From: Rhodospirillales bacterium
GTDB taxonomy: Bacteria > Pseudomonadota > Alphaproteobacteria > ATCC43930 > CGMCC-115725
NCBI GenBank assembly: GCA_027315365.1
Contig: DAHUYF010000029.1
Span: 1-64,000 of the forward strand
Length of the DNA: 64,000 bases
Reading direction: 5' to 3'
The notes beneath the pieces are model-generated. The model searched no databases and was not told the origin of the DNA. It saw only the letters and a program-made list of their open reading frames with translations. This document shows positions 1 to 64,000 of the stretch, one piece after another; position 1 is the first letter of the stretch; each line of letters starts with the position of its first letter. The translations under genes and the position numbers were made by a program.

Positions 1-133
1 TATCGGCGCCGCCCTGCGGCGGCGGCTGACTCGGATGATGGCGGCCGATCAGTCGCTCGAGACGCTCGAGCAGGGCCATGGTCGCCATGTGATCGTCGTG
101 AAGCGCGCGCGAGACGTGCCGTTGCGGTTCCAT
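1..133 (-). CDS. Possible hemerythrin-like protein, N-terminus only (gene runs off the left edge)
   Basis: Only the first 44 codons are in the window. The peptide opens MEPQRHVSRALHDDHMATMA and continues as a leucine-rich amphipathic helix (residues 20-32), then a Pro/Gln-rich stretch. The early helix with a His-Asp-Asp-His cluster recalls the first helix of hemerythrin HHE domains, which bind a di-iron oxygen or nitric-oxide site, but 44 residues cannot prove this. A strong AAGGAG ribosome-binding site sits seven bases before the ATG. The gene starts 82 bases downstream of paaK on the same strand, so it may share its transcript. Confidence 0.5.
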   Translation of the reverse strand, partial: MEPQRHVSRALHDDHMATMALLERLERLIGRHHPSQPPPQGGAD

Positions 134-215
134 GATTGCGCTCCTTGTGCCTGTGCCCAAGCGGCCGGGCAGCGCCCACTGATGTCCATAGACGATGGAA
201 TCGAGTCTCATTGCG

Positions 216-1565
216 CTATGACTTCGGGCGCAGATCGCGAACGCGCACCGCCTTGCCCTCCGAGCGCGGCAGCTCGCCCGACCGCTTAGCCGTCACCTCG
301 CAGGAGACGCCGAGCAGCGATTTCAGATGATGCGCCACCGCGGCGGCGATCGAGCGTCGCGCCGCGTCGTCTCCTGCCGCGACCGACGCGTCGACCTCCA
401 CTTCGAGCGTCACGCGGTCGAGCGCGCCGCTGCGCTCCACCACCACCTGATAGTGCGGCACGATGCCCGGAAGCCCGACCAGCGCCGCCTCGATCTGCGA
501 AGGATAGACATTGACGCCGCGCACGATCAGCATGTCGTCGCTGCGCCCGGTGATGCGCCGCAGACGCAGATGCGTGCGGCCGCAGCGGCAGGGCTCGTCG
601 GTGAGCTGGGTGATGTCGCGCGTGCGATACCGGATCATCGGCAGCGCTTCCTTGGTGAGCGTGGTAATGACCAGCTCGCCGGTCTCCCCAATCTCGCGCG
701 GCTCGCCGCTTTCGGGATCGATGATCTCGAAGAGGAAATGATCCTCCCAGCCGTGGAGGCCCGCTTGCGCCTCGTGGCACTCGATGGCAACGCCGGGTCC
801 CATGATCTCGGACAGGCCGTAGACGTCGATCGCCCTGATCCCCAGGCGGGCTTCCAGGGTGCGGCGCAACCCGTCACTCCACGGCTCGGCACCGAACAAC
901 CCGACGCGCAGCGGGCCGCGGCGAAGATCGACGCCAGAGCGGTCGGCCACCTCGGCGAGGTTGAGCGCGTAGGACGGCGTCGAGCACAGCACCGTGGCGC
1001 CGAAATCGCTCATCAGCGCGACCTGCCGCTCGGTGCCGCCGCCGGAGGCCGGCACCACCGTACAGCCGAGCCGCTGCGCGCCGTCATGGGTGCCCAGTCC
1101 GCCGGTGAAGAGACCATAGCCATACGCGTTGTGCACGATGTCGCCGGCATGGACGCCGGCAGCGACCATCGAGCGCGCCATCAGCAGCGCCCAATTGGCG
1201 AGGTCGCCGGCGGTGTAGCCGACCACGATCGGCTTCCCCGTTGTCCCGGAGGAGGCGTGCAGGCGGATCAGCGTCTCGCGCGGGACGGCAAAGAGGCCGA
1301 AAGGATAGTTGTCGCGCAAATCCGCCTTCGACGTGAAGGGGAAGCGATGCAGATCGCCGAGCCCGCGCATCGCGAACGGCGATACTCCGGCGCCGTCGAA
1401 GCTGCGGCGGTAATGCGGCACGTTGGCGTAGGCATGGAGCAGAACCCGGCGCAGCCGCTCGAATTGGAGGCGCTGCAGCTGCTTGCGCGGCATGGTCTCG
1501 ACATCGGGCGAGAAATAATCGTGTCCTCGGGCGTTGTACCGGCCGCGCATCGCAGGCGTGGTCAT
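216..1565 (-). CDS. paaK: Phenylacetate-CoA ligase
   Basis: AMP-forming ligase that makes phenylacetyl-CoA from phenylacetate, ATP and CoA in the cytoplasm. The 449-residue length fits PaaK. The phosphate-binding loop SSGTTGKP is at residues 105-112, followed by the adenylation core with DVYGLSEIMGPG near the middle. The C-terminal lid carries a GRSDDMLIVRGVNVYPSQIE segment, the usual PaaK hinge. A GGGAGG ribosome-binding site precedes the ATG. It lies 163 bases downstream of a FlK-type thioesterase on the same strand and a few kilobases from a PadBCD-like oxidoreductase that would use its product. The aerobic paaABCDE epoxidase genes are not in the window, so the local context favours an anaerobic route. 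An aryl-CoA ligase for a related acid is possible. Confidence 0.88.
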   Translation of the reverse strand: MTTPAMRGRYNARGHDYFSPDVETMPRKQLQRLQFERLRRVLLHAYANVPHYRRSFDGAGVSPFAMRGLGDLHRFPFTSKADLRDNYPFGLFAVPRETLIRLHASSGTTGKPIVVGYTAGDLANWALLMARSMVAAGVHAGDIVHNAYGYGLFTGGLGTHDGAQRLGCTVVPASGGGTERQVALMSDFGATVLCSTPSYALNLAEVADRSGVDLRRGPLRVGLFGAEPWSDGLRRTLEARLGIRAIDVYGLSEIMGPGVAIECHEAQAGLHGWEDHFLFEIIDPESGEPREIGETGELVITTLTKEALPMIRYRTRDITQLTDEPCRCGRTHLRLRRITGRSDDMLIVRGVNVYPSQIEAALVGLPGIVPHYQVVVERSGALDRVTLEVEVDASVAAGDDAARRSIAAAVAHHLKSLLGVSCEVTAKRSGELPRSEGKAVRVRDLRPKS

Positions 1566-1728
1566 GATTCAGCTCCCTCCCGCTGGTGCGCCGACCTCGC
1601 GGACAGCGCCAGGCCACCGCATCTCCGGCGAGGCAACCAGGAAGCATCGAAGGCGGCGACACCTCGCAAGAATGCGCGCCCCGCAACCGGCGAGATCCCG
1701 GGCCCGGAGCAGGGCGTCGCCGGCACCC

Positions 1729-2151
1729 TCATGAGATCGCAGATCCCGCGGACTTCGCCTTCTCCGCCTTGGCCTTGAGTCGCTCGAGCGTCTTCTGCAC
1801 GTCGGTGACGAAACGCACATGCTTGCCACGCGCGATCTGATCGACGGGGTCGCTCGCGGTGATCTCGAACGTGACCAGCCGGCCCTTCACCTCGGCAATC
1901 ACCACGCGAATCTCGACCGCCATGCCGAGCAAGGTCGGCGCCAGATGATCGAGCTCGACCCGCGCGCCGACGGAATCCTCGCCGGCATCGAGATGCTGCA
2001 GCAGCCCGTCGCGGCAGGTCTGCTCGATGTCCCGCACCAGCGCTGGGGTGGCATAGACCCGCCCGGCCTCGCCCATGAAGCCAATGGTGCGCGTCTCGTC
2101 AACGCCGAACCGCCGCTCGAACACGACCCCGGGAACCAGGCTCGCCTTCAT
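1729..2151 (-). CDS. FlK-family acyl-CoA thioesterase
   Basis: A 140-residue single hot-dog domain protein. The three residues that form the catalytic set in fluoroacetyl-CoA thioesterase FlK are matched in spacing: Thr35 in YATPALV, Glu43 in DIEQTC, and His69 in DHLAPT. The later GKHVRFV motif also matches that family. I chose the ATG at 2151 rather than 2172 because GGGGAG lies eight bases before it. The substrate is unlikely to be fluoroacetyl-CoA; beside paaK it may hydrolyse phenylacetyl-CoA or another aryl-CoA to free CoA. It is the first gene of the leftward paaK transcript, with a TTGAT-N4-ATCAA box about 80 bases upstream. Confidence 0.75.
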   Translation of the reverse strand: MKASLVPGVVFERRFGVDETRTIGFMGEAGRVYATPALVRDIEQTCRDGLLQHLDAGEDSVGARVELDHLAPTLLGMAVEIRVVIAEVKGRLVTFEITASDPVDQIARGKHVRFVTDVQKTLERLKAKAEKAKSAGSAIS

Positions 2152-2231
2152 CCCGTTTCTCCCCGCCGCCATATTCGGTAATTGACTACCGATTTAGAGC
2201 GGAAGTCTGCACCACCGCGGCGCCGATGTAT

Positions 2232-2245
2232 TTGATCTGGATCAA
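2232..2245. promoter_or_regulatory. FNR/Anr/FixK-type binding site upstream of the thioesterase-paaK operon
   Basis: TTGATCTGGATCAA matches the TTGAT-N4-ATCAA consensus of the FNR/Anr/FixK regulators at all ten defined positions. It lies 80 bases upstream of the thioesterase start. A class II arrangement (centre near -41.5) would place the transcription start near 2197, leaving a leader of about 45 bases. The divergent GNAT gene begins 156 bases to the right and could also respond. A box of the same form precedes the padB-like gene. Confidence 0.7.
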
Positions 2246-2283
2246 TCCACCAGCGGCCGGGACGCGGCACCGCCGACTGGAAC

Positions 2284-2301
2284 TAAATTGGTACCAATTT
2301 A
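2284..2301. promoter_or_regulatory. 18-bp perfect palindrome, probable operator
   Basis: TAAATTGGTACCAATTTA reads the same on both strands without a mismatch. It lies in the divergent region between the thioesterase and GNAT genes, in DNA far more AT-rich than its surroundings. The TTGGTACCAA core resembles the half-sites of some GntR-type repressors, and an Rrf2-type regulator is encoded two genes away. Which protein binds is unknown. Confidence 0.5.
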
Positions 2302-2400
2302 CGTATTTACATCCGGCGCCGAATGCGCCAATCTTGCGGAGCGCGGCATGGCGGCGGTGGATCGACGCCGCGCCGCCGCTTCCGGCGGCTGAGGGGCGCG

Positions 2401-2886
2401 ATGAAGACAGCGGCCACGGTCGATGCGAACGCGGGACTGCACATGCGCCCGGCACACGCCGAGGACGTGCCCGCGGTCATCGCTCTCGACGAAGAAGTGA
2501 CGGGTCTCGCCAAGCCCGGCTACTGGCGCGACATGTTCGAGCGCTTCGGCGAGCGTCGGCGCGACCAGCGTTTCTTCCTCGTCGCCGAACGCCAGGGCCG
2601 AATCGAGGGCTTCGTCATCGGCGAGACGCGCGCCTGGGAGTTCGGCTCGCCGCCTTGCGGCTGGATCTTCGCCATCCAGGTCCGCCCCAAGAGCCGCCTC
2701 AAGGGCCTCGGCACGCAGCTCTTCAACGCTATCTGCGACCGCTTCCGCAAGACCGGCGTGGTCAATGTCCGCACCATGCTGGCGCGCGACAACACCACCA
2801 TTCTCTCCTTTTTCCGCAGCCAGGGGATGATGGCGGGTCCGTTCATCGAGCTCGAGACCACGCTTGAGAGCGGCCCCAACTCATGA
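2401..2886 (+). CDS. GNAT-family N-acetyltransferase
   Basis: A 161-residue single-domain acetyltransferase. The acetyl-CoA pyrophosphate-binding stretch is IQVRPKSRLKGLGTQLF in the middle of the protein, with the RxxGxG-type turn (RLKGLG), followed by VVNVRTMLARDNTTILSFF in the usual strand 5/helix region. The reading frame is open further upstream, but that extension is Arg- and Gly-rich and unlike the family, so the ATG at 2401 is preferred. It overlaps the next gene by four bases (ATGA), so the two are probably translationally coupled. The acyl acceptor cannot be told from sequence. Confidence 0.75.
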   Translation: MKTAATVDANAGLHMRPAHAEDVPAVIALDEEVTGLAKPGYWRDMFERFGERRRDQRFFLVAERQGRIEGFVIGETRAWEFGSPPCGWIFAIQVRPKSRLKGLGTQLFNAICDRFRKTGVVNVRTMLARDNTTILSFFRSQGMMAGPFIELETTLESGPNS

Positions 2887-3344
2887 AGCTGCAGAAGGCC
2901 ACCTGCTTCGCGCTGTTCGCCGTGCTCGAGCTCGCCGCCGACCCGACGCGCCAGCTCGCGGCCGCCGAGATCGCCGACAAGTACGGCATCTCGCTGCACC
3001 ATCTGGCGAAGGTGCTGCGCGACCTCGGCCGGGCCGGGATCGTCGACGCGGCCCGGGGCGTCGGCGGCGGCTACCGCTTCGCGGGCAATCCGAAGCGCCT
3101 GACCCTGATGGACGTGATCGAGCTTTTCGAGGAGATTGAGGGCGATACGCTCGGCGGCGACGAGCCGCGGGCTCCGACCGATGTCGGGCGCGCGCTGCGC
3201 CTCGTGCTGAACGAGATCGACGAGCACGCACTCGCCACCTTCCGCTCGATCACCATTTCCACCATGCTGAAGATCGTCCGCCAGCGTCCCTGGACCGCAG
3301 CGCTCGGCGAGCGCCGGCCGCGCAGGCGGGCGCAGCGCGGCTGA
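2883..3344 (+). CDS. Rrf2-family transcriptional regulator
   Basis: A 153-residue protein with an N-terminal winged helix: LQKATCFALFAVLELA, then AEIADKYGISLHHLAKVLRDLGRAGIV as the helix-turn-helix, then the glycine-rich wing RGVGGGYRFAG. The family includes IscR, NsrR and RirA. Only one cysteine (Cys8) is present, so the three-cysteine cluster site of IscR and NsrR is absent and an iron-sulfur sensor of that type is unlikely. The C-terminal tail is Arg-rich. It is coupled to the GNAT gene and lies between the thioesterase-paaK and padBCD-like operons, making it a candidate local regulator. Confidence 0.85.
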   Translation: MKLQKATCFALFAVLELAADPTRQLAAAEIADKYGISLHHLAKVLRDLGRAGIVDAARGVGGGYRFAGNPKRLTLMDVIELFEEIEGDTLGGDEPRAPTDVGRALRLVLNEIDEHALATFRSITISTMLKIVRQRPWTAALGERRPRRRAQRG

Positions 3345-3411
3345 GCGCCGCAGCGCGCACGTCGTTCATGGCATCGGTGGGAGCATCCCTTTGCCGCATT
3401 ACAGGTGAGCC

Positions 3412-4122
3412 ATGGCCGAAACCGTAACCAACGCCGCCGCGATCGGCGAAGACTACCTGCAGCCCGGACGCTTCATTGACAGCGATCACCCCGCTATCGC
3501 CGCCTTCGCAGTGCGCGCGACGGCGAGCGCCTCCGACCCGGTGGCCGCCGCGGTCAAGCTCTACTACGCCGTGCGCGACGAGATCCTCTACGATCCCTAT
3601 GTCCCTGCCGAGGATCCCGACACCTACCGCGCCAGCGCCGTGTTGGCGAAGGGGCGTGGATATTGCGTCGGCAAGGCCTCGCTGCTCGCCGCCGCCGCCC
3701 GGGTGCGCGGCATTCCGGCGCGGGTCGCTTTCGCCGATGTGCGCAATCACCTGGCGACGCCGCGCCTGCTCGAGCTGATCGGCACCGACATCTTCGTCTA
3801 TCACGGCATCACCGAGCTGTGGCTCGACGGGCGCTGGATCAAGGCGACGCCCACCTTCAACCTGACGCTCTGTGAGAAATTCCGCATTCGCCCGCTCGAT
3901 TTTGACGGGCGCGCCGACGCGGTGTTCCACCCGTTCGATCGCGACGGCCGCCGGCACATGGAATATCTGCGCCAGCGCGGCAGCTATGCCGACGTGCCGG
4001 TCGACGTTCTCATGCCGGCCATGCTCGAGGCCTATCCGCGTCTCGCCGAATTCGGCAAGGCGCCGCGCGGCGATTTCGCGAGGGAAGCGGAGGAGCAGGC
4101 GCAGGGATCGTCGCACGGGTGA
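3412..4122 (+). CDS. Transglutaminase-like cysteine protein
   Basis: A 236-residue protein with a transglutaminase-like papain-type core. Cys85 lies in GRGYCVGKASLLAAAARVRGIPAR, the classic cysteine helix, and His131 in VYHGITELWLDGRW. The third catalytic position, usually Asp, appears as Thr in KATPTFN. The first 40 residues and the last 60 carry no recognised domain. There is no signal peptide, so it is probably cytoplasmic. It starts 67 bases after the Rrf2 gene and converges on the padBCD-like operon. Members of this fold act as peptidases or amidases as often as transglutaminases, so the reaction is open. Confidence 0.75.
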   Translation: MAETVTNAAAIGEDYLQPGRFIDSDHPAIAAFAVRATASASDPVAAAVKLYYAVRDEILYDPYVPAEDPDTYRASAVLAKGRGYCVGKASLLAAAARVRGIPARVAFADVRNHLATPRLLELIGTDIFVYHGITELWLDGRWIKATPTFNLTLCEKFRIRPLDFDGRADAVFHPFDRDGRRHMEYLRQRGSYADVPVDVLMPAMLEAYPRLAEFGKAPRGDFAREAEEQAQGSSHG

Positions 4123-4188
4123 CGGAGCAGGACATCAAAAAGGTCGCCGCGCCAAGCCGGCAGTAGCGGCAGACCGGCTTTGCTGCCG

Positions 4189-5070
4189 CTACTGCCAACC
4201 CGGTCTGGCCCCCGGTCCGCTGAGCCCACCGCCGCGCACCGGGGTGATCGGCAGGACCACGCCCTGCGTAAAGGCCATGCGGGTGACCAGCCTGGACTTG
4301 AGCAGCCACCCGCCGGCCACAGCCAGCAATGCAGCGGCGAGAACGGCCGCTCCGGCGGCCTCGGGCAGCACAGCCGCCGCCAGGATGAGCGCCGCCGGCA
4401 GACCGTGAAAGGCCAGCGACAGCGGCCGGTCCAGCGCATCGACCACGGCCCGCGCCTTGACCGGCACCGTTCCCGAGTTCAGGCGGGCGGCGTAGAGGCG
4501 CCAGCTCAGCCAGCGCGCGGCCAGCAGTCCAAACAGCATCCATGCGGCAGAGGCGGGAACGGCTCGGGCGAGCGTGAACGACAGCAGCAAGGTCAGTCCG
4601 GCGCCCTCGGTCAGGCTGGTCGCCAGGATCAGCGGCACCACCAGCGGCTCGCGCCAGGCGGGAATGCCGCGCGAGGCCGTAAGTATCCGCGCCTGACAAT
4701 AGACGAAGGCGACCGCAGCCAGCGTTGCCGCGCGGAGCGGCACTGGCGAGCCGAGCAGAACCGCGCCGCCGCAAAATGCGTAAACCAGCACGGCGGCAAC
4801 CGCCTCGCGCGTCATCCACGAGGTCCGCAGGTGAAGGAAGACGTTGAGCGCGCGCCACGGCCTGCCGATCTCCAGCCAGACGCAGGCGAGGCCGAAGCCG
4901 ATCAGCGCACCAGCCAGCAACACCGTCGGCCGGGGCGCCGAACCGGCAATGTCGCCGACGATCAGCAGCCCCGCCCCCGCCCCGCCGGCGATGAAATTGC
5001 AGGCGGCGCGCCAATCCCAGTTGGCCTGCTGCCGTGGACCGGACACCGCCCGGCCGGCGATTACGCTCAT
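4189..5070 (-). CDS. Membrane anchor subunit of the molybdopterin oxidoreductase (DmsC/NrfD type, PadD-like)
   Basis: A 293-residue integral membrane protein with about eight hydrophobic helices and the family signatures NFIAGGAGAGLL near the N-terminus and WLEIGRPWRALNVF, where a Gly-Arg-Pro loop is typical of quinone-linked NrfD/DmsC anchors. It would hold the catalytic and iron-sulfur subunits on the membrane and pass electrons to the quinone pool. The ATG at 5070 overlaps the stop of the iron-sulfur gene by four bases (ATGA). An upstream ATG at 5085 is possible but less likely given this coupling. The PadD assignment rests on context. Confidence 0.75.
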   Translation of the reverse strand: MSVIAGRAVSGPRQQANWDWRAACNFIAGGAGAGLLIVGDIAGSAPRPTVLLAGALIGFGLACVWLEIGRPWRALNVFLHLRTSWMTREAVAAVLVYAFCGGAVLLGSPVPLRAATLAAVAFVYCQARILTASRGIPAWREPLVVPLILATSLTEGAGLTLLLSFTLARAVPASAAWMLFGLLAARWLSWRLYAARLNSGTVPVKARAVVDALDRPLSLAFHGLPAALILAAAVLPEAAGAAVLAAALLAVAGGWLLKSRLVTRMAFTQGVVLPITPVRGGGLSGPGARPGWQ

Positions 5071-5714
5071 CGGCCCTTGTCCCACAGGTAGTAGATGTTG
5101 GGCCCGGTCCCGAGTTCCTCATGCATGCGAAACCATTCGTTGCTCGCCAGGAGCAGCGACACCGGGCTCTCGGGATCGTCGAGGTCGCCGAAATGCAGCG
5201 CCCCGGCGATGCATGAATTGACGCAGACCGGCGTCGCCTCCGGATCGACACCCGGCACCTTGCCGGTGGCGAGCCCGGCATCGAGGCGATCGGCGCAGAA
5301 GGTGCATTTGGTCGCCACCCCGACCCTTTTCTCGTCGATCCGCGCCTGCTCGCTGTCCAGGGCGACGCCATAAGCGAATTCGACGGTGTCGACCTTGAAG
5401 CGGGCATCGTAGGGGCAGGCCAGCGCGCAGTAGGAACAGCCGATGCACAGCTCGTAGTCGATGGTGACGATGCCGTCGGCGCGCTTCCCGGTAGCCCGCG
5501 TGGGGCAGACCTCCATACAGGGCGGCTGGTCGCAATGCTGGCAGCCGGTGGGAATGAAGACGCGGCGCACCGCCGGATACTCCCCGACTTCGATGTCCAG
5601 GACCCGCCGCCACTGCACCCCAGGCGGCGTGGCGTTGGCCTCCTTGCACGCCGCCGTGCAAGTCTGGCAGCCGACGCAACGCCGAAGATCGGCGATCATG
5701 GCATAGCGCGTCAC
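5067..5714 (-). CDS. Iron-sulfur subunit of the molybdopterin oxidoreductase (DmsB/NrfC type, PadC-like)
   Basis: A 215-residue ferredoxin-like electron-transfer subunit. Four cysteine groups are visible: C13-x2-C16-x2-C19-x3-C23, then CQHCDQPPCMEVCP, then CIGCSYCALACP, then CTFC paired with a later CVNSC. This is the pattern for four [4Fe-4S] clusters in the DmsB, PsrB and NrfC group. The GTG at 5714 overlaps the stop of the catalytic gene (GTGA), and its own stop overlaps the anchor start (ATGA), so the three genes are tightly coupled. A much longer open frame upstream is an artefact, because it would run through the catalytic gene. There is no signal peptide. Confidence 0.85.
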   Translation of the reverse strand: MTRYAMIADLRRCVGCQTCTAACKEANATPPGVQWRRVLDIEVGEYPAVRRVFIPTGCQHCDQPPCMEVCPTRATGKRADGIVTIDYELCIGCSYCALACPYDARFKVDTVEFAYGVALDSEQARIDEKRVGVATKCTFCADRLDAGLATGKVPGVDPEATPVCVNSCIAGALHFGDLDDPESPVSLLLASNEWFRMHEELGTGPNIYYLWDKGR

Positions 5715-8476
5715 GCCCGGTCTCCGGCGAAGGGACCGTCCACGCGCCGCACCGAGACCCGCACCACGTCGGCGCCCGAGCCGGTCGCGTCGGTCAAGGC
5801 CAGCGCCTCGCGGGACATGGTGGTCAGCCGGTTGAGGGAGGGAAAGTTCAGATCCTTGGCGTAGGGCGTCTTCCAGTGGTGGAACTGGCCGGGGATGACG
5901 ATCGTGTCGGGGCGGCAGCCCTGGACCGGCTCGGCCCGGCCGCGGGTGACGCCGGCGGTCGAGCGGACTTCGACCCAGTCGTCGCGCTCGACGCCAAGGC
6001 TGCGCGCCGTGGCAGCGTTGAGGATGACCCGCCCATGGCCACGCATGTTGCCGGCGACTTCGTCCATCAACGGAATGCCGACATTGGCGCCGGTGCTGTA
6101 CTGCATGCTCTTGGTGGTAATCCCCCAGAGCGGGTAGTCGGCGGGATCGCCGCCGGCAGCGCGCACCGCCTCGATCCAGAGGCCGGGGACATCGTGCCAT
6201 TCCGGCAGCGCGCGATATTCGTCCAGCTGCCGGTCCCACCAATGGATGCCCTGCCCGTGCAGGCGGCGCTTCAGCTCCTCGCCGATGCGCAGCAGCCGCT
6301 CCTGGTAGGGCAGTTCGAAGCGCAGGCCCTGCTCCACCATCGTCGGATAGAGGTACCAGTCGACCCGGGTGTGGGGGACGACGAAGAACCCGGATCGCTT
6401 CATCCAGGCGAGATCCCTGACCTCGGCGCCGCCGGTCAGCTCGGCGGTCGCGGCCTTGCACACCGCATCCCAGATCGCCTCGGCCGGGTTGACCCGATCG
6501 GTGGGCAGCGAGAAATCGTAGCCCTCGCCCTTGAGCGGCACCAGCGCCGAGCCGCGGTTGATCCGCTCGTTATAAGCCTCGAGCAGGCCGGTGCGCTCCG
6601 CCAGTTGAGTCGCGATCCAGGTGAAGTCGCGAGCCTCGCCCCTGGGCTCGACCACCTTCTGGCGCAGCACCACGCCCTGATGCGCCCAATGCTGCTCGAC
6701 GAATTTGGTGCCGCCGATGCGGATCAGCTGCGTGCTCTCGAGGTCGGTGGCCTCGGGCAGCAGGATGTCCGCCATATGGTTGGTCTCGTCCAGGGTATAG
6801 GCGAAGGCCACGATGTAGGGCAGCTTGCCGATGGTGTCGGTGAGGCGCTCGCTCTGCCAGAACGAGATCGCCGGGTTGGTGCGATAGGCAAACCACAGCT
6901 CAGGCATGGTCGGCTGCGGCCAATGGTCGGGCGCCTCGCGCATGAACATCCAGGCCAGATGGGTCGGGCCCAGCGCCTGGCTCCACGGGCCGGTGCCGAC
7001 ATGCGGCACCAGGGTGCGATGGGCGTTGCGCCCGGTCGGCTTGCCGATCCACTTGTCGAGGCCGGTGGGGTTGAACGTGCAGTTCATGAAGCCGTCCTCG
7101 CCCGGCTTGACGCTCAACAGCCGGTTCTCATGCGGCCGGTTGAGGCGCACGGTGGTGCCCAGGAGCCCGCCCGGCACCTCCAACGCGCCGACGATGGTGG
7201 CGAGCACGGTGCGCGCCCAGCAGCACTCGAAGGCGCCCCAGCCATTGTTGACGGTCTTGCCGAGGACGACCGCGACCGGGCGATAGGGCAGCCTCCGCCC
7301 GTCGATCTCGATGCTCTGGCCGATGCAGGCGTTGTCGAGATACTCCAGTGCGATCCGGCGGATGGTCGCCGCCGGCACATCGCAGACCGAGGCGGCCCAA
7401 TCGGGGCTGTGCGCGCGCATGGCCTCGACCAGGGCGGCGAAGGATGGCCGCGCGACGGCGTCCTGGTGGCGGATCACCTCGCCGTCCGCATGGTGGCTGA
7501 CGGCGGCCGCCACGGTGAACTCTCCCGCCAGCGCCGGCACCGCGCCGGGATGATCGAACGGCACCGGCGCATTGCTGCGCGTGTCCCACATCAGCGGCTT
7601 GCCGCTGTCGGACGCCCGCAGATAATAGCCTTCGGCGCCGACCAGATAGGGGGCGGCAGTGCGATCGCGCAGAAAGTCGATGTCGAGCCGCTCGATCGGC
7701 ACGTCGCACAACAGCACGTGCAGCAGGGCGAACAGGAAGGCGGCGTCGGTCTTCGGCTTGATCGGCACCCATTCGGCCGAACAGGCTCCGGTCACCGAGA
7801 GATGCGGTTCGATCTGTACCCGTTTGACGCCGCGGCTGCGGGCATCGGCATGGCGCCGCACGGCGCAGACGCCGCCGGTAACCTCGACATTGGCGCCGCA
7901 CGAGACGATGTAGCGGCTGTGAACGGTGTCCGAGGCGACGGTAAAGCCGCGATGCCAGAACTCGCCGTAGAGGTGCTCGGAGTGGGTGCATTTGACTCCC
8001 TGCCCCGAGCCGAGGCTGTAGTCGATCTGTCCCCAGGCGGCGAGAAACGCGGGCAGCGTTCCCATGTAGCTGGCCGGTGTGCCGCCATGTCCGAAGGTGG
8101 CGGCCACGCGCGGCAGCCCCTGCTCGTCCAGGAGCCCGCGCGCCCGGATGTCGTTGAGCTTGGCGGCAACCGTCGCCAGCGCCTCGTCCCACGAGATCGG
8201 CACGAAGCCGGGGTCCTGATCACGACCCTTCCTCGGGTTCGTGCGCTTCATCGGGGCCAGGACGCGATGAGGGTTGTAGGTTTTCTGCACCAGGCCATAG
8301 GCCCGGACGCAAGGCCGCCCGTCCGCAGGATGGATGCCGGCGCCGGCGTGATTGGGCTCTATCGTGGTAGCGACGCCGTCCTCGACCAGCACATTCAGCA
8401 GGTCGGGCCCCGCCACGCAATTGTAGCAGTAGGTGGGAACCCGCCGCGTATCGGACTTTATCGTCGCTGTCGCCAC
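5711..8476 (-). CDS. Molybdopterin oxidoreductase catalytic subunit, probably PadB-like phenylacetyl-CoA:acceptor oxidoreductase
   Basis: A 921-residue member of the DMSO reductase superfamily. The N-terminal cluster motif is Cys17-x2-Cys20 with Cys56 further on; the third cysteine expected four residues after Cys20 is absent (Pro24, with Asp25 beside it). The segment SGQGVKCTHSEHLYGEF (residues 157-173) is a candidate region for the molybdenum ligand. The C-terminal cofactor-binding domain contains RVILNAATARSLGVERDDWVEVRS. No twin-arginine leader is seen, so the enzyme should face the cytoplasm, as expected for a CoA-thioester substrate. In known Pad enzymes phenylacetyl-CoA is oxidised to phenylglyoxylate with quinone as acceptor. 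The name rests on paaK nearby, the three-subunit layout and the missing leader. Other oxidoreductases of this superfamily cannot be excluded. Confidence 0.6.
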   Translation of the reverse strand: MATATIKSDTRRVPTYCYNCVAGPDLLNVLVEDGVATTIEPNHAGAGIHPADGRPCVRAYGLVQKTYNPHRVLAPMKRTNPRKGRDQDPGFVPISWDEALATVAAKLNDIRARGLLDEQGLPRVAATFGHGGTPASYMGTLPAFLAAWGQIDYSLGSGQGVKCTHSEHLYGEFWHRGFTVASDTVHSRYIVSCGANVEVTGGVCAVRRHADARSRGVKRVQIEPHLSVTGACSAEWVPIKPKTDAAFLFALLHVLLCDVPIERLDIDFLRDRTAAPYLVGAEGYYLRASDSGKPLMWDTRSNAPVPFDHPGAVPALAGEFTVAAAVSHHADGEVIRHQDAVARPSFAALVEAMRAHSPDWAASVCDVPAATIRRIALEYLDNACIGQSIEIDGRRLPYRPVAVVLGKTVNNGWGAFECCWARTVLATIVGALEVPGGLLGTTVRLNRPHENRLLSVKPGEDGFMNCTFNPTGLDKWIGKPTGRNAHRTLVPHVGTGPWSQALGPTHLAWMFMREAPDHWPQPTMPELWFAYRTNPAISFWQSERLTDTIGKLPYIVAFAYTLDETNHMADILLPEATDLESTQLIRIGGTKFVEQHWAHQGVVLRQKVVEPRGEARDFTWIATQLAERTGLLEAYNERINRGSALVPLKGEGYDFSLPTDRVNPAEAIWDAVCKAATAELTGGAEVRDLAWMKRSGFFVVPHTRVDWYLYPTMVEQGLRFELPYQERLLRIGEELKRRLHGQGIHWWDRQLDEYRALPEWHDVPGLWIEAVRAAGGDPADYPLWGITTKSMQYSTGANVGIPLMDEVAGNMRGHGRVILNAATARSLGVERDDWVEVRSTAGVTRGRAEPVQGCRPDTIVIPGQFHHWKTPYAKDLNFPSLNRLTTMSREALALTDATGSGADVVRVSVRRVDGPFAGDRA

Positions 8477-8547
8477 CCCACGCCCCTTTCGCGAGCATAG
8501 ATGCAGGCTCCATCAGACAGCCTAGGCCGATATCGCGGAACGGTCCC

Positions 8548-8561
8548 TTGATCTAGATCAA
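8548..8561. promoter_or_regulatory. FNR/Anr/FixK-type binding site upstream of the padBCD-like operon
   Basis: TTGATCTAGATCAA is a perfect 14-base palindrome and a perfect match to TTGAT-N4-ATCAA. It lies 71 bases upstream of the padB-like start. With the centre at -41.5 the transcript would begin near 8513, leaving a leader of about 37 bases. This geometry is close to that of the box at 2232-2245. Confidence 0.75.
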
Positions 8562-8637
8562 TGACGGCGGGCGGCGCCGCGGCGCGTCCGCCGGACATGC
8601 ATCATCGCCATCGGGCGCCGGTGGCGCTGCACTCAGG

Positions 8638-8889
8638 CTAGGCGGTGCAGCTCCGCGCATTGTCGACCGGCACGCCGTGATCGTGCATGCAGCAGCGCAT
8701 CGCCGCCTTGCGGTTCATCGGCGGGACGCTGTCCGCCTCCATCTGCCGCTCGCAAAGGTCGAGCTGCCAGGTGAAATCGGCGCCGGGATTGTACCAGTCG
8801 CCATATTCGTTGCCGTATCGGTCGGCGATGGTGGTGAAGCTGCAGGCGGAGAGTGCCGCAGCAAAAATGCCGATGGCGAGGTTGCGCAT
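8638..8889 (-). CDS. Small cysteine-rich lipoprotein
   Basis: An 83-residue protein with a lipoprotein signal: MRNLAIGIFAAALSAC, with the lipobox LSAC and the modified Cys at residue 16. The mature part contains NEYGDWYNPGADFTW and several more cysteines, including a CC pair, which suggests disulfides in the periplasm. A CGGAGC ribosome-binding site lies before the ATG. The function is not recognised. It is transcribed toward the padB-like operon promoter region. Confidence 0.7.
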   Translation of the reverse strand: MRNLAIGIFAAALSACSFTTIADRYGNEYGDWYNPGADFTWQLDLCERQMEADSVPPMNRKAAMRCCMHDHGVPVDNARSCTA

Positions 8890-8980
8890 GAGAGCTCCGT
8901 TCCGTCGGCGAGCGCGACGGGCCGGAGCCTAGCACGAAAGCCGCCGAAGGCGACGCCGCGGCGTGGACGCAAGAAGCAAG

Positions 8981-9007
8981 AAAAAGGGCCGCACCTGAGT
9001 GCGGCCC
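8981..9007 (-). terminator. Rho-independent terminator of the candidate small RNA
   Basis: A 9-bp perfect stem GGGCCGCAC/GTGCGGCCC closes a four-base loop and is followed, reading leftward, by TTTTT. There is no T-run on the other strand, so it ends leftward transcription. Confidence 0.75.
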
Positions 9008-9072
9008 AAGTTCAGGGAGGAAAAGCCCGAAGGACTTGCGATGCGATCCGGAGCATCCGGGCTCACATCGCA
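8981..9072 (-). ncRNA. Candidate trans-acting small RNA with exposed CCUCCC segment
   Basis: No gene covers this stretch. Read leftward it contains a consensus -35 element TTGACA (9099-9094), then a two-part hairpin: an outer 7-bp stem between 9066-9072 and 9037-9043, and an inner 5-bp stem CCGGA/TCCGG around a three-base loop. A short stem AGUCC/GGGCU follows, then an unpaired UUUUCCUCCCUGAAC segment, and finally a perfect terminator hairpin ending in five U. CCUCCC complements Shine-Dalgarno sequences, as in several rhizobial and Rhodobacter sRNAs. The -10 element is weak (ACCGTG). It might instead be an untranslated end of an unseen transcript. Confidence 0.5.
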
Positions 9073-9230
9073 CGGTGAGAGTAGGGCCGCGAGTGTCAAC
9101 AAATGGTTAACGGCGCCGCGATTTTTTCGGAGCTGAAACGATTTTTCGTCGGCTCGGGGATTCTGCTCGGGGTTTCCGTGTCGGGGTTTCTGCTGCCGCG
9201 CCGGGCGATCGCTGATAAGCTTGACGCGTC

Positions 9231-9443
9231 ATGGCTTCGCCCGATCGCCGCCTCAGCGACAAGATTCTCGCCGCCTTCGACCAGGCCTGCGAGCGGCGCG
9301 AGATCGACGTGGCGGAGCTGCTCGTGAAGGCGCTGGAGGCGACGCTGACGCGCGCCGGCGGCAAAGGCCATGTCGACAAGCGCCGCGAGCTCGGCCCGGT
9401 GGTCGAGGCCTATGCCCGGCTGCAGCGCCTGCGCCACCCCTGA
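9231..9443 (+). CDS. Small conserved-looking hypothetical protein
   Basis: A 70-residue helical, charged protein: DKILAAFDQACERREIDVAE is followed by LLVKALEATLTR and ELGPVVEAYARLQRLR. The amphipathic helices resemble a single-helical-repeat protein that is common as a hypothetical in Alphaproteobacteria; this is from general familiarity, not a search. It has no signal peptide and no membrane segment. It converges on the amidase gene with only six bases between the two stops. Confidence 0.6.
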   Translation: MASPDRRLSDKILAAFDQACERREIDVAELLVKALEATLTRAGGKGHVDKRRELGPVVEAYARLQRLRHP

Positions 9444-9449
9444 TCCAGA

Positions 9450-10268
9450 CTAAGCCTTTGTGATGAAGTCGAAATAGTCGTTGACCGAGCGCACCAGCCC
9501 GGTCGCGAGCTTGCGCTGGTATGTCGCCCTCTGGAGCAGCGCGTCCTCCTCCTTGTTCGATAGGCATCCCAGCTCGACCAGCGCCGAGGGGATGTCGGGC
9601 GCCTTGAGGACGACGAATCCGGCCGCGCGATGGCTGTTGTTGAGCAGCCGCACCTCATGCCCCAGTTCGGAGACCAGGTCGCGCGCCAGCCGGATCGACA
9701 AATTGTTGGTCTGCCGCCGCGCCAGGTCGAACAGGATTTCGCTGACCACCGGCTCGTGACGCGACAGGTCGATGCCGGCGATGAGATCCGCCTTGTTCTC
9801 GCGGGCGGCCAGCTCGGCAGCCTCCTTGTCCGACGCTTTTTCCGACAGGGTGAAGACCGAGGCGCCGCGGACCCCGGCCTCGGGCAGCGCATCGGCATGG
9901 ATCGACAGGAAGAGGTCGCCGCCCGCGGCACGGGCAAAGGCCACGCGCTCCTGCAGCGCGACGAACTCGTCGCCGGTGCGCGTCAGCCGGACGCGGTAGC
10001 GCTTGGTCGCCTCGAGCTGCCGCGCCACTTCCCGCGCGGTGGCCAGCGCGATTTCCTTTTCGTAGACGCCGCTATAGCCGATTGTGCCGGGATCGACGCC
10101 GCCATGGCCGGGATCGAGCACGATCAGATGGGGTCGGCGCGGCCCCCGGACCGCCTGCGGCTCGGCGAAGGCCGGCGGCACCGCCATCGATCCGCCCAGG
10201 GTCAGCCCGGTGGCGGCCAACAGGCGCAGCAAGCTTCGACGATCGATACGGCTACGAACCCTCGACAT
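9450..10268 (-). CDS. Tat-exported N-acetylmuramoyl-L-alanine amidase (AmiC type)
   Basis: A 272-residue zinc amidase that cuts the bond between N-acetylmuramic acid and the peptide stem, used to split daughter cells. The N-terminus has a twin-arginine signal (IDRRSLLRLLAATG, then a hydrophobic stretch and AFA cleavage site). The Amidase_3 zinc ligands are visible: His in DPGHGG, Glu in VYEKE, His in SIHADA, plus the late catalytic Glu in LVELGCLSN. It lacks the AMIN domain of full-length AmiC, so septal targeting may differ. The gene is single, with a 206-base upstream region that is relatively AT-rich and probably contains its promoter. Confidence 0.88.
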   Translation of the reverse strand: MSRVRSRIDRRSLLRLLAATGLTLGGSMAVPPAFAEPQAVRGPRRPHLIVLDPGHGGVDPGTIGYSGVYEKEIALATAREVARQLEATKRYRVRLTRTGDEFVALQERVAFARAAGGDLFLSIHADALPEAGVRGASVFTLSEKASDKEAAELAARENKADLIAGIDLSRHEPVVSEILFDLARRQTNNLSIRLARDLVSELGHEVRLLNNSHRAAGFVVLKAPDIPSALVELGCLSNKEEDALLQRATYQRKLATGLVRSVNDYFDFITKA

Positions 10269-10474
10269 CAGCGCTCACTCCGCTCCCGTCCCTAGCAAGA
10301 AGGTTGAACGCTTACCGGCGCACACTATAGCCTCTGGTTGAAGATATTGCCATATCCATCTGCAACATCAGGATAAAATTTTTGCAGCAGGACGTCACGG
10401 TAGCGCGGCCACCCGTCAACCCTGCCATGCGTTGGTTAATTTTGCGCCAATGGATGGTGCGGCGCGGCGCGGGT

Positions 10475-10654
10475 TCAGCGCGGCGAGGCCGCCAGGACCG
10501 GGGGTGCGACGGTCGCCATGCCGTCGTAATATTCGGCAAGCGCCAGAAGCTGCTCGCGCAGCCTCTCGGGCGCAACGGATTGGGCGCGGCTGCGCAGCTG
10601 CTCGGCGACGCCGCGAAGATAGCCGGGCTCCGGCAGGGCGTCCTCGCGCGGCAT
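10475..10654 (-). CDS. 59-residue protein coupled to a response-regulator receiver
   Basis: The peptide opens MPREDALPEPGYLRGVAEQL and contains VAPERLREQLLALAEYYDGM, an amphipathic helix often seen in small alphaproteobacterial proteins of unknown role. The ATG overlaps the stop of the receiver gene by one base (TGATG), which argues that it is translated. No cysteine, signal or membrane segment is present. A role with the receiver protein is inferred from position only. Confidence 0.6.
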   Translation of the reverse strand: MPREDALPEPGYLRGVAEQLRSRAQSVAPERLREQLLALAEYYDGMATVAPPVLAASPR

Positions 10655-11046
10655 CAGGAGCCACCCGTCAGGACGCGTCGGACGGTGCTGACCAGCTCCG
10701 CACTGCTCACGGGCTTGCGCAGCACGGCCTTGGCACCCAGCGATCGCGCCGTTTTGAGGTAGTTGTCCCAGTCGTCGACCCCCGACACGGCGATGATCCG
10801 GATGCTCGGCTGTTCCGCCACCAGCGCGCGGATGAGCTCGATGCCATCCATCACCGGCATCATCATGTCGGTGATCGTCACATCCACGGTACGGCCGCGG
10901 AAGCGCTCCACGCCTTCGCGGCCGTCGGTCGCGGTGAGAACCTCGAAGCCCGAGCGCTCGAGCACCCGCCGGAGCAGGTCGCGCATGACCTCGTCGTCGT
11001 CGACGACGAGGATGGCGGCGGAGGAAGACGGCTCGGTGGTCATCAA
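10654..11046 (-). CDS. Stand-alone response-regulator receiver (CheY-like)
   Basis: A 130-residue single receiver domain. The acidic pocket is VVDDDE (residues 14-19), the phospho-acceptor is Asp60 in VTITDMMMPVMDG, the conserved Ser is in AVSGVDD and the conserved Lys in VLRKPVSS. There is no output domain, so it must act through protein contact or phosphotransfer. The first ATG at 11046 is doubled by a second one codon later. No histidine kinase gene is in the window. Confidence 0.85.
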   Translation of the reverse strand: MMTTEPSSSAAILVVDDDEVMRDLLRRVLERSGFEVLTATDGREGVERFRGRTVDVTITDMMMPVMDGIELIRALVAEQPSIRIIAVSGVDDWDNYLKTARSLGAKAVLRKPVSSAELVSTVRRVLTGGS

Positions 11047-11173
11047 CGGTCCGATCTGCGTGCGTGATAGTGCCGCATGCTCGGCCCGAAACCGATAAGG
11101 GTCCCTTAAAGCCGCCGAATTTCGCCGCCAATTCTATTAAAAATGAATCAAAAAATCGGGCCTTCGCGACCGC

Positions 11174-12166
11174 TCAGGCGCGCAGGTCGACCACCACGCG
11201 TCCGCGCACGCCGCCCTTGAGGATTTTCTGCCCGAGCGCGGGCAAGGCTTCGAGCGGCACGGTCTCGGTGAGCGCGTCGAGCTTCTCCATCGGCAGGTCG
11301 CGGGTGAGCCGCGACCAGGCCGCACGCCGCCGCTCGACCGGGCACATGACGCTGTCGATGCCCAGGAGATTGACGCCGCGCAGCAGGAACGGGATGACGG
11401 TCGCCGGCAGATCATTGCCGCCGGCAAGGCCGCAGGCGGCGACGCTGCCGCCGTATTTGAGCTGCGTCAGCAGGTTCGCCAGCGTCGTGCTGCCGACGGC
11501 ATCGACGGCCCCCGCCCAGCGCTCGGCGTCGAGCGGCCGCGCCGGCGGCTTCGCCAGCTCGGCGCGGTCGAGGAAGCCGGCGGCGCCGAGGCCGCGCAGA
11601 AACTCGTGCTGCTCCGGCCGTCCGGTGGAAGCGATGACGCGGTAGCCGAGCCTGGCCAGCACCGAGAGCGCGATGCTGCCGACGCCTCCGGCCGCTCCCG
11701 TCACCAGCACCTCGCCCTGCTCCGGCGCGAGCCCATGCGCCTCAAGCGCCATGACCGCGAGCATGGCGGTAAATCCCGCGGTGCCGATCGCCATGGCACG
11801 CCGCGTGGTGAGCCCGGGCGGGAGCGCGACCAGATGCGCTGCCTTGACCCGCGCCTTTTCGGCATAGCCGCCCCAGGAAAGCTCGCCCACCCGCCAGCCG
11901 GTGAGCACCACCTTGTCGCCCGGCTTGTAGGCCGCCGACGCCGACTGCTCGACGGTGCCGGCAAAATCGATGCCGGGAACATGGGGGTAGTTGCGCACCA
12001 GCCGGCCGAGGCCGTTGAGGATCAGCCCGTCCTTGTAGTTGAGGGTGGAGTATTCGACCGCGACGGTCACCTCGCCGGGCGGCAAGGCGCTCTCGTCGAT
12101 GCGCTCGATGCGCGCCTGCACCTTGCCGTCGGCCTCGCGCAGCACCAAGGCCTTTACCTCTCCCAT
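11174..12166 (-). CDS. acuI: NADPH-dependent acrylyl-CoA reductase-type oxidoreductase (AcuI/YhdH family)
   Basis: A 330-residue medium-chain reductase without zinc ligands. It begins with the GroES-like half, with YSTLNYKDGLILNG and VPGIDFAGTV, signatures of AcuI/YhdH. The Rossmann motif GAAGGVGS lies near residue 160, followed by VIASTGRPE. AcuI reduces acryloyl-CoA to propionyl-CoA. A GGAGG ribosome-binding site precedes the ATG. It lies 11 bases after a thiolase gene on the same strand, so the two form an operon. meaB further on would serve propionyl-CoA disposal through methylmalonyl-CoA mutase. Confidence 0.85.
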   Translation of the reverse strand: MGEVKALVLREADGKVQARIERIDESALPPGEVTVAVEYSTLNYKDGLILNGLGRLVRNYPHVPGIDFAGTVEQSASAAYKPGDKVVLTGWRVGELSWGGYAEKARVKAAHLVALPPGLTTRRAMAIGTAGFTAMLAVMALEAHGLAPEQGEVLVTGAAGGVGSIALSVLARLGYRVIASTGRPEQHEFLRGLGAAGFLDRAELAKPPARPLDAERWAGAVDAVGSTTLANLLTQLKYGGSVAACGLAGGNDLPATVIPFLLRGVNLLGIDSVMCPVERRRAAWSRLTRDLPMEKLDALTETVPLEALPALGQKILKGGVRGRVVVDLRA

Positions 12167-12177
12167 ATCGCCCTCCG

Positions 12178-13341
12178 TCAGCGCAACCGCTCGAGCACGC
12201 TGGCGTAATTCGCCACCGCCGCGCCGCCCATGTTGAAGACCGCGCCGAGCTTCGGCGCCTTCACCTGAATGCCGCCGGCGGTGCCGGTGAGCTGCATCGA
12301 GGCCAGGACATGCATCGAGACCCCGGTGGCGCCCACGGGATGGCCCTTCGCCTTGAGCCCGCCCGACGGGTTGACCGGGAGCCGGCCGTCCTTCGCCACC
12401 CAGCCCTCGGCGATGGCGCGCTCGCCCTCCCCCTTCGCGGTGAGCCCCATCGCCTCGTAGATCAGCAGCTCCGCCGAGGTGAAGCAGTCATGCACCTCGG
12501 CAAAGCCGAGGTCGTCGAGCCCGATCCCGGCCGCGGCCAGCGCACGCTTGATCGCCAGCTCCGGCCCTTCGAAGGCGACGATGTCGCGGCGGCTCATCGG
12601 CAGGAAATCGTTGACCTGCTCGGCGGCGCGGAACACCACCGCCTTGGCGCAGCCGAACGCGCTATCGACATCGGTCAGCACCAGCGCCGCCGCCCCGTCG
12701 GAGACCAGCGAGCAATCGGTGCGGCGCAGCGGCCCCGCGACCAGCGGGTTCTTGTCGGAGACGGTGCGGCAGAATTCGTATCCCAGATCCTTCTGCAGCT
12801 GTGCCAGGGGATTGGAGGCGCCGTTCTTGTGGTTTTTGGCGGCGATGCGGGCGAGCGCGTCCGACTTGTCGCCATAGCGCTGGAAATACATCTGCGTGAT
12901 GCGGCCGAAGACACCGGCGAAGCCGCCCTCGATGGCGCCCTCCTCCTTGACGTAGGAGGCCTTGATCAGGATCTCGCCGACCTGCGGACCCGTGACATCG
13001 GTCATCTTTTCGACGCCGACCACCAGCACCCGCCGTGCGCGCCGGGCGGCAATCGCGTTGAGCCCTTGATGGATCGCCGCCGAGCCCGTGGCGCAGGCAT
13101 TCTCGACGTGGGTCGCCGGCTTGAAGCGGAAGCCGGGATCCGCCTGCAGCACCAAGGAAGATGGAAACTCCTGCCGCTGGAAGCCGGCATTCATCGTGCC
13201 GAGGAAGATCTCGTCGATGTCCTTCGGCTCCATGCCGGCGTCGCGGATCGCCTCCACCACCACCTTGGTGATCAGCGCCTCGAGATCCTCTTCGAGCTTG
13301 CCGAAGCGCGAATGGGCCCAGCCGACGATGCAGGCGGTCAT
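12178..13341 (-). CDS. Thiolase-superfamily acetyl-CoA acetyltransferase (SCP2-thiolase type)
   Basis: A 387-residue thiolase-fold enzyme. The acyl-binding cysteine is in HVENACATGSAAIHQG, and the His of the active site is in KAKGHPVGATG. The second catalytic cysteine of classical thiolases (C-x-G-G-G near the end) is missing; the C-terminus reads VFNMGGAAVANYASVL instead. This places it in the SCP2/thiolase-like group, where some members are true thiolases and some are not. GGAGG lies before the ATG at 13341, so the longer open frame is rejected. It heads an operon with the AcuI-type reductase. Confidence 0.8.
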   Translation of the reverse strand: MTACIVGWAHSRFGKLEEDLEALITKVVVEAIRDAGMEPKDIDEIFLGTMNAGFQRQEFPSSLVLQADPGFRFKPATHVENACATGSAAIHQGLNAIAARRARRVLVVGVEKMTDVTGPQVGEILIKASYVKEEGAIEGGFAGVFGRITQMYFQRYGDKSDALARIAAKNHKNGASNPLAQLQKDLGYEFCRTVSDKNPLVAGPLRRTDCSLVSDGAAALVLTDVDSAFGCAKAVVFRAAEQVNDFLPMSRRDIVAFEGPELAIKRALAAAGIGLDDLGFAEVHDCFTSAELLIYEAMGLTAKGEGERAIAEGWVAKDGRLPVNPSGGLKAKGHPVGATGVSMHVLASMQLTGTAGGIQVKAPKLGAVFNMGGAAVANYASVLERLR

Positions 13342-13474
13342 GTCATCCTCCGATCTCGATCCTCGACGCCGGCTAGATATAGCAATCGTACTGCCGATCG
13401 TCACGGCCGGGCGCCGCGGTGGCGCCGCCGACGGGTTCGGCCTAGTCTAGCCGCGCCCTGGACAGGAGGATGCC

Positions 13475-14299
13475 ATGAAGCTCGCTCGCCTCGTCGCCGG
13501 CGTCGCCGCCCTGCTGCTCTGCGCCGGGCCCGGCTTGGCACAATCCGCGGCGGGGGTCGACCGGCTCTACGTGCTGGACTGCGGCTGGGCGCATGCCGCC
13601 GACCAATCGCGCTGGTCGCCCGGCGTCGATGTCGGCAAGCCGATCGACCTCTCCGACAATTGCTACCTCATCCATCATGCGCGCGGCGGATATCTGCTCT
13701 GGGACACCGGCATCGCCGACGCGACCGCCGCCTCGCCGGACGGCGTGGCGATGGCGAATGGCGCCATGATCTGGCATCGGCCCAAGACGCTCGCCGCCCA
13801 GCTCGCCACGCTCGGCGTCAAGCCCGACGACATCCGCTATATCGGCGTCTCCCACACCCATCCCGATCATGTCGGCAATGTCGAGCTGTTCCCCAAATCG
13901 ACCGTGCTGATCCAGAAGGCGGAATATGATTGGGCCTTTGCCCGGCCGACACCGCCTTTCGCCGCCGGCCACCCGGTGATGATGCTCGACGGCGACAAGG
14001 ACGTGTTCGGCGACGGCAGCACCATCATCCTGTCGACCCCGGGACACACGCCCGGCCATGAATCGCTGCTGGTCCACCTGCCCAAGACCGGCTGGGTGGT
14101 GCTGAGCGGCGACGTCGTGCATTTCAAGGCGAATTGGGACAACCGCCGCGTGCCGGCGCTCAACGTCGACAAGGAGAAGTCGCTGGCCTCGATGCAGCGC
14201 ATCGCCGACATCCTCGCCGAGCGTCACGCCCAGCTCTGGATCAACCACGACAAGCCGCAGAGCGACGGCCAGCGGCACGCCCCCGAGTATTACGAGTGA
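13475..14299 (+). CDS. Secreted metallo-beta-lactamase-fold hydrolase (quorum-quenching lactonase-like)
   Basis: A 274-residue protein with a signal peptide (MKLARLVAGVAALLLCAGPGLAQ). The binuclear zinc motif is SHTHPDHVGN, with later zinc ligands in STPGHTPGHESLL and LSGDVVHF and a final His in WINHDKP. The layout is that of AiiA-like acyl-homoserine-lactone lactonases and their relatives. AGGAGG precedes the ATG. Its stop overlaps the GTG of pyrC by four bases, an unusual partner, so they may simply share a transcript. The substrate is unknown. Confidence 0.8.
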   Translation: MKLARLVAGVAALLLCAGPGLAQSAAGVDRLYVLDCGWAHAADQSRWSPGVDVGKPIDLSDNCYLIHHARGGYLLWDTGIADATAASPDGVAMANGAMIWHRPKTLAAQLATLGVKPDDIRYIGVSHTHPDHVGNVELFPKSTVLIQKAEYDWAFARPTPPFAAGHPVMMLDGDKDVFGDGSTIILSTPGHTPGHESLLVHLPKTGWVVLSGDVVHFKANWDNRRVPALNVDKEKSLASMQRIADILAERHAQLWINHDKPQSDGQRHAPEYYE

Positions 14300-15330
14300 G
14301 CACGATCACGCTGCGCCGCCCCGACGACTGGCACGTGCATCTGCGCGACGGCGCCCTGCTGCGCGCCGTGGCGCCCTTCACCGCCCGTGCGTTCGCCCGC
14401 GCCATCGTCATGCCCAACCTCGCGACGCCGGTGACCACGGTCGCGGCGGCGGCGGCCTATCGCAGCCGCATCCTCGCGGCGCTGCCGCGGGATCTCGCCT
14501 TCACGCCGCTGATGACCGCCTATCTCACCGATGCCAGCGACCCCGAGGAGATCGCGCGAGGATATCGCGACGGCATCTTCGCCGCGGTGAAGCTCTATCC
14601 CGCCCACGCCACCACCAATTCGGCCCAGGGCGTCACCGATATCGCGCGGACATATCCCGTGTTGGAGCGCATGATGGCGCTCGGCATGCCGCTTCTCGTG
14701 CATGGCGAGGTCACCGATCCCGCAGTCGACGTCTTCGACCGCGAAGCGGTGTTCGTGGAGCGGGTGCTGGCGCCGCTGATGCGCCGCCTGCCGCAGCTCA
14801 AGATCGTGCTCGAGCACATCACCACGAAGGAGGCCGTCGATTTCGTCCTCGGCGCCGGCCCGACGCTGGGCGCGACCATCACCGCGCATCATCTGGTGAT
14901 CAACCGCAATGCGCTGTTCGCCGGCGGTCTGCGGCCGCACCTCTATTGCCTGCCCGTCGCCAAGCGCGAAGCGCATCGCCTGGCGCTGCGCCGCGCCGCC
15001 ACTTCGGGCAATGCCAAGTTCTTCCTCGGCACCGACACCGCGCCGCATCTCGTGCGGGACAAGGAGCACGATTGCGGCTGCGCCGGCATCTTCTCCGCGC
15101 CCGCGGCGCTCGAAATCTATGCGCAGGTGTTCGACGAGGAGCAGGCGCTCGACCGGCTGGAGGCCTTCGCCTCGCTCAACGGCCCGCGCTTCTACGACCT
15201 GCCCGCGAACGAGGAGCGTGTGAGCCTGATGCGGCAGGCCTGGCAGGTACCGCTGGACGTGCCGACCGAGGCAGGAGCGCTTCGCCCGTTTCTCGCCGGC
15301 GAAGAGGTCGGCTGGCGGCTCGCCGGCTGA
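14296..15330 (+). CDS. pyrC: Dihydroorotase
   Basis: A 344-residue class II dihydroorotase that closes carbamoyl-aspartate to dihydroorotate in pyrimidine synthesis. The zinc motif HVHLRD is at residues 13-18, the carboxylated Lys is in AVKLYPAHATTNS, and further His ligands are in LLVHGEV and LEHITT, with Asp in FLGTDTAPH. The length is close to the E. coli enzyme. I chose the GTG at 14296, which overlaps the previous stop (GTGA); a longer frame from 14134 lies inside the upstream gene. Confidence 0.93.
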   Translation: MSTITLRRPDDWHVHLRDGALLRAVAPFTARAFARAIVMPNLATPVTTVAAAAAYRSRILAALPRDLAFTPLMTAYLTDASDPEEIARGYRDGIFAAVKLYPAHATTNSAQGVTDIARTYPVLERMMALGMPLLVHGEVTDPAVDVFDREAVFVERVLAPLMRRLPQLKIVLEHITTKEAVDFVLGAGPTLGATITAHHLVINRNALFAGGLRPHLYCLPVAKREAHRLALRRAATSGNAKFFLGTDTAPHLVRDKEHDCGCAGIFSAPAALEIYAQVFDEEQALDRLEAFASLNGPRFYDLPANEERVSLMRQAWQVPLDVPTEAGALRPFLAGEEVGWRLAG

Positions 15331-15355
15331 AGCTCGCGGCGCCGCTCCGGCCCGC

Positions 15356-17122
15356 TCAGTGGGCGCCGAGGGTGGCGAAGACGTCCGGCCCGGGCGACAG
15401 CCCCTCGATGTGCTGGCGGTGCCACAGCGCGTAGAACAGCAGCGTCCAGGCGGCAAAGCCGGTGCGCCGCCCGGCGGCTTCGCGGAACAGCGTCACCACC
15501 GCGTCCGGCAGGCAGATCTCGCGCACCCCGGCCTGACGGGCGACCAGCGGCCCGAGCTGGGCGCCGCGGCGCGCGATCCAGTCGCCGACCGGGACGGTGA
15601 AGCCGCGCTTCCTCGCCATCGGCTCGGCCGCCGGCACCTGCTCGGCGACCCAGCGGCGCAGCAGCCATTTGCCCAGCCCGCGCCGCACCTTGATCTCGTC
15701 GGGCAGGCAGAAGGCGAATTCGGCGACGCGCGGATCGAGAAACGGCGTGCGCCCCTCGACGCCGTGCGCCATGAGGCAGCGGTCGAGCTTGCCGAGGAGA
15801 TCGTTCGGCAGCCAGTCGGCGCAATCGGTCGCCTGGGCGACCTGCAGCCGCGTGCGGCCCGGCACGGCGCCATGCAGCTCGGCCGCGGCGATGCCATCGC
15901 GCCAGCCCGCGAGATTGCCGCGCAGGACGCCGAGCCGGTCGAAATTGCCGCGGCCGCGCAGCAGCTTGCCGCCGCTCCACCACGGCCGCATGACGCTGCG
16001 ATAGCGGCCATAGCCGGCGAACAGCTCGTCGCCGCCCTCACCGGAAAGAATCACCTTGAGCCCGGCCGAGCGCGCCGCGGCGGCGAGCTTGAAGGTCGGC
16101 AGCACGGCGTAATCGGCCGCCGGATCGTCCATGGCGCGGGCGATCTCCGGCAGCAGCCGCCAGAAATCCGCCTCGCGGAACTCGACTTCGACGTGCTCGG
16201 CGCCTAGGGACTGCGCGACCGCGCGCGCCTGCTCGCGCTCGTCGGCCACCTGTCCGCTGGTGAATCCCACGGTAAAGGCCTTGACCGGCCGCTCGTTGAG
16301 CCGCGCCATCATCGCCAGCACCGCAGAGCTGTCGATGCCGCCGGAGAGGAACATGCCGTAGGGCACGTCGGAGCGCTGATGCATCAGCACGGAATCGGCG
16401 AAGACGCGATCGAACTCGCGCAGCGCCTGCGGCTCGTCGCGCGGCAGCGGCGCGGCGCCGGCAAGCGCTTCCCGCCGCCGCCGCTCGACGACGCGGCCAT
16501 GCGCCACCACCACGGTCTCGCCCGGCAGCACCCGCTGGATGCCGGCAAAGATCGTCTCGCGGCCGGTGGTGAATTGGAGCTGCAGCAGCTCGTTGCGTAC
16601 CTGGCGCACCAGCTGCGCCGGCACCAGGCCGCCGGCGATCAGCGCCTGCGGCTCGGAGGCGAAGGCGAAGCCCGCCGGCGTCTCGGCGTAATAGAGCGGC
16701 TTGATGCCGAAGGGGTCGCGCGCCAGAACGAGCCGTCCCGCGGCGGGATCGTGCAGCGCGATCGCGTACATGCCGCGCAGCCGGTCGGTAAAGTCGAGCC
16801 CGTGCCGGCGGTAGAGATGAAGCGGCGGCTCGCAGTCGGACGCGCTGGAGAAGGCGACGCCGCCGAGCTCGGCGCGCAGCTCGATGTAGTTGTAGATTTC
16901 GCCATTGGCCATCAGCGCGGCGCCGCCGGCCTCATAGAGCGGCTGGTCGCCGGTGACGAGATCGATGATCGCCAGCCGCGTTTGCACCATGCCGACATCG
17001 CCGGCGCGATAATGGCCGGTGCCGTCGGGACCGCGATGGGCCAGCGCCGCCGACATGGCGTGCAGCGCCGCGGCGGGCGGCGGTTCGCCATTGGCGGTCA
17101 TGATGCCGGCAATGCCGCACAT
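15356..17122 (-). CDS. asnB: Asparagine synthetase, glutamine-hydrolysing
   Basis: A 588-residue two-domain enzyme. The N-terminal Ntn glutaminase starts MCGIAGIMT, with Cys2 as nucleophile. The synthetase domain has the ATP pyrophosphatase loop LSGGIDSSAVLA, then LSGEGGDELFAGYGRY. It transfers ammonia from glutamine to a carboxylate, normally aspartate. Its ATG overlaps the stop of a GT4 glycosyltransferase by one base, and a GT9 gene comes before that, so it may amidate a sugar acid in a surface glycan rather than supply asparagine. Many exopolysaccharide loci carry such a homologue. Confidence 0.88.
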   Translation of the reverse strand: MCGIAGIMTANGEPPPAAALHAMSAALAHRGPDGTGHYRAGDVGMVQTRLAIIDLVTGDQPLYEAGGAALMANGEIYNYIELRAELGGVAFSSASDCEPPLHLYRRHGLDFTDRLRGMYAIALHDPAAGRLVLARDPFGIKPLYYAETPAGFAFASEPQALIAGGLVPAQLVRQVRNELLQLQFTTGRETIFAGIQRVLPGETVVVAHGRVVERRRREALAGAAPLPRDEPQALREFDRVFADSVLMHQRSDVPYGMFLSGGIDSSAVLAMMARLNERPVKAFTVGFTSGQVADEREQARAVAQSLGAEHVEVEFREADFWRLLPEIARAMDDPAADYAVLPTFKLAAAARSAGLKVILSGEGGDELFAGYGRYRSVMRPWWSGGKLLRGRGNFDRLGVLRGNLAGWRDGIAAAELHGAVPGRTRLQVAQATDCADWLPNDLLGKLDRCLMAHGVEGRTPFLDPRVAEFAFCLPDEIKVRRGLGKWLLRRWVAEQVPAAEPMARKRGFTVPVGDWIARRGAQLGPLVARQAGVREICLPDAVVTLFREAAGRRTGFAAWTLLFYALWHRQHIEGLSPGPDVFATLGAH

Positions 17123-18144
17123 CAGCGTGCGACCTCGGCGAAGAAATCGCGATAGAGGCCCACCACCCGCGCCTCGGCGTAGTCGGCCTCGTAGGCAGCA
17201 CGGCCGGCCTCGGCCAGGCGCGCCCGCAGTGCCGCGTCGGCCGCCATCCGCCGCAGCGCGACGCCAAGCGCCGCGCCATCATCGACCGGCACCAGCAGCC
17301 CCGTCTCGTCGTCGACGATGAGCGCGCGCGGCCCTTCGCTGGCGGTCGCAACCACCGGCCGACCGGCGGCCCAGGCCTCGATGACGACATTGCCGAGCGG
17401 CTCGTGGCGCGACGGGCAGACCAGAAAATCCGCCGCGGCAAGCAGTGCCGGGCCGTCCTCGCGCCAGCCGAGGAAGCGGACCCGCCGGGCGATGCCGAGC
17501 GCGTGCGCCTGCCGCTCCAGTGCGCCGCGCAAGGCGCCTTCGCCGGCCAGCCAGAGATGAAGGTCGGGCACCTCGGCCAGCGCCGCCAACAACGTGTCGA
17601 AGCCCTTGTTGGGATGGAGCCGCCCGAGCGCCAGCGCAAGCGGCGCATCCTCGGGCGTCGCGAGGCTCGCCCGCGGCAGCGGCGGCGCCGGCATCGCCGC
17701 GACGAAATTGGGCAGGTAATGGACCCGGCTCCCCGGCCAGCCCCGCGCGACGAGATAAGCGGCGATGTCGCGGGTATTGGCGATGAGATGATCGCAGCGC
17801 CGATAGTATTTCAAATCGTAATATCCTCCGAGGCGCGCGACATGCACGAACTCGCCGCGCGGGCACAGCGCGCTCGCGCGGTTCATCCAGGTTAGCACCA
17901 GCCGCGGCCGGTAGCGGGCGATGGCGCGGCGGAAGCCCAGCCGGGTGGCAAGGTCGAGCCAGCCGCGGAAGGGCAGCTGCAGCGGCTCGACGCCGCCCCG
18001 CCGGAGCGCGGCCGCCCGCTCGGCATCGTCGCGGATCAGCAGCAGCTGCTCCTGCCCCGCGCGGTGCAGCGCGAGGCCGAGCCGCACGAAGAACGCTTCG
18101 GCGCCGCCATGGTGCGCCCCGGCCATCGCCTGCAGCAGCCGCAT
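17122..18144 (-). CDS. GT4-family glycosyltransferase (group 1)
   Basis: A 340-residue GT-B fold enzyme. The N-terminal half opens MRLLQAMAGAHHGGAEAFF, the usual acceptor-domain glycine loop. The donor-binding half has ALALGRLHPNKGFDTLL and the retaining-transferase E-x7-E motif in EPLGNVVIEAWAAGRPVV. It starts with a one-base overlap (TGATG) with the GT9 gene and ends with a one-base overlap with asnB, forming a tight three-gene operon. It probably adds a hexose to a lipopolysaccharide core or other glycan. The sugar cannot be named. Confidence 0.85.
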   Translation of the reverse strand: MRLLQAMAGAHHGGAEAFFVRLGLALHRAGQEQLLLIRDDAERAAALRRGGVEPLQLPFRGWLDLATRLGFRRAIARYRPRLVLTWMNRASALCPRGEFVHVARLGGYYDLKYYRRCDHLIANTRDIAAYLVARGWPGSRVHYLPNFVAAMPAPPLPRASLATPEDAPLALALGRLHPNKGFDTLLAALAEVPDLHLWLAGEGALRGALERQAHALGIARRVRFLGWREDGPALLAAADFLVCPSRHEPLGNVVIEAWAAGRPVVATASEGPRALIVDDETGLLVPVDDGAALGVALRRMAADAALRARLAEAGRAAYEADYAEARVVGLYRDFFAEVAR

Positions 18145-19106
18145 CAGGCCGCCTCGCCCTGGATGCTCGCCCAGAGCTCCCGCGCCGCCGCCTCGGCGGC
18201 ATCGACGCTCAGCGAATCCATCTGCGTGCCGGTGGTGCGGTGGTCGTAATCGGGTGCGCCGACGATCTCGGCATAGGATTTCGCCGTGCGCGCCACCGCG
18301 GTACGCGGCCCCCAGGGCGCGTACTGCGCCGGCAGGCTCGGCCCGAACAGGCCGAGGGTCGGCGTGCCCGCCGCGGCGGCAATGTGCATGATGCCGGTAT
18401 CGTTGCCGACGAACAGCGCGCAGCGCCGCAGCGCCGCAGCCGCCGTCAGCAGATCGGTGCGGCCGACGAGATCGAGGCGGCGGCCCGCCGGAATCGCCGC
18501 CAGCAGCGGCGCCGCCTGGGCGCGCTCATGCGCCGCCGCCAGCACCGCGATGCGGGCGCCGGGCAGCGGTCCGGCAGCGGCGGTGAGCCGCCCTGCCAGC
18601 TCGGCGAAGCGCTCCGCGCGCCACTGCTTGCCGCGCCAATTCGCGGCCGGGCCCATCGCCAGCACCGGCGCGCCCGGCGGCACCAGCTCGGCCGCGCGCC
18701 GCTCATGCCCGGCCGCCGTCCAGAGCAACGGCGCCGGCGGCGGGTCGAGTGCGAAGAGGCTTGCGAGCTGCCGCACCCGGTGCAGGCCGGCATCGCCCTT
18801 GCCCATCACCCGGCGCTGGCGCGCCGCCAGAAGATAGGCCAGCGCGGAGCCGCGGAGGTCGACCACGAGATCCCAGCGCCGGAGCACCGCCCGACGGTAG
18901 AGGTCGAGCCAATGCAGGGCATAGCGCCGCTTGGCGACGCTCAGGATGCGCTCCAATCCCGGCACCGCCTCGAAGAGCGGCGCCGCGGCGGGACCGGCGG
19001 CGATGGTAAAGCGGGCGCCGGGGTTGCGCTCGACGAGGTGGCCGAGCAGCCCGGTGGATAGCACGGCATCGCCGATTCGCGTGCCGGTGACGAAGAGAAT
19101 CCTCAT
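18144..19106 (-). CDS. GT9-family glycosyltransferase (heptosyltransferase-like)
   Basis: A 320-residue protein of the ADP-heptose:LPS heptosyltransferase superfamily. The start MRILFVTGTRIGDAVLSTG is the family N-terminus. The donor-site motif is FVGNDTGIMHIAAAAGTPTLGLFGPS. The ATG at 19106 is chosen because the family begins with exactly this strand; the longer frame adds an unrelated basic leader. It is the first gene of the GT9-GT4-asnB operon and divergent from ygfZ. The acceptor is probably the inner LPS core. Confidence 0.87.
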   Translation of the reverse strand: MRILFVTGTRIGDAVLSTGLLGHLVERNPGARFTIAAGPAAAPLFEAVPGLERILSVAKRRYALHWLDLYRRAVLRRWDLVVDLRGSALAYLLAARQRRVMGKGDAGLHRVRQLASLFALDPPPAPLLWTAAGHERRAAELVPPGAPVLAMGPAANWRGKQWRAERFAELAGRLTAAAGPLPGARIAVLAAAHERAQAAPLLAAIPAGRRLDLVGRTDLLTAAAALRRCALFVGNDTGIMHIAAAAGTPTLGLFGPSLPAQYAPWGPRTAVARTAKSYAEIVGAPDYDHRTTGTQMDSLSVDAAEAAARELWASIQGEAA

Positions 19107-19233
19107 GAGCCCGCGGAACCGACCTCCGGCGCGTGACGCCGCGGGCCTTATAAGGCGGCTGCCGCCGCTTGCCAAGGTTGCCCCCCTTCCCTAGGTGTAG
19201 CGGCGAAGTCTCGTTTGCGCGGAGAAACCCGGA

Positions 19234-20130
19234 ATGGTCGAACGGTCCTGTGCGCTGCTGGCGGATCGCGCGGTGCTGGAAGTCGCCGGCGAGGATCGCT
19301 GCGGCTTCCTGCAGGGCCTCGTCTCGAACGACGTCGAGCGGGTCGCGCCCGATCGCGCCCTCTACGCCGCCATGCTCACGGCGCAGGGAAAATATCTCCA
19401 CGACTTCTTCATCGCCGAGATCGATGACGCGTTCCTGCTCGACGCGGAGGCGGCGCGGCTTGCCGATCTGAAGCGCCGTCTCGGCCTCTACCGGCTGCGC
19501 GCCAAGGTGACGCTGGGCGAGAACGGCGAGCGCTACTGCGTCGCCGCCGCCTTCGGCGGCGACGCGCTGAGCCTGCTCGATCTGCCGGCGGAGCCCGGCG
19601 CGGCGGTGCCCTTCGCCGGCGGCGTCGCCTATGTCGACCCCCGCCTGCCCGAGCTTGGCGCCCGCCTGCTGCTGCGCCGCGGCGCCGGCCTGGCGCCGCT
19701 CGAAAGCCTGGGCTTCGCGGTCGATGACGGCGCGGCCTATGACCGGCTGCGCCTGTCGCTCGGCATTCCCGACGGCAGCCGCGACCTGGCGGTGGAGAAG
19801 ACGATCCTGCTCGAAGCGGGATTCGAGGAGCTGAACGGCGTCGATTGGCAGAAGGGCTGCTATATCGGCCAGGAGCTCACCGCCCGCACCAAGTATCGCG
19901 GGCTGGTCAAGAAGCGGCTGATGCCGGTCGCGGTCGAGGGGCCGCTCCCCGCCCCCGGCACGCCAGTGATGCTCGGCGATCAGGAGGCGGGCGAGATGCG
20001 CTCCGGCCGCGACGGGCTGGGCTTGGCATTGCTGCGGCTCGATGCGGTGGGCGAGGCCTCGGCCGAGACGCCGCTCACCGCCGGCGCGGCGCGCCTCAGC
20101 CCGAAGAAGCCCGGCTGGGCGAAGTTCTGA
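19234..20130 (+). CDS. ygfZ: Folate-binding YgfZ protein (iron-sulfur cluster repair, tRNA modification)
   Basis: A 298-residue relative of the glycine cleavage T-protein. The YgfZ signature K-G-C-Y-x-G-Q-E is present as QKGCYIGQELTART, around residues 207-220. YgfZ uses tetrahydrofolate and its motif Cys to support certain Fe-S enzymes such as the tRNA methylthiolase MiaB. A GGAG ribosome-binding site lies before the ATG. The gene is monocistronic, convergent with the next gene and divergent from the glycosyltransferase operon. Confidence 0.9.
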   Translation: MVERSCALLADRAVLEVAGEDRCGFLQGLVSNDVERVAPDRALYAAMLTAQGKYLHDFFIAEIDDAFLLDAEAARLADLKRRLGLYRLRAKVTLGENGERYCVAAAFGGDALSLLDLPAEPGAAVPFAGGVAYVDPRLPELGARLLLRRGAGLAPLESLGFAVDDGAAYDRLRLSLGIPDGSRDLAVEKTILLEAGFEELNGVDWQKGCYIGQELTARTKYRGLVKKRLMPVAVEGPLPAPGTPVMLGDQEAGEMRSGRDGLGLALLRLDAVGEASAETPLTAGAARLSPKKPGWAKF

Positions 20131-20136
20131 GCGGGC

Positions 20137-20541
20137 TCAGCGCAGCGCGTTGTGGATGAGGTAATCGGCGAAGTCGACCGGCTTCAGCTTGAGCGCCGCG
20201 CTTTCCAGCGTGCCCGTCATGCTACGGGCGACGATGATGTGATTCTCGACATGCTCGGGCGGCACCTTGAAGAAGCCGGAGGTTCCGCGCAGCCGCGGGT
20301 AGTAGGCGGGATCGATCATCTTCTCCCTGCGTGCCAGGCGCTGGAGCACCTCCTCCTCGCTCACGCCCTCGATCTCGCGCTTCCTGAGGATGATCCAATC
20401 GGTCTCGCCGCCCCAGCCCTGCTCGGCGAGCGGCTTCGGATCGTCGTCGCTCACGCCCACCTTGAAGACGTACTTGCTGAGCCCGACATCGCTCGCCCAT
20501 TTGCCGAATTTGACGCTTCGCGCCACGTAGATCACGCCCAT
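20137..20541 (-). CDS. Hypothetical protein, weakly GIY-YIG/T5orf172-like
   Basis: A 134-residue soluble protein. The opening MGVIYVARS and the later YVFKVGVSDDDP resemble the GIY and YIG strands of GIY-YIG-type domains in the T5orf172 group. The catalytic Arg and Glu of true nucleases are not clear. The second half has EMIDPAYYPRLRG-type sequence (residues REKMIDPAYYPRLRGTSG) and KVPPEHVENHIIVAR, which look conserved. It follows meaB on the same strand after 58 bases. The function is unknown. Confidence 0.65.
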   Translation of the reverse strand: MGVIYVARSVKFGKWASDVGLSKYVFKVGVSDDDPKPLAEQGWGGETDWIILRKREIEGVSEEEVLQRLARREKMIDPAYYPRLRGTSGFFKVPPEHVENHIIVARSMTGTLESAALKLKPVDFADYLIHNALR

Positions 20542-20599
20542 TCGCCCCTCCCCCCGGCTTCAGCTCCTATTGGACGCCGCCCTTGGCGGCGGCGCCTCT

Positions 20600-21510
20600 T
20601 CACCCGCGCAGCCCGGCACCTATCCGGGCGAGCGCGCGAAACGGCGATTCGCCGGGCGCCAGCGCCGGTTGCCCGGTCCGGCGCAGCCCGTCGCGGCCGA
20701 ACGCCTCGCGCAGCCCCTCGATCAGCCAGTGCTGCGCCTGCGCCTCGCGCGTCGATGCGAGGCGCTCGCCCAGCGACCGCCAGTGGCGCGCGATCGCCGC
20801 CGCGAGATCGTCGATGCCGTCGCGCTGCTGCGCCGAGAGCAGCAGGACCGGCACCGGCCAGCCCTCGACGCCCCCTCCGGCCAGCCCCAGCACCGCCAGC
20901 GCGTCGGCTCGCGCGCGCTCGGCGGCGGCGCCGAGATCGCGCTTGGTGACGACGACGATGTGGGGGATCTCGACGATCCCCGCTTTCATGAATTGCAGGC
21001 TGTCGCCCGAGCCCGGCTGGACGCACAGCACCACGGTATCGGCAGCGCCGGCGATTTCGGTCTCGGACTGGCCTACCCCCACCGTCTCGATCAGCACGAT
21101 GTCGAAGAGGGCGCGCATCAGCACCATGGCCGAGACGGTGAGCGCGGCAAGGCCGCCGAGCTTGTCGCGCGCCGCCATCGAGCGCACGAAGATGCCGGCA
21201 TCGGCGGGATCCGTCCTGAGCCGCGTGCGGTCGCCCAGGAGCGCGCCGCCGGAGACCTGCGAGGATGGATCGACGGCGATGACGCCGACAGTGCGGCCGT
21301 CCCGGCGCCAGCCGCCGACGAGCGCGCCTATCAGGGTAGATTTGCCGACCCCCGGGGGGCCGGTGACGCCCACGACCTGCGCGCGCGGCGCGGCATAGGC
21401 CGCGTCGAGCAGCGCCAGCGTCGCCGCCTCCTCCGGCGCGCGTTCGAGCCGGGCGAGCGCCGCGGCGAGCGCCGGCTTCCCTCCCGCCGCGACGGACGAG
21501 AGGGTAGCGG

Positions 21511-21514
<4 letters not shown>
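20600..21514 (-). CDS. meaB: Methylmalonyl-CoA mutase-associated GTPase MeaB
   Basis: A 304-residue G3E-type GTPase that protects and gates cofactor loading of adenosylcobalamin-dependent methylmalonyl-CoA mutase. Walker A is GPPGVGKSTLIGAL, the switch region has DPSSQVSGGALLGDRTRL, and ETVGVGQSE is the G3 Asp/Glu-containing signature; VTKRDL acts as the base-recognition motif. The ATG overlaps the stop of ppdK by four bases (ATGA). The mutase itself is not in the window. Confidence 0.92.
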
Positions 21515-24189
<2,675 letters not shown>

Positions 24190-24197
24190 CGTCCCAC

Positions 24198-26264
24198 CTA
24201 TCCCTCGATCTGCGAGAAGTCCGCGACGCGATTGAGCGTGTCGCGGATTTGCGCCAGCAGCCGCAGGCGATTCGCCCGCACCTCGGCATTTTCGCAATTA
24301 ACGGTTACGCGTGCAAAAAATTCATCGACCGGCCCGCGCAGTGCCGCCAGCGCCGCCATCGCGCCGGTAAACGCCTCCCGGGCCAACGCGTCGGTACTGT
24401 CGGCCGCCGCCCGCTCCAGCTCGGCGGCGAGCGCCGCCTCCTCGGTCGCCGCGAGCAGCTTGGGGTCGGGCTCGCCGGGATATGTGGCGCCGTCGCGCTT
24501 CTCCTCGATGCGCACGATGTTGGCCGCCCGGCGATAGGCCACCAGCAGGTTGGCGCCGTCATCGGTCCCGAGGAAAGCGTCGAGCGCCGCAACCCGCGCC
24601 AGCAGCCGGACCAGATCGTCCTCGCCACCCGGCGCGAAGACCGCGGCGACGAGATCGTGCCGCACCCCCTGCTCGCGCAGATGGACCTTGAGCCGGTCGG
24701 CGAAGAAGGCGAGCAGATCGGCGCCGGGATCGGCGGCAAAGCCGTTGTCGCGGCCGAACGCGAAGGCGCGGCCGAATACCGGCATCAGGGGCAGACGCAG
24801 GTTGTTTTCCAGGACGAGGCGGATCACCCCCAGCGCCGCGCGCCGGAGCGCGAAGGGGTCGCGCGAGCCCGTGGGCTTCTCGTCGATCGAGAAGAAGCCC
24901 GCCAGCGTGTCGATCTTGTCGGCCAGTGCCACCGCGACGCTGACCGGCGCCGCGGGGCAGCGCTCGTTCGGCCCCAGCGGCGAGTAGTGCTCGGCGATGG
25001 CGGCGGCAACCTCCGCGCCCTCGCCGTCCTGCAGCGCGTAATAGCGGCCCATGATGCCCTGAAGCTCGGGGAACTCCCCCACCATGCCGCTCGACAGATC
25101 CGCCTTGGCCAGCTCCGCCGCGCGCAGCACCTTCGCCTTGTCGGCGCCGGGAATCGCGGGCGCGATCTCCTCCGCAAGGCGCTCGACCCGCCCGACTTTG
25201 TCGAGGACGCTGCCGAGCCGCGCGTGGAACACCCGTTCGGCCAATTTCGGGATGCGGGCCGCCAGCGGCACCTTGCGATCCTGCTCCCAGAAGAAGCGCG
25301 CATCGGAGAGGCGCGCGCGCAGCACCCGCTCGTTGCCGGCAACGATCGCCTGGCCGCCATCCTCGGCGACGGTGTTGGCGACGACCAGGAAGCGCCCGGC
25401 CAGCCCGCCGTCACGGTCGAGGCAGGCGAAATATTTCTGGTGCGTGCGCATCGAGGTGGTGAGCACCTCGGGCGGCAGGGCGAGGAATTCGGCGTCGATC
25501 GTGCCCATCAGCACGACCGGCCATTCGACCAGACCGGTCACCTCCTCGAGCAGCGCCGGGTCGTCCTTCACCGTGAGCCGCGCCGCAGCCGCCCGCTCCT
25601 CGAGCGCCGCGGCGATCGCCTGACGCCGGTCCTCGGCGCGCAGCATCACCCGGGCGTCATGCAGCTTCCGCCGATAATCGGCGAAGTCTTTCACCTTGAA
25701 CGTCTTCGGCGCGAGGAAACGATGGCCGCACGTTTCGTCTCCCACCGGCACGCCGTCGAGCGCCAAGGACAGGATCTCGCCGCCGAACAGGCAGATCGCG
25801 CTGGTCATCGGCCGCACCCAGCGGAAAGACGCCGCCGGAAAGCGCATCGATTTGGGCCAGGGCAGCGCCAGCACCGCTTCGCGCAGCAGCTCCGGCAGCA
25901 CCTCGGCGGTGGCGCGGCCGGGTCGGCGGATCATCGCGAAATGGAAGACGCCCTTGCCGGTATCGCGCTGCTCGCACTGGTCGAGCGAGGCGAGGCCGGC
26001 GGATTTGAGAAAGCCTTCGACCGCGTTCGCCGGCGCTCCCATGCGCGGGCCGCGGCGCTCCTCCGTCGTGTCGGGCTGCCGGTCCGGCAGCCCGTCCACC
26101 ACCAGCGTCAGGCGCCGCGGCGTCGCATAGGCATGAACGTCCGAGGGAACGAGGCCTGCCGCCTCGAGCTTGCCGGTGGCGAGCATCGCCAGATCCTCCG
26201 CCGCGCGCCGCTGCATGCGTGCCGGGATCTCTTCGGTCAGGAGTTCGAGGAGAAGCTCGGTCAT
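24198..26264 (-). CDS. glyS: Glycyl-tRNA synthetase beta subunit
   Basis: A 688-residue subunit of the alpha2-beta2 bacterial glycyl-tRNA synthetase, in charge of tRNA binding. The start [21 protein letters not shown] is the family N-terminus, and the HD-like and anticodon-binding regions follow ([34 protein letters not shown] is highly conserved). It lies four bases after glyQ on the same strand. The C-terminal DALR-type domain ends in [14 protein letters not shown]. Confidence 0.96.
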
Positions 26265-26268
26265 CGGC

Positions 26269-27150
26269 TCAGGCGGCCCCCGCCTGCTGCGCCAGCCAGC
26301 CCTCGCAGCAGGCCTTGGCGAGCGCGCGCACCCGGCCGATATGGGCGGCCCGCTCGGTCACCGAGATGACGCCGCGCGCATCCAGCAGATTGAAGGCGTG
26401 GCTCGCCTTGATGCACTGGTCGTAGGCGGGCAGCGGCAGCGCCCGCGCCAGCAGCGCCTGGCACTCCTGCTCGGCGTCGGCGAAGTGGCGGAACAGCAGC
26501 TTGGTGTCGGCGAATTCGAAGTTGTACGCGGAGAACTCGATTTCGGCGCGCTTGAACACCTCGCCATAGCTGACGCCGGCGCCGTTGTAGTCGAGGTCAT
26601 AGACGTTCTCGACGCCCTGCACATACATGGCGAGACGTTCGAGCCCATAGGTGAGCTCGGTCGAGACCGGATCGCATTCTATGCCGCCGACCTGCTGGAA
26701 ATAGGTGTATTGCGACACCTCCATGCCGTCGAGCCAGACCTCCCAGCCGAGGCCCCAGGCGCCGAGCGTCGGGCTTTCCCAATCATCCTCGACGAAGCGG
26801 ATGTCGTGGCGCCGGCTGTCGATGCCGAGGGCCGCAAGGCTGTCGAGATAGAGACGCTGGCTGTCGGCCGGCGCGGGCTTCAGGATCACCTGGAACTGGT
26901 AGTAATGCTGCAGCCGGTTCGGGTTCTCGCCGTAGCGGCCGTCGGTCGGGCGCCGCGACGGCTGGACATAGGCCGCGCGCCAGGGCTTGGGACCGAGCGC
27001 GCGCAGCGTCGTGGCGGGATGGAAGGTGCCGGCCCCCATCTCGACGTCATAGGGCTGCAGGATGACGCAGCCTTGCGCGGCCCAATAGGATTGCAGCTTC
27101 AGAATCAATGCCTGAAAGCTATTCCCGGTCGCCGCGGCCCGCGCCACCAT
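26269..27150 (-). CDS. glyQ: Glycyl-tRNA synthetase alpha subunit
   Basis: A 293-residue catalytic subunit that activates glycine. It contains [20 protein letters not shown] at the start, [22 protein letters not shown] and [19 protein letters not shown], all class II GlyQ signatures. It heads the operon with glyS, ppdK and meaB. The short upstream gap (27151-27231) contains no visible T-box or other riboswitch. Confidence 0.96.
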
Positions 27151-27231
27151 CCACTTGATCCGGAAAGACGTTTGAGATTGCGGCGCAACATAATCGCCTC
27201 CCCCTGGAGGGTCAAGGCGCGCGCCGGCAGC

Positions 27232-27420
27232 TTATTTGGGCAACGCCGGGTAACCCGGTATGGGCGTGCCATAAGTCACATCGACCGGCTGCCCGGCGCC
27301 GTTGCGCGGCGTATCGGGGCCCCAGGAAGGCGTTGCCGCACCGCAGCCGCCGAGCAGCAGGGCGAGCGTGCCAAGCCCCGCCAGCATCACCATCCTCCGG
27401 CTCACCAACCGGCTGCGCAT
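27232..27420 (-). CDS. Small lipoprotein
   Basis: A 62-residue protein with a lipoprotein signal: two arginine-rich residues, then VMLAGLGTLALLLGGC, with lipobox LGGC. The short mature part is rich in Pro and Gly (WGPDTPRNGAGQPVDVTYGT). I chose the ATG at 27420 because the signal begins there; a longer frame starts inside unlikely sequence. It lies 19 bases after a small membrane protein gene on the same strand. The function is unknown. Confidence 0.65.
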   Translation of the reverse strand: MRSRLVSRRMVMLAGLGTLALLLGGCGAATPSWGPDTPRNGAGQPVDVTYGTPIPGYPALPK

Positions 27421-27439
27421 GATCCAGCCTCCCGGCCGG

Positions 27440-27697
27440 TCAACGGCCCCAGGGGCAGTCCGTCCGCCCGCAAGAGGCAGCGCTGCGTGCCGCCACGTAG
27501 GCACCGCACCGGCCGCATTTGACGAGGTCTTCGGCCTCGATGCTCGCGGGCTTGCGCCCCGCCTGCTGGCGCCGCTTCACCTCGTCGCGCACCGCGCGCC
27601 GGATCTGTTCGACGCGGTTCACATAGCGGAAGCCGAACCAGACGAACGCGAAGAGCAGCAGGAAGAGCAGGAGCTTGGGCAGCGAGAAGCCGATCAT
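27440..27697 (-). CDS. Small membrane protein with C-terminal cysteine knuckle (PP0621-like)
   Basis: An 85-residue protein. It has one N-terminal membrane helix (KLLLFLLLFAFVWFGFRYV), then a basic linker, then a cytoplasmic four-cysteine motif CGRCGAYV...CGRTDCPWG that could bind zinc. The layout resembles the PP0621-type family found in many Proteobacteria. The correct ATG is at 27697; the long upstream frame is a GC-rich artefact. The role is unknown. Confidence 0.65.
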   Translation of the reverse strand: MIGFSLPKLLLFLLLFAFVWFGFRYVNRVEQIRRAVRDEVKRRQQAGRKPASIEAEDLVKCGRCGAYVAARSAASCGRTDCPWGR

Positions 27698-27741
27698 GGG
27701 CGGGTGTAGGAGAGCCTCCGGCCCGGGGTCAAGGCAGGCGC

Positions 27742-28596
27742 CTAAAGCCCGAAACGCGCCCAGATCAGCCGCTCCTCGAGCCGCGCCAGGAGATCGCCGG
27801 CGACCTCGCCGATGTCGAGCCGGCGCGGCAGGCCAAGGCGGGGCAGCAGCAGCCGGCGCCGCTCGGGCTCGATCACGCGCAGCCTGACCGTCTCGCCATA
27901 ACGCTGGCGCATCACGCTGCGCAGATCGCCGATGCCGTCGATCAGGCCGAGCTCGCAGGCGCGCCGGCCGGTGAAGACCTCGCCGCTGAAGAGGGTGCCC
28001 TCCTCCGCCTTGAGTCGGGCGCCGCGGCGCCCACGGACCATGTCCTTGAACACCTCGTGCATGTCGCGCTGGAGCGCGGTCAGTCGCTCGACGCCCTTGG
28101 GATCTTCGGCGAGGAAGGGATCGAGCAGTGATTTGTGCTCGCCCGCGGTATAGAGCCGGCGCTGCACGCCGAGCTTGCGCAGCGCTTCGGCGAAGCCGAA
28201 GCTCGCGCTGATGACGCCGATCGAGCCGACCAGCGAGGTTTCCTCGGCGAAGATCTCGTCGGCCGCCAGCGCCAGCCAATATCCCCCCGAGGCCGCGACG
28301 TCCTCGGCAAAGGCGATGACCGGCACATGCTTCTCCTCGGCAAGCTGCCGGATGCGACGGAAGAGCAGCGAGGACTGCGCCGGCGAACCGCCGGGCGAAT
28401 TGATCGCCAGGGCCACCGACCTCAGATGGCGCAGTGAAAAGGCGCGCTCGAGCGCGCCGGCGAAGCGGCGCAGCGACAGGCCGCGCGGCCCGCGCATGCC
28501 GATCAGCCCGTCGAGCCGCAGCACCGCCACCTGCGGCGTCCGGCTGCGAAAGCGCTCGATCGGGAGCTTCTCCAGGATGTCGTCGACGATGCTCAT
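27742..28596 (-). CDS. S49-family signal peptide peptidase (SppA/SohB-like)
   Basis: A 284-residue serine protease. The nucleophile Ser lies in EDVAASGGYWLALAAD and the presumed catalytic Lys in TAGEHKSLLDPF, in the order of the short SppA forms. SLVGSIGVISAS is the family beta-strand. No clear N-terminal membrane helix is seen, so it may act at the cytoplasmic face or associate through another partner. It degrades signal peptides or membrane fragments in known cases. It lies 44 bases upstream of the small membrane protein gene and is transcribed in the same direction. Confidence 0.85.
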   Translation of the reverse strand: MSIVDDILEKLPIERFRSRTPQVAVLRLDGLIGMRGPRGLSLRRFAGALERAFSLRHLRSVALAINSPGGSPAQSSLLFRRIRQLAEEKHVPVIAFAEDVAASGGYWLALAADEIFAEETSLVGSIGVISASFGFAEALRKLGVQRRLYTAGEHKSLLDPFLAEDPKGVERLTALQRDMHEVFKDMVRGRRGARLKAEEGTLFSGEVFTGRRACELGLIDGIGDLRSVMRQRYGETVRLRVIEPERRRLLLPRLGLPRRLDIGEVAGDLLARLEERLIWARFGL

Positions 28597-28656
28597 GCGC
28601 CTACTAGATGGGGATGCGCCCCTCGGATTGGCAAGCGGCGAGACCGCAACCGCTGG

Positions 28657-29415
28657 TCACGCCAGCACCAGCGCAGCACCGCCGCGCAACACGGCGTCGG
28701 CAGCCGGCGTGTAGCGCCCGTCCGCCTCGTGCAGGGTCAGTCCGGGGGTCAGGCGAGTCGGAGTTTCCACGCCTTTGCGCGCGCGCACGATGATGCGCTT
28801 GGCCGGCTTGTCGGGACCAGCCCAGAGCGGGAAGACGGTGATCTCGCCGGCGCGGCCCATGAGCTGCGCCAGCAGCTGCTCCATGCGGTCGGCGCGATGG
28901 ACGAAGGTAAGACTGCCCTTGGGCCGTACCATGGTAAGCGCGAAACGCACCCAGGCGGCGAGATCGGCCTCGCCCTCGACCGTCGCGGCGGCTTTGCCGG
29001 CGACCGGCGACGGCGAGGCCGCAGCGGACTCGAGAAAGGGCGGGTTCGCCAGGACATGGGAAAAGCTGCCGGGTTCGAGCCGCGGTGGCGGGTGCAGCAG
29101 GTTGCCGGCGATGATGCTGACCCGGCCGAAGAGATCGTTGAGCGTGACGTTCTCATTGGCGAGCTGCACGAGATCGCGTTGCGCCTCGATGCCGGTGATG
29201 CGGCAGCCTTCGACCCGCACCGCCAGGCAGAGCGCCGCCGCGCCCACGCCGCAGCCGATGTCGAGCACCCGGTCGACGGCGCTCGCCGGCACCGCGGCGG
29301 CAAGCAGGACGGGGTCGATCGCCGCGCGATATCCCGCGAGCGGCTGGCGCAGCTTGACCCGGCCACCGAGAAGCGTGTCCTCGCTGACCGGAAGCCCGGC
29401 GGCCGGCTTGCTCAC
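28657..29415 (-). CDS. TrmN6-type tRNA/RNA methyltransferase
   Basis: A 252-residue SAM-dependent N6-adenine methyltransferase. The GTG at 29415 overlaps the upstream gene stop (GTGA). It contains SEDTLLGGRVKLRQPLAGYR, typical of the TrmN6/YfiC group, then the SAM loop VLDIGCGVGAAALCLA, and NPPF (in HVLANPPFLES), the catalytic N6-adenine motif. TrmN6 modifies A37 of tRNA-Val in E. coli. Long open frames that fuse it to DNA at 30672 are artefacts. Confidence 0.82.
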   Translation of the reverse strand: MSKPAAGLPVSEDTLLGGRVKLRQPLAGYRAAIDPVLLAAAVPASAVDRVLDIGCGVGAAALCLAVRVEGCRITGIEAQRDLVQLANENVTLNDLFGRVSIIAGNLLHPPPRLEPGSFSHVLANPPFLESAAASPSPVAGKAAATVEGEADLAAWVRFALTMVRPKGSLTFVHRADRMEQLLAQLMGRAGEITVFPLWAGPDKPAKRIIVRARKGVETPTRLTPGLTLHEADGRYTPAADAVLRGGAALVLA

Positions 29416-29624
29416 TCCGGCTTCTCCCCCGCCCCGGCGAGCACGGCCAGCGCGCGGCGATGGTCTTCCTCGCGCACCATCATGCGTCGCTGGAGCGCGG
29501 AAATGCCGCCCTCGATCGCGGCGGTGTTCTGATCGAGGATGTAAGTCTCGATGCCGGCATCGGCGAGCAGCGCCTCCAGCCAGGACAGCCGCACGAGGTC
29601 GTTGGTGCGCAGCAATTCTTTCAT
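29412..29624 (-). CDS. DUF2007-type putative signal transducing protein
   Basis: A 70-residue protein that matches the DUF2007 pattern: MKELLRTNDLVRLSWLEALLADAGIE, then YILDQNTAAIEGG, then RRMMVREEDHRRALAVL. The domain is a ferredoxin-like alpha-beta fold. Its stop overlaps the methyltransferase start, so both are on one transcript. It is divergent from ispB. The biochemical role of this family is not settled. Confidence 0.8.
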   Translation of the reverse strand: MKELLRTNDLVRLSWLEALLADAGIETYILDQNTAAIEGGISALQRRMMVREEDHRRALAVLAGAGEKPE

Positions 29625-29754
29625 CGGGCTTGTCGACTTGTCGCGGCGACGGGCCTGGGCTTGACCGCCCCTCCCAGGCTTCTATGCTCGCCTGCGGGTA
29701 AGGCTCCGTCAAGCGATGGGCGACCGCAGCGGTGGGTGAGAAGGGGAAATCGGC

Positions 29755-30774
29755 GTGGCCCTGTTGGCAAGTGCGCGAGGCGAGGATGCCAAGAAGCCGG
29801 CGACGCTCGATGGCCTGACCGCGCTCCTGAAAGCCGATCTCGAGCGCGTCAACGGCGTCATTCTCGAGCGGATGCAGAGTCCGGTGGCGCTCATCCCACA
29901 GCTCGCCGGCCATATCATCGCCGCCGGCGGCAAGCGGCTGCGACCGATGCTGACGCTCGCGACGGCGCGGCTGTGCGGCTATCACGGCGAGCGCCATGTG
30001 GCGCTGGCGGCGGCAGTCGAGTTCATTCACACCGCCACCCTGCTGCATGACGACGTGGTCGACGCCAGCGACCTCCGCCGCGGCCTCGCCACCGCGAACG
30101 CCGTCTGGGGCAACAAATCCTCGGTCCTGGTCGGCGATTTCCTGTTCAGCCGCGCCTTCCAGCTCATGGTCGAGGACGGCTCGCTCAAGGTGCTCGCCAT
30201 CCTGTCCGAGGCCTCGGCGGTCATCGCCGAGGGCGAGGTGCTGCAGCTCGTCACCTCCAACGACATCGAGACCACCGAGGAGGCCTATCTCGCGGTGATC
30301 GCGGCGAAGACGGCGCAGCTCTTCACCGCGGCGAGCCGGCTGGGCGCGGTGCTCGCCGACCGCCCGGAAGCCGAGGAGGAGGCGCTCGCCGCCTACGGGC
30401 GCAATCTCGGCACCGCCTTCCAGCTGGTCGACGACATGCTCGACTATTCCGCCCGCCAGGTGGAGCTCGGTAAGACCGTGGGCGACGATTTCCGCGAAGG
30501 CAAGATCACCTTGCCCGTGGTACTCGCCTTGCGCCAGGCCAGCGAGCCCGAGCGCGCCTTCTGGCGACGCACGCTGGAGCAGCTCGACCAGCAGGACGAC
30601 GACCTGGGGCGCGCGATCGAGCTGATGACCCGGTACGGCACGCTGCGTGCCACGCTCGACCGCGCCCGGCATTACGGCGAGGCGGCGCGGCGCAGCCTCG
30701 CGCTGTTCCGCGACGGCGCCGAACGGCGGGCGCTCGAGGAGGCAATCGACTTCTGCCTCGCCCGCGGCTACTGA
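29755..30774 (+). CDS. ispB: Polyprenyl diphosphate synthase (octaprenyl/decaprenyl, quinone side chain)
   Basis: A 339-residue trans-isoprenyl diphosphate synthase. The first aspartate-rich motif is LLHDDVVDASDLRRG and the second is FQLVDDMLDYSA, with GGKRLRPMLTLATARL as the homoallylic substrate region. It builds the long prenyl tail of ubiquinone; tail length cannot be read from sequence alone. The start is a GTG at 29755; there is no clear upstream ATG. It ends 49 bases before tRNA-Pro. Confidence 0.9.
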   Translation: MALLASARGEDAKKPATLDGLTALLKADLERVNGVILERMQSPVALIPQLAGHIIAAGGKRLRPMLTLATARLCGYHGERHVALAAAVEFIHTATLLHDDVVDASDLRRGLATANAVWGNKSSVLVGDFLFSRAFQLMVEDGSLKVLAILSEASAVIAEGEVLQLVTSNDIETTEEAYLAVIAAKTAQLFTAASRLGAVLADRPEAEEEALAAYGRNLGTAFQLVDDMLDYSARQVELGKTVGDDFREGKITLPVVLALRQASEPERAFWRRTLEQLDQQDDDLGRAIELMTRYGTLRATLDRARHYGEAARRSLALFRDGAERRALEEAIDFCLARGY

Positions 30775-30823
30775 GCGCGCCGGGGGTTGCAGCGCCGCCG
30801 ATAACGCAGTATATCGCCACCGC

Positions 30824-30900
30824 CGGAGTGTAGCTCAGCCTGGTAGAGCACTGCTTTCGGGAGGCAGGGGCCGGAGGTTCGAATCCTCTCACTCCGACCA
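30824..30900 (+). tRNA. tRNA-Pro (anticodon CGG)
   Basis: A 77-base cloverleaf with the acceptor stem CGGAGTG/CACTCCG, D-arm AGCTCAGCCTGGTAGAGC, anticodon loop TTCGGGA (anticodon CGG), T-arm with GGTTCGAATCC, and an encoded CCA. A terminator follows six bases later. Confidence 0.97.
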
Positions 30901-30905
30901 GGATC

Positions 30906-30938
30906 AAGCCGGCTGTCGCCGCGAGACAGCCGGCTTTT
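30906..30938 (+). terminator. Rho-independent terminator after tRNA-Pro
   Basis: A 12-bp perfect stem AAGCCGGCTGTC/GACAGCCGGCTT with a seven-base loop, ending in a short T-run (TTTT including the stem). It should end the tRNA-Pro transcript and perhaps that of ispB. Confidence 0.8.
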
Positions 30939-30985
30939 CCTTGGCCGCGCGCCGGATCCCGCGGCGCCCCGTCGCGGCCCGGTTC

Positions 30986-31210
30986 CTACGCGGCTTCCTC
31001 GTGCGGGCCGGCGGACGCCTCCTCCTCCAGCGCGGCGATCTCGACGACGCGGTGGACCGGCTTGCCGATCGGACGGAAGCCGTTGCACGCCCCGGCATCG
31101 CCGGCCATGGCGGCTTCGAGCAACCGCTCGGCGTCGGCGGCGCTGTCGGCCGCCAAGTCGACATCGAAGTAGGTCGTGCGCGAGTATGTCAGGCAAAATT
31201 TTCGCGGCAT
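30986..31210 (-). CDS. Small hypothetical protein
   Basis: A 74-residue protein that starts MPRKFCLTYSRTTYFDVDLA and contains ADAERLLEAAMAGDAGACNG and KPVHRVVEIAALEEE. The hydrophilic profile, without a signal or membrane helix, suggests a soluble cytoplasmic protein. The codon pattern is normal for the genome and no other gene competes for this stretch. A possible AGGGAGG (reading leftward, GAAAGAGGGAGGTCAGC) ribosome-binding site lies before the ATG. The function is unknown. Confidence 0.6.
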   Translation of the reverse strand: MPRKFCLTYSRTTYFDVDLAADSAADAERLLEAAMAGDAGACNGFRPIGKPVHRVVEIAALEEEASAGPHEEAA

Positions 31211-31365
31211 GCTGACCTCCCTCTTTCGGGCATGTCCGCGCCGGTGTCAGGCGCAACGCGGATGTCAGGCAATGGTATTCCCCGCCACGGTCAAGACAAG
31301 CACTGCTTTGGCACATAGCGCCGCATCATTTCGCGCGATGCTCTTGCGCTCGCCGCGGCAGAAGA

Positions 31366-33264
31366 TCAGGTCTCGGGCTCGGAGCGCGATCCCCGCAGCT
31401 TGTCGCGCCAGAAGCGGATCGGACGGACCACGCGGCGGCGGTAGAGGATGGGGAAAGGATTGCGCGTCGGCGGCGCCGAGTAAGCCCGTGCATTGCTGAT
31501 GACCGCCGCACCCATGGTATCGAGCGCGATATAGCCGGACACGTCGTCGGCGCGCGGAATGCGGCGCGCACCGCGAACCACGATGGCGAGATTGCCGCCG
31601 CGCCGCGCCAGCCGACCGATCACGTCGAACATGGCATCGACCGGACGCGCCAGGACGAAATCGGTACGCGCGAGGTCGCCCAGCGTCATGCCGGGCTCGC
31701 GCGACTGCCACAGCTTGAAACCGGCATCGAGGCGGAGATAGCCCTTGATGCGCGCCCCGTCGGCAATGACGAGATAGAGCGGTTTGCCGGTCTCCTCCAG
31801 CGACGCGATCACCTCCTCGAGCGGTTCGGCCGCCTGGCGCAGCTCGAAATCGGCCGCCATCGCCTTGTCGGCGTGGCGGATGCGATAGGTGTTGGCCTGC
31901 AGCGCGTCGGGGACCTCGTGTCCCTTCTTGACCAGCTTCAGGGTATAGACGCTCTCCGGCAGCACCGCCCGGCGCACGCTGAGCGCAAGGGTCACGCCGA
32001 GGATCATCGGCACGATCACGTTGTAGTCGCGCGTCAGCTCGAACACCATGACGATGGCGGTGATCGCCGCGCCGGTCGTGCCGCCGAGCATGCCGGCCAT
32101 GCCGACGATGCAGAAATCGGTGACGTCGACGCCAAGGCTCGGGGCGACCAGCATCGTCACCGTGCCCATCACCCCGCCGAAGGCGGCGCCGATGACCAGC
32201 GAGGCCGAGAACACGCCGCCGCTGCCGCCCGAGCCGAGCGTCAGCACCGTGGCCAGCAACTTGGCGGCGAAGATCAGCGCGAAGAACCCGAGGGTGGCGA
32301 CGTCGCCCCTGAGCATGTCCTGCAGCGCGGCGTAGCTCGGCCCGGCAACGAAGTAGTGGCCGGTGCCGACCATCGTGCCATAGCTGAGCACCCCGACGAT
32401 CAGCATGCCGACGATGTGCTGGAGATAGGGGTTCGGCGTAATCCGCGCGAATTGCCGCTCGGCCCAGCCGAGCACGGCGATCATCGACCAGGAGGCGAAT
32501 CCCAGCAGGATGCCGAAAAGGAGGAACGGCACCAGGCCGAGCACGCCGGCGATGCGCAGATGCGTCGCCATCACCGTCTGCACCAGGAAGGTCGGCTGCA
32601 TGCCGTAGTAGAAGCGCGTGACGAAAGTGCTGGCGCCGGTAGCAATGGTCACCGGCAGCAGCGTGCGGGCGCTGATCTCGGGCAACATCAGCTCGATGGC
32701 GAAGACGATCGAGCCGAGCGGTGCGTTGAAGGCGCCGGCGAGTCCGGCCGCCGCCCCGGCGGCGACCAGGGTCATGCGCTGCCACTGCGCAAGATCGAGC
32801 AACCGCGAGAGGCGGGAGGCGAGAGCGGCGCCGATCTGCACGATCGCCGCCTCGCGCCCGACCGAGCCGCCGCTGGCGCTTTGCACGCCCGCAGCGAAGG
32901 ATTTGGCGAAGGCCGAGATGGTGCGGACGCGGCCTTCGCGATAGTAGATGGCGTCGATGATGTCGGAGACGCCCTGCCCGCGCCGATCAGAGGGCAGCGC
33001 CCGCATCAGCATGATCACCGCGATGCCGCCGATGGCCGGCGACAGGATCACCAGCGGACCCAGCCAACTCGCCGGCGTGTGCAGGTTCGGGTCGTAATAG
33101 AAGGACAGCGTGCCGAGCAGGAAGAGATTGTGGATGCCCGCCACCAGCGCGCGGAACAGCACCGAAGAGCCGCCGGCCAGCACGCCAACCGCCAGCGCGA
33201 CGAGCGACAGGCCGACCAACGCGATCGGCCGCCCCTCATGCCCGTGCTCGCTCTCGCGCACCAT
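31366..33264 (-). CDS. ClC-family chloride channel or antiporter with C-terminal CBS domains
   Basis: A 632-residue integral membrane protein with many hydrophobic helices. Ion-path motifs are recognisable: GRRGQGVSDI in place of GSGIP, GSVGREAAIVQIG for GREGP-type sequence, and GSGGSGGVFSASLVIGA for GxFxP. The last 150 residues form two CBS-like domains (DALQANTYRIRHADKAMAADFE and LARTDFVLARPVDAMFDVI), which may sense nucleotides. Variant first and third motifs suggest the ion selectivity may differ from the E. coli exchanger. Confidence 0.88.
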   Translation of the reverse strand: MVRESEHGHEGRPIALVGLSLVALAVGVLAGGSSVLFRALVAGIHNLFLLGTLSFYYDPNLHTPASWLGPLVILSPAIGGIAVIMLMRALPSDRRGQGVSDIIDAIYYREGRVRTISAFAKSFAAGVQSASGGSVGREAAIVQIGAALASRLSRLLDLAQWQRMTLVAAGAAAGLAGAFNAPLGSIVFAIELMLPEISARTLLPVTIATGASTFVTRFYYGMQPTFLVQTVMATHLRIAGVLGLVPFLLFGILLGFASWSMIAVLGWAERQFARITPNPYLQHIVGMLIVGVLSYGTMVGTGHYFVAGPSYAALQDMLRGDVATLGFFALIFAAKLLATVLTLGSGGSGGVFSASLVIGAAFGGVMGTVTMLVAPSLGVDVTDFCIVGMAGMLGGTTGAAITAIVMVFELTRDYNVIVPMILGVTLALSVRRAVLPESVYTLKLVKKGHEVPDALQANTYRIRHADKAMAADFELRQAAEPLEEVIASLEETGKPLYLVIADGARIKGYLRLDAGFKLWQSREPGMTLGDLARTDFVLARPVDAMFDVIGRLARRGGNLAIVVRGARRIPRADDVSGYIALDTMGAAVISNARAYSAPPTRNPFPILYRRRVVRPIRFWRDKLRGSRSEPET

Positions 33265-34092
33265 GCCGTCTCAACGTCCCTGTGTCCGCCGGCCGCCACC
33301 GGCGAGGCCGTCCCGCGCTCGGCCGCCCGATCCGCTCGGCGCGGTATATGGGGGCAACCTCGACCGGTCCAGTCCTCACGCCATCCTCTTCCCGATTAAA
33401 CACCCGCAATGTGGCAAGATTGCGCTAACGCTGCCGCATCCGAGCCCGACTCGACCGGGCGACGGCGCGCTCGGGCACCGTCGGGCCGCCGCCGGGCGGC
33501 GGCGGCGGCGGCGGCGCGGAAAAATCCGCGACGCGCCTGCCGGCGGCGGTTGGCTCCCGCACGAGATCGCAAAAATCGCTGCGGCACAGTCACTTTTCCG
33601 AACATCGGCGGCTGCGCGCGAGCCACTCGGCGCGCCGCGGCCGCAGCGCGAGAGATGGCGCGCACGCTTACGCAGGGCGGCCGGCGCGGCGAAATCGCGC
33701 TTTCGCGTAGCGTTTCTTTTCGAGGATCGATACAATTCTGTCGCTGCGGTACGTGCTCTGCGCGGCCGGCAGCTGTGCAACCAAACCGACGAAACCGGGG
33801 GCCGCTCAGCGATGAGCGGCCTCTTGTTGCCTGACGCTCGCGCCCGACCGCGCGCGTTCCGCGCGTCATCATCCGTCGCCATCCGCGCCGCGCGCCACAT
33901 CGCGCCTTGAATGCGGCGCCCGCACCTGCCGCTCGCTGCTCGCTGCCCGACATCCGAAGCACTCCTCGCAACAGCGATCGGCAAGTGCAGTCGAGCGCGG
34001 CGGCGTGCGGAAAATTAACAGATTATCATTGTAATTTCCGAGAAATCTAATGTTAGCAACTCAGCAAGGAGTTCCATTACACTCTTCTCGCC
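33265..34092. other. Gene-poor intergenic region upstream of rlpA
   Basis: This 828-base stretch contains open frames, but all are Arg-rich shadows with no recognisable domain. Around 33486-33520 there is a run of GCC/GGC repeats. Near 33800 lies a hairpin that could be a terminator, and TACAAT at 33731-33736 could be a -10 element. From about 34010 to 34090 the DNA becomes much richer in A and T and should hold the rlpA promoter. I see no gene here. Confidence 0.55.
33800..33827 (+). terminator. Candidate terminator hairpin in the rlpA upstream gap
   Basis: The stem GGCCGCTCA/TGAGCGGCC (9 bp, loop GCGA) is followed by TCTTGTT. The hairpin is strong but the T-run is poor. With TACAAT at 33731-33736 as a possible -10 element, it could end a short unannotated RNA of 80-90 bases. 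Confidence 0.35.
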
Positions 34093-34614
34093 ATGAGGTT
34101 GGCGGGTAAGCACAGGCGGGGGATTCCTCGGCTTCAGTCGTTCTTGGCGGCGCTGCTGTTGGCGGCGGCCGGTGCGTTGGGCGCGTGCACCGGGCCCGGT
34201 CCGGCAGCGCCGTCCGCCCTCGCCCTGCAACAACCGCTGTTGCCCTCGGCGCCGCCGACCGTCTATCCGAGCGAGTTGCCGAACTTCACCCAGCTCGGTC
34301 TTGCCTCCTGGTACGGCCGCGACTTCCACCGCAAGACCACGGCCAGCGGCGAGCGCTACGACATGCGCGACCTGACGGCGGCGCACCGCTCGCTGCCGCT
34401 CAACACCGTGGTGCGCGTGACCAACCTCAACAACAACCGCTCGGTGGTGGTGCGGATCAATGACCGCGGTCCCTTCGCCCGCGGCCGCGTCATCGACGTC
34501 TCACGCGGCGCGGCGGAGGTTCTCGGCATGACCAAGGCGGGCGTGGTGCCGGTGCGCGTCGAGGTCTTCGACGCCGATCAGTCGAAGAACCTCGCCCAGT
34601 ACATGGGCCCGTGA
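34093..34614 (+). CDS. rlpA: Septal ring lytic transglycosylase-type lipoprotein RlpA
   Basis: A 173-residue protein with a lipoprotein signal (SFLAALLLAAAGALGAC) and a double-psi beta-barrel domain. The signature is GLASWYGRDFHRKTTASGERYDMRDLTAAHRSLP, and the catalytic Asp region is VRINDRGPFARGRVIDVS. It degrades naked glycan strands in some bacteria. It ends soon after the barrel and lacks the C-terminal SPOR domain of longer RlpA proteins, so septal targeting may be weak. An AAGGAG motif lies about 20 bases before the chosen ATG. Confidence 0.9.
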   Translation: MRLAGKHRRGIPRLQSFLAALLLAAAGALGACTGPGPAAPSALALQQPLLPSAPPTVYPSELPNFTQLGLASWYGRDFHRKTTASGERYDMRDLTAAHRSLPLNTVVRVTNLNNNRSVVVRINDRGPFARGRVIDVSRGAAEVLGMTKAGVVPVRVEVFDADQSKNLAQYMGP

Positions 34615-34645
34615 CCCGGGTCGGCGCCTTCTTTCCGGGCTGCGC

Positions 34646-35410
34646 TCAGTTGGCGGTATAGCCGCCGTCGAAGACGAATTCGGCGCCGGTGACGAAGCGC
34701 GCCTCCTCCGAAGCGAGATAGACCGCCATCGCCGCCAGCTCCTCCGGGGTGCCGAGCCGGCCCAGGGGGACCATCGCCTTCATCGCCTGGAGCATGCGAT
34801 CGGGCTGGCGCGAGTCCGCGAGCATCTGTTCCACCATCGGCGTGTCGGTGTAGACGGGATGGATGGAGTTGCAGCGCACGCCGTTCTTGCGATGTGCGCA
34901 ATGCATCGCCACCGATTTGGTCAGCAGCCGCACGCCCCCTTTGCTCGCGCAATAGGCGGCGCTGTCCCGCGCGCCGATGAGACCCGCGACCGACGAGATG
35001 TTGATGATGGCGCCGCCGCCCGCCTTGGCGATCAGCGCGATGGCATGCTTGCAGCCGAGGAAGGGGCCGTCGAGATTGACCGCATGAATGCGGCGCCACT
35101 CCTCGAGCGTGGTGTTCTCGACGTTGCCGCGGGTGCCGATGCCGGCGTTGTTGACCAGCGTGTCGAGACCGCCGAAGGCGGTCGCCGCGGCGCCGAGATT
35201 GGCGACCCACTGCTCCTCGCTGGTGACGTCGTGAGCCAGGAAGATGGCCGCCGACCCGATGCGGCGCGCCGCCTCTTCGCCGCGGACCCGGTCGATATCG
35301 GCGATCGCCACCCATGCGCCTTCCGCGGCGAAGGCCTCGGCCATGGCGCGCCCCAGCCCGGAGGCGCCGCCGGTGATGAACGCCGCCTTGCCCGCAAGCC
35401 GCTGTCCCAT
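34646..35410 (-). CDS. Short-chain dehydrogenase/reductase
   Basis: A 254-residue SDR. The cofactor loop is ITGGASGLGRAMAE, the structural motif is NNAGIG, and the catalytic set is Ser in ISSVAGLIG, Tyr in AAYCASKGG and its Lys four residues on. The Asp after the second strand (IADID) suggests NAD preference. The substrate is unknown; the closest context is 3-hydroxyacyl or secondary-alcohol oxidation. It is the last gene of the operon with the MetE-like enzyme, another SDR and an acyl-CoA ligase. The ATG at 35410 is used, not the far longer open frame. Confidence 0.82.
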   Translation of the reverse strand: MGQRLAGKAAFITGGASGLGRAMAEAFAAEGAWVAIADIDRVRGEEAARRIGSAAIFLAHDVTSEEQWVANLGAAATAFGGLDTLVNNAGIGTRGNVENTTLEEWRRIHAVNLDGPFLGCKHAIALIAKAGGGAIINISSVAGLIGARDSAAYCASKGGVRLLTKSVAMHCAHRKNGVRCNSIHPVYTDTPMVEQMLADSRQPDRMLQAMKAMVPLGRLGTPEELAAMAVYLASEEARFVTGAEFVFDGGYTAN

Positions 35411-35433
35411 CACGCCCTCCCTTGCCGTGCCGA

Positions 35434-37068
35434 CTATGCCGTGGGCAGCCGGTAGTCCTTGAACTGCTCGCGCAACTGCGTCTTCAGCACCTTGCCGGTC
35501 GCCCCGTGCGGCAGCTCCGGCACGATGACGACATCGTCGGGCAGCTGCCAGCGCGCGATCTTGTCGCCGAGGAAGGCGGTGATCGAGTCCTTGCTCGGCT
35601 GGCAGCCCGGCTTGGGCACGACGATCAGCAGCGGCCGCTCGTCCCATTTGGGGTGCGGCAGGCCGATCACCGCCGCCTCGGCGATGTCGGGATGGCCCAT
35701 CGCCGCGTTCTCGACATCGATCGAGCTGATCCATTCGCCGCCGGACTTGATCACGTCCTTGCTGCGGTCGACGATGATCATATAGCCGTCGCCGTCGATC
35801 GCCGAAACGTCGCCGGTGCGGAACCAGCCTTCCTCGTCGAACGCCGCCGCGGTCGCCTGGTCGTCGTTGAAGTAGCCGCTGACGATCCAGGGGCCACGCA
35901 CCAGCAGCTCGCCGGTCGAGGCGCCGTCATGGGGACGCGCCGCGCCGTCGGCGCCGACCACCTTCATGTCGACGCCGAACAGCGGCAGGCCCTGCTTGCT
36001 CTTGATCGCCAGGAGTTCGTCCGTCGAGCGCTCGAGGTGCTTCAGCTTGGGCAGCGCCAGCGTGCCCACCGGGCTCATCTCGGTCATGCCCCAGCCGTGG
36101 ATGCATTGGACGCCGTATTTCTCCTCGAAGGCCGCGATCATCGCCCGGGGCGCGGCCGAACCGCCAACGGTGACGCGCTTCACCCCGTCGAGGCGCTTGC
36201 CCGTCTGCTCGAGATACTGCAGGAGACCGAGCCAAACGGTCGGCACGCCCAGCGACAAGGTCACCTTCTCGGCCGTGAACAGCTCGTGCAGGCTGGCGCC
36301 GTCGAGCTTCGGCCCGGGAAACACCAGCTTCGCCCCCGACATCGCCGCGGCATAGGGGATGCCCCAGGCGTTGACATGGAACATCGGCACCACCGGCAGG
36401 ATGGCATCGCGCATTGAGACGCCCACGGCGTTGGCCGAGCAGATGGCGAAGCTGTGCAGCAGCGTCGAGCGATGGGTGTAGAGCGCCCCCTTGGGATTGC
36501 CGGTCGTGCCCGAGGTGTAGCAGAGCGACGAGGCCGTGTTCTCGTCGAATTCCGGCCAGACCAGATCGGGCGTCTCGCCGGCGACGATCTCCTCGTAGCA
36601 GAGCGCGCCGGGCAGGCTGGTCTGCGGCATGTGCTCGCGATCGGTCATGATCACATAGTGCCGCACCCCCGGCCATTCGCCGGCCATCTTCTCGGCGATC
36701 GGCACGAAGGTGAGATCGAGAAGGAGGACCTTGTCCTCGGCATGGTTGACGATGTAGCGCAGCTGGTCGGCGAAGAGCCGCGGATTGACCGTGTGGCAGA
36801 CCGCGCCGATGCCGGAGACCGCGAAATAGATCTCGAAATGCCGGTGGTTGTTCCAGGCCAGGGTCGCGACGCGATCGCCGAGCCCGACTCCCAGGCGCTT
36901 CATGGCCTTCGCCAGCTGCCGCGCGCGGCGCTCGGCCTCGGCGTAGGTGTAGCGATAGATCGGACCTTCGGTAGTCCGCGTCACGATCTCGGTATCGCCG
37001 TGGTACTCCGCGGCGTATTGGATGAGCGCCCCGATGAGCAGCGGGCGGTCCATCATCAAGCCGCGCAT
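35434..37068 (-). CDS. AMP-forming acyl-CoA ligase (medium-chain or DmdB-like)
   Basis: A 544-residue acyl-CoA synthetase. The AMP-binding signature is SSLCYTSGTTGNPKGALYTH, the A5-like motif is GWGMTEMSP, A7/A8 are EEGWFRTGDVSAIDGDGYMIIVDRSKDVIKSGGEWIS, and the catalytic Lys is in PHGATGKVLKTQL. The best match by eye is the 3-(methylthio)propionyl-CoA ligase DmdB/long-chain ligase group. Reading from the ATG at 37068, preceded by GGGGG, removes an unrelated leader. The SDR genes beside it suggest degradation of a carboxylic acid. Confidence 0.82.
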   Translation of the reverse strand: MRGLMMDRPLLIGALIQYAAEYHGDTEIVTRTTEGPIYRYTYAEAERRARQLAKAMKRLGVGLGDRVATLAWNNHRHFEIYFAVSGIGAVCHTVNPRLFADQLRYIVNHAEDKVLLLDLTFVPIAEKMAGEWPGVRHYVIMTDREHMPQTSLPGALCYEEIVAGETPDLVWPEFDENTASSLCYTSGTTGNPKGALYTHRSTLLHSFAICSANAVGVSMRDAILPVVPMFHVNAWGIPYAAAMSGAKLVFPGPKLDGASLHELFTAEKVTLSLGVPTVWLGLLQYLEQTGKRLDGVKRVTVGGSAAPRAMIAAFEEKYGVQCIHGWGMTEMSPVGTLALPKLKHLERSTDELLAIKSKQGLPLFGVDMKVVGADGAARPHDGASTGELLVRGPWIVSGYFNDDQATAAAFDEEGWFRTGDVSAIDGDGYMIIVDRSKDVIKSGGEWISSIDVENAAMGHPDIAEAAVIGLPHPKWDERPLLIVVPKPGCQPSKDSITAFLGDKIARWQLPDDVVIVPELPHGATGKVLKTQLREQFKDYRLPTA

Positions 37069-37142
37069 TGTATCCCCCCTGGCTCGTTCGATCCGTCGTT
37101 CCGGCGGCCCATGCCTATAGCGGACGCGGCGCGGCGCGCCAA

Positions 37143-37910
37143 TCAGAAAGACGCGCTGAAACCGCCATCGACGGTGAGCACGTGGCCGTTGACGTAGGCG
37201 GCTTCGTCGGAAGCGAGGAACACCGCGGCGCCGCCGATCTCGTGCGGCTGGCCCCAGCGGCGCAACGGCACGCGCAGTTCGACGAAGGACAGGAATTTGG
37301 CATCGGCGACGCGCTCGGCGTTGGTCTCGGTCGCGAAGAACCCGGGCGCGATGGCATTGGCGGTGATGCCGCACGGGCCGTACTCGGCGGCGAGCGAACG
37401 GGTGAGCGCGGCCAGGCCGCCCTTCGCCGCGGTATAGGCCGCATCGCCGGCGCGCGACAGCGGCCCCGCCACCGAAGTCACCATGATGAGGCGCCCGCGG
37501 CCCTGCGGCAGCATCAGCGCCGCCGCCGCCTTGGCGAGGACGAAGGGCGCGGCGAGATTGACCTCGAGCATCTCGCGCATGTCGGCGAGCGAGAGCTGGT
37601 CGATGGTTCGGCGGTTGCGCAGCCCGACATTGCTGACGAGGACGTCGAGCCTGCCATGCTCGGCGGCGATGGCGGCGAAGGCGCGGGCGGTCGCGGCCTC
37701 GTCGGCGACGTCGAAGACCAGCGGCGCCGCGGCGAAGCCTTGCGCCCGCAGCGAGGCCACGGGCCCCGACAGCCGCGCCGCATCGCGCCCGTTGAGCAGC
37801 ACCTGCGCCCCCGCCTGCGCCAGGCTCGCCGCCATGGCGAAACCCAGCCCGCGCCCCGCTCCGGTCACCAGCGCCAGCCGGCCCGCGAGCGAGAACGGCC
37901 GCTCTGCCAT
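37143..37910 (-). CDS. Short-chain dehydrogenase/reductase (gluconate 5-dehydrogenase-like)
   Basis: A 255-residue SDR with the cofactor loop VTGAGRGLGFAMAASL, SNVGLRNRR (in place of NNAG), Ser in VTSVAGPLSRAG, and Tyr-x3-Lys in AAYTAAKGGLAAL. It is similar to the gluconate 5-dehydrogenase group by its ITANAIAPGFFATETN and PLRRWGQPHEIGGAAVFLASD motifs. It lies eight bases after the MetE-like gene, indicating one operon. The substrate is unknown. Confidence 0.8.
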   Translation of the reverse strand: MAERPFSLAGRLALVTGAGRGLGFAMAASLAQAGAQVLLNGRDAARLSGPVASLRAQGFAAAPLVFDVADEAATARAFAAIAAEHGRLDVLVSNVGLRNRRTIDQLSLADMREMLEVNLAAPFVLAKAAAALMLPQGRGRLIMVTSVAGPLSRAGDAAYTAAKGGLAALTRSLAAEYGPCGITANAIAPGFFATETNAERVADAKFLSFVELRVPLRRWGQPHEIGGAAVFLASDEAAYVNGHVLTVDGGFSASF

Positions 37911-37918
37911 GCGCTCGC

Positions 37919-39085
37919 CTATCCGAACAGCCGGTCCGAGGCGAGGCGCGCGCCGTCTCTGAGCGCACCGAGCTTGGCCCAGACCACGTCTTCGGCGACC
38001 CGTCCCATGCCGGCCGAGGTGTCGAAGCCGCAATCGGTGCCGGCGATGACGCGCCGGGGGTCGCCCACCGCCCGCGCCACGCGCTCGATGCGCTCGGCGA
38101 CGACCTCGGGATGCTCGACGAAATTGGTCAGGCTGTCGATCACCCCGGCGACGATGAGCTGATCCCCGGCCGGCGGCAGGGTCTCCAGGCAACGCACCTC
38201 GTGGGCATGGCGCGGATTGGCGAAGGGCAGCACGAAGGCGCCGACCTTGGCCTGCCGCAGCACCGGCCAGATTTCCGGGAGCGGCACGTCACAGTCGTGC
38301 GGCGCCTCGTAATTCCCCCAGCAGACATGCATGCGCACGCGATCGCGCGGCACGTCGGCCAGCGCCGTGTTGATCGCCGTCACGACGCGCTCGACGAATC
38401 CCAGGAAATCGCCGAGCGGCCGATCCATGTAGGAAACATGCCGCTCCAGCGCGAGATCGGGGCAATCGAGCTGCAGCAGAAAGCCGTTGGCGACGATGGC
38501 GTCATATTCGACCTTGAGCGCCGCGGCGAGGGCGGCCAGATAGGCTTCTTCGCTGGCGTAATGCTCGTTCAGCACCGCCGAGGCGACGATGCCCGGCGAG
38601 GGCGCGGTGAGGAAAGGCTCGACGAAGCCGCGCGCCATGCCGTCGAGCGCCACGCGGAAATCGCGGCATTCGGCCTCGACCAGGGCGGGGTCGAGATAGC
38701 GGATCTCGCCGACCGCCTTGGGCGGTGCGAAGTTGCTCACCGCCTCCTTGCCCGCGAGCTGGCTGTGCAGCGCCGCCTTGAACAGGGGATAGCGCTCGAT
38801 ATCGCCGCGCGGCGCGCGCTGCCAGCTGCCGCCGAAGCCGCTGAGCCGGTGGCGGAGATAGAGGAAGAAACCTTCGCGCTGCTGCTCGCCGTTGTTGCCG
38901 ATGTCGATGCCGCAGTCGAGCTGCTTCGGCAGCACCCAGCGAAGCGCGCGCCGGCCCGCCTCGGCGAGCGCCGCCTCGTCCACCGCCTCGCCGCCCGCGC
39001 GCCGCGCGTAGAGCCGCGTCAGCTCCGCCGGCCGCGGCAGGCTGCCGGTATGCGTCGTCAGTATCCTCTCTGCGCTGCGCTGCAT
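37919..39085 (-). CDS. MetE-like zinc-dependent thiol methyl/alkyltransferase
   Basis: A 388-residue protein of the cobalamin-independent methionine synthase C-terminal family. The zinc-binding pattern is His-x-Cys in MHVCWGNYE and the distal Cys in AGTDCGFDTSAG. The N-terminus contains LTTHTGSLPRP, typical of this group, which also includes the epoxyalkane:coenzyme M transferase XecA. The ATG at 39085 is chosen because GGGAGG lies at the right distance; the ATG two codons earlier abuts it. It heads an operon with two SDRs and an acyl-CoA ligase. The thiol acceptor and the alkyl donor are unknown. Confidence 0.78.
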   Translation of the reverse strand: MQRSAERILTTHTGSLPRPAELTRLYARRAGGEAVDEAALAEAGRRALRWVLPKQLDCGIDIGNNGEQQREGFFLYLRHRLSGFGGSWQRAPRGDIERYPLFKAALHSQLAGKEAVSNFAPPKAVGEIRYLDPALVEAECRDFRVALDGMARGFVEPFLTAPSPGIVASAVLNEHYASEEAYLAALAAALKVEYDAIVANGFLLQLDCPDLALERHVSYMDRPLGDFLGFVERVVTAINTALADVPRDRVRMHVCWGNYEAPHDCDVPLPEIWPVLRQAKVGAFVLPFANPRHAHEVRCLETLPPAGDQLIVAGVIDSLTNFVEHPEVVAERIERVARAVGDPRRVIAGTDCGFDTSAGMGRVAEDVVWAKLGALRDGARLASDRLFG

Positions 39086-39209
39086 CGCCATCCCTCCCGG
39101 GCGGCCACTCTACCGCGGCGCCCGGCGCATACAATCCCCGGCGATCGGCCCCCAGCGATCGGTCATCGTCGTCCTGGCACCGACGGCCCGACCGGGCGCC
39201 GCTCGGGGG

Positions 39210-40409
39210 TCACGCCGCCCGCAGCGCCTGGTCGAGATCGGCGATCAAATCGGCCGGGTCCTCGAGCCCGACGGAGAGCCGCACCAGCCCGTCATCGATG
39301 CCGAGCTCGGCCCGTTCCTCGGGCTTGAAGCGGTGATGCGTGGTGGTGGCGGGATGAGTGACCAGGCTCTTGGCGTCGCCGAGATTGTTGGAGATCTCGA
39401 TCAGCTTCAGGGCGTTCTGGAAGCGGAACGCGCCGGGCTTGCCGCCCGCAACCGAGAGCGCCAGCAAGGTGCCGCCGCCGCTCATCTGCCGCCGCGCCAG
39501 CTGATGCTGCGGATGACTGTCGAGGCCGGGATAGAGCACGCGCGCGACCTTGCCGTGGCGCTCGAGGAAGGCGGCGATTTCGGCCGCCGACCGGCCCATC
39601 GCCTCGACGCGCAGCGGCAGGGTCTCGATGCCCTTGAGCAGCAGCCAGGCGTTGAACGGGCTCAAGGCCGGTCCGGTATGGCGCAGGAACGGCATCAGGC
39701 TCTCGCGCACAAGCTTGTCGCGCCCGAGCACCGCGCCGCCGAGGCTGCGGCCCTGCCCGTCGATATGCTTGGTGGCGGAATAGACGACGATGTCGGCGCC
39801 GAGCTGCAGCGGGCGCTGCAGCAGCGGCGTGGCGAAGACGTTGTCGACCACCAGCACGCCGCCGGCGCGATGGGTAAGCTCGGCCACCGCGGCGAGGTCG
39901 ACCAGCTCGAGCGTCGGGTTGGACGGGCTCTCGCAGAACACCGCCTTTACCCCTGGCGCCAGCGCCCGGCGCCAGGCGGCGAGGTCGCGTCCGTCGACCA
40001 GCTCGGTCACGACGCCGTAGCGCGGCAGGATCTGGGTGACGATGTAGTTGCAGGAATTGAAGAGCGCGCGCGAGGCGACGACCCGGTCGCCGGCCTTGAC
40101 CTGCGAGGCGAGTGCGGCGAACACCGCCGCCATGCCGCTCGCCGTCGCGCGGCAGGCCTCGGCGCCCTCGAGCAGCCGCAGACGTTCCTCGAACATCGCC
40201 ACGGTGGGATTGGCGTAGCGCGAATAGACGAAGCGCGAGCCGTCATTGGCGAAGGCGGCTTCGGCCTCCTCCGCCGTCTTGTAGACATAGCCCGAGCTCA
40301 TATAGATCGCCTCGGCGGTCTCCATGAACTGGCTGCGCAGATGGCCGCCGCGCGCCATCAGGGTGCGCGGGCGAAGGCCTGGGGGAAGCTCGCGAAAGGC
40401 GTCAGGCAT
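39210..40409 (-). CDS. metZ: O-succinylhomoserine sulfhydrylase
   Basis: A 399-residue PLP enzyme of the Cys/Met metabolism family that makes homocysteine from O-succinylhomoserine and sulfide. The PLP Lys is in YSATKHIDGQGRSLGGAV, the phosphate-binding region is ATASGMAAVFAALASQ, and FSESPSNPTLELVD-type sequence is present as FCESPSNPTLELVD. The upstream leader carries a SAM-II riboswitch, which supports a methionine role. The MetE-like gene follows after 124 bases. Confidence 0.92.
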   Translation of the reverse strand: MPDAFRELPPGLRPRTLMARGGHLRSQFMETAEAIYMSSGYVYKTAEEAEAAFANDGSRFVYSRYANPTVAMFEERLRLLEGAEACRATASGMAAVFAALASQVKAGDRVVASRALFNSCNYIVTQILPRYGVVTELVDGRDLAAWRRALAPGVKAVFCESPSNPTLELVDLAAVAELTHRAGGVLVVDNVFATPLLQRPLQLGADIVVYSATKHIDGQGRSLGGAVLGRDKLVRESLMPFLRHTGPALSPFNAWLLLKGIETLPLRVEAMGRSAAEIAAFLERHGKVARVLYPGLDSHPQHQLARRQMSGGGTLLALSVAGGKPGAFRFQNALKLIEISNNLGDAKSLVTHPATTTHHRFKPEERAELGIDDGLVRLSVGLEDPADLIADLDQALRAA

Positions 40410-40442
40410 GGTTCCTGCTCCTGCGGCCGCCGGCCGGACACG

Positions 40443-40472
40443 AAAAAACCCTAACCCGCGACGGTCAGGGTT
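40443..40472 (-). terminator. Terminator between the SAM-II riboswitch and metZ
   Basis: Reading leftward, AACCCT pairs with AGGGTT, and an alternative nested stem AACCC/GGGTT is possible, followed by TTTTTT. It lies after the riboswitch and before the metZ ribosome-binding site, so it would stop the leader transcript. Confidence 0.72.
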
Positions 40473-40485
40473 CCCAGAGGAGCCT

Positions 40486-40544
40486 CCGACCTTTTAGCGG
40501 TTGTTTTTACGTGGCCGCAAGCCGGTCGGCTCAAATCACCACGG
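40486..40544 (-). promoter_or_regulatory. SAM-II riboswitch
   Basis: The RNA-sense sequence contains all core blocks of the SAM-II class: CCGTGGTGATTTGAGCCG at the 5' end, CTTGCGGCCACGT in the middle, AAAAACAACCGCTAAAAGG at the 3' end. The GTGG/CCAC stem and the AAAAGG pseudoknot element match the known pseudoknot. The ligand in known cases is S-adenosylmethionine. Unlike many SAM-II leaders, the purine-rich end lies about 80 bases before the metZ start and a terminator intervenes, so attenuation is likely. Confidence 0.92.
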
Positions 40545-40553
40545 AATGGCAAG

Positions 40554-40582
40554 CGCGTACTCTCCGGCGCGCGTCGTGTCAA
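40554..40582 (-). promoter_or_regulatory. Putative promoter of the metZ leader
   Basis: A consensus -35 TTGACA (40582-40577) is followed 17 bases later by TACGCG as a weak -10. The start would be near 40548, just before the first conserved base of the riboswitch. Confidence 0.5.
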
Positions 40583-40584
40583 GC

Positions 40585-40773
40585 CTAATGCAAGGCGGCA
40601 TTGGGACGGCAGACGTTGTACCAGACGCCGAGATGATCCGCCTTCCATTTGGGGTCAGCGCAGTTCTTCTGCTGCTGGGCGGCCTCGGCCTGATCCTCCG
40701 CCGGATCGATGCCGTTGCCGGCGGCGCAGGCGGACAACAGCACCACCACCATCGCGAGTCCGAGCCTCTTCAT
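40585..40773 (-). CDS. Small lipoprotein
   Basis: A 62-residue protein with a lipoprotein signal (MKRLGLAMVVVLLSAC, lipobox LSAC). The mature part has a charged region (AEDQAEAAQQQKNCADP) and WKADHLGVWYNVCRPN with two more cysteines. A GGGGAG ribosome-binding site lies before the ATG. The gene is just upstream of the metZ promoter, on the same strand. The function is unknown. Confidence 0.68.
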   Translation of the reverse strand: MKRLGLAMVVVLLSACAAGNGIDPAEDQAEAAQQQKNCADPKWKADHLGVWYNVCRPNAALH

Positions 40774-40943
40774 CGCATCACTCCCCGACCGGCGATTGTC
40801 CGGTCTTTTTCGCGCAGCACGGCGCCCGTGCCAACTAAAAAATTAGCGCGGCCGCCGGGATGGCGGCAGTAACCGCGATCGAGTAGCTTCCCCGCTGAGG
40901 CCGGGAGACGCCGGCACCAGGGATGGAAGACGGGAGCAAGCCC

Positions 40944-41714
40944 ATGTCGATTTTCGATCTCGCCGGCAAGACCGCGATCGTCACCGGCTCCTCCAAGGGC
41001 ATCGGCCGGGCGATCGCCGAGCAGCTGGCGCTGTTCGGGGCCAATGTCGTGGTGTCGAGCCGCAAGGGCCCCGCCTGCGAAGAGGTGGTCGCCGGCATCA
41101 AGCAGGCGGGCGGCAAAGCGGTGGCGATCCCGGCACATATCGGCGACAAGGCCGCGCTCCAGAACCTCGTCGACCAATCCGTCCGCGCCTTCGGCCGGAT
41201 CGACGTCCTGGTCTGCAACGCCGCAGTCAATCCCTATTACGGCCCGCTCGCCGGGATCAGCGACGATGCCTTCGATCGCATCATGGACAGCAACATCCGC
41301 AGCAATCTCTGGCTGTGCAACATGGTGATCCCCGGCATGGCCAAGCGCAAGGACGGCTCGGTCATCATCGTCTCGAGCATCGGCGGCCTGCGCGGCAGTT
41401 CGACGCTCGGCGCCTATGGCATCTCCAAGGCCGCCGACATGCAGCTGGCGCGCAGCCTCGCCGTCGAATGGGGCGAGCACAACATCCGCATCAATGCCAT
41501 CGCGCCGGGCCTGGTCAAGACCGATTTCGCCCGCGCCCTCTGGGAGAACAAGGACGTGCTGGCGCAGGCCCTGGCGCAGTCGCCGCTGGCCATGATCGGC
41601 GAGCCCGTCGACATCGCCGGCACGGCGGTGCTGCTGGCCTCCCCCGCCGGCCGCTTCATCACCGGCCAGACGCTGGTGATCGACGGCGGCGTGACGATCG
41701 CGGGAAGGGGGTAG
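40944..41714 (+). CDS. Short-chain dehydrogenase/reductase (3-oxoacyl-ACP reductase/glucose dehydrogenase type)
   Basis: A 256-residue classical SDR with VTGSSKGIGRAIAEQL, CNAAVNPYYG in place of NNAG, Ser in VSSIGGLRGS and Tyr-x3-Lys in GAYGISKAADM. The C-terminal FITGQTLVIDGGVTI is the usual SDR end. GGGAGC lies before the ATG at 40944; an ATG at 40923 is possible but lacks such a site. It converges on the thiolase gene, with a long hairpin between. The substrate is not indicated, but its neighbours act on acyl-CoA. Confidence 0.82.
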   Translation: MSIFDLAGKTAIVTGSSKGIGRAIAEQLALFGANVVVSSRKGPACEEVVAGIKQAGGKAVAIPAHIGDKAALQNLVDQSVRAFGRIDVLVCNAAVNPYYGPLAGISDDAFDRIMDSNIRSNLWLCNMVIPGMAKRKDGSVIIVSSIGGLRGSSTLGAYGISKAADMQLARSLAVEWGEHNIRINAIAPGLVKTDFARALWENKDVLAQALAQSPLAMIGEPVDIAGTAVLLASPAGRFITGQTLVIDGGVTIAGRG

Positions 41715-41718
41715 CAGA

Positions 41719-41759
41719 AGTTATCAGTCATCAGTGCGGACCACTGATCACTGACAACT
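41719..41759. terminator. Long imperfect hairpin between convergent genes
   Basis: AGTT-ATCAGTCATCAGTG and CACTGATCACTGAC-AACT form an 18-bp stem with two mismatches around the loop CGGAC. It lies between the convergent SDR and thiolase stops. There is no strong T-run on either side (AAAA follows), so it may be a bidirectional terminator or a short dispersed repeat made of CAGT words. Confidence 0.5.
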
Positions 41760-41779
41760 GAAAACCGCCGACTTCTCCT

Positions 41780-42958
41780 TCACGCTATCTCGAACAGCCC
41801 GGCGGCGCCCATGCCGCCGCCGATGCACATGGTGACGACGGCGTATTTGGCGCCGCGGCGCTTGCCTTCGATGAGGGCGTGGCCGGTGAGCCGGGCGCCG
41901 CTCATGCCATAGGGATGGCCGACCGAGATGGCGCCGCCGTCGACGTTGAACTTAGCGGGGTCGATGCCGAGGCGGTCGCGGCAATAGAGCGCCTGCACGG
42001 CAAAGGCCTCGTTGAGCTCCCAGATGTCGATATCGGCGACCTTGAGCCCATGCTGCTTCAGCAGCTTGGGCACGGCGAAGACCGGACCGATGCCCATCTC
42101 GTCGGGCTCGCAGCCCGCCACTGCCATGCCGCGATAGATGCCGAGCGGCGCGAGGCCGCGCTTCTCGGCGAGCCGGCGCTCCATCACGACGCAGGCCGAG
42201 GCGCCGTCGGAAAGCTGGCTGGCATTGCCGGCGGTGACGAAGCCACCGTCGCGCACCGGCTTCAGCGAGGCCAGCCCCTGCGCCGTCGTCTCCGGCCGGT
42301 TGCCCTCGTCCTTCGCCAGCGTGACCACTTCGGTCCAGCTCTTGCTGCCGTCCTTGTCGGCCATCAGCTTCACCGTCTTCATCGGCGCGATCTCGGCCTC
42401 GAAGCGCCCGGCCTGCTGCGCCGCGGCGGTGCGCTGCTGGCTCGTCAGCGCGAAGGCGTCCTGCTGCTCGCGCGTCACCTGATAGCGCTGCGCCACGATG
42501 TCGGCGGTCTCGATCATCGTCATGTAGATGTCGGGCCGGTGCTCGACCAGCCACTCGTCGGCAAAGCGGTGCTTGTTCATGTTGTACTGCACGAGGCTGA
42601 TCGATTCGACGCCGCCGCCCACCGCCACGTCGATGCCGTCGACCATGATGCGCTGCGCCGCGACGCTGATCGCCATCAGGCCCGAGCTGCAGAAGCGGTT
42701 GATCGTCTCGCCCGGCACCGTGACCGGCAGGCCGGCGCGGAGCGCCGCGTCGCGCGCGATGTTGTGGCCGGTGGCGCCTTCGGGATTGGCGCAACCGATG
42801 ATCACGTCCTCGACCTCGCCGGGCTCGACCTTGGCGCGCTCGACCGCCTGCTGGATGACATGGCCCGTCATGCTGGCGCCGTGGGTGTTGTTGAAGGCGC
42901 CGCGCACCGCCTTGCCGATGGGCGTACGCGCCGTCGCGACGATGACCGCTTCTCTCAT
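41780..42958 (-). CDS. Acetyl-CoA C-acyltransferase (beta-ketothiolase)
   Basis: A 392-residue classical thiolase that splits 3-ketoacyl-CoA with CoA. The nucleophile Cys is in [13 protein letters not shown], the His in [14 protein letters not shown], and the second Cys in [12 protein letters not shown]. All three catalytic elements are present, unlike the SCP2-type thiolase at 12.2 kb. The N-terminus [20 protein letters not shown] is standard. It is divergent from the MaoC gene, and together with the acyl-CoA ligase nearby it would support beta-oxidation. Confidence 0.9.
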
Positions 42959-43094
42959 AGGCCTCTCCTCATGATTTTGCCGGCAGCCTTGCCCACGCCC
43001 TCCGGAGTGTCAACCCCTGCTGCACCGCTCTGGACGCGGCATCGGCTTCCGGGAAGAATGTGCGGCCCCGCCGCCCGCGAAAGGACCCACGCCG

Positions 43095-43553
43095 ATGCGC
43101 CGATTTGCCGATGTCCAGGAACTCAAGACCGTTGTCGGCCAGGTGCTCGGCGAAAGCGAGTGGGTGACGATCAGCCAGGAGATGATCGACCGCTTCGCCG
43201 AGGCGACCGGCGACCATCAGTGGATCCATGTCGATCGCGAGCGCGCCAAGACCTCGCCTTTCGGCACGACCATCGCGCACGGCTTCCTGACGCTGTCGCT
43301 GGTCCCGCGGCTGATCGACGAGGTCTATCAGGTCGGCAAGGTCGCGGCGCGGCTCAATTACGGCTGCAACAAGGTGCGCTTCACCCAGCCGGTGCCGAGC
43401 GGCAGCCGCATCAAGGCACAGATCCGCCTCGCCGAGGTGGCGGAGACGCCCAAGGGCGTGCGCGTCACCTCGGAAGCCACCATCGCGGTCGAAGGCTCGG
43501 ACCGTCCGGCCTGCATCGCCGAGTTGGTGGCAGTGGTGCTGCCGGAAAGCTGA
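43095..43553 (+). CDS. MaoC-family (R)-enoyl-CoA hydratase
   Basis: A 152-residue single hot-dog hydratase. The hydratase 2 motif is seen in FAEATGDHQWIHVDRERAKTSPFGTTIAHGFLTLSL, with Asp40 and His45 as the catalytic pair. It adds water to trans-2-enoyl-CoA to give the (R)-3-hydroxy form, often for PHA synthesis or beta-oxidation. It is divergent from the thiolase gene. Confidence 0.87.
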   Translation: MRRFADVQELKTVVGQVLGESEWVTISQEMIDRFAEATGDHQWIHVDRERAKTSPFGTTIAHGFLTLSLVPRLIDEVYQVGKVAARLNYGCNKVRFTQPVPSGSRIKAQIRLAEVAETPKGVRVTSEATIAVEGSDRPACIAELVAVVLPES

Positions 43554-43634
43554 GCCGTGCGACCGCTAAAATACCGGTAAAATCCGCGGCGATACTGCTC
43601 GCTTCCGGAGCTGCTCGACCCCACATTGCCAGGC

Positions 43635-44030
43635 ATGGGCAATGCGATCGCCATCGCCGTTTCGGGCCTGACCGCCGCCAGCACCCAACTGAGCGCGACG
43701 GCGAGCAATATCGCCAATAGCCAGGACACCGCGCCGCTGACGCCGCAGCCGGGCCAGCCCAAGCCCTATCAGCCGATCCAGGTGACGCAGACCGCCACCG
43801 CCGGCGGCGGCACGGCGGCGGTACAGCAGCCGGTGACGCCGGCGAGCAACGCGATCTACGATCCGAACTCGCCTTTTGCGGACAGCAACGGCAACGTCGC
43901 GGCGCCCAACCTCGATCTGGCGCAGCAGACGGTCAGCCTCAACGCCACCGCCCTCTCCTACGACGCCAATGTCAAAGTGATGAGCGTGGCGCAGAAGATG
44001 CAAGGCTACCTCCTCAACATCTTCAGCTGA
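43635..44030 (+). CDS. Orphan FlgC-like flagellar rod protein
   Basis: A 131-residue protein with both ends of the flagellar rod family: the N-terminal helix AIAVSGLTAASTQLSATASNIAN and the C-terminal NLDLAQQTVSLNATALSYDANVKVMSVAQKM...LLNIFS. The middle is rich in Pro, Gln and Thr. ATG at 43635 is chosen over a TTG nine bases earlier. It is far from any other flagellar gene in this window and next to metabolic genes, so it may be a relic, a moonlighting extracellular rod-like protein or part of a scattered flagellar set. Confidence 0.72.
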   Translation: MGNAIAIAVSGLTAASTQLSATASNIANSQDTAPLTPQPGQPKPYQPIQVTQTATAGGGTAAVQQPVTPASNAIYDPNSPFADSNGNVAAPNLDLAQQTVSLNATALSYDANVKVMSVAQKMQGYLLNIFS

Positions 44031-44060
44031 GTGCGACGCGCGCAGCGCGTCGTCGCTGGC

Positions 44061-44845
44061 CTATTCTTCCCGCGGCAGCGCGCTTTCGTGCCAGTGGCCG
44101 ATGAGCCGTTGCGCCAGCCAGCCCAGCAGCGCGAAGATGGCGACCCCGGTCGCCGCCAGCAGCAGCAGCGCCGCGAAGAGACGCGGCATCTGCAGCCGGT
44201 AGCCCGCCTCCAGGATGCGCGAGGCCAGGCCGCTCTCGGTGCCGCCGGTGCCGGCGACGAATTCCGCCACCACCGCGCCGATGAGCGCCAGGCCGCCGCT
44301 GATGCGCGTCCCGGCAAGAAAATAGGGCAGCGCCGAGGGCAGGCGGAGATAGCGCAGCGTCTGCCCGCGCGAGGCGCCGTAGAGGCGGAAGAGATCGACG
44401 AGATTGCGGTCGGCGCTGTTGAGGCCGAGCGTGGTGTTGGCCACCACCGGGAAGAAGGCGACGATCCAGGCGCAGACCAGCAGCGACAGGAAGACCTGGT
44501 CCTTGAGCCAGATGATGATCAGCGGTGCGATCGCGACGATCGGCGTCACCTGCAGGATCACGGCGTAGGGGAAGAGACTGATCTCCAGCAGGCGCGACTG
44601 GGCGAAGAGGATGGCGAGCGCTCCGCCCAGGATCACCGCCGCGGCGAGCGCGGCGAGCGTGATGCGCAGCGTCACCAGCAGCGAGCCCAGCAGGCTCGGC
44701 CCGTCGCGCCACAGCGTCTCGGCGACCAGCAGCGGCCCCGGCAGCACATAGGACGGGATCTGACCGACCCGGACCAGCGCCTCCCAGCCGAACAGGAAGA
44801 TCAGCCCCACCGCCAGCGGCGCCGCGACCCTGGCGATGCGTCCGT

Positions 44846-44849
<4 letters not shown>
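44061..44849 (-). CDS. ABC transporter permease (SsuC/TauC type)
   Basis: A 262-residue inner-membrane permease with about six helices. The EAA-type loop for the ATPase is in FRLYGASRGQTLRYLRLPSALPYFLAGTRISGGLALIGAVVAEF. The ATG at 44849 overlaps the ATPase stop by four bases (ATGA). It belongs to the nitrate/sulfonate/taurine/pyrimidine-precursor group. The substrate is set by the binding protein. Confidence 0.87.
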
Positions 44850-45607
<758 letters not shown>

Positions 45608-45614
45608 GGCGCGC

Positions 45615-46604
45615 CTATTTCTTGAGCGTCATGCCGACGCGCTTGTCGACGAAGCGCAGCGTATAGGCCTGATGGTAGTCCAGCGTCCTGGGATAGAGGC
45701 CCTGCGCCGCCATCACCGCGAAGAAATCGCGCCAGCGCGCCTCGCCCATCGTGCCGATGCCGGATTTTTCCGACGCGCCGCTGTCGACGATGCCATAGCC
45801 CTTGAGGCGCGCGACCGCATAGGCCAGAAGGGCGTCCGTCATCTCCGGATTGTCCTTCTTGATCAGCGCGTTCGCCGGCGCGGGATCGCCATAGAGATAG
45901 CTGTACCAGCCTTCGATGCTGGCGTCGACGAAACGCTGCACCAGGTCGGGGTTCTCCGCCGCCAGCCGGCGCGAGGTCTGGATGATCGAGGCGTAGCTGG
46001 AATAGCCGGCATCGGCGAGGAGGAAGACCAGCGGCTTTTCGCCCTGCTGCTCGACCAGGAAGGGCTCGCTGGTGAGATAACCCTGCTGCACCGCCTGCTT
46101 GTCGACCAGGAACGGCGCGACGTTGAAGGCATAGGGGCGGATCTGATCGTCGCTGTAGCCGAATTTCGCCTTTAGAAAGAGCCACCAGCCGACGCGGGTG
46201 TCGGCGCTGATCATGATCGGCTTGCCCTTGAGCGCGGCGAGGCTGTCGTTGCCGACGCCGCGATGGGCGAGGAGCACCGACGGGTCCTTCTGGAACATCG
46301 CCGCCACCGCCAGCATCGGGATGTTCTCGTTGACGTAGTTGAGCGCGATGAAGGAATTGGGCGCCTCGTTGAAGTCGAGCCGACCGGCGGCGAGCAGCTG
46401 CGCATGGTTCACCTGCGGCCCGCCCTGGCGCAGCGTCACCTCGATTCCGTGCCGGAGATAGATCCCGGTGGCGATCGCCTGATAGTAGCCGCCATGCTCG
46501 GCCTCGGCCTTCCAATCGGTGCCGAAGGTGACCTTGTCCAACGCCCGCGCCGGCGCGGCAAATGCCAAGGCGGCGCACAGCAGAACGGCAATTCGACCGC
46601 GCAT
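45615..46604 (-). CDS. NMT1/THI5-type ABC transporter substrate-binding protein
   Basis: A 329-residue periplasmic binding protein. The signal peptide is MRGRIAVLLCAALAFAAPARA. The mature start FGTDWKAEAEHGGYYQAIATG and LRQGGPQVNHAQLLAAGRLDF matches the NMT1/THI5 group that binds pyrimidine precursors of thiamine, riboflavin or aromatic sulfonates. The ATG at 46604 is preceded by GGGGGG and AAGAGAGAG. It leads the three-gene operon. No TPP or FMN riboswitch was seen upstream, so the ligand is open. Confidence 0.82.
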   Translation of the reverse strand: MRGRIAVLLCAALAFAAPARALDKVTFGTDWKAEAEHGGYYQAIATGIYLRHGIEVTLRQGGPQVNHAQLLAAGRLDFNEAPNSFIALNYVNENIPMLAVAAMFQKDPSVLLAHRGVGNDSLAALKGKPIMISADTRVGWWLFLKAKFGYSDDQIRPYAFNVAPFLVDKQAVQQGYLTSEPFLVEQQGEKPLVFLLADAGYSSYASIIQTSRRLAAENPDLVQRFVDASIEGWYSYLYGDPAPANALIKKDNPEMTDALLAYAVARLKGYGIVDSGASEKSGIGTMGEARWRDFFAVMAAQGLYPRTLDYHQAYTLRFVDKRVGMTLKK

Positions 46605-46761
46605 CTCTCTCTTCCCCCCGCTCGGTTCCCCCGCTCTTCTAGCGCAGCTTGGCGCCCGGAGGAAACCGCGCCGTCGCCGCGGTTGCGGCCGATGCTTGCC
46701 GTCCCGCGGCGATCTCTCTACCATCGCGCGAGCGTCGTTTTGATCTTCGGGGCGGCCGTCG

Positions 46762-47154
46762 ATGAGATGGAGAGGGCAGCGCAGGATCATCGCCGCTTGG
46801 CTCGGACTGATTGCGCTCGCCCTCCAGGTGGAGCTGCCGCTCCTCGTCGCGGTCGAGATTTCGCTCGCCTCTCGCGCCGCCGCGAACAGCGCCTTCGAGA
46901 TCTGCGGCTACGGTCATGGTCGTGCGGCGGCGGGCGCGCCGGAGCGGACGTCCCACCATCAGCATCGCGACGGCGACGGCCTCTGCCCGATCTGCATCGC
47001 GCTCCATGCCGGCCCGGTCTTCACCGCCCCTGCCATCCTGGCGTTGCCGCTGCCGACGGCGCCGGCGATCGCGGCGGCAACGGCGGAGAGTCGCTCGGAG
47101 CCGCGTTTCGTCGCGCTCGCCGCCTATCGCTCGCGCGCCCCGCCGCTCGGCTGA
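46762..47154 (+). CDS. DUF2946-type protein next to copper genes
   Basis: A 130-residue protein with a hydrophobic N-terminal segment (AAWLGLIALALQVELPLLVAV), a His-rich linker (ERTSHHQHRDGDG) and the CPICIALHAG motif typical of DUF2946, followed by a second hydrophobic stretch. His and CxxC suggest metal binding. It starts the rightward copper cluster, 76 bases before the outer-membrane protein gene. Members of this family often lie beside copper-import or resistance genes. Confidence 0.7.
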   Translation: MRWRGQRRIIAAWLGLIALALQVELPLLVAVEISLASRAAANSAFEICGYGHGRAAAGAPERTSHHQHRDGDGLCPICIALHAGPVFTAPAILALPLPTAPAIAAATAESRSEPRFVALAAYRSRAPPLG

Positions 47155-47229
47155 TCCCTGATGATCGTTCGGCCGCCGGACCGTCTCCGCGACGGCTCGG
47201 CGCGTTTGTCAGTCGAGGGGAGCCCTTCG

Positions 47230-48189
47230 ATGAACCGCCCATATCCCGTGCTTGCCGCCGCGCTTGCCGGCGCGCTGCTGCCGTCGGCATCGGCCTTGGC
47301 CCATGGCTTTGCCGGCGACCGCTTCTTTCCCGCCACGATCCAGACCGACGATCCCTTCGTCGCCGACGAAGGCTCCCTGCCGACCGTCGCCAAGAACCCG
47401 ACCGATGCGGCGGGCACCCAGTCCTACACGGTCGAGAGCGACCTCTCCAAGCGCCTCACCCCGAGCACCGACATCCTCGCCCAGTACGAGTGGAACTACT
47501 TCCAGCCGAGAGGCGCGCCCGCCCATTACGGCTTCGGCTCGCTACTCACGGGGCTGCAGTATCAGCTCTTCATCAACGCGCCGCACGAGGCGATGGCTCT
47601 CGTCGGATTGAACGAGATCTGGGGCCATACCGGGGCGGTCAATCAAGGCGGCGCTGCCAATTACACGACGATCGAGCCCGCGTTCGACTGGGGCAAGGGC
47701 TTCGGCGACCTGCCGGACTCGCTCTCGTGGTTCCAACCTCTCGCCGTCACCGGCAATCTGTTCGTCGATTTTCCGGCCCGCGTCAACAATGACGGCATGG
47801 TCAATCAGACCGTGTTCAACGCCGGCTTCGCCATCGAGTACAGCCTCGAATATCTGGAGCATCAGGTGAAGGATGTGGGGCTCAGCTGGCCGTTCGACCG
47901 CCTGATTCCGCTGGTCGAGATCACCAGCGCGACCCCGATCAACCGCGGCACGGTCGCCGGCTCGTCCTCGCCCTTCAACGGCTTCATCACCAACAATGAG
48001 GGACGCGCGACGACGGGGGTGATCGCCCCCGGCATCATCTGGTCGGGGCAGTACTACCAGATCGCCGCCGAAGCCGTCCTCCCCTACGGCGAGGGACAGG
48101 GCCACGGCGTCGGCGGGCTCATTCAGCTGCATTTCTACTACGACGACATCTTTCCCCAGAGCTTCGGCCGTCCGACCTTCGGAGACTGA
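47230..48189 (+). CDS. Putative outer-membrane beta-barrel protein of the copper cluster
   Basis: A 319-residue exported protein with the signal MNRPYPVLAAALAGALLPSASALA and an N-terminal mature His (HGFAGDRFFP). The rest alternates polar and hydrophobic residues and has many aromatic ends, such as YEWNYFQ and QLHFYYDDIF, as in an outer-membrane barrel. No exact family was recognised. The ATG at 47230 is preceded by GAGGGGAG. It precedes copC by one base. Confidence 0.65.
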   Translation: MNRPYPVLAAALAGALLPSASALAHGFAGDRFFPATIQTDDPFVADEGSLPTVAKNPTDAAGTQSYTVESDLSKRLTPSTDILAQYEWNYFQPRGAPAHYGFGSLLTGLQYQLFINAPHEAMALVGLNEIWGHTGAVNQGGAANYTTIEPAFDWGKGFGDLPDSLSWFQPLAVTGNLFVDFPARVNNDGMVNQTVFNAGFAIEYSLEYLEHQVKDVGLSWPFDRLIPLVEITSATPINRGTVAGSSSPFNGFITNNEGRATTGVIAPGIIWSGQYYQIAAEAVLPYGEGQGHGVGGLIQLHFYYDDIFPQSFGRPTFGD

Positions 48190-48190
48190 C

Positions 48191-48544
48191 ATGCGCATCC
48201 TGATAGCGGCCTCGCTGCTGATCATTGTCGCGGCGCAAGCGGCCCGCGCTCATGCCTTTCTCGACCACGCCTCGCCGGCGGTCGGCAGCCGCGTGACGCA
48301 GGCGCCTGCCGTCGTCACGCTGTGGTTCACGCAGCAGCTCGAACCGGCCTTCAGCACTGTCGAGATCGTCGACGGGGGCGGCCGCCGCGTCGACCTGGGC
48401 CTGCAGGTCGACGCCACGGATCCGACCGTGCTGCATGTGGCGGTGAAGCCGCTGCCGCCCGGCACCTACCGGGTCGAGTGGCGCGTGGTTTCGGTCGACA
48501 CGCACACCACGACGGGCCATTTCATCTTCGAGGTCGGTGGCTGA
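48191..48544 (+). CDS. copC: Copper-binding periplasmic protein CopC
   Basis: A 117-residue protein. The signal peptide is MRILIAASLLIIVAAQAARA, and the mature chain begins HAFLDHASPAVGS, where the N-terminal His and the following region make the Cu(II) site. The C-terminal VDTHTTTGHFIFEV provides a second His and Asp. No Met-rich Cu(I) site is seen, so it is of the one-copper Cu(II) type. It starts one base after the outer-membrane protein gene and 24 bases before copD, showing one operon. Confidence 0.9.
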   Translation: MRILIAASLLIIVAAQAARAHAFLDHASPAVGSRVTQAPAVVTLWFTQQLEPAFSTVEIVDGGGRRVDLGLQVDATDPTVLHVAVKPLPPGTYRVEWRVVSVDTHTTTGHFIFEVGG

Positions 48545-48568
48545 GCGCGGCGCGCGCGGGAGGTGCCT

Positions 48569-50545
48569 ATGCAGAGTCTGTTGACCGTGGTGCGCGCGCT
48601 GCACTTCGCCTCGCTCTTCGCGCTGGCGGGCAGCCTCGCCTTCATGGCGCTCGTCGCCGCGCCGGCCTTTCGCCGCCATCCCGACGCGGCCGGCGCCGAG
48701 GATTTCCGCCGGCGCCTCTTCCGCCTGGCCTGGCTCGGCCTGGGGCTGGGCGTCGTCTCGGGGCTGCTCTGGCTCCTCCTCGAGGCGAAGAGCATGAGCG
48801 GGCGGCCGCTGGCCGACGCGTTCTCCGGACAGCTTCTCGGCACGGTGCTGAACCGCACCCATTTCGGGCATGACTGGGAGCTGCGCGGCGCGCTGGCGCT
48901 GCCCCTGGTCCTCGTCCTGCTGGTCGCCGCGCGCCGGCAAGCGGCCGTCGCGAACGCCGCCTTATGGGGCGCGCTGGGGTTGAGCGCGGCGGAGGTGGCG
49001 ACGCTCGCCGGCGCCGGTCATGCCGCGGCGGGAACCGGCTGGGCCGGCTCGCTCCAGCTTGTCGCCGACGGGACGCATCTGCTGGCGGCGGGCGCGTGGG
49101 TGGGCGGGCTGGCGCCGCTGGCGCTGCTGCTCGCCGCGGCGCGGCGCAACGCACGCTCCGCTTGCGGCCGGGCGGCCTATGACGCGACGCGGCGCTTCTC
49201 CGCGCTCGGCCTGATCGCCGTCGCCGCGATCCTCGCGACCGGCCTGGTCAACAGCCTCTTCCTGGTCGGCACCGTCCCGGCGCTGCTCGGCACCGATTAC
49301 GGCCATTGGCTGATGATCAAGGTGGCGCTGTTCGCGGTCATGGCGATCCTTGCCGCGATCAACCGGTTCTGGCACCTGCCGCAGCTGGCCGGGAAGGCCG
49401 CGCCGGCCGCCGCGCTGCGGCGGCTGCAGCGCAACGCGCTGGTCGAGGTCGGGCTGGGCGGCGCGGTGCTGCTGGTGCTGGGCGCACTGGGCACGATGCC
49501 GCCGGCGCTTCATTCCGAGCCCCGCTGGCCGCTGCCCTACCGCCTCAGCCTCGCGGCGATCGAGGCCTCGCCGCAGCTGCGGATCGAGGCGCTCGCCGCG
49601 CTCGCCGTCGCCCTGCTCGGCCTCGCCGCACTCGGCTATGCGCTGGTCCGTCCGTCCCAGCGCATGGCGCTGCTGATCGCCGGCGGGTTCATCTTTCTCA
49701 CCGTCGGCTGGTGGCCGCTGCAGTTCATGCTGGTCGCCGCCTATCCCACCAGCTTCGCGCGATCGCCGGTGCCCTTCGCCGCCGCCTCGATCCTGCGCGG
49801 CGCGCGGGTCTATGGCGAGAACTGCGTCGCCTGCCACGGCGCCGGCGGCCGCGGCGACGGGCCGCTCGCCAAGGGCCTCGCCGTGGCGCCCGCCGATCTC
49901 ACCGCAGAGCATATCTTCGGGCATAGCGACGGCGATCTCTTCTGGTGGATCAGCCGCGGCATTCCGACCGGGCCGATGCCCGGCTTCGCCGCGAGCGTGA
50001 GCGCGCAGGGCCGCTGGGACCTGATCAACTTCATCCGCGCCCGCGCCGGCGCGGCGCAGCCGAGCGCGCTGCTGCCGGGGGTGACGGCCGGCCCGGCGCC
50101 CTTGGCGCCCGACTTCGCCTTCGAGCGCGGCGGGCGGCAAGGCACGCTGCGCGAGGCGCTCGCCACGGGGCCCGTCCTCCTCGTGCTCTACCGCCTGCCC
50201 GGCGCGCTGGCGCGGCTGCGGCAGCTCGCGGGTCAAGAGCACCGGCTCGCCGCCGCCGGCCTGCGCCTGCTGGCGATCCCGATCGATCCCGCAGCGGCGG
50301 AGACCGACGCGGCCGGGCCGCTGCCCGATTTCGCGGCGAGCGCCGAGCCTGACGCGGCCGCGGCCTATGCGCTCTTCACCGGCGGCGATCATCCCGGCGA
50401 TTGCGAGTTCCTGATCGGCGGCGCCGGCTTCCTGCGCGCGCGCTGGCGGGACGCGCCGCCGGACGAGGCCGCGCTGCTGACCGCGCTCGGCCGCCTCGCG
50501 GCGCTGCCGATGCACGCGCGGCCGGCGCATGTCCACGCCCATTGA
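48569..50545 (+). CDS. CopD copper transport protein fused to cytochrome c and a redoxin-like domain
   Basis: A 658-residue multi-domain protein. The first 400 residues form a CopD membrane domain with about eight or more helices and His/Met positions for copper import (VRALHFASLFALAGSLAF, ATLAGAGHAAAGTGWAGSLQLVADGTHLLAAGAWVGGL). Residues 419-423 are CVACH, the haem c site, followed by IPTGPMPGFA with a Met ligand. Residues about 509-640 look like an AhpC/redoxin domain (APDFAFERGG) but lack the CxxC or peroxidatic Cys; the C-terminus is His-rich (MHARPAHVHAH). ATG at 48569 has GGGAGG. The cytochrome and redoxin domains should lie in the periplasm. Confidence 0.83.
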   Translation: MQSLLTVVRALHFASLFALAGSLAFMALVAAPAFRRHPDAAGAEDFRRRLFRLAWLGLGLGVVSGLLWLLLEAKSMSGRPLADAFSGQLLGTVLNRTHFGHDWELRGALALPLVLVLLVAARRQAAVANAALWGALGLSAAEVATLAGAGHAAAGTGWAGSLQLVADGTHLLAAGAWVGGLAPLALLLAAARRNARSACGRAAYDATRRFSALGLIAVAAILATGLVNSLFLVGTVPALLGTDYGHWLMIKVALFAVMAILAAINRFWHLPQLAGKAAPAAALRRLQRNALVEVGLGGAVLLVLGALGTMPPALHSEPRWPLPYRLSLAAIEASPQLRIEALAALAVALLGLAALGYALVRPSQRMALLIAGGFIFLTVGWWPLQFMLVAAYPTSFARSPVPFAAASILRGARVYGENCVACHGAGGRGDGPLAKGLAVAPADLTAEHIFGHSDGDLFWWISRGIPTGPMPGFAASVSAQGRWDLINFIRARAGAAQPSALLPGVTAGPAPLAPDFAFERGGRQGTLREALATGPVLLVLYRLPGALARLRQLAGQEHRLAAAGLRLLAIPIDPAAAETDAAGPLPDFAASAEPDAAAAYALFTGGDHPGDCEFLIGGAGFLRARWRDAPPDEAALLTALGRLAALPMHARPAHVHAH

Positions 50546-50597
50546 GCTCGCCCGCCGCCTTCCCTAGGCTCGCCCGGCACGAGCCGGAGCAAGCGTC

Positions 50598-50894
50598 ATG
50601 CCCTATGTCATCCAGACCTTCGACAAGCCCGACCACGCCCATATCCGCACCGCCACCCGCGCCGTCCATCTCGACTATCTCGAGCAGCACAAGGGCAAGC
50701 TGCTTGCCGCCGGCGCGATGCTGCACGACGACGGCTCGACCGGCGAGGGCGGGCTGCTCATCGTCGACACCGAGGACCGTAAGATCGCCGAGGAGTTCAT
50801 CGCCAACGATCCCTTCACCAAGGCGGGGCTCTTCGCCAAGGTGACCGTGACGCGCTGGCGCAAGGCGTATTTCAACCTCCGGAACTGTCTCTGA
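50598..50894 (+). CDS. YciI-like protein
   Basis: A 98-residue single-domain protein with MPYVIQTFDKPDHAHIRTATRAVHLDYL, a conserved His-Asp pair (HDDGSTGEGGLLIVD), and DPFTKAGLFAKVTVTRWRKA, the YCII signature. The fold is a ferredoxin-like dimer; the reaction is unknown. It is 52 bases after the CopD fusion. Confidence 0.85.
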   Translation: MPYVIQTFDKPDHAHIRTATRAVHLDYLEQHKGKLLAAGAMLHDDGSTGEGGLLIVDTEDRKIAEEFIANDPFTKAGLFAKVTVTRWRKAYFNLRNCL

Positions 50895-50976
50895 ACGCAA
50901 ACCGCGACGCGGGCGGGAACATCGGCCGGCGGCGAGTGTTCGGAGAGGGTCGAGAGCCAGACCTGGAGGTTCGCCC

Positions 50977-51129
50977 ATGACGAGGACATTTGCCAAGATC
51001 TTCCTCGCGCTGTTCCTGCTGACCGGTGTCGGCACGGTGCTGAGCGCGTGCAACACCACCGCGGGCTTCGGCGAGGATATGTCGAACGCCGGCGACGCCG
51101 TTACCAACAGCGCCGAGAAGAACAAGTAA
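50977..51129 (+). CDS. Entericidin EcnA/B-family lipoprotein
   Basis: A 50-residue lipoprotein, too short for usual gene calling. The signal is FAKIFLALFLLTGVGTVLSAC with lipobox LSAC, and the mature peptide NTTAGFGEDMSNAGDAVTNSA matches entericidins. GGAGG lies before the ATG. Entericidin A and B act as antidote and lysis peptides in enterics; the function in Alphaproteobacteria is unclear. A terminator follows 22 bases later. Confidence 0.87.
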   Translation: MTRTFAKIFLALFLLTGVGTVLSACNTTAGFGEDMSNAGDAVTNSAEKNK

Positions 51130-51150
51130 CCCAGCTTCCGCGCCGGGCAG

Positions 51151-51185
51151 AAGCCCCGCTCGCAGCTCCCTGCGGCGGGGCTTTT
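51151..51185 (+). terminator. Terminator after the entericidin gene
   Basis: The 9-bp stem AAGCCCCGC/GCGGGGCTT, with a second stem CGCAG/CTGCG in the loop, is followed by a short T-run. Confidence 0.78.
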
Positions 51186-51222
51186 CTCGTCCGCTTCCCG
51201 TCGCCGCCGAGGCTCGAGCCGG

Positions 51223-51849
51223 CTAGCGATCCGGCTTGCCGCGCGGCGGCACCGAGCTGCCGGCGCGATTGGCGCCGGACGAGGCGATCGGCAGCTTCGA
51301 CAGTTCTTGCACCTCGGCCAGATGCTGCTGCAGCATCGGCAGCGTGTGCTGCGCCAGCGCCCGCAGCACCGGCTCCTCGCCCGCCTGAAGCTCCCTCTCG
51401 AAGAGCGCGATGGCCTGCTCGTGGCCCTTGAGCTGCAGCGGAATGTACTGCTGGTCGAATTCGCGGCCGTTCAACGCTTGCAGCCGCGTCAGCGCGGCCT
51501 GATCCTCCTTGCCGGGCGCGGCGGGCGGCGTGTCGTAGCCCAGGCGCTGCGACAGGCGCTCGAGCGCATCGTTGATGGCGCCGTGATCGGTCACCATCCA
51601 GCGGCCGAACTCGCGCACCGCCGGCCCGGCGGCGCGCGTCATGGCGAGTTGCCCCATCTCGACCTCGCCCTTGCTGTCGGCGGCGGCCTGGCGCAGGAAC
51701 TCGCGGTCCTGCGCGCTTTCCAGCCGCTGCCGCGGCGGCGTCATGCCGCCGCCCGAACTCGCGGGCGGCGCCTGCCCCGGGGATTGCGCCCAGCTCGGCG
51801 CGGCGATCAGCAGCGCAAGCACGACGGTGGCGGCAAGGCGTGATGTCAT
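51223..51849 (-). CDS. Exported DUF4142 protein
   Basis: A 208-residue secreted protein. The signal is LAATVVLALLIAAPSWAQ. The DUF4142 domain is a ferritin-like four-helix bundle: DREFLRQAAADSKGEVEMGQLAMTRAAGPAVREFGRWMVTDHGAINDALERL, then GREFDQQYIPLQLKGHEQAIALFERELQAG. Family members are periplasmic or outer-membrane and often stress-linked; the role is unknown. It converges on the entericidin terminator. Confidence 0.85.
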   Translation of the reverse strand: MTSRLAATVVLALLIAAPSWAQSPGQAPPASSGGGMTPPRQRLESAQDREFLRQAAADSKGEVEMGQLAMTRAAGPAVREFGRWMVTDHGAINDALERLSQRLGYDTPPAAPGKEDQAALTRLQALNGREFDQQYIPLQLKGHEQAIALFERELQAGEEPVLRALAQHTLPMLQQHLAEVQELSKLPIASSGANRAGSSVPPRGKPDR

Positions 51850-52063
51850 GGCGAGCCTCCGGCAGGTGACTATCCGTCGGCAACGGCGCCATCGCCGCGG
51901 TGTTCCGCGCCGGGCAGAGGCTTTTTTTCGGGAACGGTCGGGCTCCGGCGCGGCAGCGACCCGGGCCGTCCCCGGCAGGCGGAACTTGGGCCGGGGAAAT
52001 GCGCGCCGCGGTGGAACCGGCGGTGAGGCCGCGCGTTGACCGGCCTACTGGCGGGAGGAACCC

Positions 52064-52519
52064 ATGGTTGCACGATGGATGCTATGCGCCGCGCTGCTGC
52101 TGTCGCTCTCCACCCCGGCGCATGCGCTGTGCCGGGACGACCTCAAGGAGCTTCAGCCGCGAATCGATCGCCTGAAGAAAGCGAGTCCGGCGCGGTACGG
52201 CCTCGCCATCCAGTGGCTGGGCCGGGCGCAGGAGGCCGAACCCGGCAGCGAGGTCGAATGCCTCAACTTCGCCGCGCGCGCCCGCCGGGCGCTCATCGAG
52301 CAGATCCAGGAAGCCGCCGATTGCCTCGGCGCCAACGCCAGCCTGGCGCAATGCCGCGGCGGCGGCGGCGGCGTGCAGGCGGTGACCGCGACGGCTGCCG
52401 GCCTCGGCGGCGATGGCGGTTTCGGCGGCGTCAACGGCACGATCAACGCCTCGGCCGGCATGGTCGGCTCGGTGGGACAGACGAATCACGGCCAGGAAGC
52501 GACGGGAACCGACCGATAG
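52064..52519 (+). CDS. Secreted hypothetical protein with glycine-rich tail
   Basis: A 151-residue protein with the signal MVARWMLCAALLLSLSTPAHA. The mature part begins LCRDDLKELQPRIDRLKKAS, with four or more cysteines (Cys in VECLNFAARARR and ADCLGANASLAQCRGGGGG). The last third is Gly/Ala-rich. GGGAGG lies before the ATG. I do not recognise the family. It may be a cell-surface or periplasmic protein. Confidence 0.65.
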   Translation: MVARWMLCAALLLSLSTPAHALCRDDLKELQPRIDRLKKASPARYGLAIQWLGRAQEAEPGSEVECLNFAARARRALIEQIQEAADCLGANASLAQCRGGGGGVQAVTATAAGLGGDGGFGGVNGTINASAGMVGSVGQTNHGQEATGTDR

Positions 52520-52647
52520 GGCTTCGGCGGCCCGCCCACGGCCGCAGCGGTGAAGGGAGCGGCGCCGCCGATCCTTACAGGGCGTTAACTTGCCGCCGGC
52601 ACCATTACGCCTCAGAACAGCAAGGCGTGGCCGGCTGGGGGGCAGCG

Positions 52648-52992
52648 ATGCGGCAGCGATGGCGGTTGGTCGGGTTGGCGTGCCTGCTGGCCGCCGGCTG
52701 CGGGGTGGCGGGCGACGATTATGGCGGAGGTTACGGTTCATGGTATGATGCCCCATATTACCCCTGGTCCGGGGAGCCCTATGGCTGGGCTGGAACCGAT
52801 GTCGGGGTGAGCGGGCTGGGCGTGTGGGGACTGGGCCCCTGGGGCGGCGGCGACTGGCATAGAGGCTGGGGCGGCTGGCATGGTGGGTGGCACGGCGGCT
52901 GGCATGGCGGTATGCATGCCGGCTGGCACGGCGGACGGGCCGGCGGCTGGCATGGCGGCGGCGGACACGGCGGTGGCGGCGGACACCACTGA
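52648..52992 (+). CDS. Lipoprotein with Gly-Trp-His-Gly repeats
   Basis: A 114-residue lipoprotein. The signal is RLVGLACLLAAGC. The middle is Gly/Tyr/Trp-rich and the C-terminal 40 residues consist of repeats of the type GGWHGGWHGG, closing with GGHGGGGGHH. The many histidines could bind metal ions. GGGGGG precedes the ATG. The repeat count may vary between strains. It lies in the segment after the copper module, but any link is only positional. Confidence 0.62.
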   Translation: MRQRWRLVGLACLLAAGCGVAGDDYGGGYGSWYDAPYYPWSGEPYGWAGTDVGVSGLGVWGLGPWGGGDWHRGWGGWHGGWHGGWHGGMHAGWHGGRAGGWHGGGGHGGGGGHH

Positions 52993-53033
52993 CCGGATGG
53001 CCGGGAACGGATGGCGAGACGGAGGCTGAGGCG

Positions 53034-53915
53034 ATGAAGGTTCGGACCTTGTGGCTGGCGTTGTTCCTGGCGAGTTGCGCGGCCAATGGCATGGCCCAGC
53101 CGGCCTCGCCGCCCAGCGGCGACCTGAAGGCGGCGATCGCCGCCGGCCAGCGTGGCGATTACGACGAGGCGATCCGCCTCCTCGACCACGGCCTCGGCGC
53201 GCCCGGCCTGTCGAGCGAGGAGCAGGCCAAGCTGCTGCTCTATCGCGGCTTCGCCTATGATGAGGCCGGCAAGTACGACCGCGCGATCGAGGATTACACC
53301 AAGGTGCTCCACCTCAAGCCCGATGCGCTGCAGGTCTATTACCGGCGCGGCATCGCGCATCGCGAGAAGGGCGAATACGCGGCGGCGCTGGCCGATTTCG
53401 ATACCGCGCTGGCGCCGGGCGCCAAGCCCGCGCCGGGCGCTCGGACGCCGCCGGACTGGCCCTTCGTCCATGGCGACCGCGGCGTCGTCCGCTTCGCCAC
53501 CGGACGCTTCGCCGAAGCGGCGCAGGATTTCGCGCGGGTGGTGGCGCTCGACCCCAGCGATCAATACGGCATCCTCTGGCTGCACATCGCGCTGAGCCGC
53601 GAGGGCAAGCCCAACGCGCAGGAATTCGCGCGCCAGGCCGCCGCGGCACCGGCCGACGAATGGCCGCAGCCGCTGCTCTCGCTCTTCCTCGGCAAGGCCA
53701 CGCCCGACCAAGTGCGCCAGGCGGCGGCAGCGGGCGAGGCGGAGGCGCGGCAGAATCAGGAATGCGAGGCCAATTTCTTCCTCGGCGAATACGCCCTCGT
53801 CCATGGCGACGCCAAGTCAGCGACGCCGCTGCTCAAGCAGGTGGTCGACGCCTGCACTCCCAGCCTCGGCGTCCATGCCGGCGCCGCGGGCGAGTTGGCG
53901 AGGATCGGGAAGTAG
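53034..53915 (+). CDS. TPR-repeat lipoprotein or exported protein
   Basis: A 293-residue protein with an N-terminal signal (MKVRTLWLALFLASC) and tetratricopeptide repeats: AIAAGQRGDYDEAIRLLDHGL, AYDEAGKYDRAIEDYTKVLHLKPDALQVYY and VRFATGRFAEAAQDFARVVALDPSDQYG. It probably gives a protein-protein surface in the periplasm. GGAGG lies before the ATG. It ends 373 bases before the oxygenase gene. Confidence 0.8.
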   Translation: MKVRTLWLALFLASCAANGMAQPASPPSGDLKAAIAAGQRGDYDEAIRLLDHGLGAPGLSSEEQAKLLLYRGFAYDEAGKYDRAIEDYTKVLHLKPDALQVYYRRGIAHREKGEYAAALADFDTALAPGAKPAPGARTPPDWPFVHGDRGVVRFATGRFAEAAQDFARVVALDPSDQYGILWLHIALSREGKPNAQEFARQAAAAPADEWPQPLLSLFLGKATPDQVRQAAAAGEAEARQNQECEANFFLGEYALVHGDAKSATPLLKQVVDACTPSLGVHAGAAGELARIGK

Positions 53916-54288
53916 CCGGCGAGGCGGTCGGCACCGAGACTTCTTGCGGCAGACCTCGCCGTTACGGCGGAAGCGCGGCCCCGGGCGCCGCCAGCCGGCG
54001 CGGCGCGCACGGCACTGATGCGATCGCCGTCGCATCCCCCCGCGACGATCGCGGTCGATGCGGCGCCCGGCGTCGAGATCGCCGATGACGCGATCGACCC
54101 GAACGGCCGGGATCGGCAATCGTCGCGGACGAGTACGTAGAGATACGTATACGCGGCTTAGGTTTCTTTTAAGCCTGTGACTTCGTAATTGCCGAGCAGC
54201 CATTCGGATCGTCGCCGCCGGAGGATGCGGCGGCCGGCGACCTGTTCCACCAACCGTCCGCGGCGCGCGTCGCCAAGGAGAATTCCCC
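53916..54288. other. Gap without recognised genes upstream of the oxygenase fusion
   Basis: Frames here are Arg-rich shadows. Near 54130-54185 the sequence becomes AT-rich (ATACGTATACG, then GGCTTA paired with TAAGCC around a T-rich loop). This may include the promoter of the oxygenase gene. No RNA gene was recognised. Confidence 0.5.
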
Positions 54289-55398
54289 ATGAACGGATCT
54301 GTCAACGATCGGCTATCGGCGGGCGACCGCGCGCCGGTCTTCTTCGGCATCACGGCGAAAGGATCGCTCTACGCCTTCGAGGAGCAGGCCGGACGGGCGG
54401 TGGTGATGATCCTGGCGCGGAAGCTGGCCGCCCCGGGGCTGATACCGCTGCTCGCCGCCTTCTCCGCGCGCGCCGACGAGCTTGCCGCGCGCCAGGTCGA
54501 TCTGGTGGCGCTGATCGGCGAAGACGTCGAGGCGGTCTTCGAGTTCAATTTCAGCCATCCCAGCCGCGCCACCCTGGTCGGCTCGCTCAACAACTTCCTG
54601 GACCGCATCGGCCTCGACGCCGAGGCGCCGGAAGTGCTGATCCTCGACGGCAATCTGCGGGCGGCCGGGCGCATCGGCGCCGGCGACGTCGAGAGCATGG
54701 TCGCGGCCACGCTGGCCACCGTGAACCGGCTGCCCGGCGAAGCGCCGCGCGATGTCTGGGCGCCGGCCCCGGTGCTGCTCCTGCCCAATCTGCTCGACCC
54801 CGAGCTCTGCCGCGAACTGATCGAGATGCATCGCACCGGCGCCAGCTTCGACAGCCCGGTGCTCACCACCGACGCCCAGGGGCGGCCGCAGCACAAGCTC
54901 GACTACACCTACAAGAAGCGCCGCGACCTGCTGCTCGAGCGCGATCATCCGATGCATGTGCGGATCACCGATATCCTCCTGCGGCGCTGCATTCCCGAGA
55001 TCAAGCGGGTGTTCCAGGTGGACGCCCGCCACACCGACCGCCTCCTCATCGCCTGCTATCCCGGCGATGGCGGGCATTTCCGCCGGCATCGGGACAATCG
55101 GCCGGAGATCGTCGCCTTCCGCCGGTTCGCCCTGTCGATCAACCTCACCCTCAGCGCGGACGGCTACGAGGGCGGGTTCCTGCGGCTTCCCGAGTTCAAC
55201 GCGCATCATTATCGCTGTCCCACCGGGGCCGGGCTGATCTTCTCCGTCGCCCTGCTGCACGAGATAACCCCGGTGCTACGCGGCGACCGCTACGTCCTGG
55301 TGACGCACCTGCATGACGATGAGGGCGAGGCGCAATGGCGGGCGATGCGCCAGAACCTGGCAGCGGCGGCGCCAAGCGCGCCTTTGGTCATGGCGTAA
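54289..55398 (+). CDS. Redoxin-like domain fused to 2-oxoglutarate/Fe(II) oxygenase
   Basis: A 369-residue protein. Residues 1-150 resemble a peroxiredoxin fold (RLSAGDRAPVFFGITAKGSLYAFEEQAGRAVVMIL), but the peroxidatic Cys is absent. Residues 160-360 form a prolyl-4-hydroxylase-type oxygenase: His267-x-Asp269 in HFRRHRDN, distal His324 in LLHEITPVLRGDRYVL, with Arg334 as the 2-oxoglutarate ligand. No signal peptide is seen, so it is probably cytoplasmic. The substrate is unknown; a peptide or small molecule is equally possible. Confidence 0.78.
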   Translation: MNGSVNDRLSAGDRAPVFFGITAKGSLYAFEEQAGRAVVMILARKLAAPGLIPLLAAFSARADELAARQVDLVALIGEDVEAVFEFNFSHPSRATLVGSLNNFLDRIGLDAEAPEVLILDGNLRAAGRIGAGDVESMVAATLATVNRLPGEAPRDVWAPAPVLLLPNLLDPELCRELIEMHRTGASFDSPVLTTDAQGRPQHKLDYTYKKRRDLLLERDHPMHVRITDILLRRCIPEIKRVFQVDARHTDRLLIACYPGDGGHFRRHRDNRPEIVAFRRFALSINLTLSADGYEGGFLRLPEFNAHHYRCPTGAGLIFSVALLHEITPVLRGDRYVLVTHLHDDEGEAQWRAMRQNLAAAAPSAPLVMA

Positions 55399-55607
55399 AT
55401 CCGCCCGCCGCTCGATCGAACGCCAGGATGCGACAGGCCGGCGCCGCGCGGCGATGCGCCCGATCACGCGGAAAACCATGCCCCCGGCGGCGGCGGATTG
55501 CGGACGGAGGTGACGGCTCAAACGCGATTGGAAAACCTCGACTCGCTCCGTCTCCCGGGCGATCATGGCGCCTCGGGTAAAAATCGGAACAATATTGGAC
55601 CGGCCCC

Positions 55608-56732
55608 ATGCTTGACGCAGCCGCCTACCGCGCCGGCGAAGCTACCGCGAAACGGGCGATCGCCAGTTGGCGCCTTGCCAACGTCAACGATCCCTATGTC
55701 TTCCAGAACCAGGGCTTTCCCGTCCGGACCGAGTCCTTCCTTGATCTCGCGCAGATCCTCGACACGATGCAGGAGGAGCGCTTCGATTTTTACATGGGGG
55801 AGCTTGGCGGCTTTACCGACGAGGAGACGACGGAGTTCGTCGAGGTCTGCCTGGATTACATCGATTTCTATCTGAAGGTCTTTCAGCGAGAGCGCGTCGT
55901 CATCCCGCTCTCCACCATGATCGCTCATTTCGTCATCTACAAGAAGCTGTGCGGATACAGGCCGCGGTTCCGCAGACTGCTCGAGCTGGGACCCGGCTGC
56001 GGCTATCTGAGCTTCTTCCTGCGCCATCACCAAGGGCTTGAAGATTATTCCCAGGTGGAGTCGACCGAGAGCTTCTACCTGCTGCAAAGCCACATCAACA
56101 CGCACATCTTCGGTTCGCGCTTTGCGGAACACGCGATTTCGCGGGCGGCGTTCGACGATCACAATGCCTTTATCCCGACGCTGAAGTGGCATAATGCTTT
56201 CCACTACGAGCAACAGAAGCTCATCGATGTCCGCAGAGACGCGGTTTGCAACCATTACCCGTGGTGGCGGCTGGGCGACGTCGCGGCAAAGCGCTACGAC
56301 ATCGTTACCTCCAACGCCAACCTGAACGAATTCAGCCGCGAAGCCCTGTTCCAATATCTCTCGTTGATTCGCGACGTGCTGGCCGATGACGGCGCCATCG
56401 TTGCGCAATGCCTGGGCGGCGGTCCGCCGTCCTATGACAGCGTCTTCGCGAATATGAAGCAGGCGGGGTTCGTGCCGGCGGCGCTGGTTACCGGCAACAA
56501 TACGCCGGGCCGGGTCTTCATCGTGGCGAACGCCGTCTTCGTCGGCGAGAAGCATCCGCTCTATGATCGATACGCGGATGCCGCGCCCAAATTCCCCAGC
56601 CTGGACCGCGGGCTCGATTTCGTGAACCGGATGTATTTCATCAACGAGGAGCGGAAAGCCGATCGGCGCATCCGGTCCGCGACCGACATCCTCGACATGA
56701 TCGTCGATCGCGTCGAGTCCGCTCCGCGATAA
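55608..56732 (+). CDS. SAM-dependent methyltransferase-like protein, possibly sugar O-methyltransferase
   Basis: A 374-residue protein. The SAM loop is LLELGPGCGYLSFFLRHH near residue 130. The N-terminal 100 residues have helical segments (TEFVEVCLDYIDFYLKVFQRE) and the C-terminal third carries a Rossmann-like strand-helix end with VFIVANAVFVGE. The fold fits putative sugar O-methyltransferases, but the match is loose. Its codon use is less GC-rich than its neighbours, suggesting acquisition. No partner genes for a sugar pathway lie nearby. Confidence 0.62.
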   Translation: MLDAAAYRAGEATAKRAIASWRLANVNDPYVFQNQGFPVRTESFLDLAQILDTMQEERFDFYMGELGGFTDEETTEFVEVCLDYIDFYLKVFQRERVVIPLSTMIAHFVIYKKLCGYRPRFRRLLELGPGCGYLSFFLRHHQGLEDYSQVESTESFYLLQSHINTHIFGSRFAEHAISRAAFDDHNAFIPTLKWHNAFHYEQQKLIDVRRDAVCNHYPWWRLGDVAAKRYDIVTSNANLNEFSREALFQYLSLIRDVLADDGAIVAQCLGGGPPSYDSVFANMKQAGFVPAALVTGNNTPGRVFIVANAVFVGEKHPLYDRYADAAPKFPSLDRGLDFVNRMYFINEERKADRRIRSATDILDMIVDRVESAPR

Positions 56733-57283
56733 CGGAACGGCGACGCTTTCCGGCGACAACTCGGCGGCGTCCAGGGCAAGGGGCGGAGAGCAAGCCGGGA
56801 ATCAGATGCACGCTGACCGCAAATACGCCGCACTAAAGTCGGCCGGCGGGCGTTGGCGCATCAAAGGTCGTCAGGCCGAAGGCCGGTGTGTTTCACGACC
56901 CGCAAACCGCGCCCGACCTGGGCTGAAGCAGTTCCCGCTCAGTCATGGCAGTGGCTCTCCGCCACGTCATGGCGCGGCAAGCTGCAACTCGTCGAAGAAC
57001 GCCGCGATGCGTTGGCGCCGCTTGTCCGGTTGCCGGAGCTGGCACCCGGCGCATCGCCGGACGAGTGACCGCAGACTGTCGGGCCGCGTCCGCCGAGAGC
57101 CGGCGCCGCAGCAGGTTCACGCCACCTCATACTTGGTCACGAGGCTTTCGAGCGGGATGCCGATCGCCGGGGCCATGAAGGATGCGGCCGGGGGCGCCGG
57201 GGTCGTGAAGCCGCGCGGCTGCCTCGCCGGGGACGGCGTAAAGCAATACTTGACGTTCCTCCTCTAGGATTATCTTTCCTCAC
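56733..57283. other. Gene-poor stretch with possible pseudogene remnants before higBA
   Basis: The 551-base stretch has short open frames on both strands but no complete gene. A peptide in frame 56853-57068 (TRKPRPTWAEAVPAQSWQWL and LSATSWRGK) recalls the IS701-type transposase tail, and a leftward frame ends in MAPAIGIPLESLVTKYEVA. Both are too short to name. Some of the stretch may be eroded transposon or mobile-element DNA. Confidence 0.4.
57250..57280 (+). promoter_or_regulatory. Possible higBA promoter and HigA operator
   Basis: TTGACG (57250-57255) is followed by TATCTT 15 bases later as a possible -10. The latter overlaps AGGATTATCTTTCCT, an inverted AGGA/TCCT arrangement that could be a self-regulation site for HigA. 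The spacer is shorter than usual. Confidence 0.35.
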
Positions 57284-57556
57284 GTGATACGCACTTTCCG
57301 CAGCAAGGCACTCCGCGCCTATTTCGAGACCGGAAAGGCCGGCGGGTTGAGCTTACAGAACCTGGCGCGCGTGGGGCACATGTTGCGGGCATTGGATGCC
57401 GCCGCGCGGCCCGAGCACCTGAACCTGCCGGGCTACCATTTCCATGCCCTGCACGGCGAGCGGCGGTGGTCGATTCGGGTCACCGGCAATTGGCGGATCA
57501 CATCCGGATGGGACGGCGCCGACGCCATCGACGTGGATTTGGAGGATTACCACTGA
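57284..57556 (+). CDS. higB: HigB-type toxin (RelE superfamily)
   Basis: A 90-residue ribosome-dependent mRNA interferase. The start is a GTG. The motif set MIRTFRSKALRAYFETG, LPGYHFHALHGERRWSIRVTGNWRITSGW and DVDLEDYH at the C-terminus matches HigB of the host-inhibition-of-growth type. The toxin precedes the antitoxin, as in higBA systems, and the stop overlaps the higA ATG by one base. The pair probably serves stress control or element maintenance. Confidence 0.92.
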   Translation: MIRTFRSKALRAYFETGKAGGLSLQNLARVGHMLRALDAAARPEHLNLPGYHFHALHGERRWSIRVTGNWRITSGWDGADAIDVDLEDYH

Positions 57557-57867
57557 TGAGCAAGCGGACGGTCAAGCGGGGACTCCCGGCAATGCATCCC
57601 GGCGAGCTGCTGCGCGAGGATGTGGTGCCGGCCCTTGGGCGTCCGCGTGCCGAGATCGCGCGCCTCCTGGGCGTGTCTCGACAGACCTTGCACTCGATCC
57701 TGACGGAGCGCGCGCCGGTGACGCCCGAGATGGCACTGCGGCTCGGCAAACTGTGCGGCAACGGTCCCGAGCTATGGCTCAATCTGCAATCCCGCTTCGA
57801 CCTTGAGCGGCTGAGCAAGGCCAAGCGCGCCGAGATCGCCGCGATCCCGACGCTCGCGTCGGAGTGA
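57556..57867 (+). CDS. higA: HigA-type antitoxin (XRE helix-turn-helix)
   Basis: A 103-residue DNA-binding antitoxin. The helix-turn-helix is in GRPRAEIARLLGVSRQTLHSILTERAPVTPEMALRLGKLCGN, followed by GPELWLNLQSRFDLERL, the HigA signature. It neutralises HigB and represses the operon. It begins with a one-base overlap with higB (TGATG). Confidence 0.93.
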   Translation: MSKRTVKRGLPAMHPGELLREDVVPALGRPRAEIARLLGVSRQTLHSILTERAPVTPEMALRLGKLCGNGPELWLNLQSRFDLERLSKAKRAEIAAIPTLASE

Positions 57868-57970
57868 CCGAGGATCGGCGGACTGCATGGCAAATGTGCT
57901 GAGAACGTCCGTCCAACTCCGGGAGTTGGACAGTTCGAGCTTCGCTCATCAAGGCGGCGCGCCGCCCCCT

Positions 57971-58046
<76 letters not shown>

Positions 58047-58176
58047 CCCGTCGGGGAGGCGGCTATATATCAAGCGGCCGCGGGCTTGTCGAGACCGCGC
58101 ACGGGCGGGACGGCAATGTCTCCGTCCGCGTCGACGAGCACTGCCCGCCGCACCTCCGCCGGTCTATCCCGGTGGC

Positions 58177-58404
58177 TCAGGGACGGGAATGATTGACGGG
58201 GAACCAGCGGGAAACCTCCTTGCCGGAGGCGTCGAGAACGACGAAGCCGTCGGGCGGGTCGTCCGGATGCATCGCCTTCATCTTGCCCAGCCGGGCTTTC
58301 GCGGAGGCGATCACCGCAGCCAGGCTGTCGCTCTTGCTGACTTCTTTCTGCACCACGCCGTGCGGTTCCTTGCCCCGGTTGATCGCCCATTCGACGCTGA
58401 ACAT
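58177..58404 (-). CDS. Small hypothetical protein
   Basis: A 75-residue protein beginning MFSVEWAINRGKEPHGVVQKEV and containing SDSLAAVIASAKARLGKMKAMHPDDPPDGFVVLDASGKEVSRWFPV. The pattern is a small alpha-beta protein, such as an RHS- or DUF-type cytoplasmic protein, but I do not recognise it. The usual start is the ATG at 58404. It is between tRNA-Lys and rodA on the same strand as both. Confidence 0.65.
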   Translation of the reverse strand: MFSVEWAINRGKEPHGVVQKEVSKSDSLAAVIASAKARLGKMKAMHPDDPPDGFVVLDASGKEVSRWFPVNHSRP

Positions 58405-58496
58405 CCCAGCCCATCCCTTTGCCAAGCCTCGCGCCGAGCATAGAGGAACGAGAGCGGCGACGCGAACCGCCGTCGACGGCCGTTGCAGGATCCGGT

Positions 58497-59657
58497 TTAG
58501 CCGTCGCTCTCGCTGAAGCGGCCGATGCGGGTGTCGCGGTGGACGTAGACGCTCATCAGCAGGCCCATGCCGAACATCACCGTCAGCATAGCGGTGCCGC
58601 CATAGGAGATCAGCGGCAGCGGCACCCCCACCACCGGGATCAGCCCCATCACCATGGCGATGTTGATGAAGACGTAGAGGAAGAAGTTGACGGTGATGCC
58701 GAGTGCCAGCAGCCGGCCGAACTGGTTGCGGCAGCGGAAGGCGATGGCGAAGCCGTAGATGAAGACGAGGCTGTAGAGCGCCAGCAGCACCAGCCCGCCC
58801 ACCAGCCCCCATTCCTCGGCCAGCATGGTGAAGATGAAGTCGGTCTGCCGCTCCGGCAGGAAGGAGAGATGCGCCTGCGAGCCCTGCAGGAAGCCCTTGC
58901 CGAAGACGCCGCCGGAGCCGATGGCGATCTTGGACTGGAGGCTGTGATATCCGGCGCCCAGCGGGTCGCTCTCGGGGTCGAGGAAGGTGTAGATGCGGTT
59001 CTTCTGGTAGTCGCGCAGGAAGCGCCAGGCGACCGGCACCGCGCCGGCGCCGCCGGCCAGCACGATGGCGAATTTCCACCAGCGCACGCCGGCCAGGAAG
59101 AACATGGCGCCGCCGCTCATCACCAGCATCATCGCGGTGCCGAGATCGGGCTGCTTCAGCACCAGCACCGCCGGCACCAGCACCAGCACCAGCGGCCAGA
59201 CCAGCCGCGTCGGCCGGCCGATCTCCTCGGGCGGAACGCCGTGGAAATAGCGCGCCAGCACCAGCACCAGCGCGATCTTCATCACCTCGGACGGCTGCAG
59301 CTGGATGATACCGAGATCGATCCAGCGCTGCGCCCCCATGCCGAGCCGGCCGTGCAGCATGACGAACAGCAGCAGCACCATCGCGACGCCATAGAAGACA
59401 TAGGCCGAGTGGTATCTGAGCCAGAAGCGGACGTCGATCATCGCCACCCCCAGCATGATGGCGAGGGAGACGCCGTAGCGCAGCGCCTGCTTGGCGGCCC
59501 AGGGTTGCCAGCTGCCGTTGGCGGCGGAATAGAGCGTGGCGAATCCCACCCCGGCCAGCACGGTCAGCAGCAGCACCAGGCCCCAATTGATGTTGCGCAG
59601 CTTCTCGGCGAAGCTCGGCTGCGGCCGGCCGAAATCGAAACTGTTGGAAAGCGCCAT
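58497..59657 (-). CDS. rodA: Rod shape-determining peptidoglycan glycosyltransferase RodA
   Basis: A 386-residue SEDS-family membrane protein with about ten helices. The family signatures are LQPSEVMKIALVLVLARYF and LLVLKQPDLGTAMMLV-type sequence (VLKQPDLGTAMMLVMSGG), followed by GLVGGLVLLALY and GVPLPLISYGGTAMLT. It polymerises glycan chains during rod elongation, working with PBP2. The repeat element at 59699-59813 separates it from mrdA. Confidence 0.95.
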   Translation of the reverse strand: MALSNSFDFGRPQPSFAEKLRNINWGLVLLLTVLAGVGFATLYSAANGSWQPWAAKQALRYGVSLAIMLGVAMIDVRFWLRYHSAYVFYGVAMVLLLFVMLHGRLGMGAQRWIDLGIIQLQPSEVMKIALVLVLARYFHGVPPEEIGRPTRLVWPLVLVLVPAVLVLKQPDLGTAMMLVMSGGAMFFLAGVRWWKFAIVLAGGAGAVPVAWRFLRDYQKNRIYTFLDPESDPLGAGYHSLQSKIAIGSGGVFGKGFLQGSQAHLSFLPERQTDFIFTMLAEEWGLVGGLVLLALYSLVFIYGFAIAFRCRNQFGRLLALGITVNFFLYVFINIAMVMGLIPVVGVPLPLISYGGTAMLTVMFGMGLLMSVYVHRDTRIGRFSESDG

Positions 59658-59698
59658 CGCCTGTCGCCTTACAGCAGGTTTCCGCTGGAGAGGCGCCC

Positions 59699-59813
59699 TG
59701 CGTCCTTCGGCTGCTCGCTATGCTCGCGCGCAGGAAGAGGTGGTTTTCTTCGTGCCATCTGCAATCTACCTCATCCTGAGCTTGCGCCCGAAGGGCGCAT
59801 GTCGAAGGACGCA
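59699..59813. repeat. 115-bp element with 11-bp inverted ends, between mrdA and rodA
   Basis: The ends are TGCGTCCTTCG (59699-59709) and CGAAGGACGCA (59803-59813), exact inverted copies. The right part contains CCTCATCCTGAG and the stem GCGCCC/GGGCGC, a composition seen in dispersed palindromic repeats of Alphaproteobacteria. It has no coding capacity and looks like a REP pair or a MITE. Confidence 0.62.
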
Positions 59814-59840
59814 CCGGCGTCCATGCAGCGGAAGCATCCC

Positions 59841-61730
59841 CTACCCCTGTGCCACGGTGGTGCTGGGGGGGCCGAAGGGGTGGTCGGGGAGCTTGCGGGC
59901 GGGGTCGCGCTTCTGCGCCTCGCGCAGCAGGTCGCGGCAGATCGGCGCCGCCACGACCGAGCCGCCGCCGGCGCTGGCACCGCCATGTTCGACCACCACG
60001 GCGCAGACGTAGCGCGGCTGGTTCACCGGCGCCAGCGAGATGAAGAGGGCGTGGTCGCGGTCCTTCCACGGCACGTCCTTGATCTTGCGCAGGCCGTGCT
60101 CGCGCTCGGCCTGGCTGATGTGGCGAACCTGCGAGGTGCCGGACTTGCCCGCCATCTGCAGCCCGGGTTCGGTGATGCGCGCGGCGTAGGCGGTGCCGCC
60201 CTGCTCGTTCACCACCGCGTTCATGCCGTCGAGCACCAGCGCCACGTCCTTGGCCGCGACCTGCAGCGCCGGGAAGGCGATCTTGGCCTCGCCCGGCGGC
60301 TGGCGCATGATGCCGGCCTCCCGCACCAGATGCGGCAGCACGACGCGGCCGGTGGCGAGCCGCGCGGCGTAGGTCGCGAGCTGCAGCGGCGTCACCAGGT
60401 CGAAGCTCTGGCCGATGCCGGCGCTCAGCGTCTCGCCCTGCTGCCACTTCTCGCCCTTGACCGCGAGCTTCCAGCTCGTCGTCGGGACCAGCCCGGCCAC
60501 CTCGCCGGGAATGTCGATGCCGAGCTTGCCGCCGAGGCCGAAGCGCTTGGCCATGTCGGCGATGCGGTCGATGCCGACGCGGCGCGCTACCTCGAAGAAG
60601 TAGACGTCGCAGGAATGCTTGATGCCGTTATGCAGGTCCATGCTGCCATGGCCGCCATGCTTCCAGCAGTGGAAGACGCTGTTGCCGAGCTCGTAATGGC
60701 CGGGGCAGTTGACATGGGTGTCGGGGGTGATGACCCCGGCCTCGAGCGCCGCCAGCGCTACGATCGGCTTGAAGGTCGAGCCCGGCGCGTAGGTGCCGCT
60801 GATCGCCTTGTCGCTGAGCGGGTGGCGGGGGTCGTCCTTCATGCTGTCGTAGAGCGCTGCGAAATTGCTCGGGTCGTAGCCCGGCATCGAGGCGAGCGCC
60901 AGGATCTCGCCGGTCCAGGCGTCCATCACCACGCAGGCGGCGCTCTGCTCCGCCTGGCAGCGGCGCGCCGCCATGTCCTGCAGCGCCATGTCGAGGGTGA
61001 GCACGATCTCCTGGCCGGCGATGCCGTCCTCGCGCGCCAGCTCGCGCACGACGCGGCCGAAGGCGTTGACCTCGACCTGGCTGGTGCCGGCGCTGCCCCG
61101 CAGCTCGAGGTCGTAGGCCTTCTCGACGCCGTTCTTGCCGATGCGGAAGCCCGGCAGCTCCAGCAGCGGATCGTCGCCGAGCTGCTTCAGCTCCTCTTCC
61201 GAGACGGCGCCGACATAGCCCAGCACGTGCGAGGCGGATTCGCCGAAGGGGTAGAAGCGGGTCAGCCCCTGCTCGATCGACACGCCCGGCAGCTCCAGCG
61301 TGTTGACCTCGATGCGCGCCATCTCGTCCCAGCTCAGATCCTCGCGGATGGTCACCGGCACGAAGCGATGCTTGCGCTGGATGTCGCGGTGGACGCGGCG
61401 GCGGTCGATATCGGTGATCGGTACCAGGGTGGCGACGGCGTTCAGCGTCGAATCGATGTCGCCGGCCTGTTCCGCCACCAGCACGACGCGGTAGGTCAGC
61501 TGGTTGTCGGCGAGCGGCACGCCGAAGCGGTCGACGATGCGGCCGCGTGGCGGCTCCACCAGGCGGATGCTGATGCGGTTCTCGTCGGCCAGCATGACGT
61601 AGCGGCCGGCCTGGACGACCTGCAGGTAGTACATGCGCCCGGCGAGCGTCGCGAGCAGCGCCACCTGCGCGCCGCCGAGGAGCACGGCGCGGCGGGTGAG
61701 CAGCTTGGCCCGGTTGTTCTCGCGCTGCAT
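59841..61730 (-). CDS. mrdA: Penicillin-binding protein 2 (MrdA)
   Basis: A 629-residue class B transpeptidase. An N-terminal membrane anchor is in LLGGAQVALLATLAGRMYYLQV. The catalytic S-x-x-K is in GSTFKPIVAL, the S-x-D variant of S-x-N in HSCDVYFFEV, and K-S/T-G in AGKSGTSQV. It cross-links peptidoglycan in cell elongation with RodA. It lies four bases after mreD. Confidence 0.96.
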   Translation of the reverse strand: MQRENNRAKLLTRRAVLLGGAQVALLATLAGRMYYLQVVQAGRYVMLADENRISIRLVEPPRGRIVDRFGVPLADNQLTYRVVLVAEQAGDIDSTLNAVATLVPITDIDRRRVHRDIQRKHRFVPVTIREDLSWDEMARIEVNTLELPGVSIEQGLTRFYPFGESASHVLGYVGAVSEEELKQLGDDPLLELPGFRIGKNGVEKAYDLELRGSAGTSQVEVNAFGRVVRELAREDGIAGQEIVLTLDMALQDMAARRCQAEQSAACVVMDAWTGEILALASMPGYDPSNFAALYDSMKDDPRHPLSDKAISGTYAPGSTFKPIVALAALEAGVITPDTHVNCPGHYELGNSVFHCWKHGGHGSMDLHNGIKHSCDVYFFEVARRVGIDRIADMAKRFGLGGKLGIDIPGEVAGLVPTTSWKLAVKGEKWQQGETLSAGIGQSFDLVTPLQLATYAARLATGRVVLPHLVREAGIMRQPPGEAKIAFPALQVAAKDVALVLDGMNAVVNEQGGTAYAARITEPGLQMAGKSGTSQVRHISQAEREHGLRKIKDVPWKDRDHALFISLAPVNQPRYVCAVVVEHGGASAGGGSVVAAPICRDLLREAQKRDPARKLPDHPFGPPSTTVAQG

Positions 61731-61734
61731 CGGC

Positions 61735-62256
61735 TCAGACCCGCATCAGGAAGGCGCGCTGCGCCCGCGCCAGCAGATAGCTCCCGGCCGGGAAGCTCGC
61801 CACCGTCAGCGCCGCCTCGAAGACGAAGGGACGCACGCCGAGCACCGCGCCATGCAGCAGGCTGACCAGCGCCCATTCGAAGATCACCACCGCGGCCATG
61901 GCGCCGAGGAATCCCGCCCACAGCACCGGGAACAGGCGGTTGATGAAGAAGCGGCGCTGCCCCATCAGCACCGTGCGCGTCAGCAGCAGCGACAGCGCCG
62001 AGGTGCCGACATAGGGCGTGCCGTTCAGGAGATCGAGCAGCAGGCCGGCGACGAAGACGGCGATCGGCGGCAGCAGGTCGGGGCGATAGATCGTCCAGTG
62101 GAACACCGCCATCAGCGCAAAGGCCGGCGTCACCACCGCGAAGCCCGGGATGTGCAGCGGCACGACCGAGAGCAGGACGAAGAGCAGCGTGGTGAGCGAC
62201 GGGACGAGCTTGTTGGGGAAGCCGCCGGCTTCGCGCTGGAACAGCGCCATGCGCAT
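61735..62256 (-). CDS. mreD: Rod shape-determining protein MreD
   Basis: A 173-residue inner-membrane protein with five or so helices and the start MRMALFQREAGGFPNKLVPSL. It is less conserved in sequence, but the place between mreC and mrdA and the helix pattern identify it. It lies eight bases after mreC. Confidence 0.88.
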   Translation of the reverse strand: MRMALFQREAGGFPNKLVPSLTTLLFVLLSVVPLHIPGFAVVTPAFALMAVFHWTIYRPDLLPPIAVFVAGLLLDLLNGTPYVGTSALSLLLTRTVLMGQRRFFINRLFPVLWAGFLGAMAAVVIFEWALVSLLHGAVLGVRPFVFEAALTVASFPAGSYLLARAQRAFLMRV

Positions 62257-62264
62257 CGGCGGCC

Positions 62265-63176
62265 TCAGCGAACCGGGTCGGGAACGACGACCCTGGCGCC
62301 CCGCGCCGCCCGCGGCAGCGGCATGGCATTCTGCGGCAGCACGCCGCCGAGCCCGAAATCGACGATGCGGACATACTCCATCCGCGACAGATCGGCATAA
62401 GGCTCGACGCGGATGATGCCGCTATCGACCGAGGCCACCACCCCCACCGGCACGCCCGGCGGGAAGATGCCGCCCGAGCCGTCGGTGACGATGCGCTCGC
62501 CGGGCTTGGCGGTGACGTTGATCGGGAGATAGAGCAGACGCGGCTGATCGGAATTGTCGCCCGCCATCACCGCCCGCTCGCGCGAGCTGTCGAGCATCAC
62601 CGGGATGTGCGAGTTGAGGTCGGTCAGCAGCAGGATGCGGGCGGCGCGGCCGCCGACCTCGGCGACGCGGCCGACCAGCCCCTCGCCGGTCACCGCCGCC
62701 TGGCCGCGGGTCACGCCCTCGCGGCCGCCGGCGCTCACCAGCACGCTGCGGGCGAAGGCGCCGCCGGAATCGGCGATGATCTGCGCCGAGATGAAGCGCG
62801 GCGCGCCTTCGGGCACGAATTTCGTGAGATCGCGCAACCCGGCATTCTCGGTCTCCAGCCGGCGCGCCACGTCCTGCCATTGCAGCAGCCGGGCATTCTC
62901 CTCGCGCAGCCGCTCGTTCTCGCGATAGAGATCGAAGACGCCTTCGACATGCCGCACGCCCGAGGCCATGGTCGCCACCGGCTGGGCCAGCGCCTCCAGC
63001 AGCGGCGCGGCGGCATCGGCGATGACCACGCGCAGCCGGTCGAACAGCAGCACGTCGGCCTTGCCGAGGACGATGAACATCATGGACAGAAGGACCAGGA
63101 ACGGCACGACGGCCCGCTGAGCCATCGCTCTGACCGGGGCTGTCAGCCTGTCAACCGCTCCCGAACGTTCCCGCAC
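62265..63176 (-). CDS. mreC: Rod shape-determining protein MreC
   Basis: A 303-residue periplasmic scaffold. An N-terminal membrane helix (VVPFLVLLSMMFIVLG) is followed by a coiled coil (YRENERLREENARLLQWQD) and two beta-domains; LDSSRERAVMAGDN and the later AVTGEGLVGRVAEVG are family features. I prefer the GTG at 63176, with GGAG seven bases upstream, over a TTG at 63221 whose site is too close. It lies 86 bases downstream of mreB. Confidence 0.93.
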   Translation of the reverse strand: MRERSGAVDRLTAPVRAMAQRAVVPFLVLLSMMFIVLGKADVLLFDRLRVVIADAAAPLLEALAQPVATMASGVRHVEGVFDLYRENERLREENARLLQWQDVARRLETENAGLRDLTKFVPEGAPRFISAQIIADSGGAFARSVLVSAGGREGVTRGQAAVTGEGLVGRVAEVGGRAARILLLTDLNSHIPVMLDSSRERAVMAGDNSDQPRLLYLPINVTAKPGERIVTDGSGGIFPPGVPVGVVASVDSGIIRVEPYADLSRMEYVRIVDFGLGGVLPQNAMPLPRAARGARVVVPDPVR

Positions 63177-63262
63177 GTTGCCTGCTCCACTTGGCCGGCC
63201 CCGCCCCGCCGGCTCTCTCAACCTTTAATGATCTACTTGAAGTTTTACATCGAAATGGGGGG

Positions 63263-64000
<738 letters not shown>

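Follow-up and report, generated by a model that had tools for sequence, protein, structure and literature searches.

Perfect FNR/FixK-type boxes mark phenylacetate activation and alpha-oxidation operons as a probable low-oxygen regulon in a Rhodospirillales bacterium

Two promoters of this Rhodospirillales bacterium carry perfect boxes that are very probably sites for an activator of the FNR/FixK kind and that, with a further box elsewhere in the genome, would place phenylacetate activation, alpha-oxidation and aromatic ring reduction in one low-oxygen regulon. We analyzed a stretch of 64,000 nucleotides (contig DAHUYF010000029.1, positions 1–64,000; hereafter the window), in which an initial annotation had proposed that a thioesterase-paaK operon and a padBCD-like operon are under joint FNR-type control. 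The proposal is supported, as far as sequence can carry it, by class II promoter spacing, by conservation of the box and by the set of boxes across the genome. Both boxes, at 2232–2245 (TTGATCTGGATCAA, or TTGATCCAGATCAA when read on the minus strand, the strand of the promoter) and at 8548–8561 (TTGATCTAGATCAA, also directed to the minus strand), match TTGAT-N4-ATCAA in full, and a pattern search of the whole window, which confirmed the annotated positions, returned these two perfect matches only. When up to one mismatch was allowed, three matches were found in the window against a mean of 0.40 in shuffled sequence, with no shuffle reaching three. The distances to the leftward start codons, annotated as 71–80 bases, are correct: the thioesterase ATG at 2151 lies 80 bases away and the padB GTG at 8476 lies 71. 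The thioesterase start at 2151 is favored over 2172, as MKAS/MKPS is kept in relatives and the upstream in-frame ATG is missing in two of them (G001 and G011).

The annotation regarded the controlled genes as parts of one plausible pathway, and they can be identified as a PaaK-like ligase and PadBCD orthologues. The first operon (minus strand) encodes a 140 aa FlK-like hotdog thioesterase (1729–2151; Pfam PF22636, 2.4e-30; FlK structures 3p3f and 3kv7), a component of the pad modules of relatives, and a PaaK-like phenylacetate-CoA ligase (216–1565; TIGR02155, 7e-174), which scores 578 bits on a model with a curated cut-off of 646 and has PaaK as its closest family. The second, also on the minus strand, encodes the molybdopterin subunit PadB (5711–8476), the iron-sulfur subunit PadC (5067–5714, overlapping the padB stop) and PadD, a DmsC-like membrane anchor (4189–5070) with a weak PF04976 match that is 40–59% identical to PadD of named loci. 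For PadB, 80 named loci lie at 64–81% identity, including Aromatoleum evansii KB740 (67%) and Thauera (65–66%); across the Aromatoleum and Thauera loci identity is 64–67% for PadB, 65–69% for PadC and 43–50% for PadD. Three plus-strand genes lie between the operons: a GNAT acetyltransferase (2401–2886) and an Rrf2-family regulator (2883–3344), both conserved neighbors of pad modules, and a transglutaminase-like protein (3412–4122) that is linked to the pad cluster in relative G011 too. The pad modules in the neighborhoods compared comprise the FlK-like thioesterase, padB, padC, padD, padEFGHI and paaK, often with GNAT-Rrf2; paaK adjoins padBCD at many loci and is the terminal gene of the thioesterase-padBCD-paaK order in G011.

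Orthology to PadBCD is the basis on which we name the predicted product of padBCD phenylacetyl-CoA:acceptor oxidoreductase. None of the thiosulfate, arsenate and DMSO reductase models scored above cut-off against PadBCD of the window. A respiratory reductase of the polysulfide/thiosulfate type was rejected, its models falling far below cut-off and PadB lying among the PadB proteins of Aromatoleum, Thauera and Magnetospirillum. An enzyme resembling SoeABC was rejected on the same evidence, which covers the reductase models and PadB proteins just named.

A genome scan of the kind that the annotation proposed (4.97 Mb, 99% complete, 215 contigs) found perfect boxes to be rare, largely intergenic and in several cases placed before anaerobic genes. 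There are 28 perfect boxes and no match to the reversed control pattern, while models using the base composition of the window predict 0.2 per genome for independent bases and 0.8–2.2 for first- to fourth-order Markov chains. The 12 relatives that also carry PadB have 5–48 perfect boxes each, with 0–2 control matches. That the boxes are chance matches of no regulatory meaning is barely credible: other perfect boxes do occur in the genome, one of them within a transposase gene (locus L035, position 2747, contig C188; the only box in coding sequence), but 28 were found against 1–2 expected, the remaining 27 are intergenic, and both a fixed distance to the -10 element and conservation in three lineages speak against it. 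The annotation had also held that two such boxes before genes of one pathway were unlikely to be a coincidence. This stands insofar as boxes are far above expectation; with 28 boxes in the genome, finding two of them 6 kb apart is in itself no surprise, and by simple arithmetic about one pair this close is expected at random, with four observed. The evidential weight of both boxes thus lies in promoter geometry and conservation, not in their closeness.

Genes outside the window were called with a simple codon-usage caller, so that details of the following may be wrong. Anaerobic genes adjacent to boxes include those for benzoyl-CoA reductase, KorAB, HemN, a hydrogenase maturation protease and a NorC-like cytochrome c; further boxes adjoin genes for a sulfide:quinone-reductase-like protein, a ribosome hibernation factor and an ABC-type aromatic/amino-acid binding protein, and some precede genes without an obvious anaerobic role (protocatechuate dioxygenase, a fabI-like gene and DUF3775). 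One divergent box is common to had-dch-bcrCBAD-fdx and korAB (contig C109), and BcrA, BcrB, BcrC, BcrD, Dch and Had all score above their NCBIfam equivalog cut-offs. Because this box sits between the two operons, benzoate ring reduction can be placed in the same regulon. On contig C34, perfect boxes precede a TENA/PqqC-family gene and a protocatechuate 3,4-dioxygenase beta-like gene (L042, 1798 and 2697); the product of the latter requires oxygen, and low-oxygen repression or microaerobic use are possible explanations. Two separate DUF3775 genes adjoin perfect boxes (L045, 5335; L046, 5009), one of them next to the ribosome hibernation factor gene.

Promoter geometry was assessed by scoring the -10 hexamer at every distance downstream of 26 boxes of the genome itself. 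The score has a single sharp peak 22 nt past the box (mean 2.95 against about 1.2 elsewhere), a height matched in none of 20,000 draws with random offsets. A spacing of 22 nt between box and -10 element is the class II arrangement, with the box centered at -41.5. The putative -10 element of the thioesterase promoter, CAGACT (2204–2209, minus strand), lies at exactly this distance, with transcription predicted to start near 2197, and the thioesterase promoters of relatives have CAGAAT, CACACT and CAAACT at identical spacing. For padBCD the putative -10 element is TAGGCT (8519–8524, minus strand), 23 nt past its box and so slightly off the optimum. The box at 2232 was also considered as the driver of the GNAT-Rrf2 operon; the -10 match in that direction is weak and the start lies 162 bp away, so we take the box to be directed at the thioesterase and reject the opposite direction as its main role.

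Conservation was tested at the first gene of each pad operon, with a box scored within 250 bp, using loci outside the window. A perfect box is found at 22 of 110 pad operon leaders, whereas the other promoters of these loci have one in 6 of 361 cases (Fisher 2e-10, a value that overstates the case because the rows are related). The safer statement is that the box is carried in three separate lineages, namely the bacterium's own family with G120, an Acetobacteraceae/Rhodopila-type clade, and Aromatoleum, in which four fdhD leaders have perfect boxes and A. evansii has one with a single mismatch at the same spot. Before the thioesterase gene the box is conserved as ATTGATCCAGATCAAATACA in G001, G003 and G011, at about the same distance as in the window. 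Many homologous pad loci, among them those of Magnetospirillum, Thauera and Rubrivivax, showed no box within the tested stretch, and FNR-type control of pad is thus not universal. This agrees, for the Magnetospirillum-type loci, with the rarity of the FNR motif reported in Magnetospirillum sp. 15-1 (PMC7285207).

These relatives also bear on how the two operons came to be separate. In G001 and G003, which belong to the same genus, the thioesterase gene (product 81–86% identical) stands directly before padB-padC and is divergent from GNAT and Rrf2, and in G011 the order is thioesterase-padB-padC-padD-paaK, with pad adjoining bcr genes. The pad operon of G011 is set apart by a divergent pair of FNR boxes (L158, 10503 and 10645) from the genes for an ABC transporter, beyond which come transglutaminase, GNAT and Rrf2 genes; in the genome studied here a box also precedes the gene for the orthologue of this transporter's binding protein (82%, C7:14814). 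PadB of the window is 60–63% identical to full-length PadB of its own genus and family (67% over one partial copy), and in the PadB tree it groups with Paramagnetospirillum, Phaeospirillum and Terasakiella (96% SH-aLRT), outside the family clade (100%). Synteny and the PadB tree together suggest that an ancestral thioesterase-padBCD-paaK operon was probably split, its padBCD being replaced by a foreign version; an old padBCD paralogue lost elsewhere is an alternative origin. No remnant of a native padBCD was found between the thioesterase and paaK genes.

A rival reading is that the box before padB is a chance or decaying match, leaving the thioesterase-paaK box as the functional one and padBCD expressed by other means. 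The DNA upstream of padB in the window has no similarity beyond the coding part to any locus fetched, and the Magnetospirillum-type pad loci, with which this PadB groups, lack a box. A non-functional box is nevertheless very unlikely, since a perfect match combined with a near-ideal distance to the -10 element would be very improbable by chance at 1–2 boxes expected per genome, and no other recognized element is present in the padB promoter.

PadBCD should yield phenylglyoxylate, which PadEFGHI normally converts to benzoyl-CoA. In the genome of this bacterium no PadI above cut-off and no close PadG was found, the best PadG matches (30–39%) being to Kor/2-oxoacid oxidoreductases; because padEFGHI was not found, the PadBCD name rests on orthology and not on a complete pathway. 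Among the 13 PadB-carrying genomes tested, some of them incomplete, PadI exceeds its cut-off in one and BcrC does so in nine. The pathway here therefore appears without its usual phenylglyoxylate dehydrogenase, despite PadBCD and a bcr-type benzoyl-CoA reductase. KorAB, or a 2-oxoacid oxidoreductase encoded on contig C121, is a possible stand-in for this step. A more elaborate and tentative scenario, which we consider possible but rather doubtful, is that foreign padBCD replaced the native genes, that its own class II FNR box kept it under oxygen control, and that the phenylglyoxylate step falls to a different enzyme, perhaps the FNR-controlled KorAB, in place of PadEFGHI. If true, such a step would make this a variant route of anaerobic phenylacetate degradation.

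On sequence, any of three proteins could be the binder of the boxes. The FNR protein (L016, contig C3) carries C-x2-C-x7-C close to its N terminus, a further cysteine that aligns with the fourth ligand of FNR, and a recognition helix, ETASR, that fits E-x2-SR; its best relatives among solved structures are FixK2 and an FNR regulator. A FixK-like protein (L017, contig C130) has ETVSR and is without the cluster cysteines, and an NnrR/DNR-like protein of the CRP family is encoded on contig C21. A nitric-oxide-responsive regulator of the NnrR/DNR type could in principle be the main reader, in which case the operons would follow denitrification intermediates and not oxygen. The gene on C21 is close to the box before the NorC-like cytochrome c gene, and DNR-type sites are similar to FNR sites. 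We consider this reading unlikely, as the four-cysteine FNR and the FixK-like protein are also encoded and the site, TTGATC-N2-GATCAA, agrees with the FnrN/FixK consensus of alphaproteobacteria, TTGANCNNGATCAA (PMC4999443).

The preferred reading is that an FNR/FixK-type activator of the CRP/FNR family would bind both boxes at low oxygen and, centered about 41.5 bases upstream of each leftward transcript start, recruit RNA polymerase in the class II manner. One promoter would then supply the FlK-like thioesterase and the PaaK-like ligase and the other PadBCD, while elsewhere in the genome the shared divergent box would serve the benzoyl-CoA reductase operon and korAB.

A further element, a second conserved palindrome (2171–2195, no strand assigned) with the core TCGGTA-N6-TACCGA at 2175–2192 (AAATCGGTA-N6-TACCGAATA), stands in the thioesterase promoter downstream of the FNR box and ahead of the thioesterase ATG. 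The core is found near the pad operon with zero or one mismatch in G001, G003, G005, G011, G013, G038 and G128, with a looser version at Acetobacteraceae-type pad loci; the genome has one perfect copy, and one-mismatch copies are at control level. Because it lies just downstream of the predicted transcript start, the palindrome resembles a repressor site, probably one for a pathway-specific regulator, with the neighboring Rrf2 protein as a candidate reader. By analogy with BzdR, it may add repression that is lifted by a pathway intermediate. The palindrome is absent from the padBCD promoter, and with this extra putative operator at the thioesterase promoter the response of the two operons may differ. 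A perfect 16-bp palindrome, AAATTGGTACCAATTT, lies on the GNAT side of the divergent region (2285–2300); it is at best a possible conserved operator, being kept no more than weakly in G003.

That FNR-type regulators control the anaerobic catabolism of aromatics is already established through AcpR and AadR, and in the open-access literature searched we found no report that pad genes are under FNR control. AadR of Rhodopseudomonas palustris, a cysteine-bearing regulator of the FnrN branch that controls anaerobic aromatic acid degradation (PMC4999443), resembles the present case in its alphaproteobacterial host and in the process predicted to be controlled, and may do so in regulator type, although benzoate degradation in R. 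palustris is a different route from phenylacetate alpha-oxidation. Aromatoleum (A. evansii KB740, A. toluclasticum) shares orthologous padBCD (PadB 66–67%), paaK in the cluster and a perfect or one-mismatch box ahead of an fdhD-padBCD leader; it differs in that padEFGHI come next and a gene for a PaaX-like regulator is adjacent, neither of which is present here. For A. aromaticum EbN1, pad is linked to a padR regulator, and denitrification genes are reported to have FNR motifs (PMC9765128). A parallel in architecture is the bzd promoter PN of Azoarcus sp. CIB, where the FNR/CRP-family protein AcpR has its site at -41.5 and the BzdR operator overlaps -10 and +1 (PMC6678401). Both systems combine an activator site at -41.5 of an anaerobic aromatic operon with a site, putative in our case, for a pathway repressor. 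The bzd system, however, serves a bzd-type benzoyl-CoA reductase, whereas PadBCD, a PaaK-like ligase and a bcr-type reductase are found here, and the second palindrome differs in sequence from the BzdR operator. What is new against this background is that the single-box thioesterase-padBCD(-paaK) operon of relatives is split, with a probably foreign padBCD under its own box, that the usual padEFGHI step is missing, and that exact promoter elements can be named together with a previously unclaimed, putative second operator and a candidate regulator next door. FNR-type control would bring the anaerobic degradation of phenylacetate in alpha- and betaproteobacteria under the kind of low-oxygen switch that governs denitrification and benzoyl-CoA reduction.
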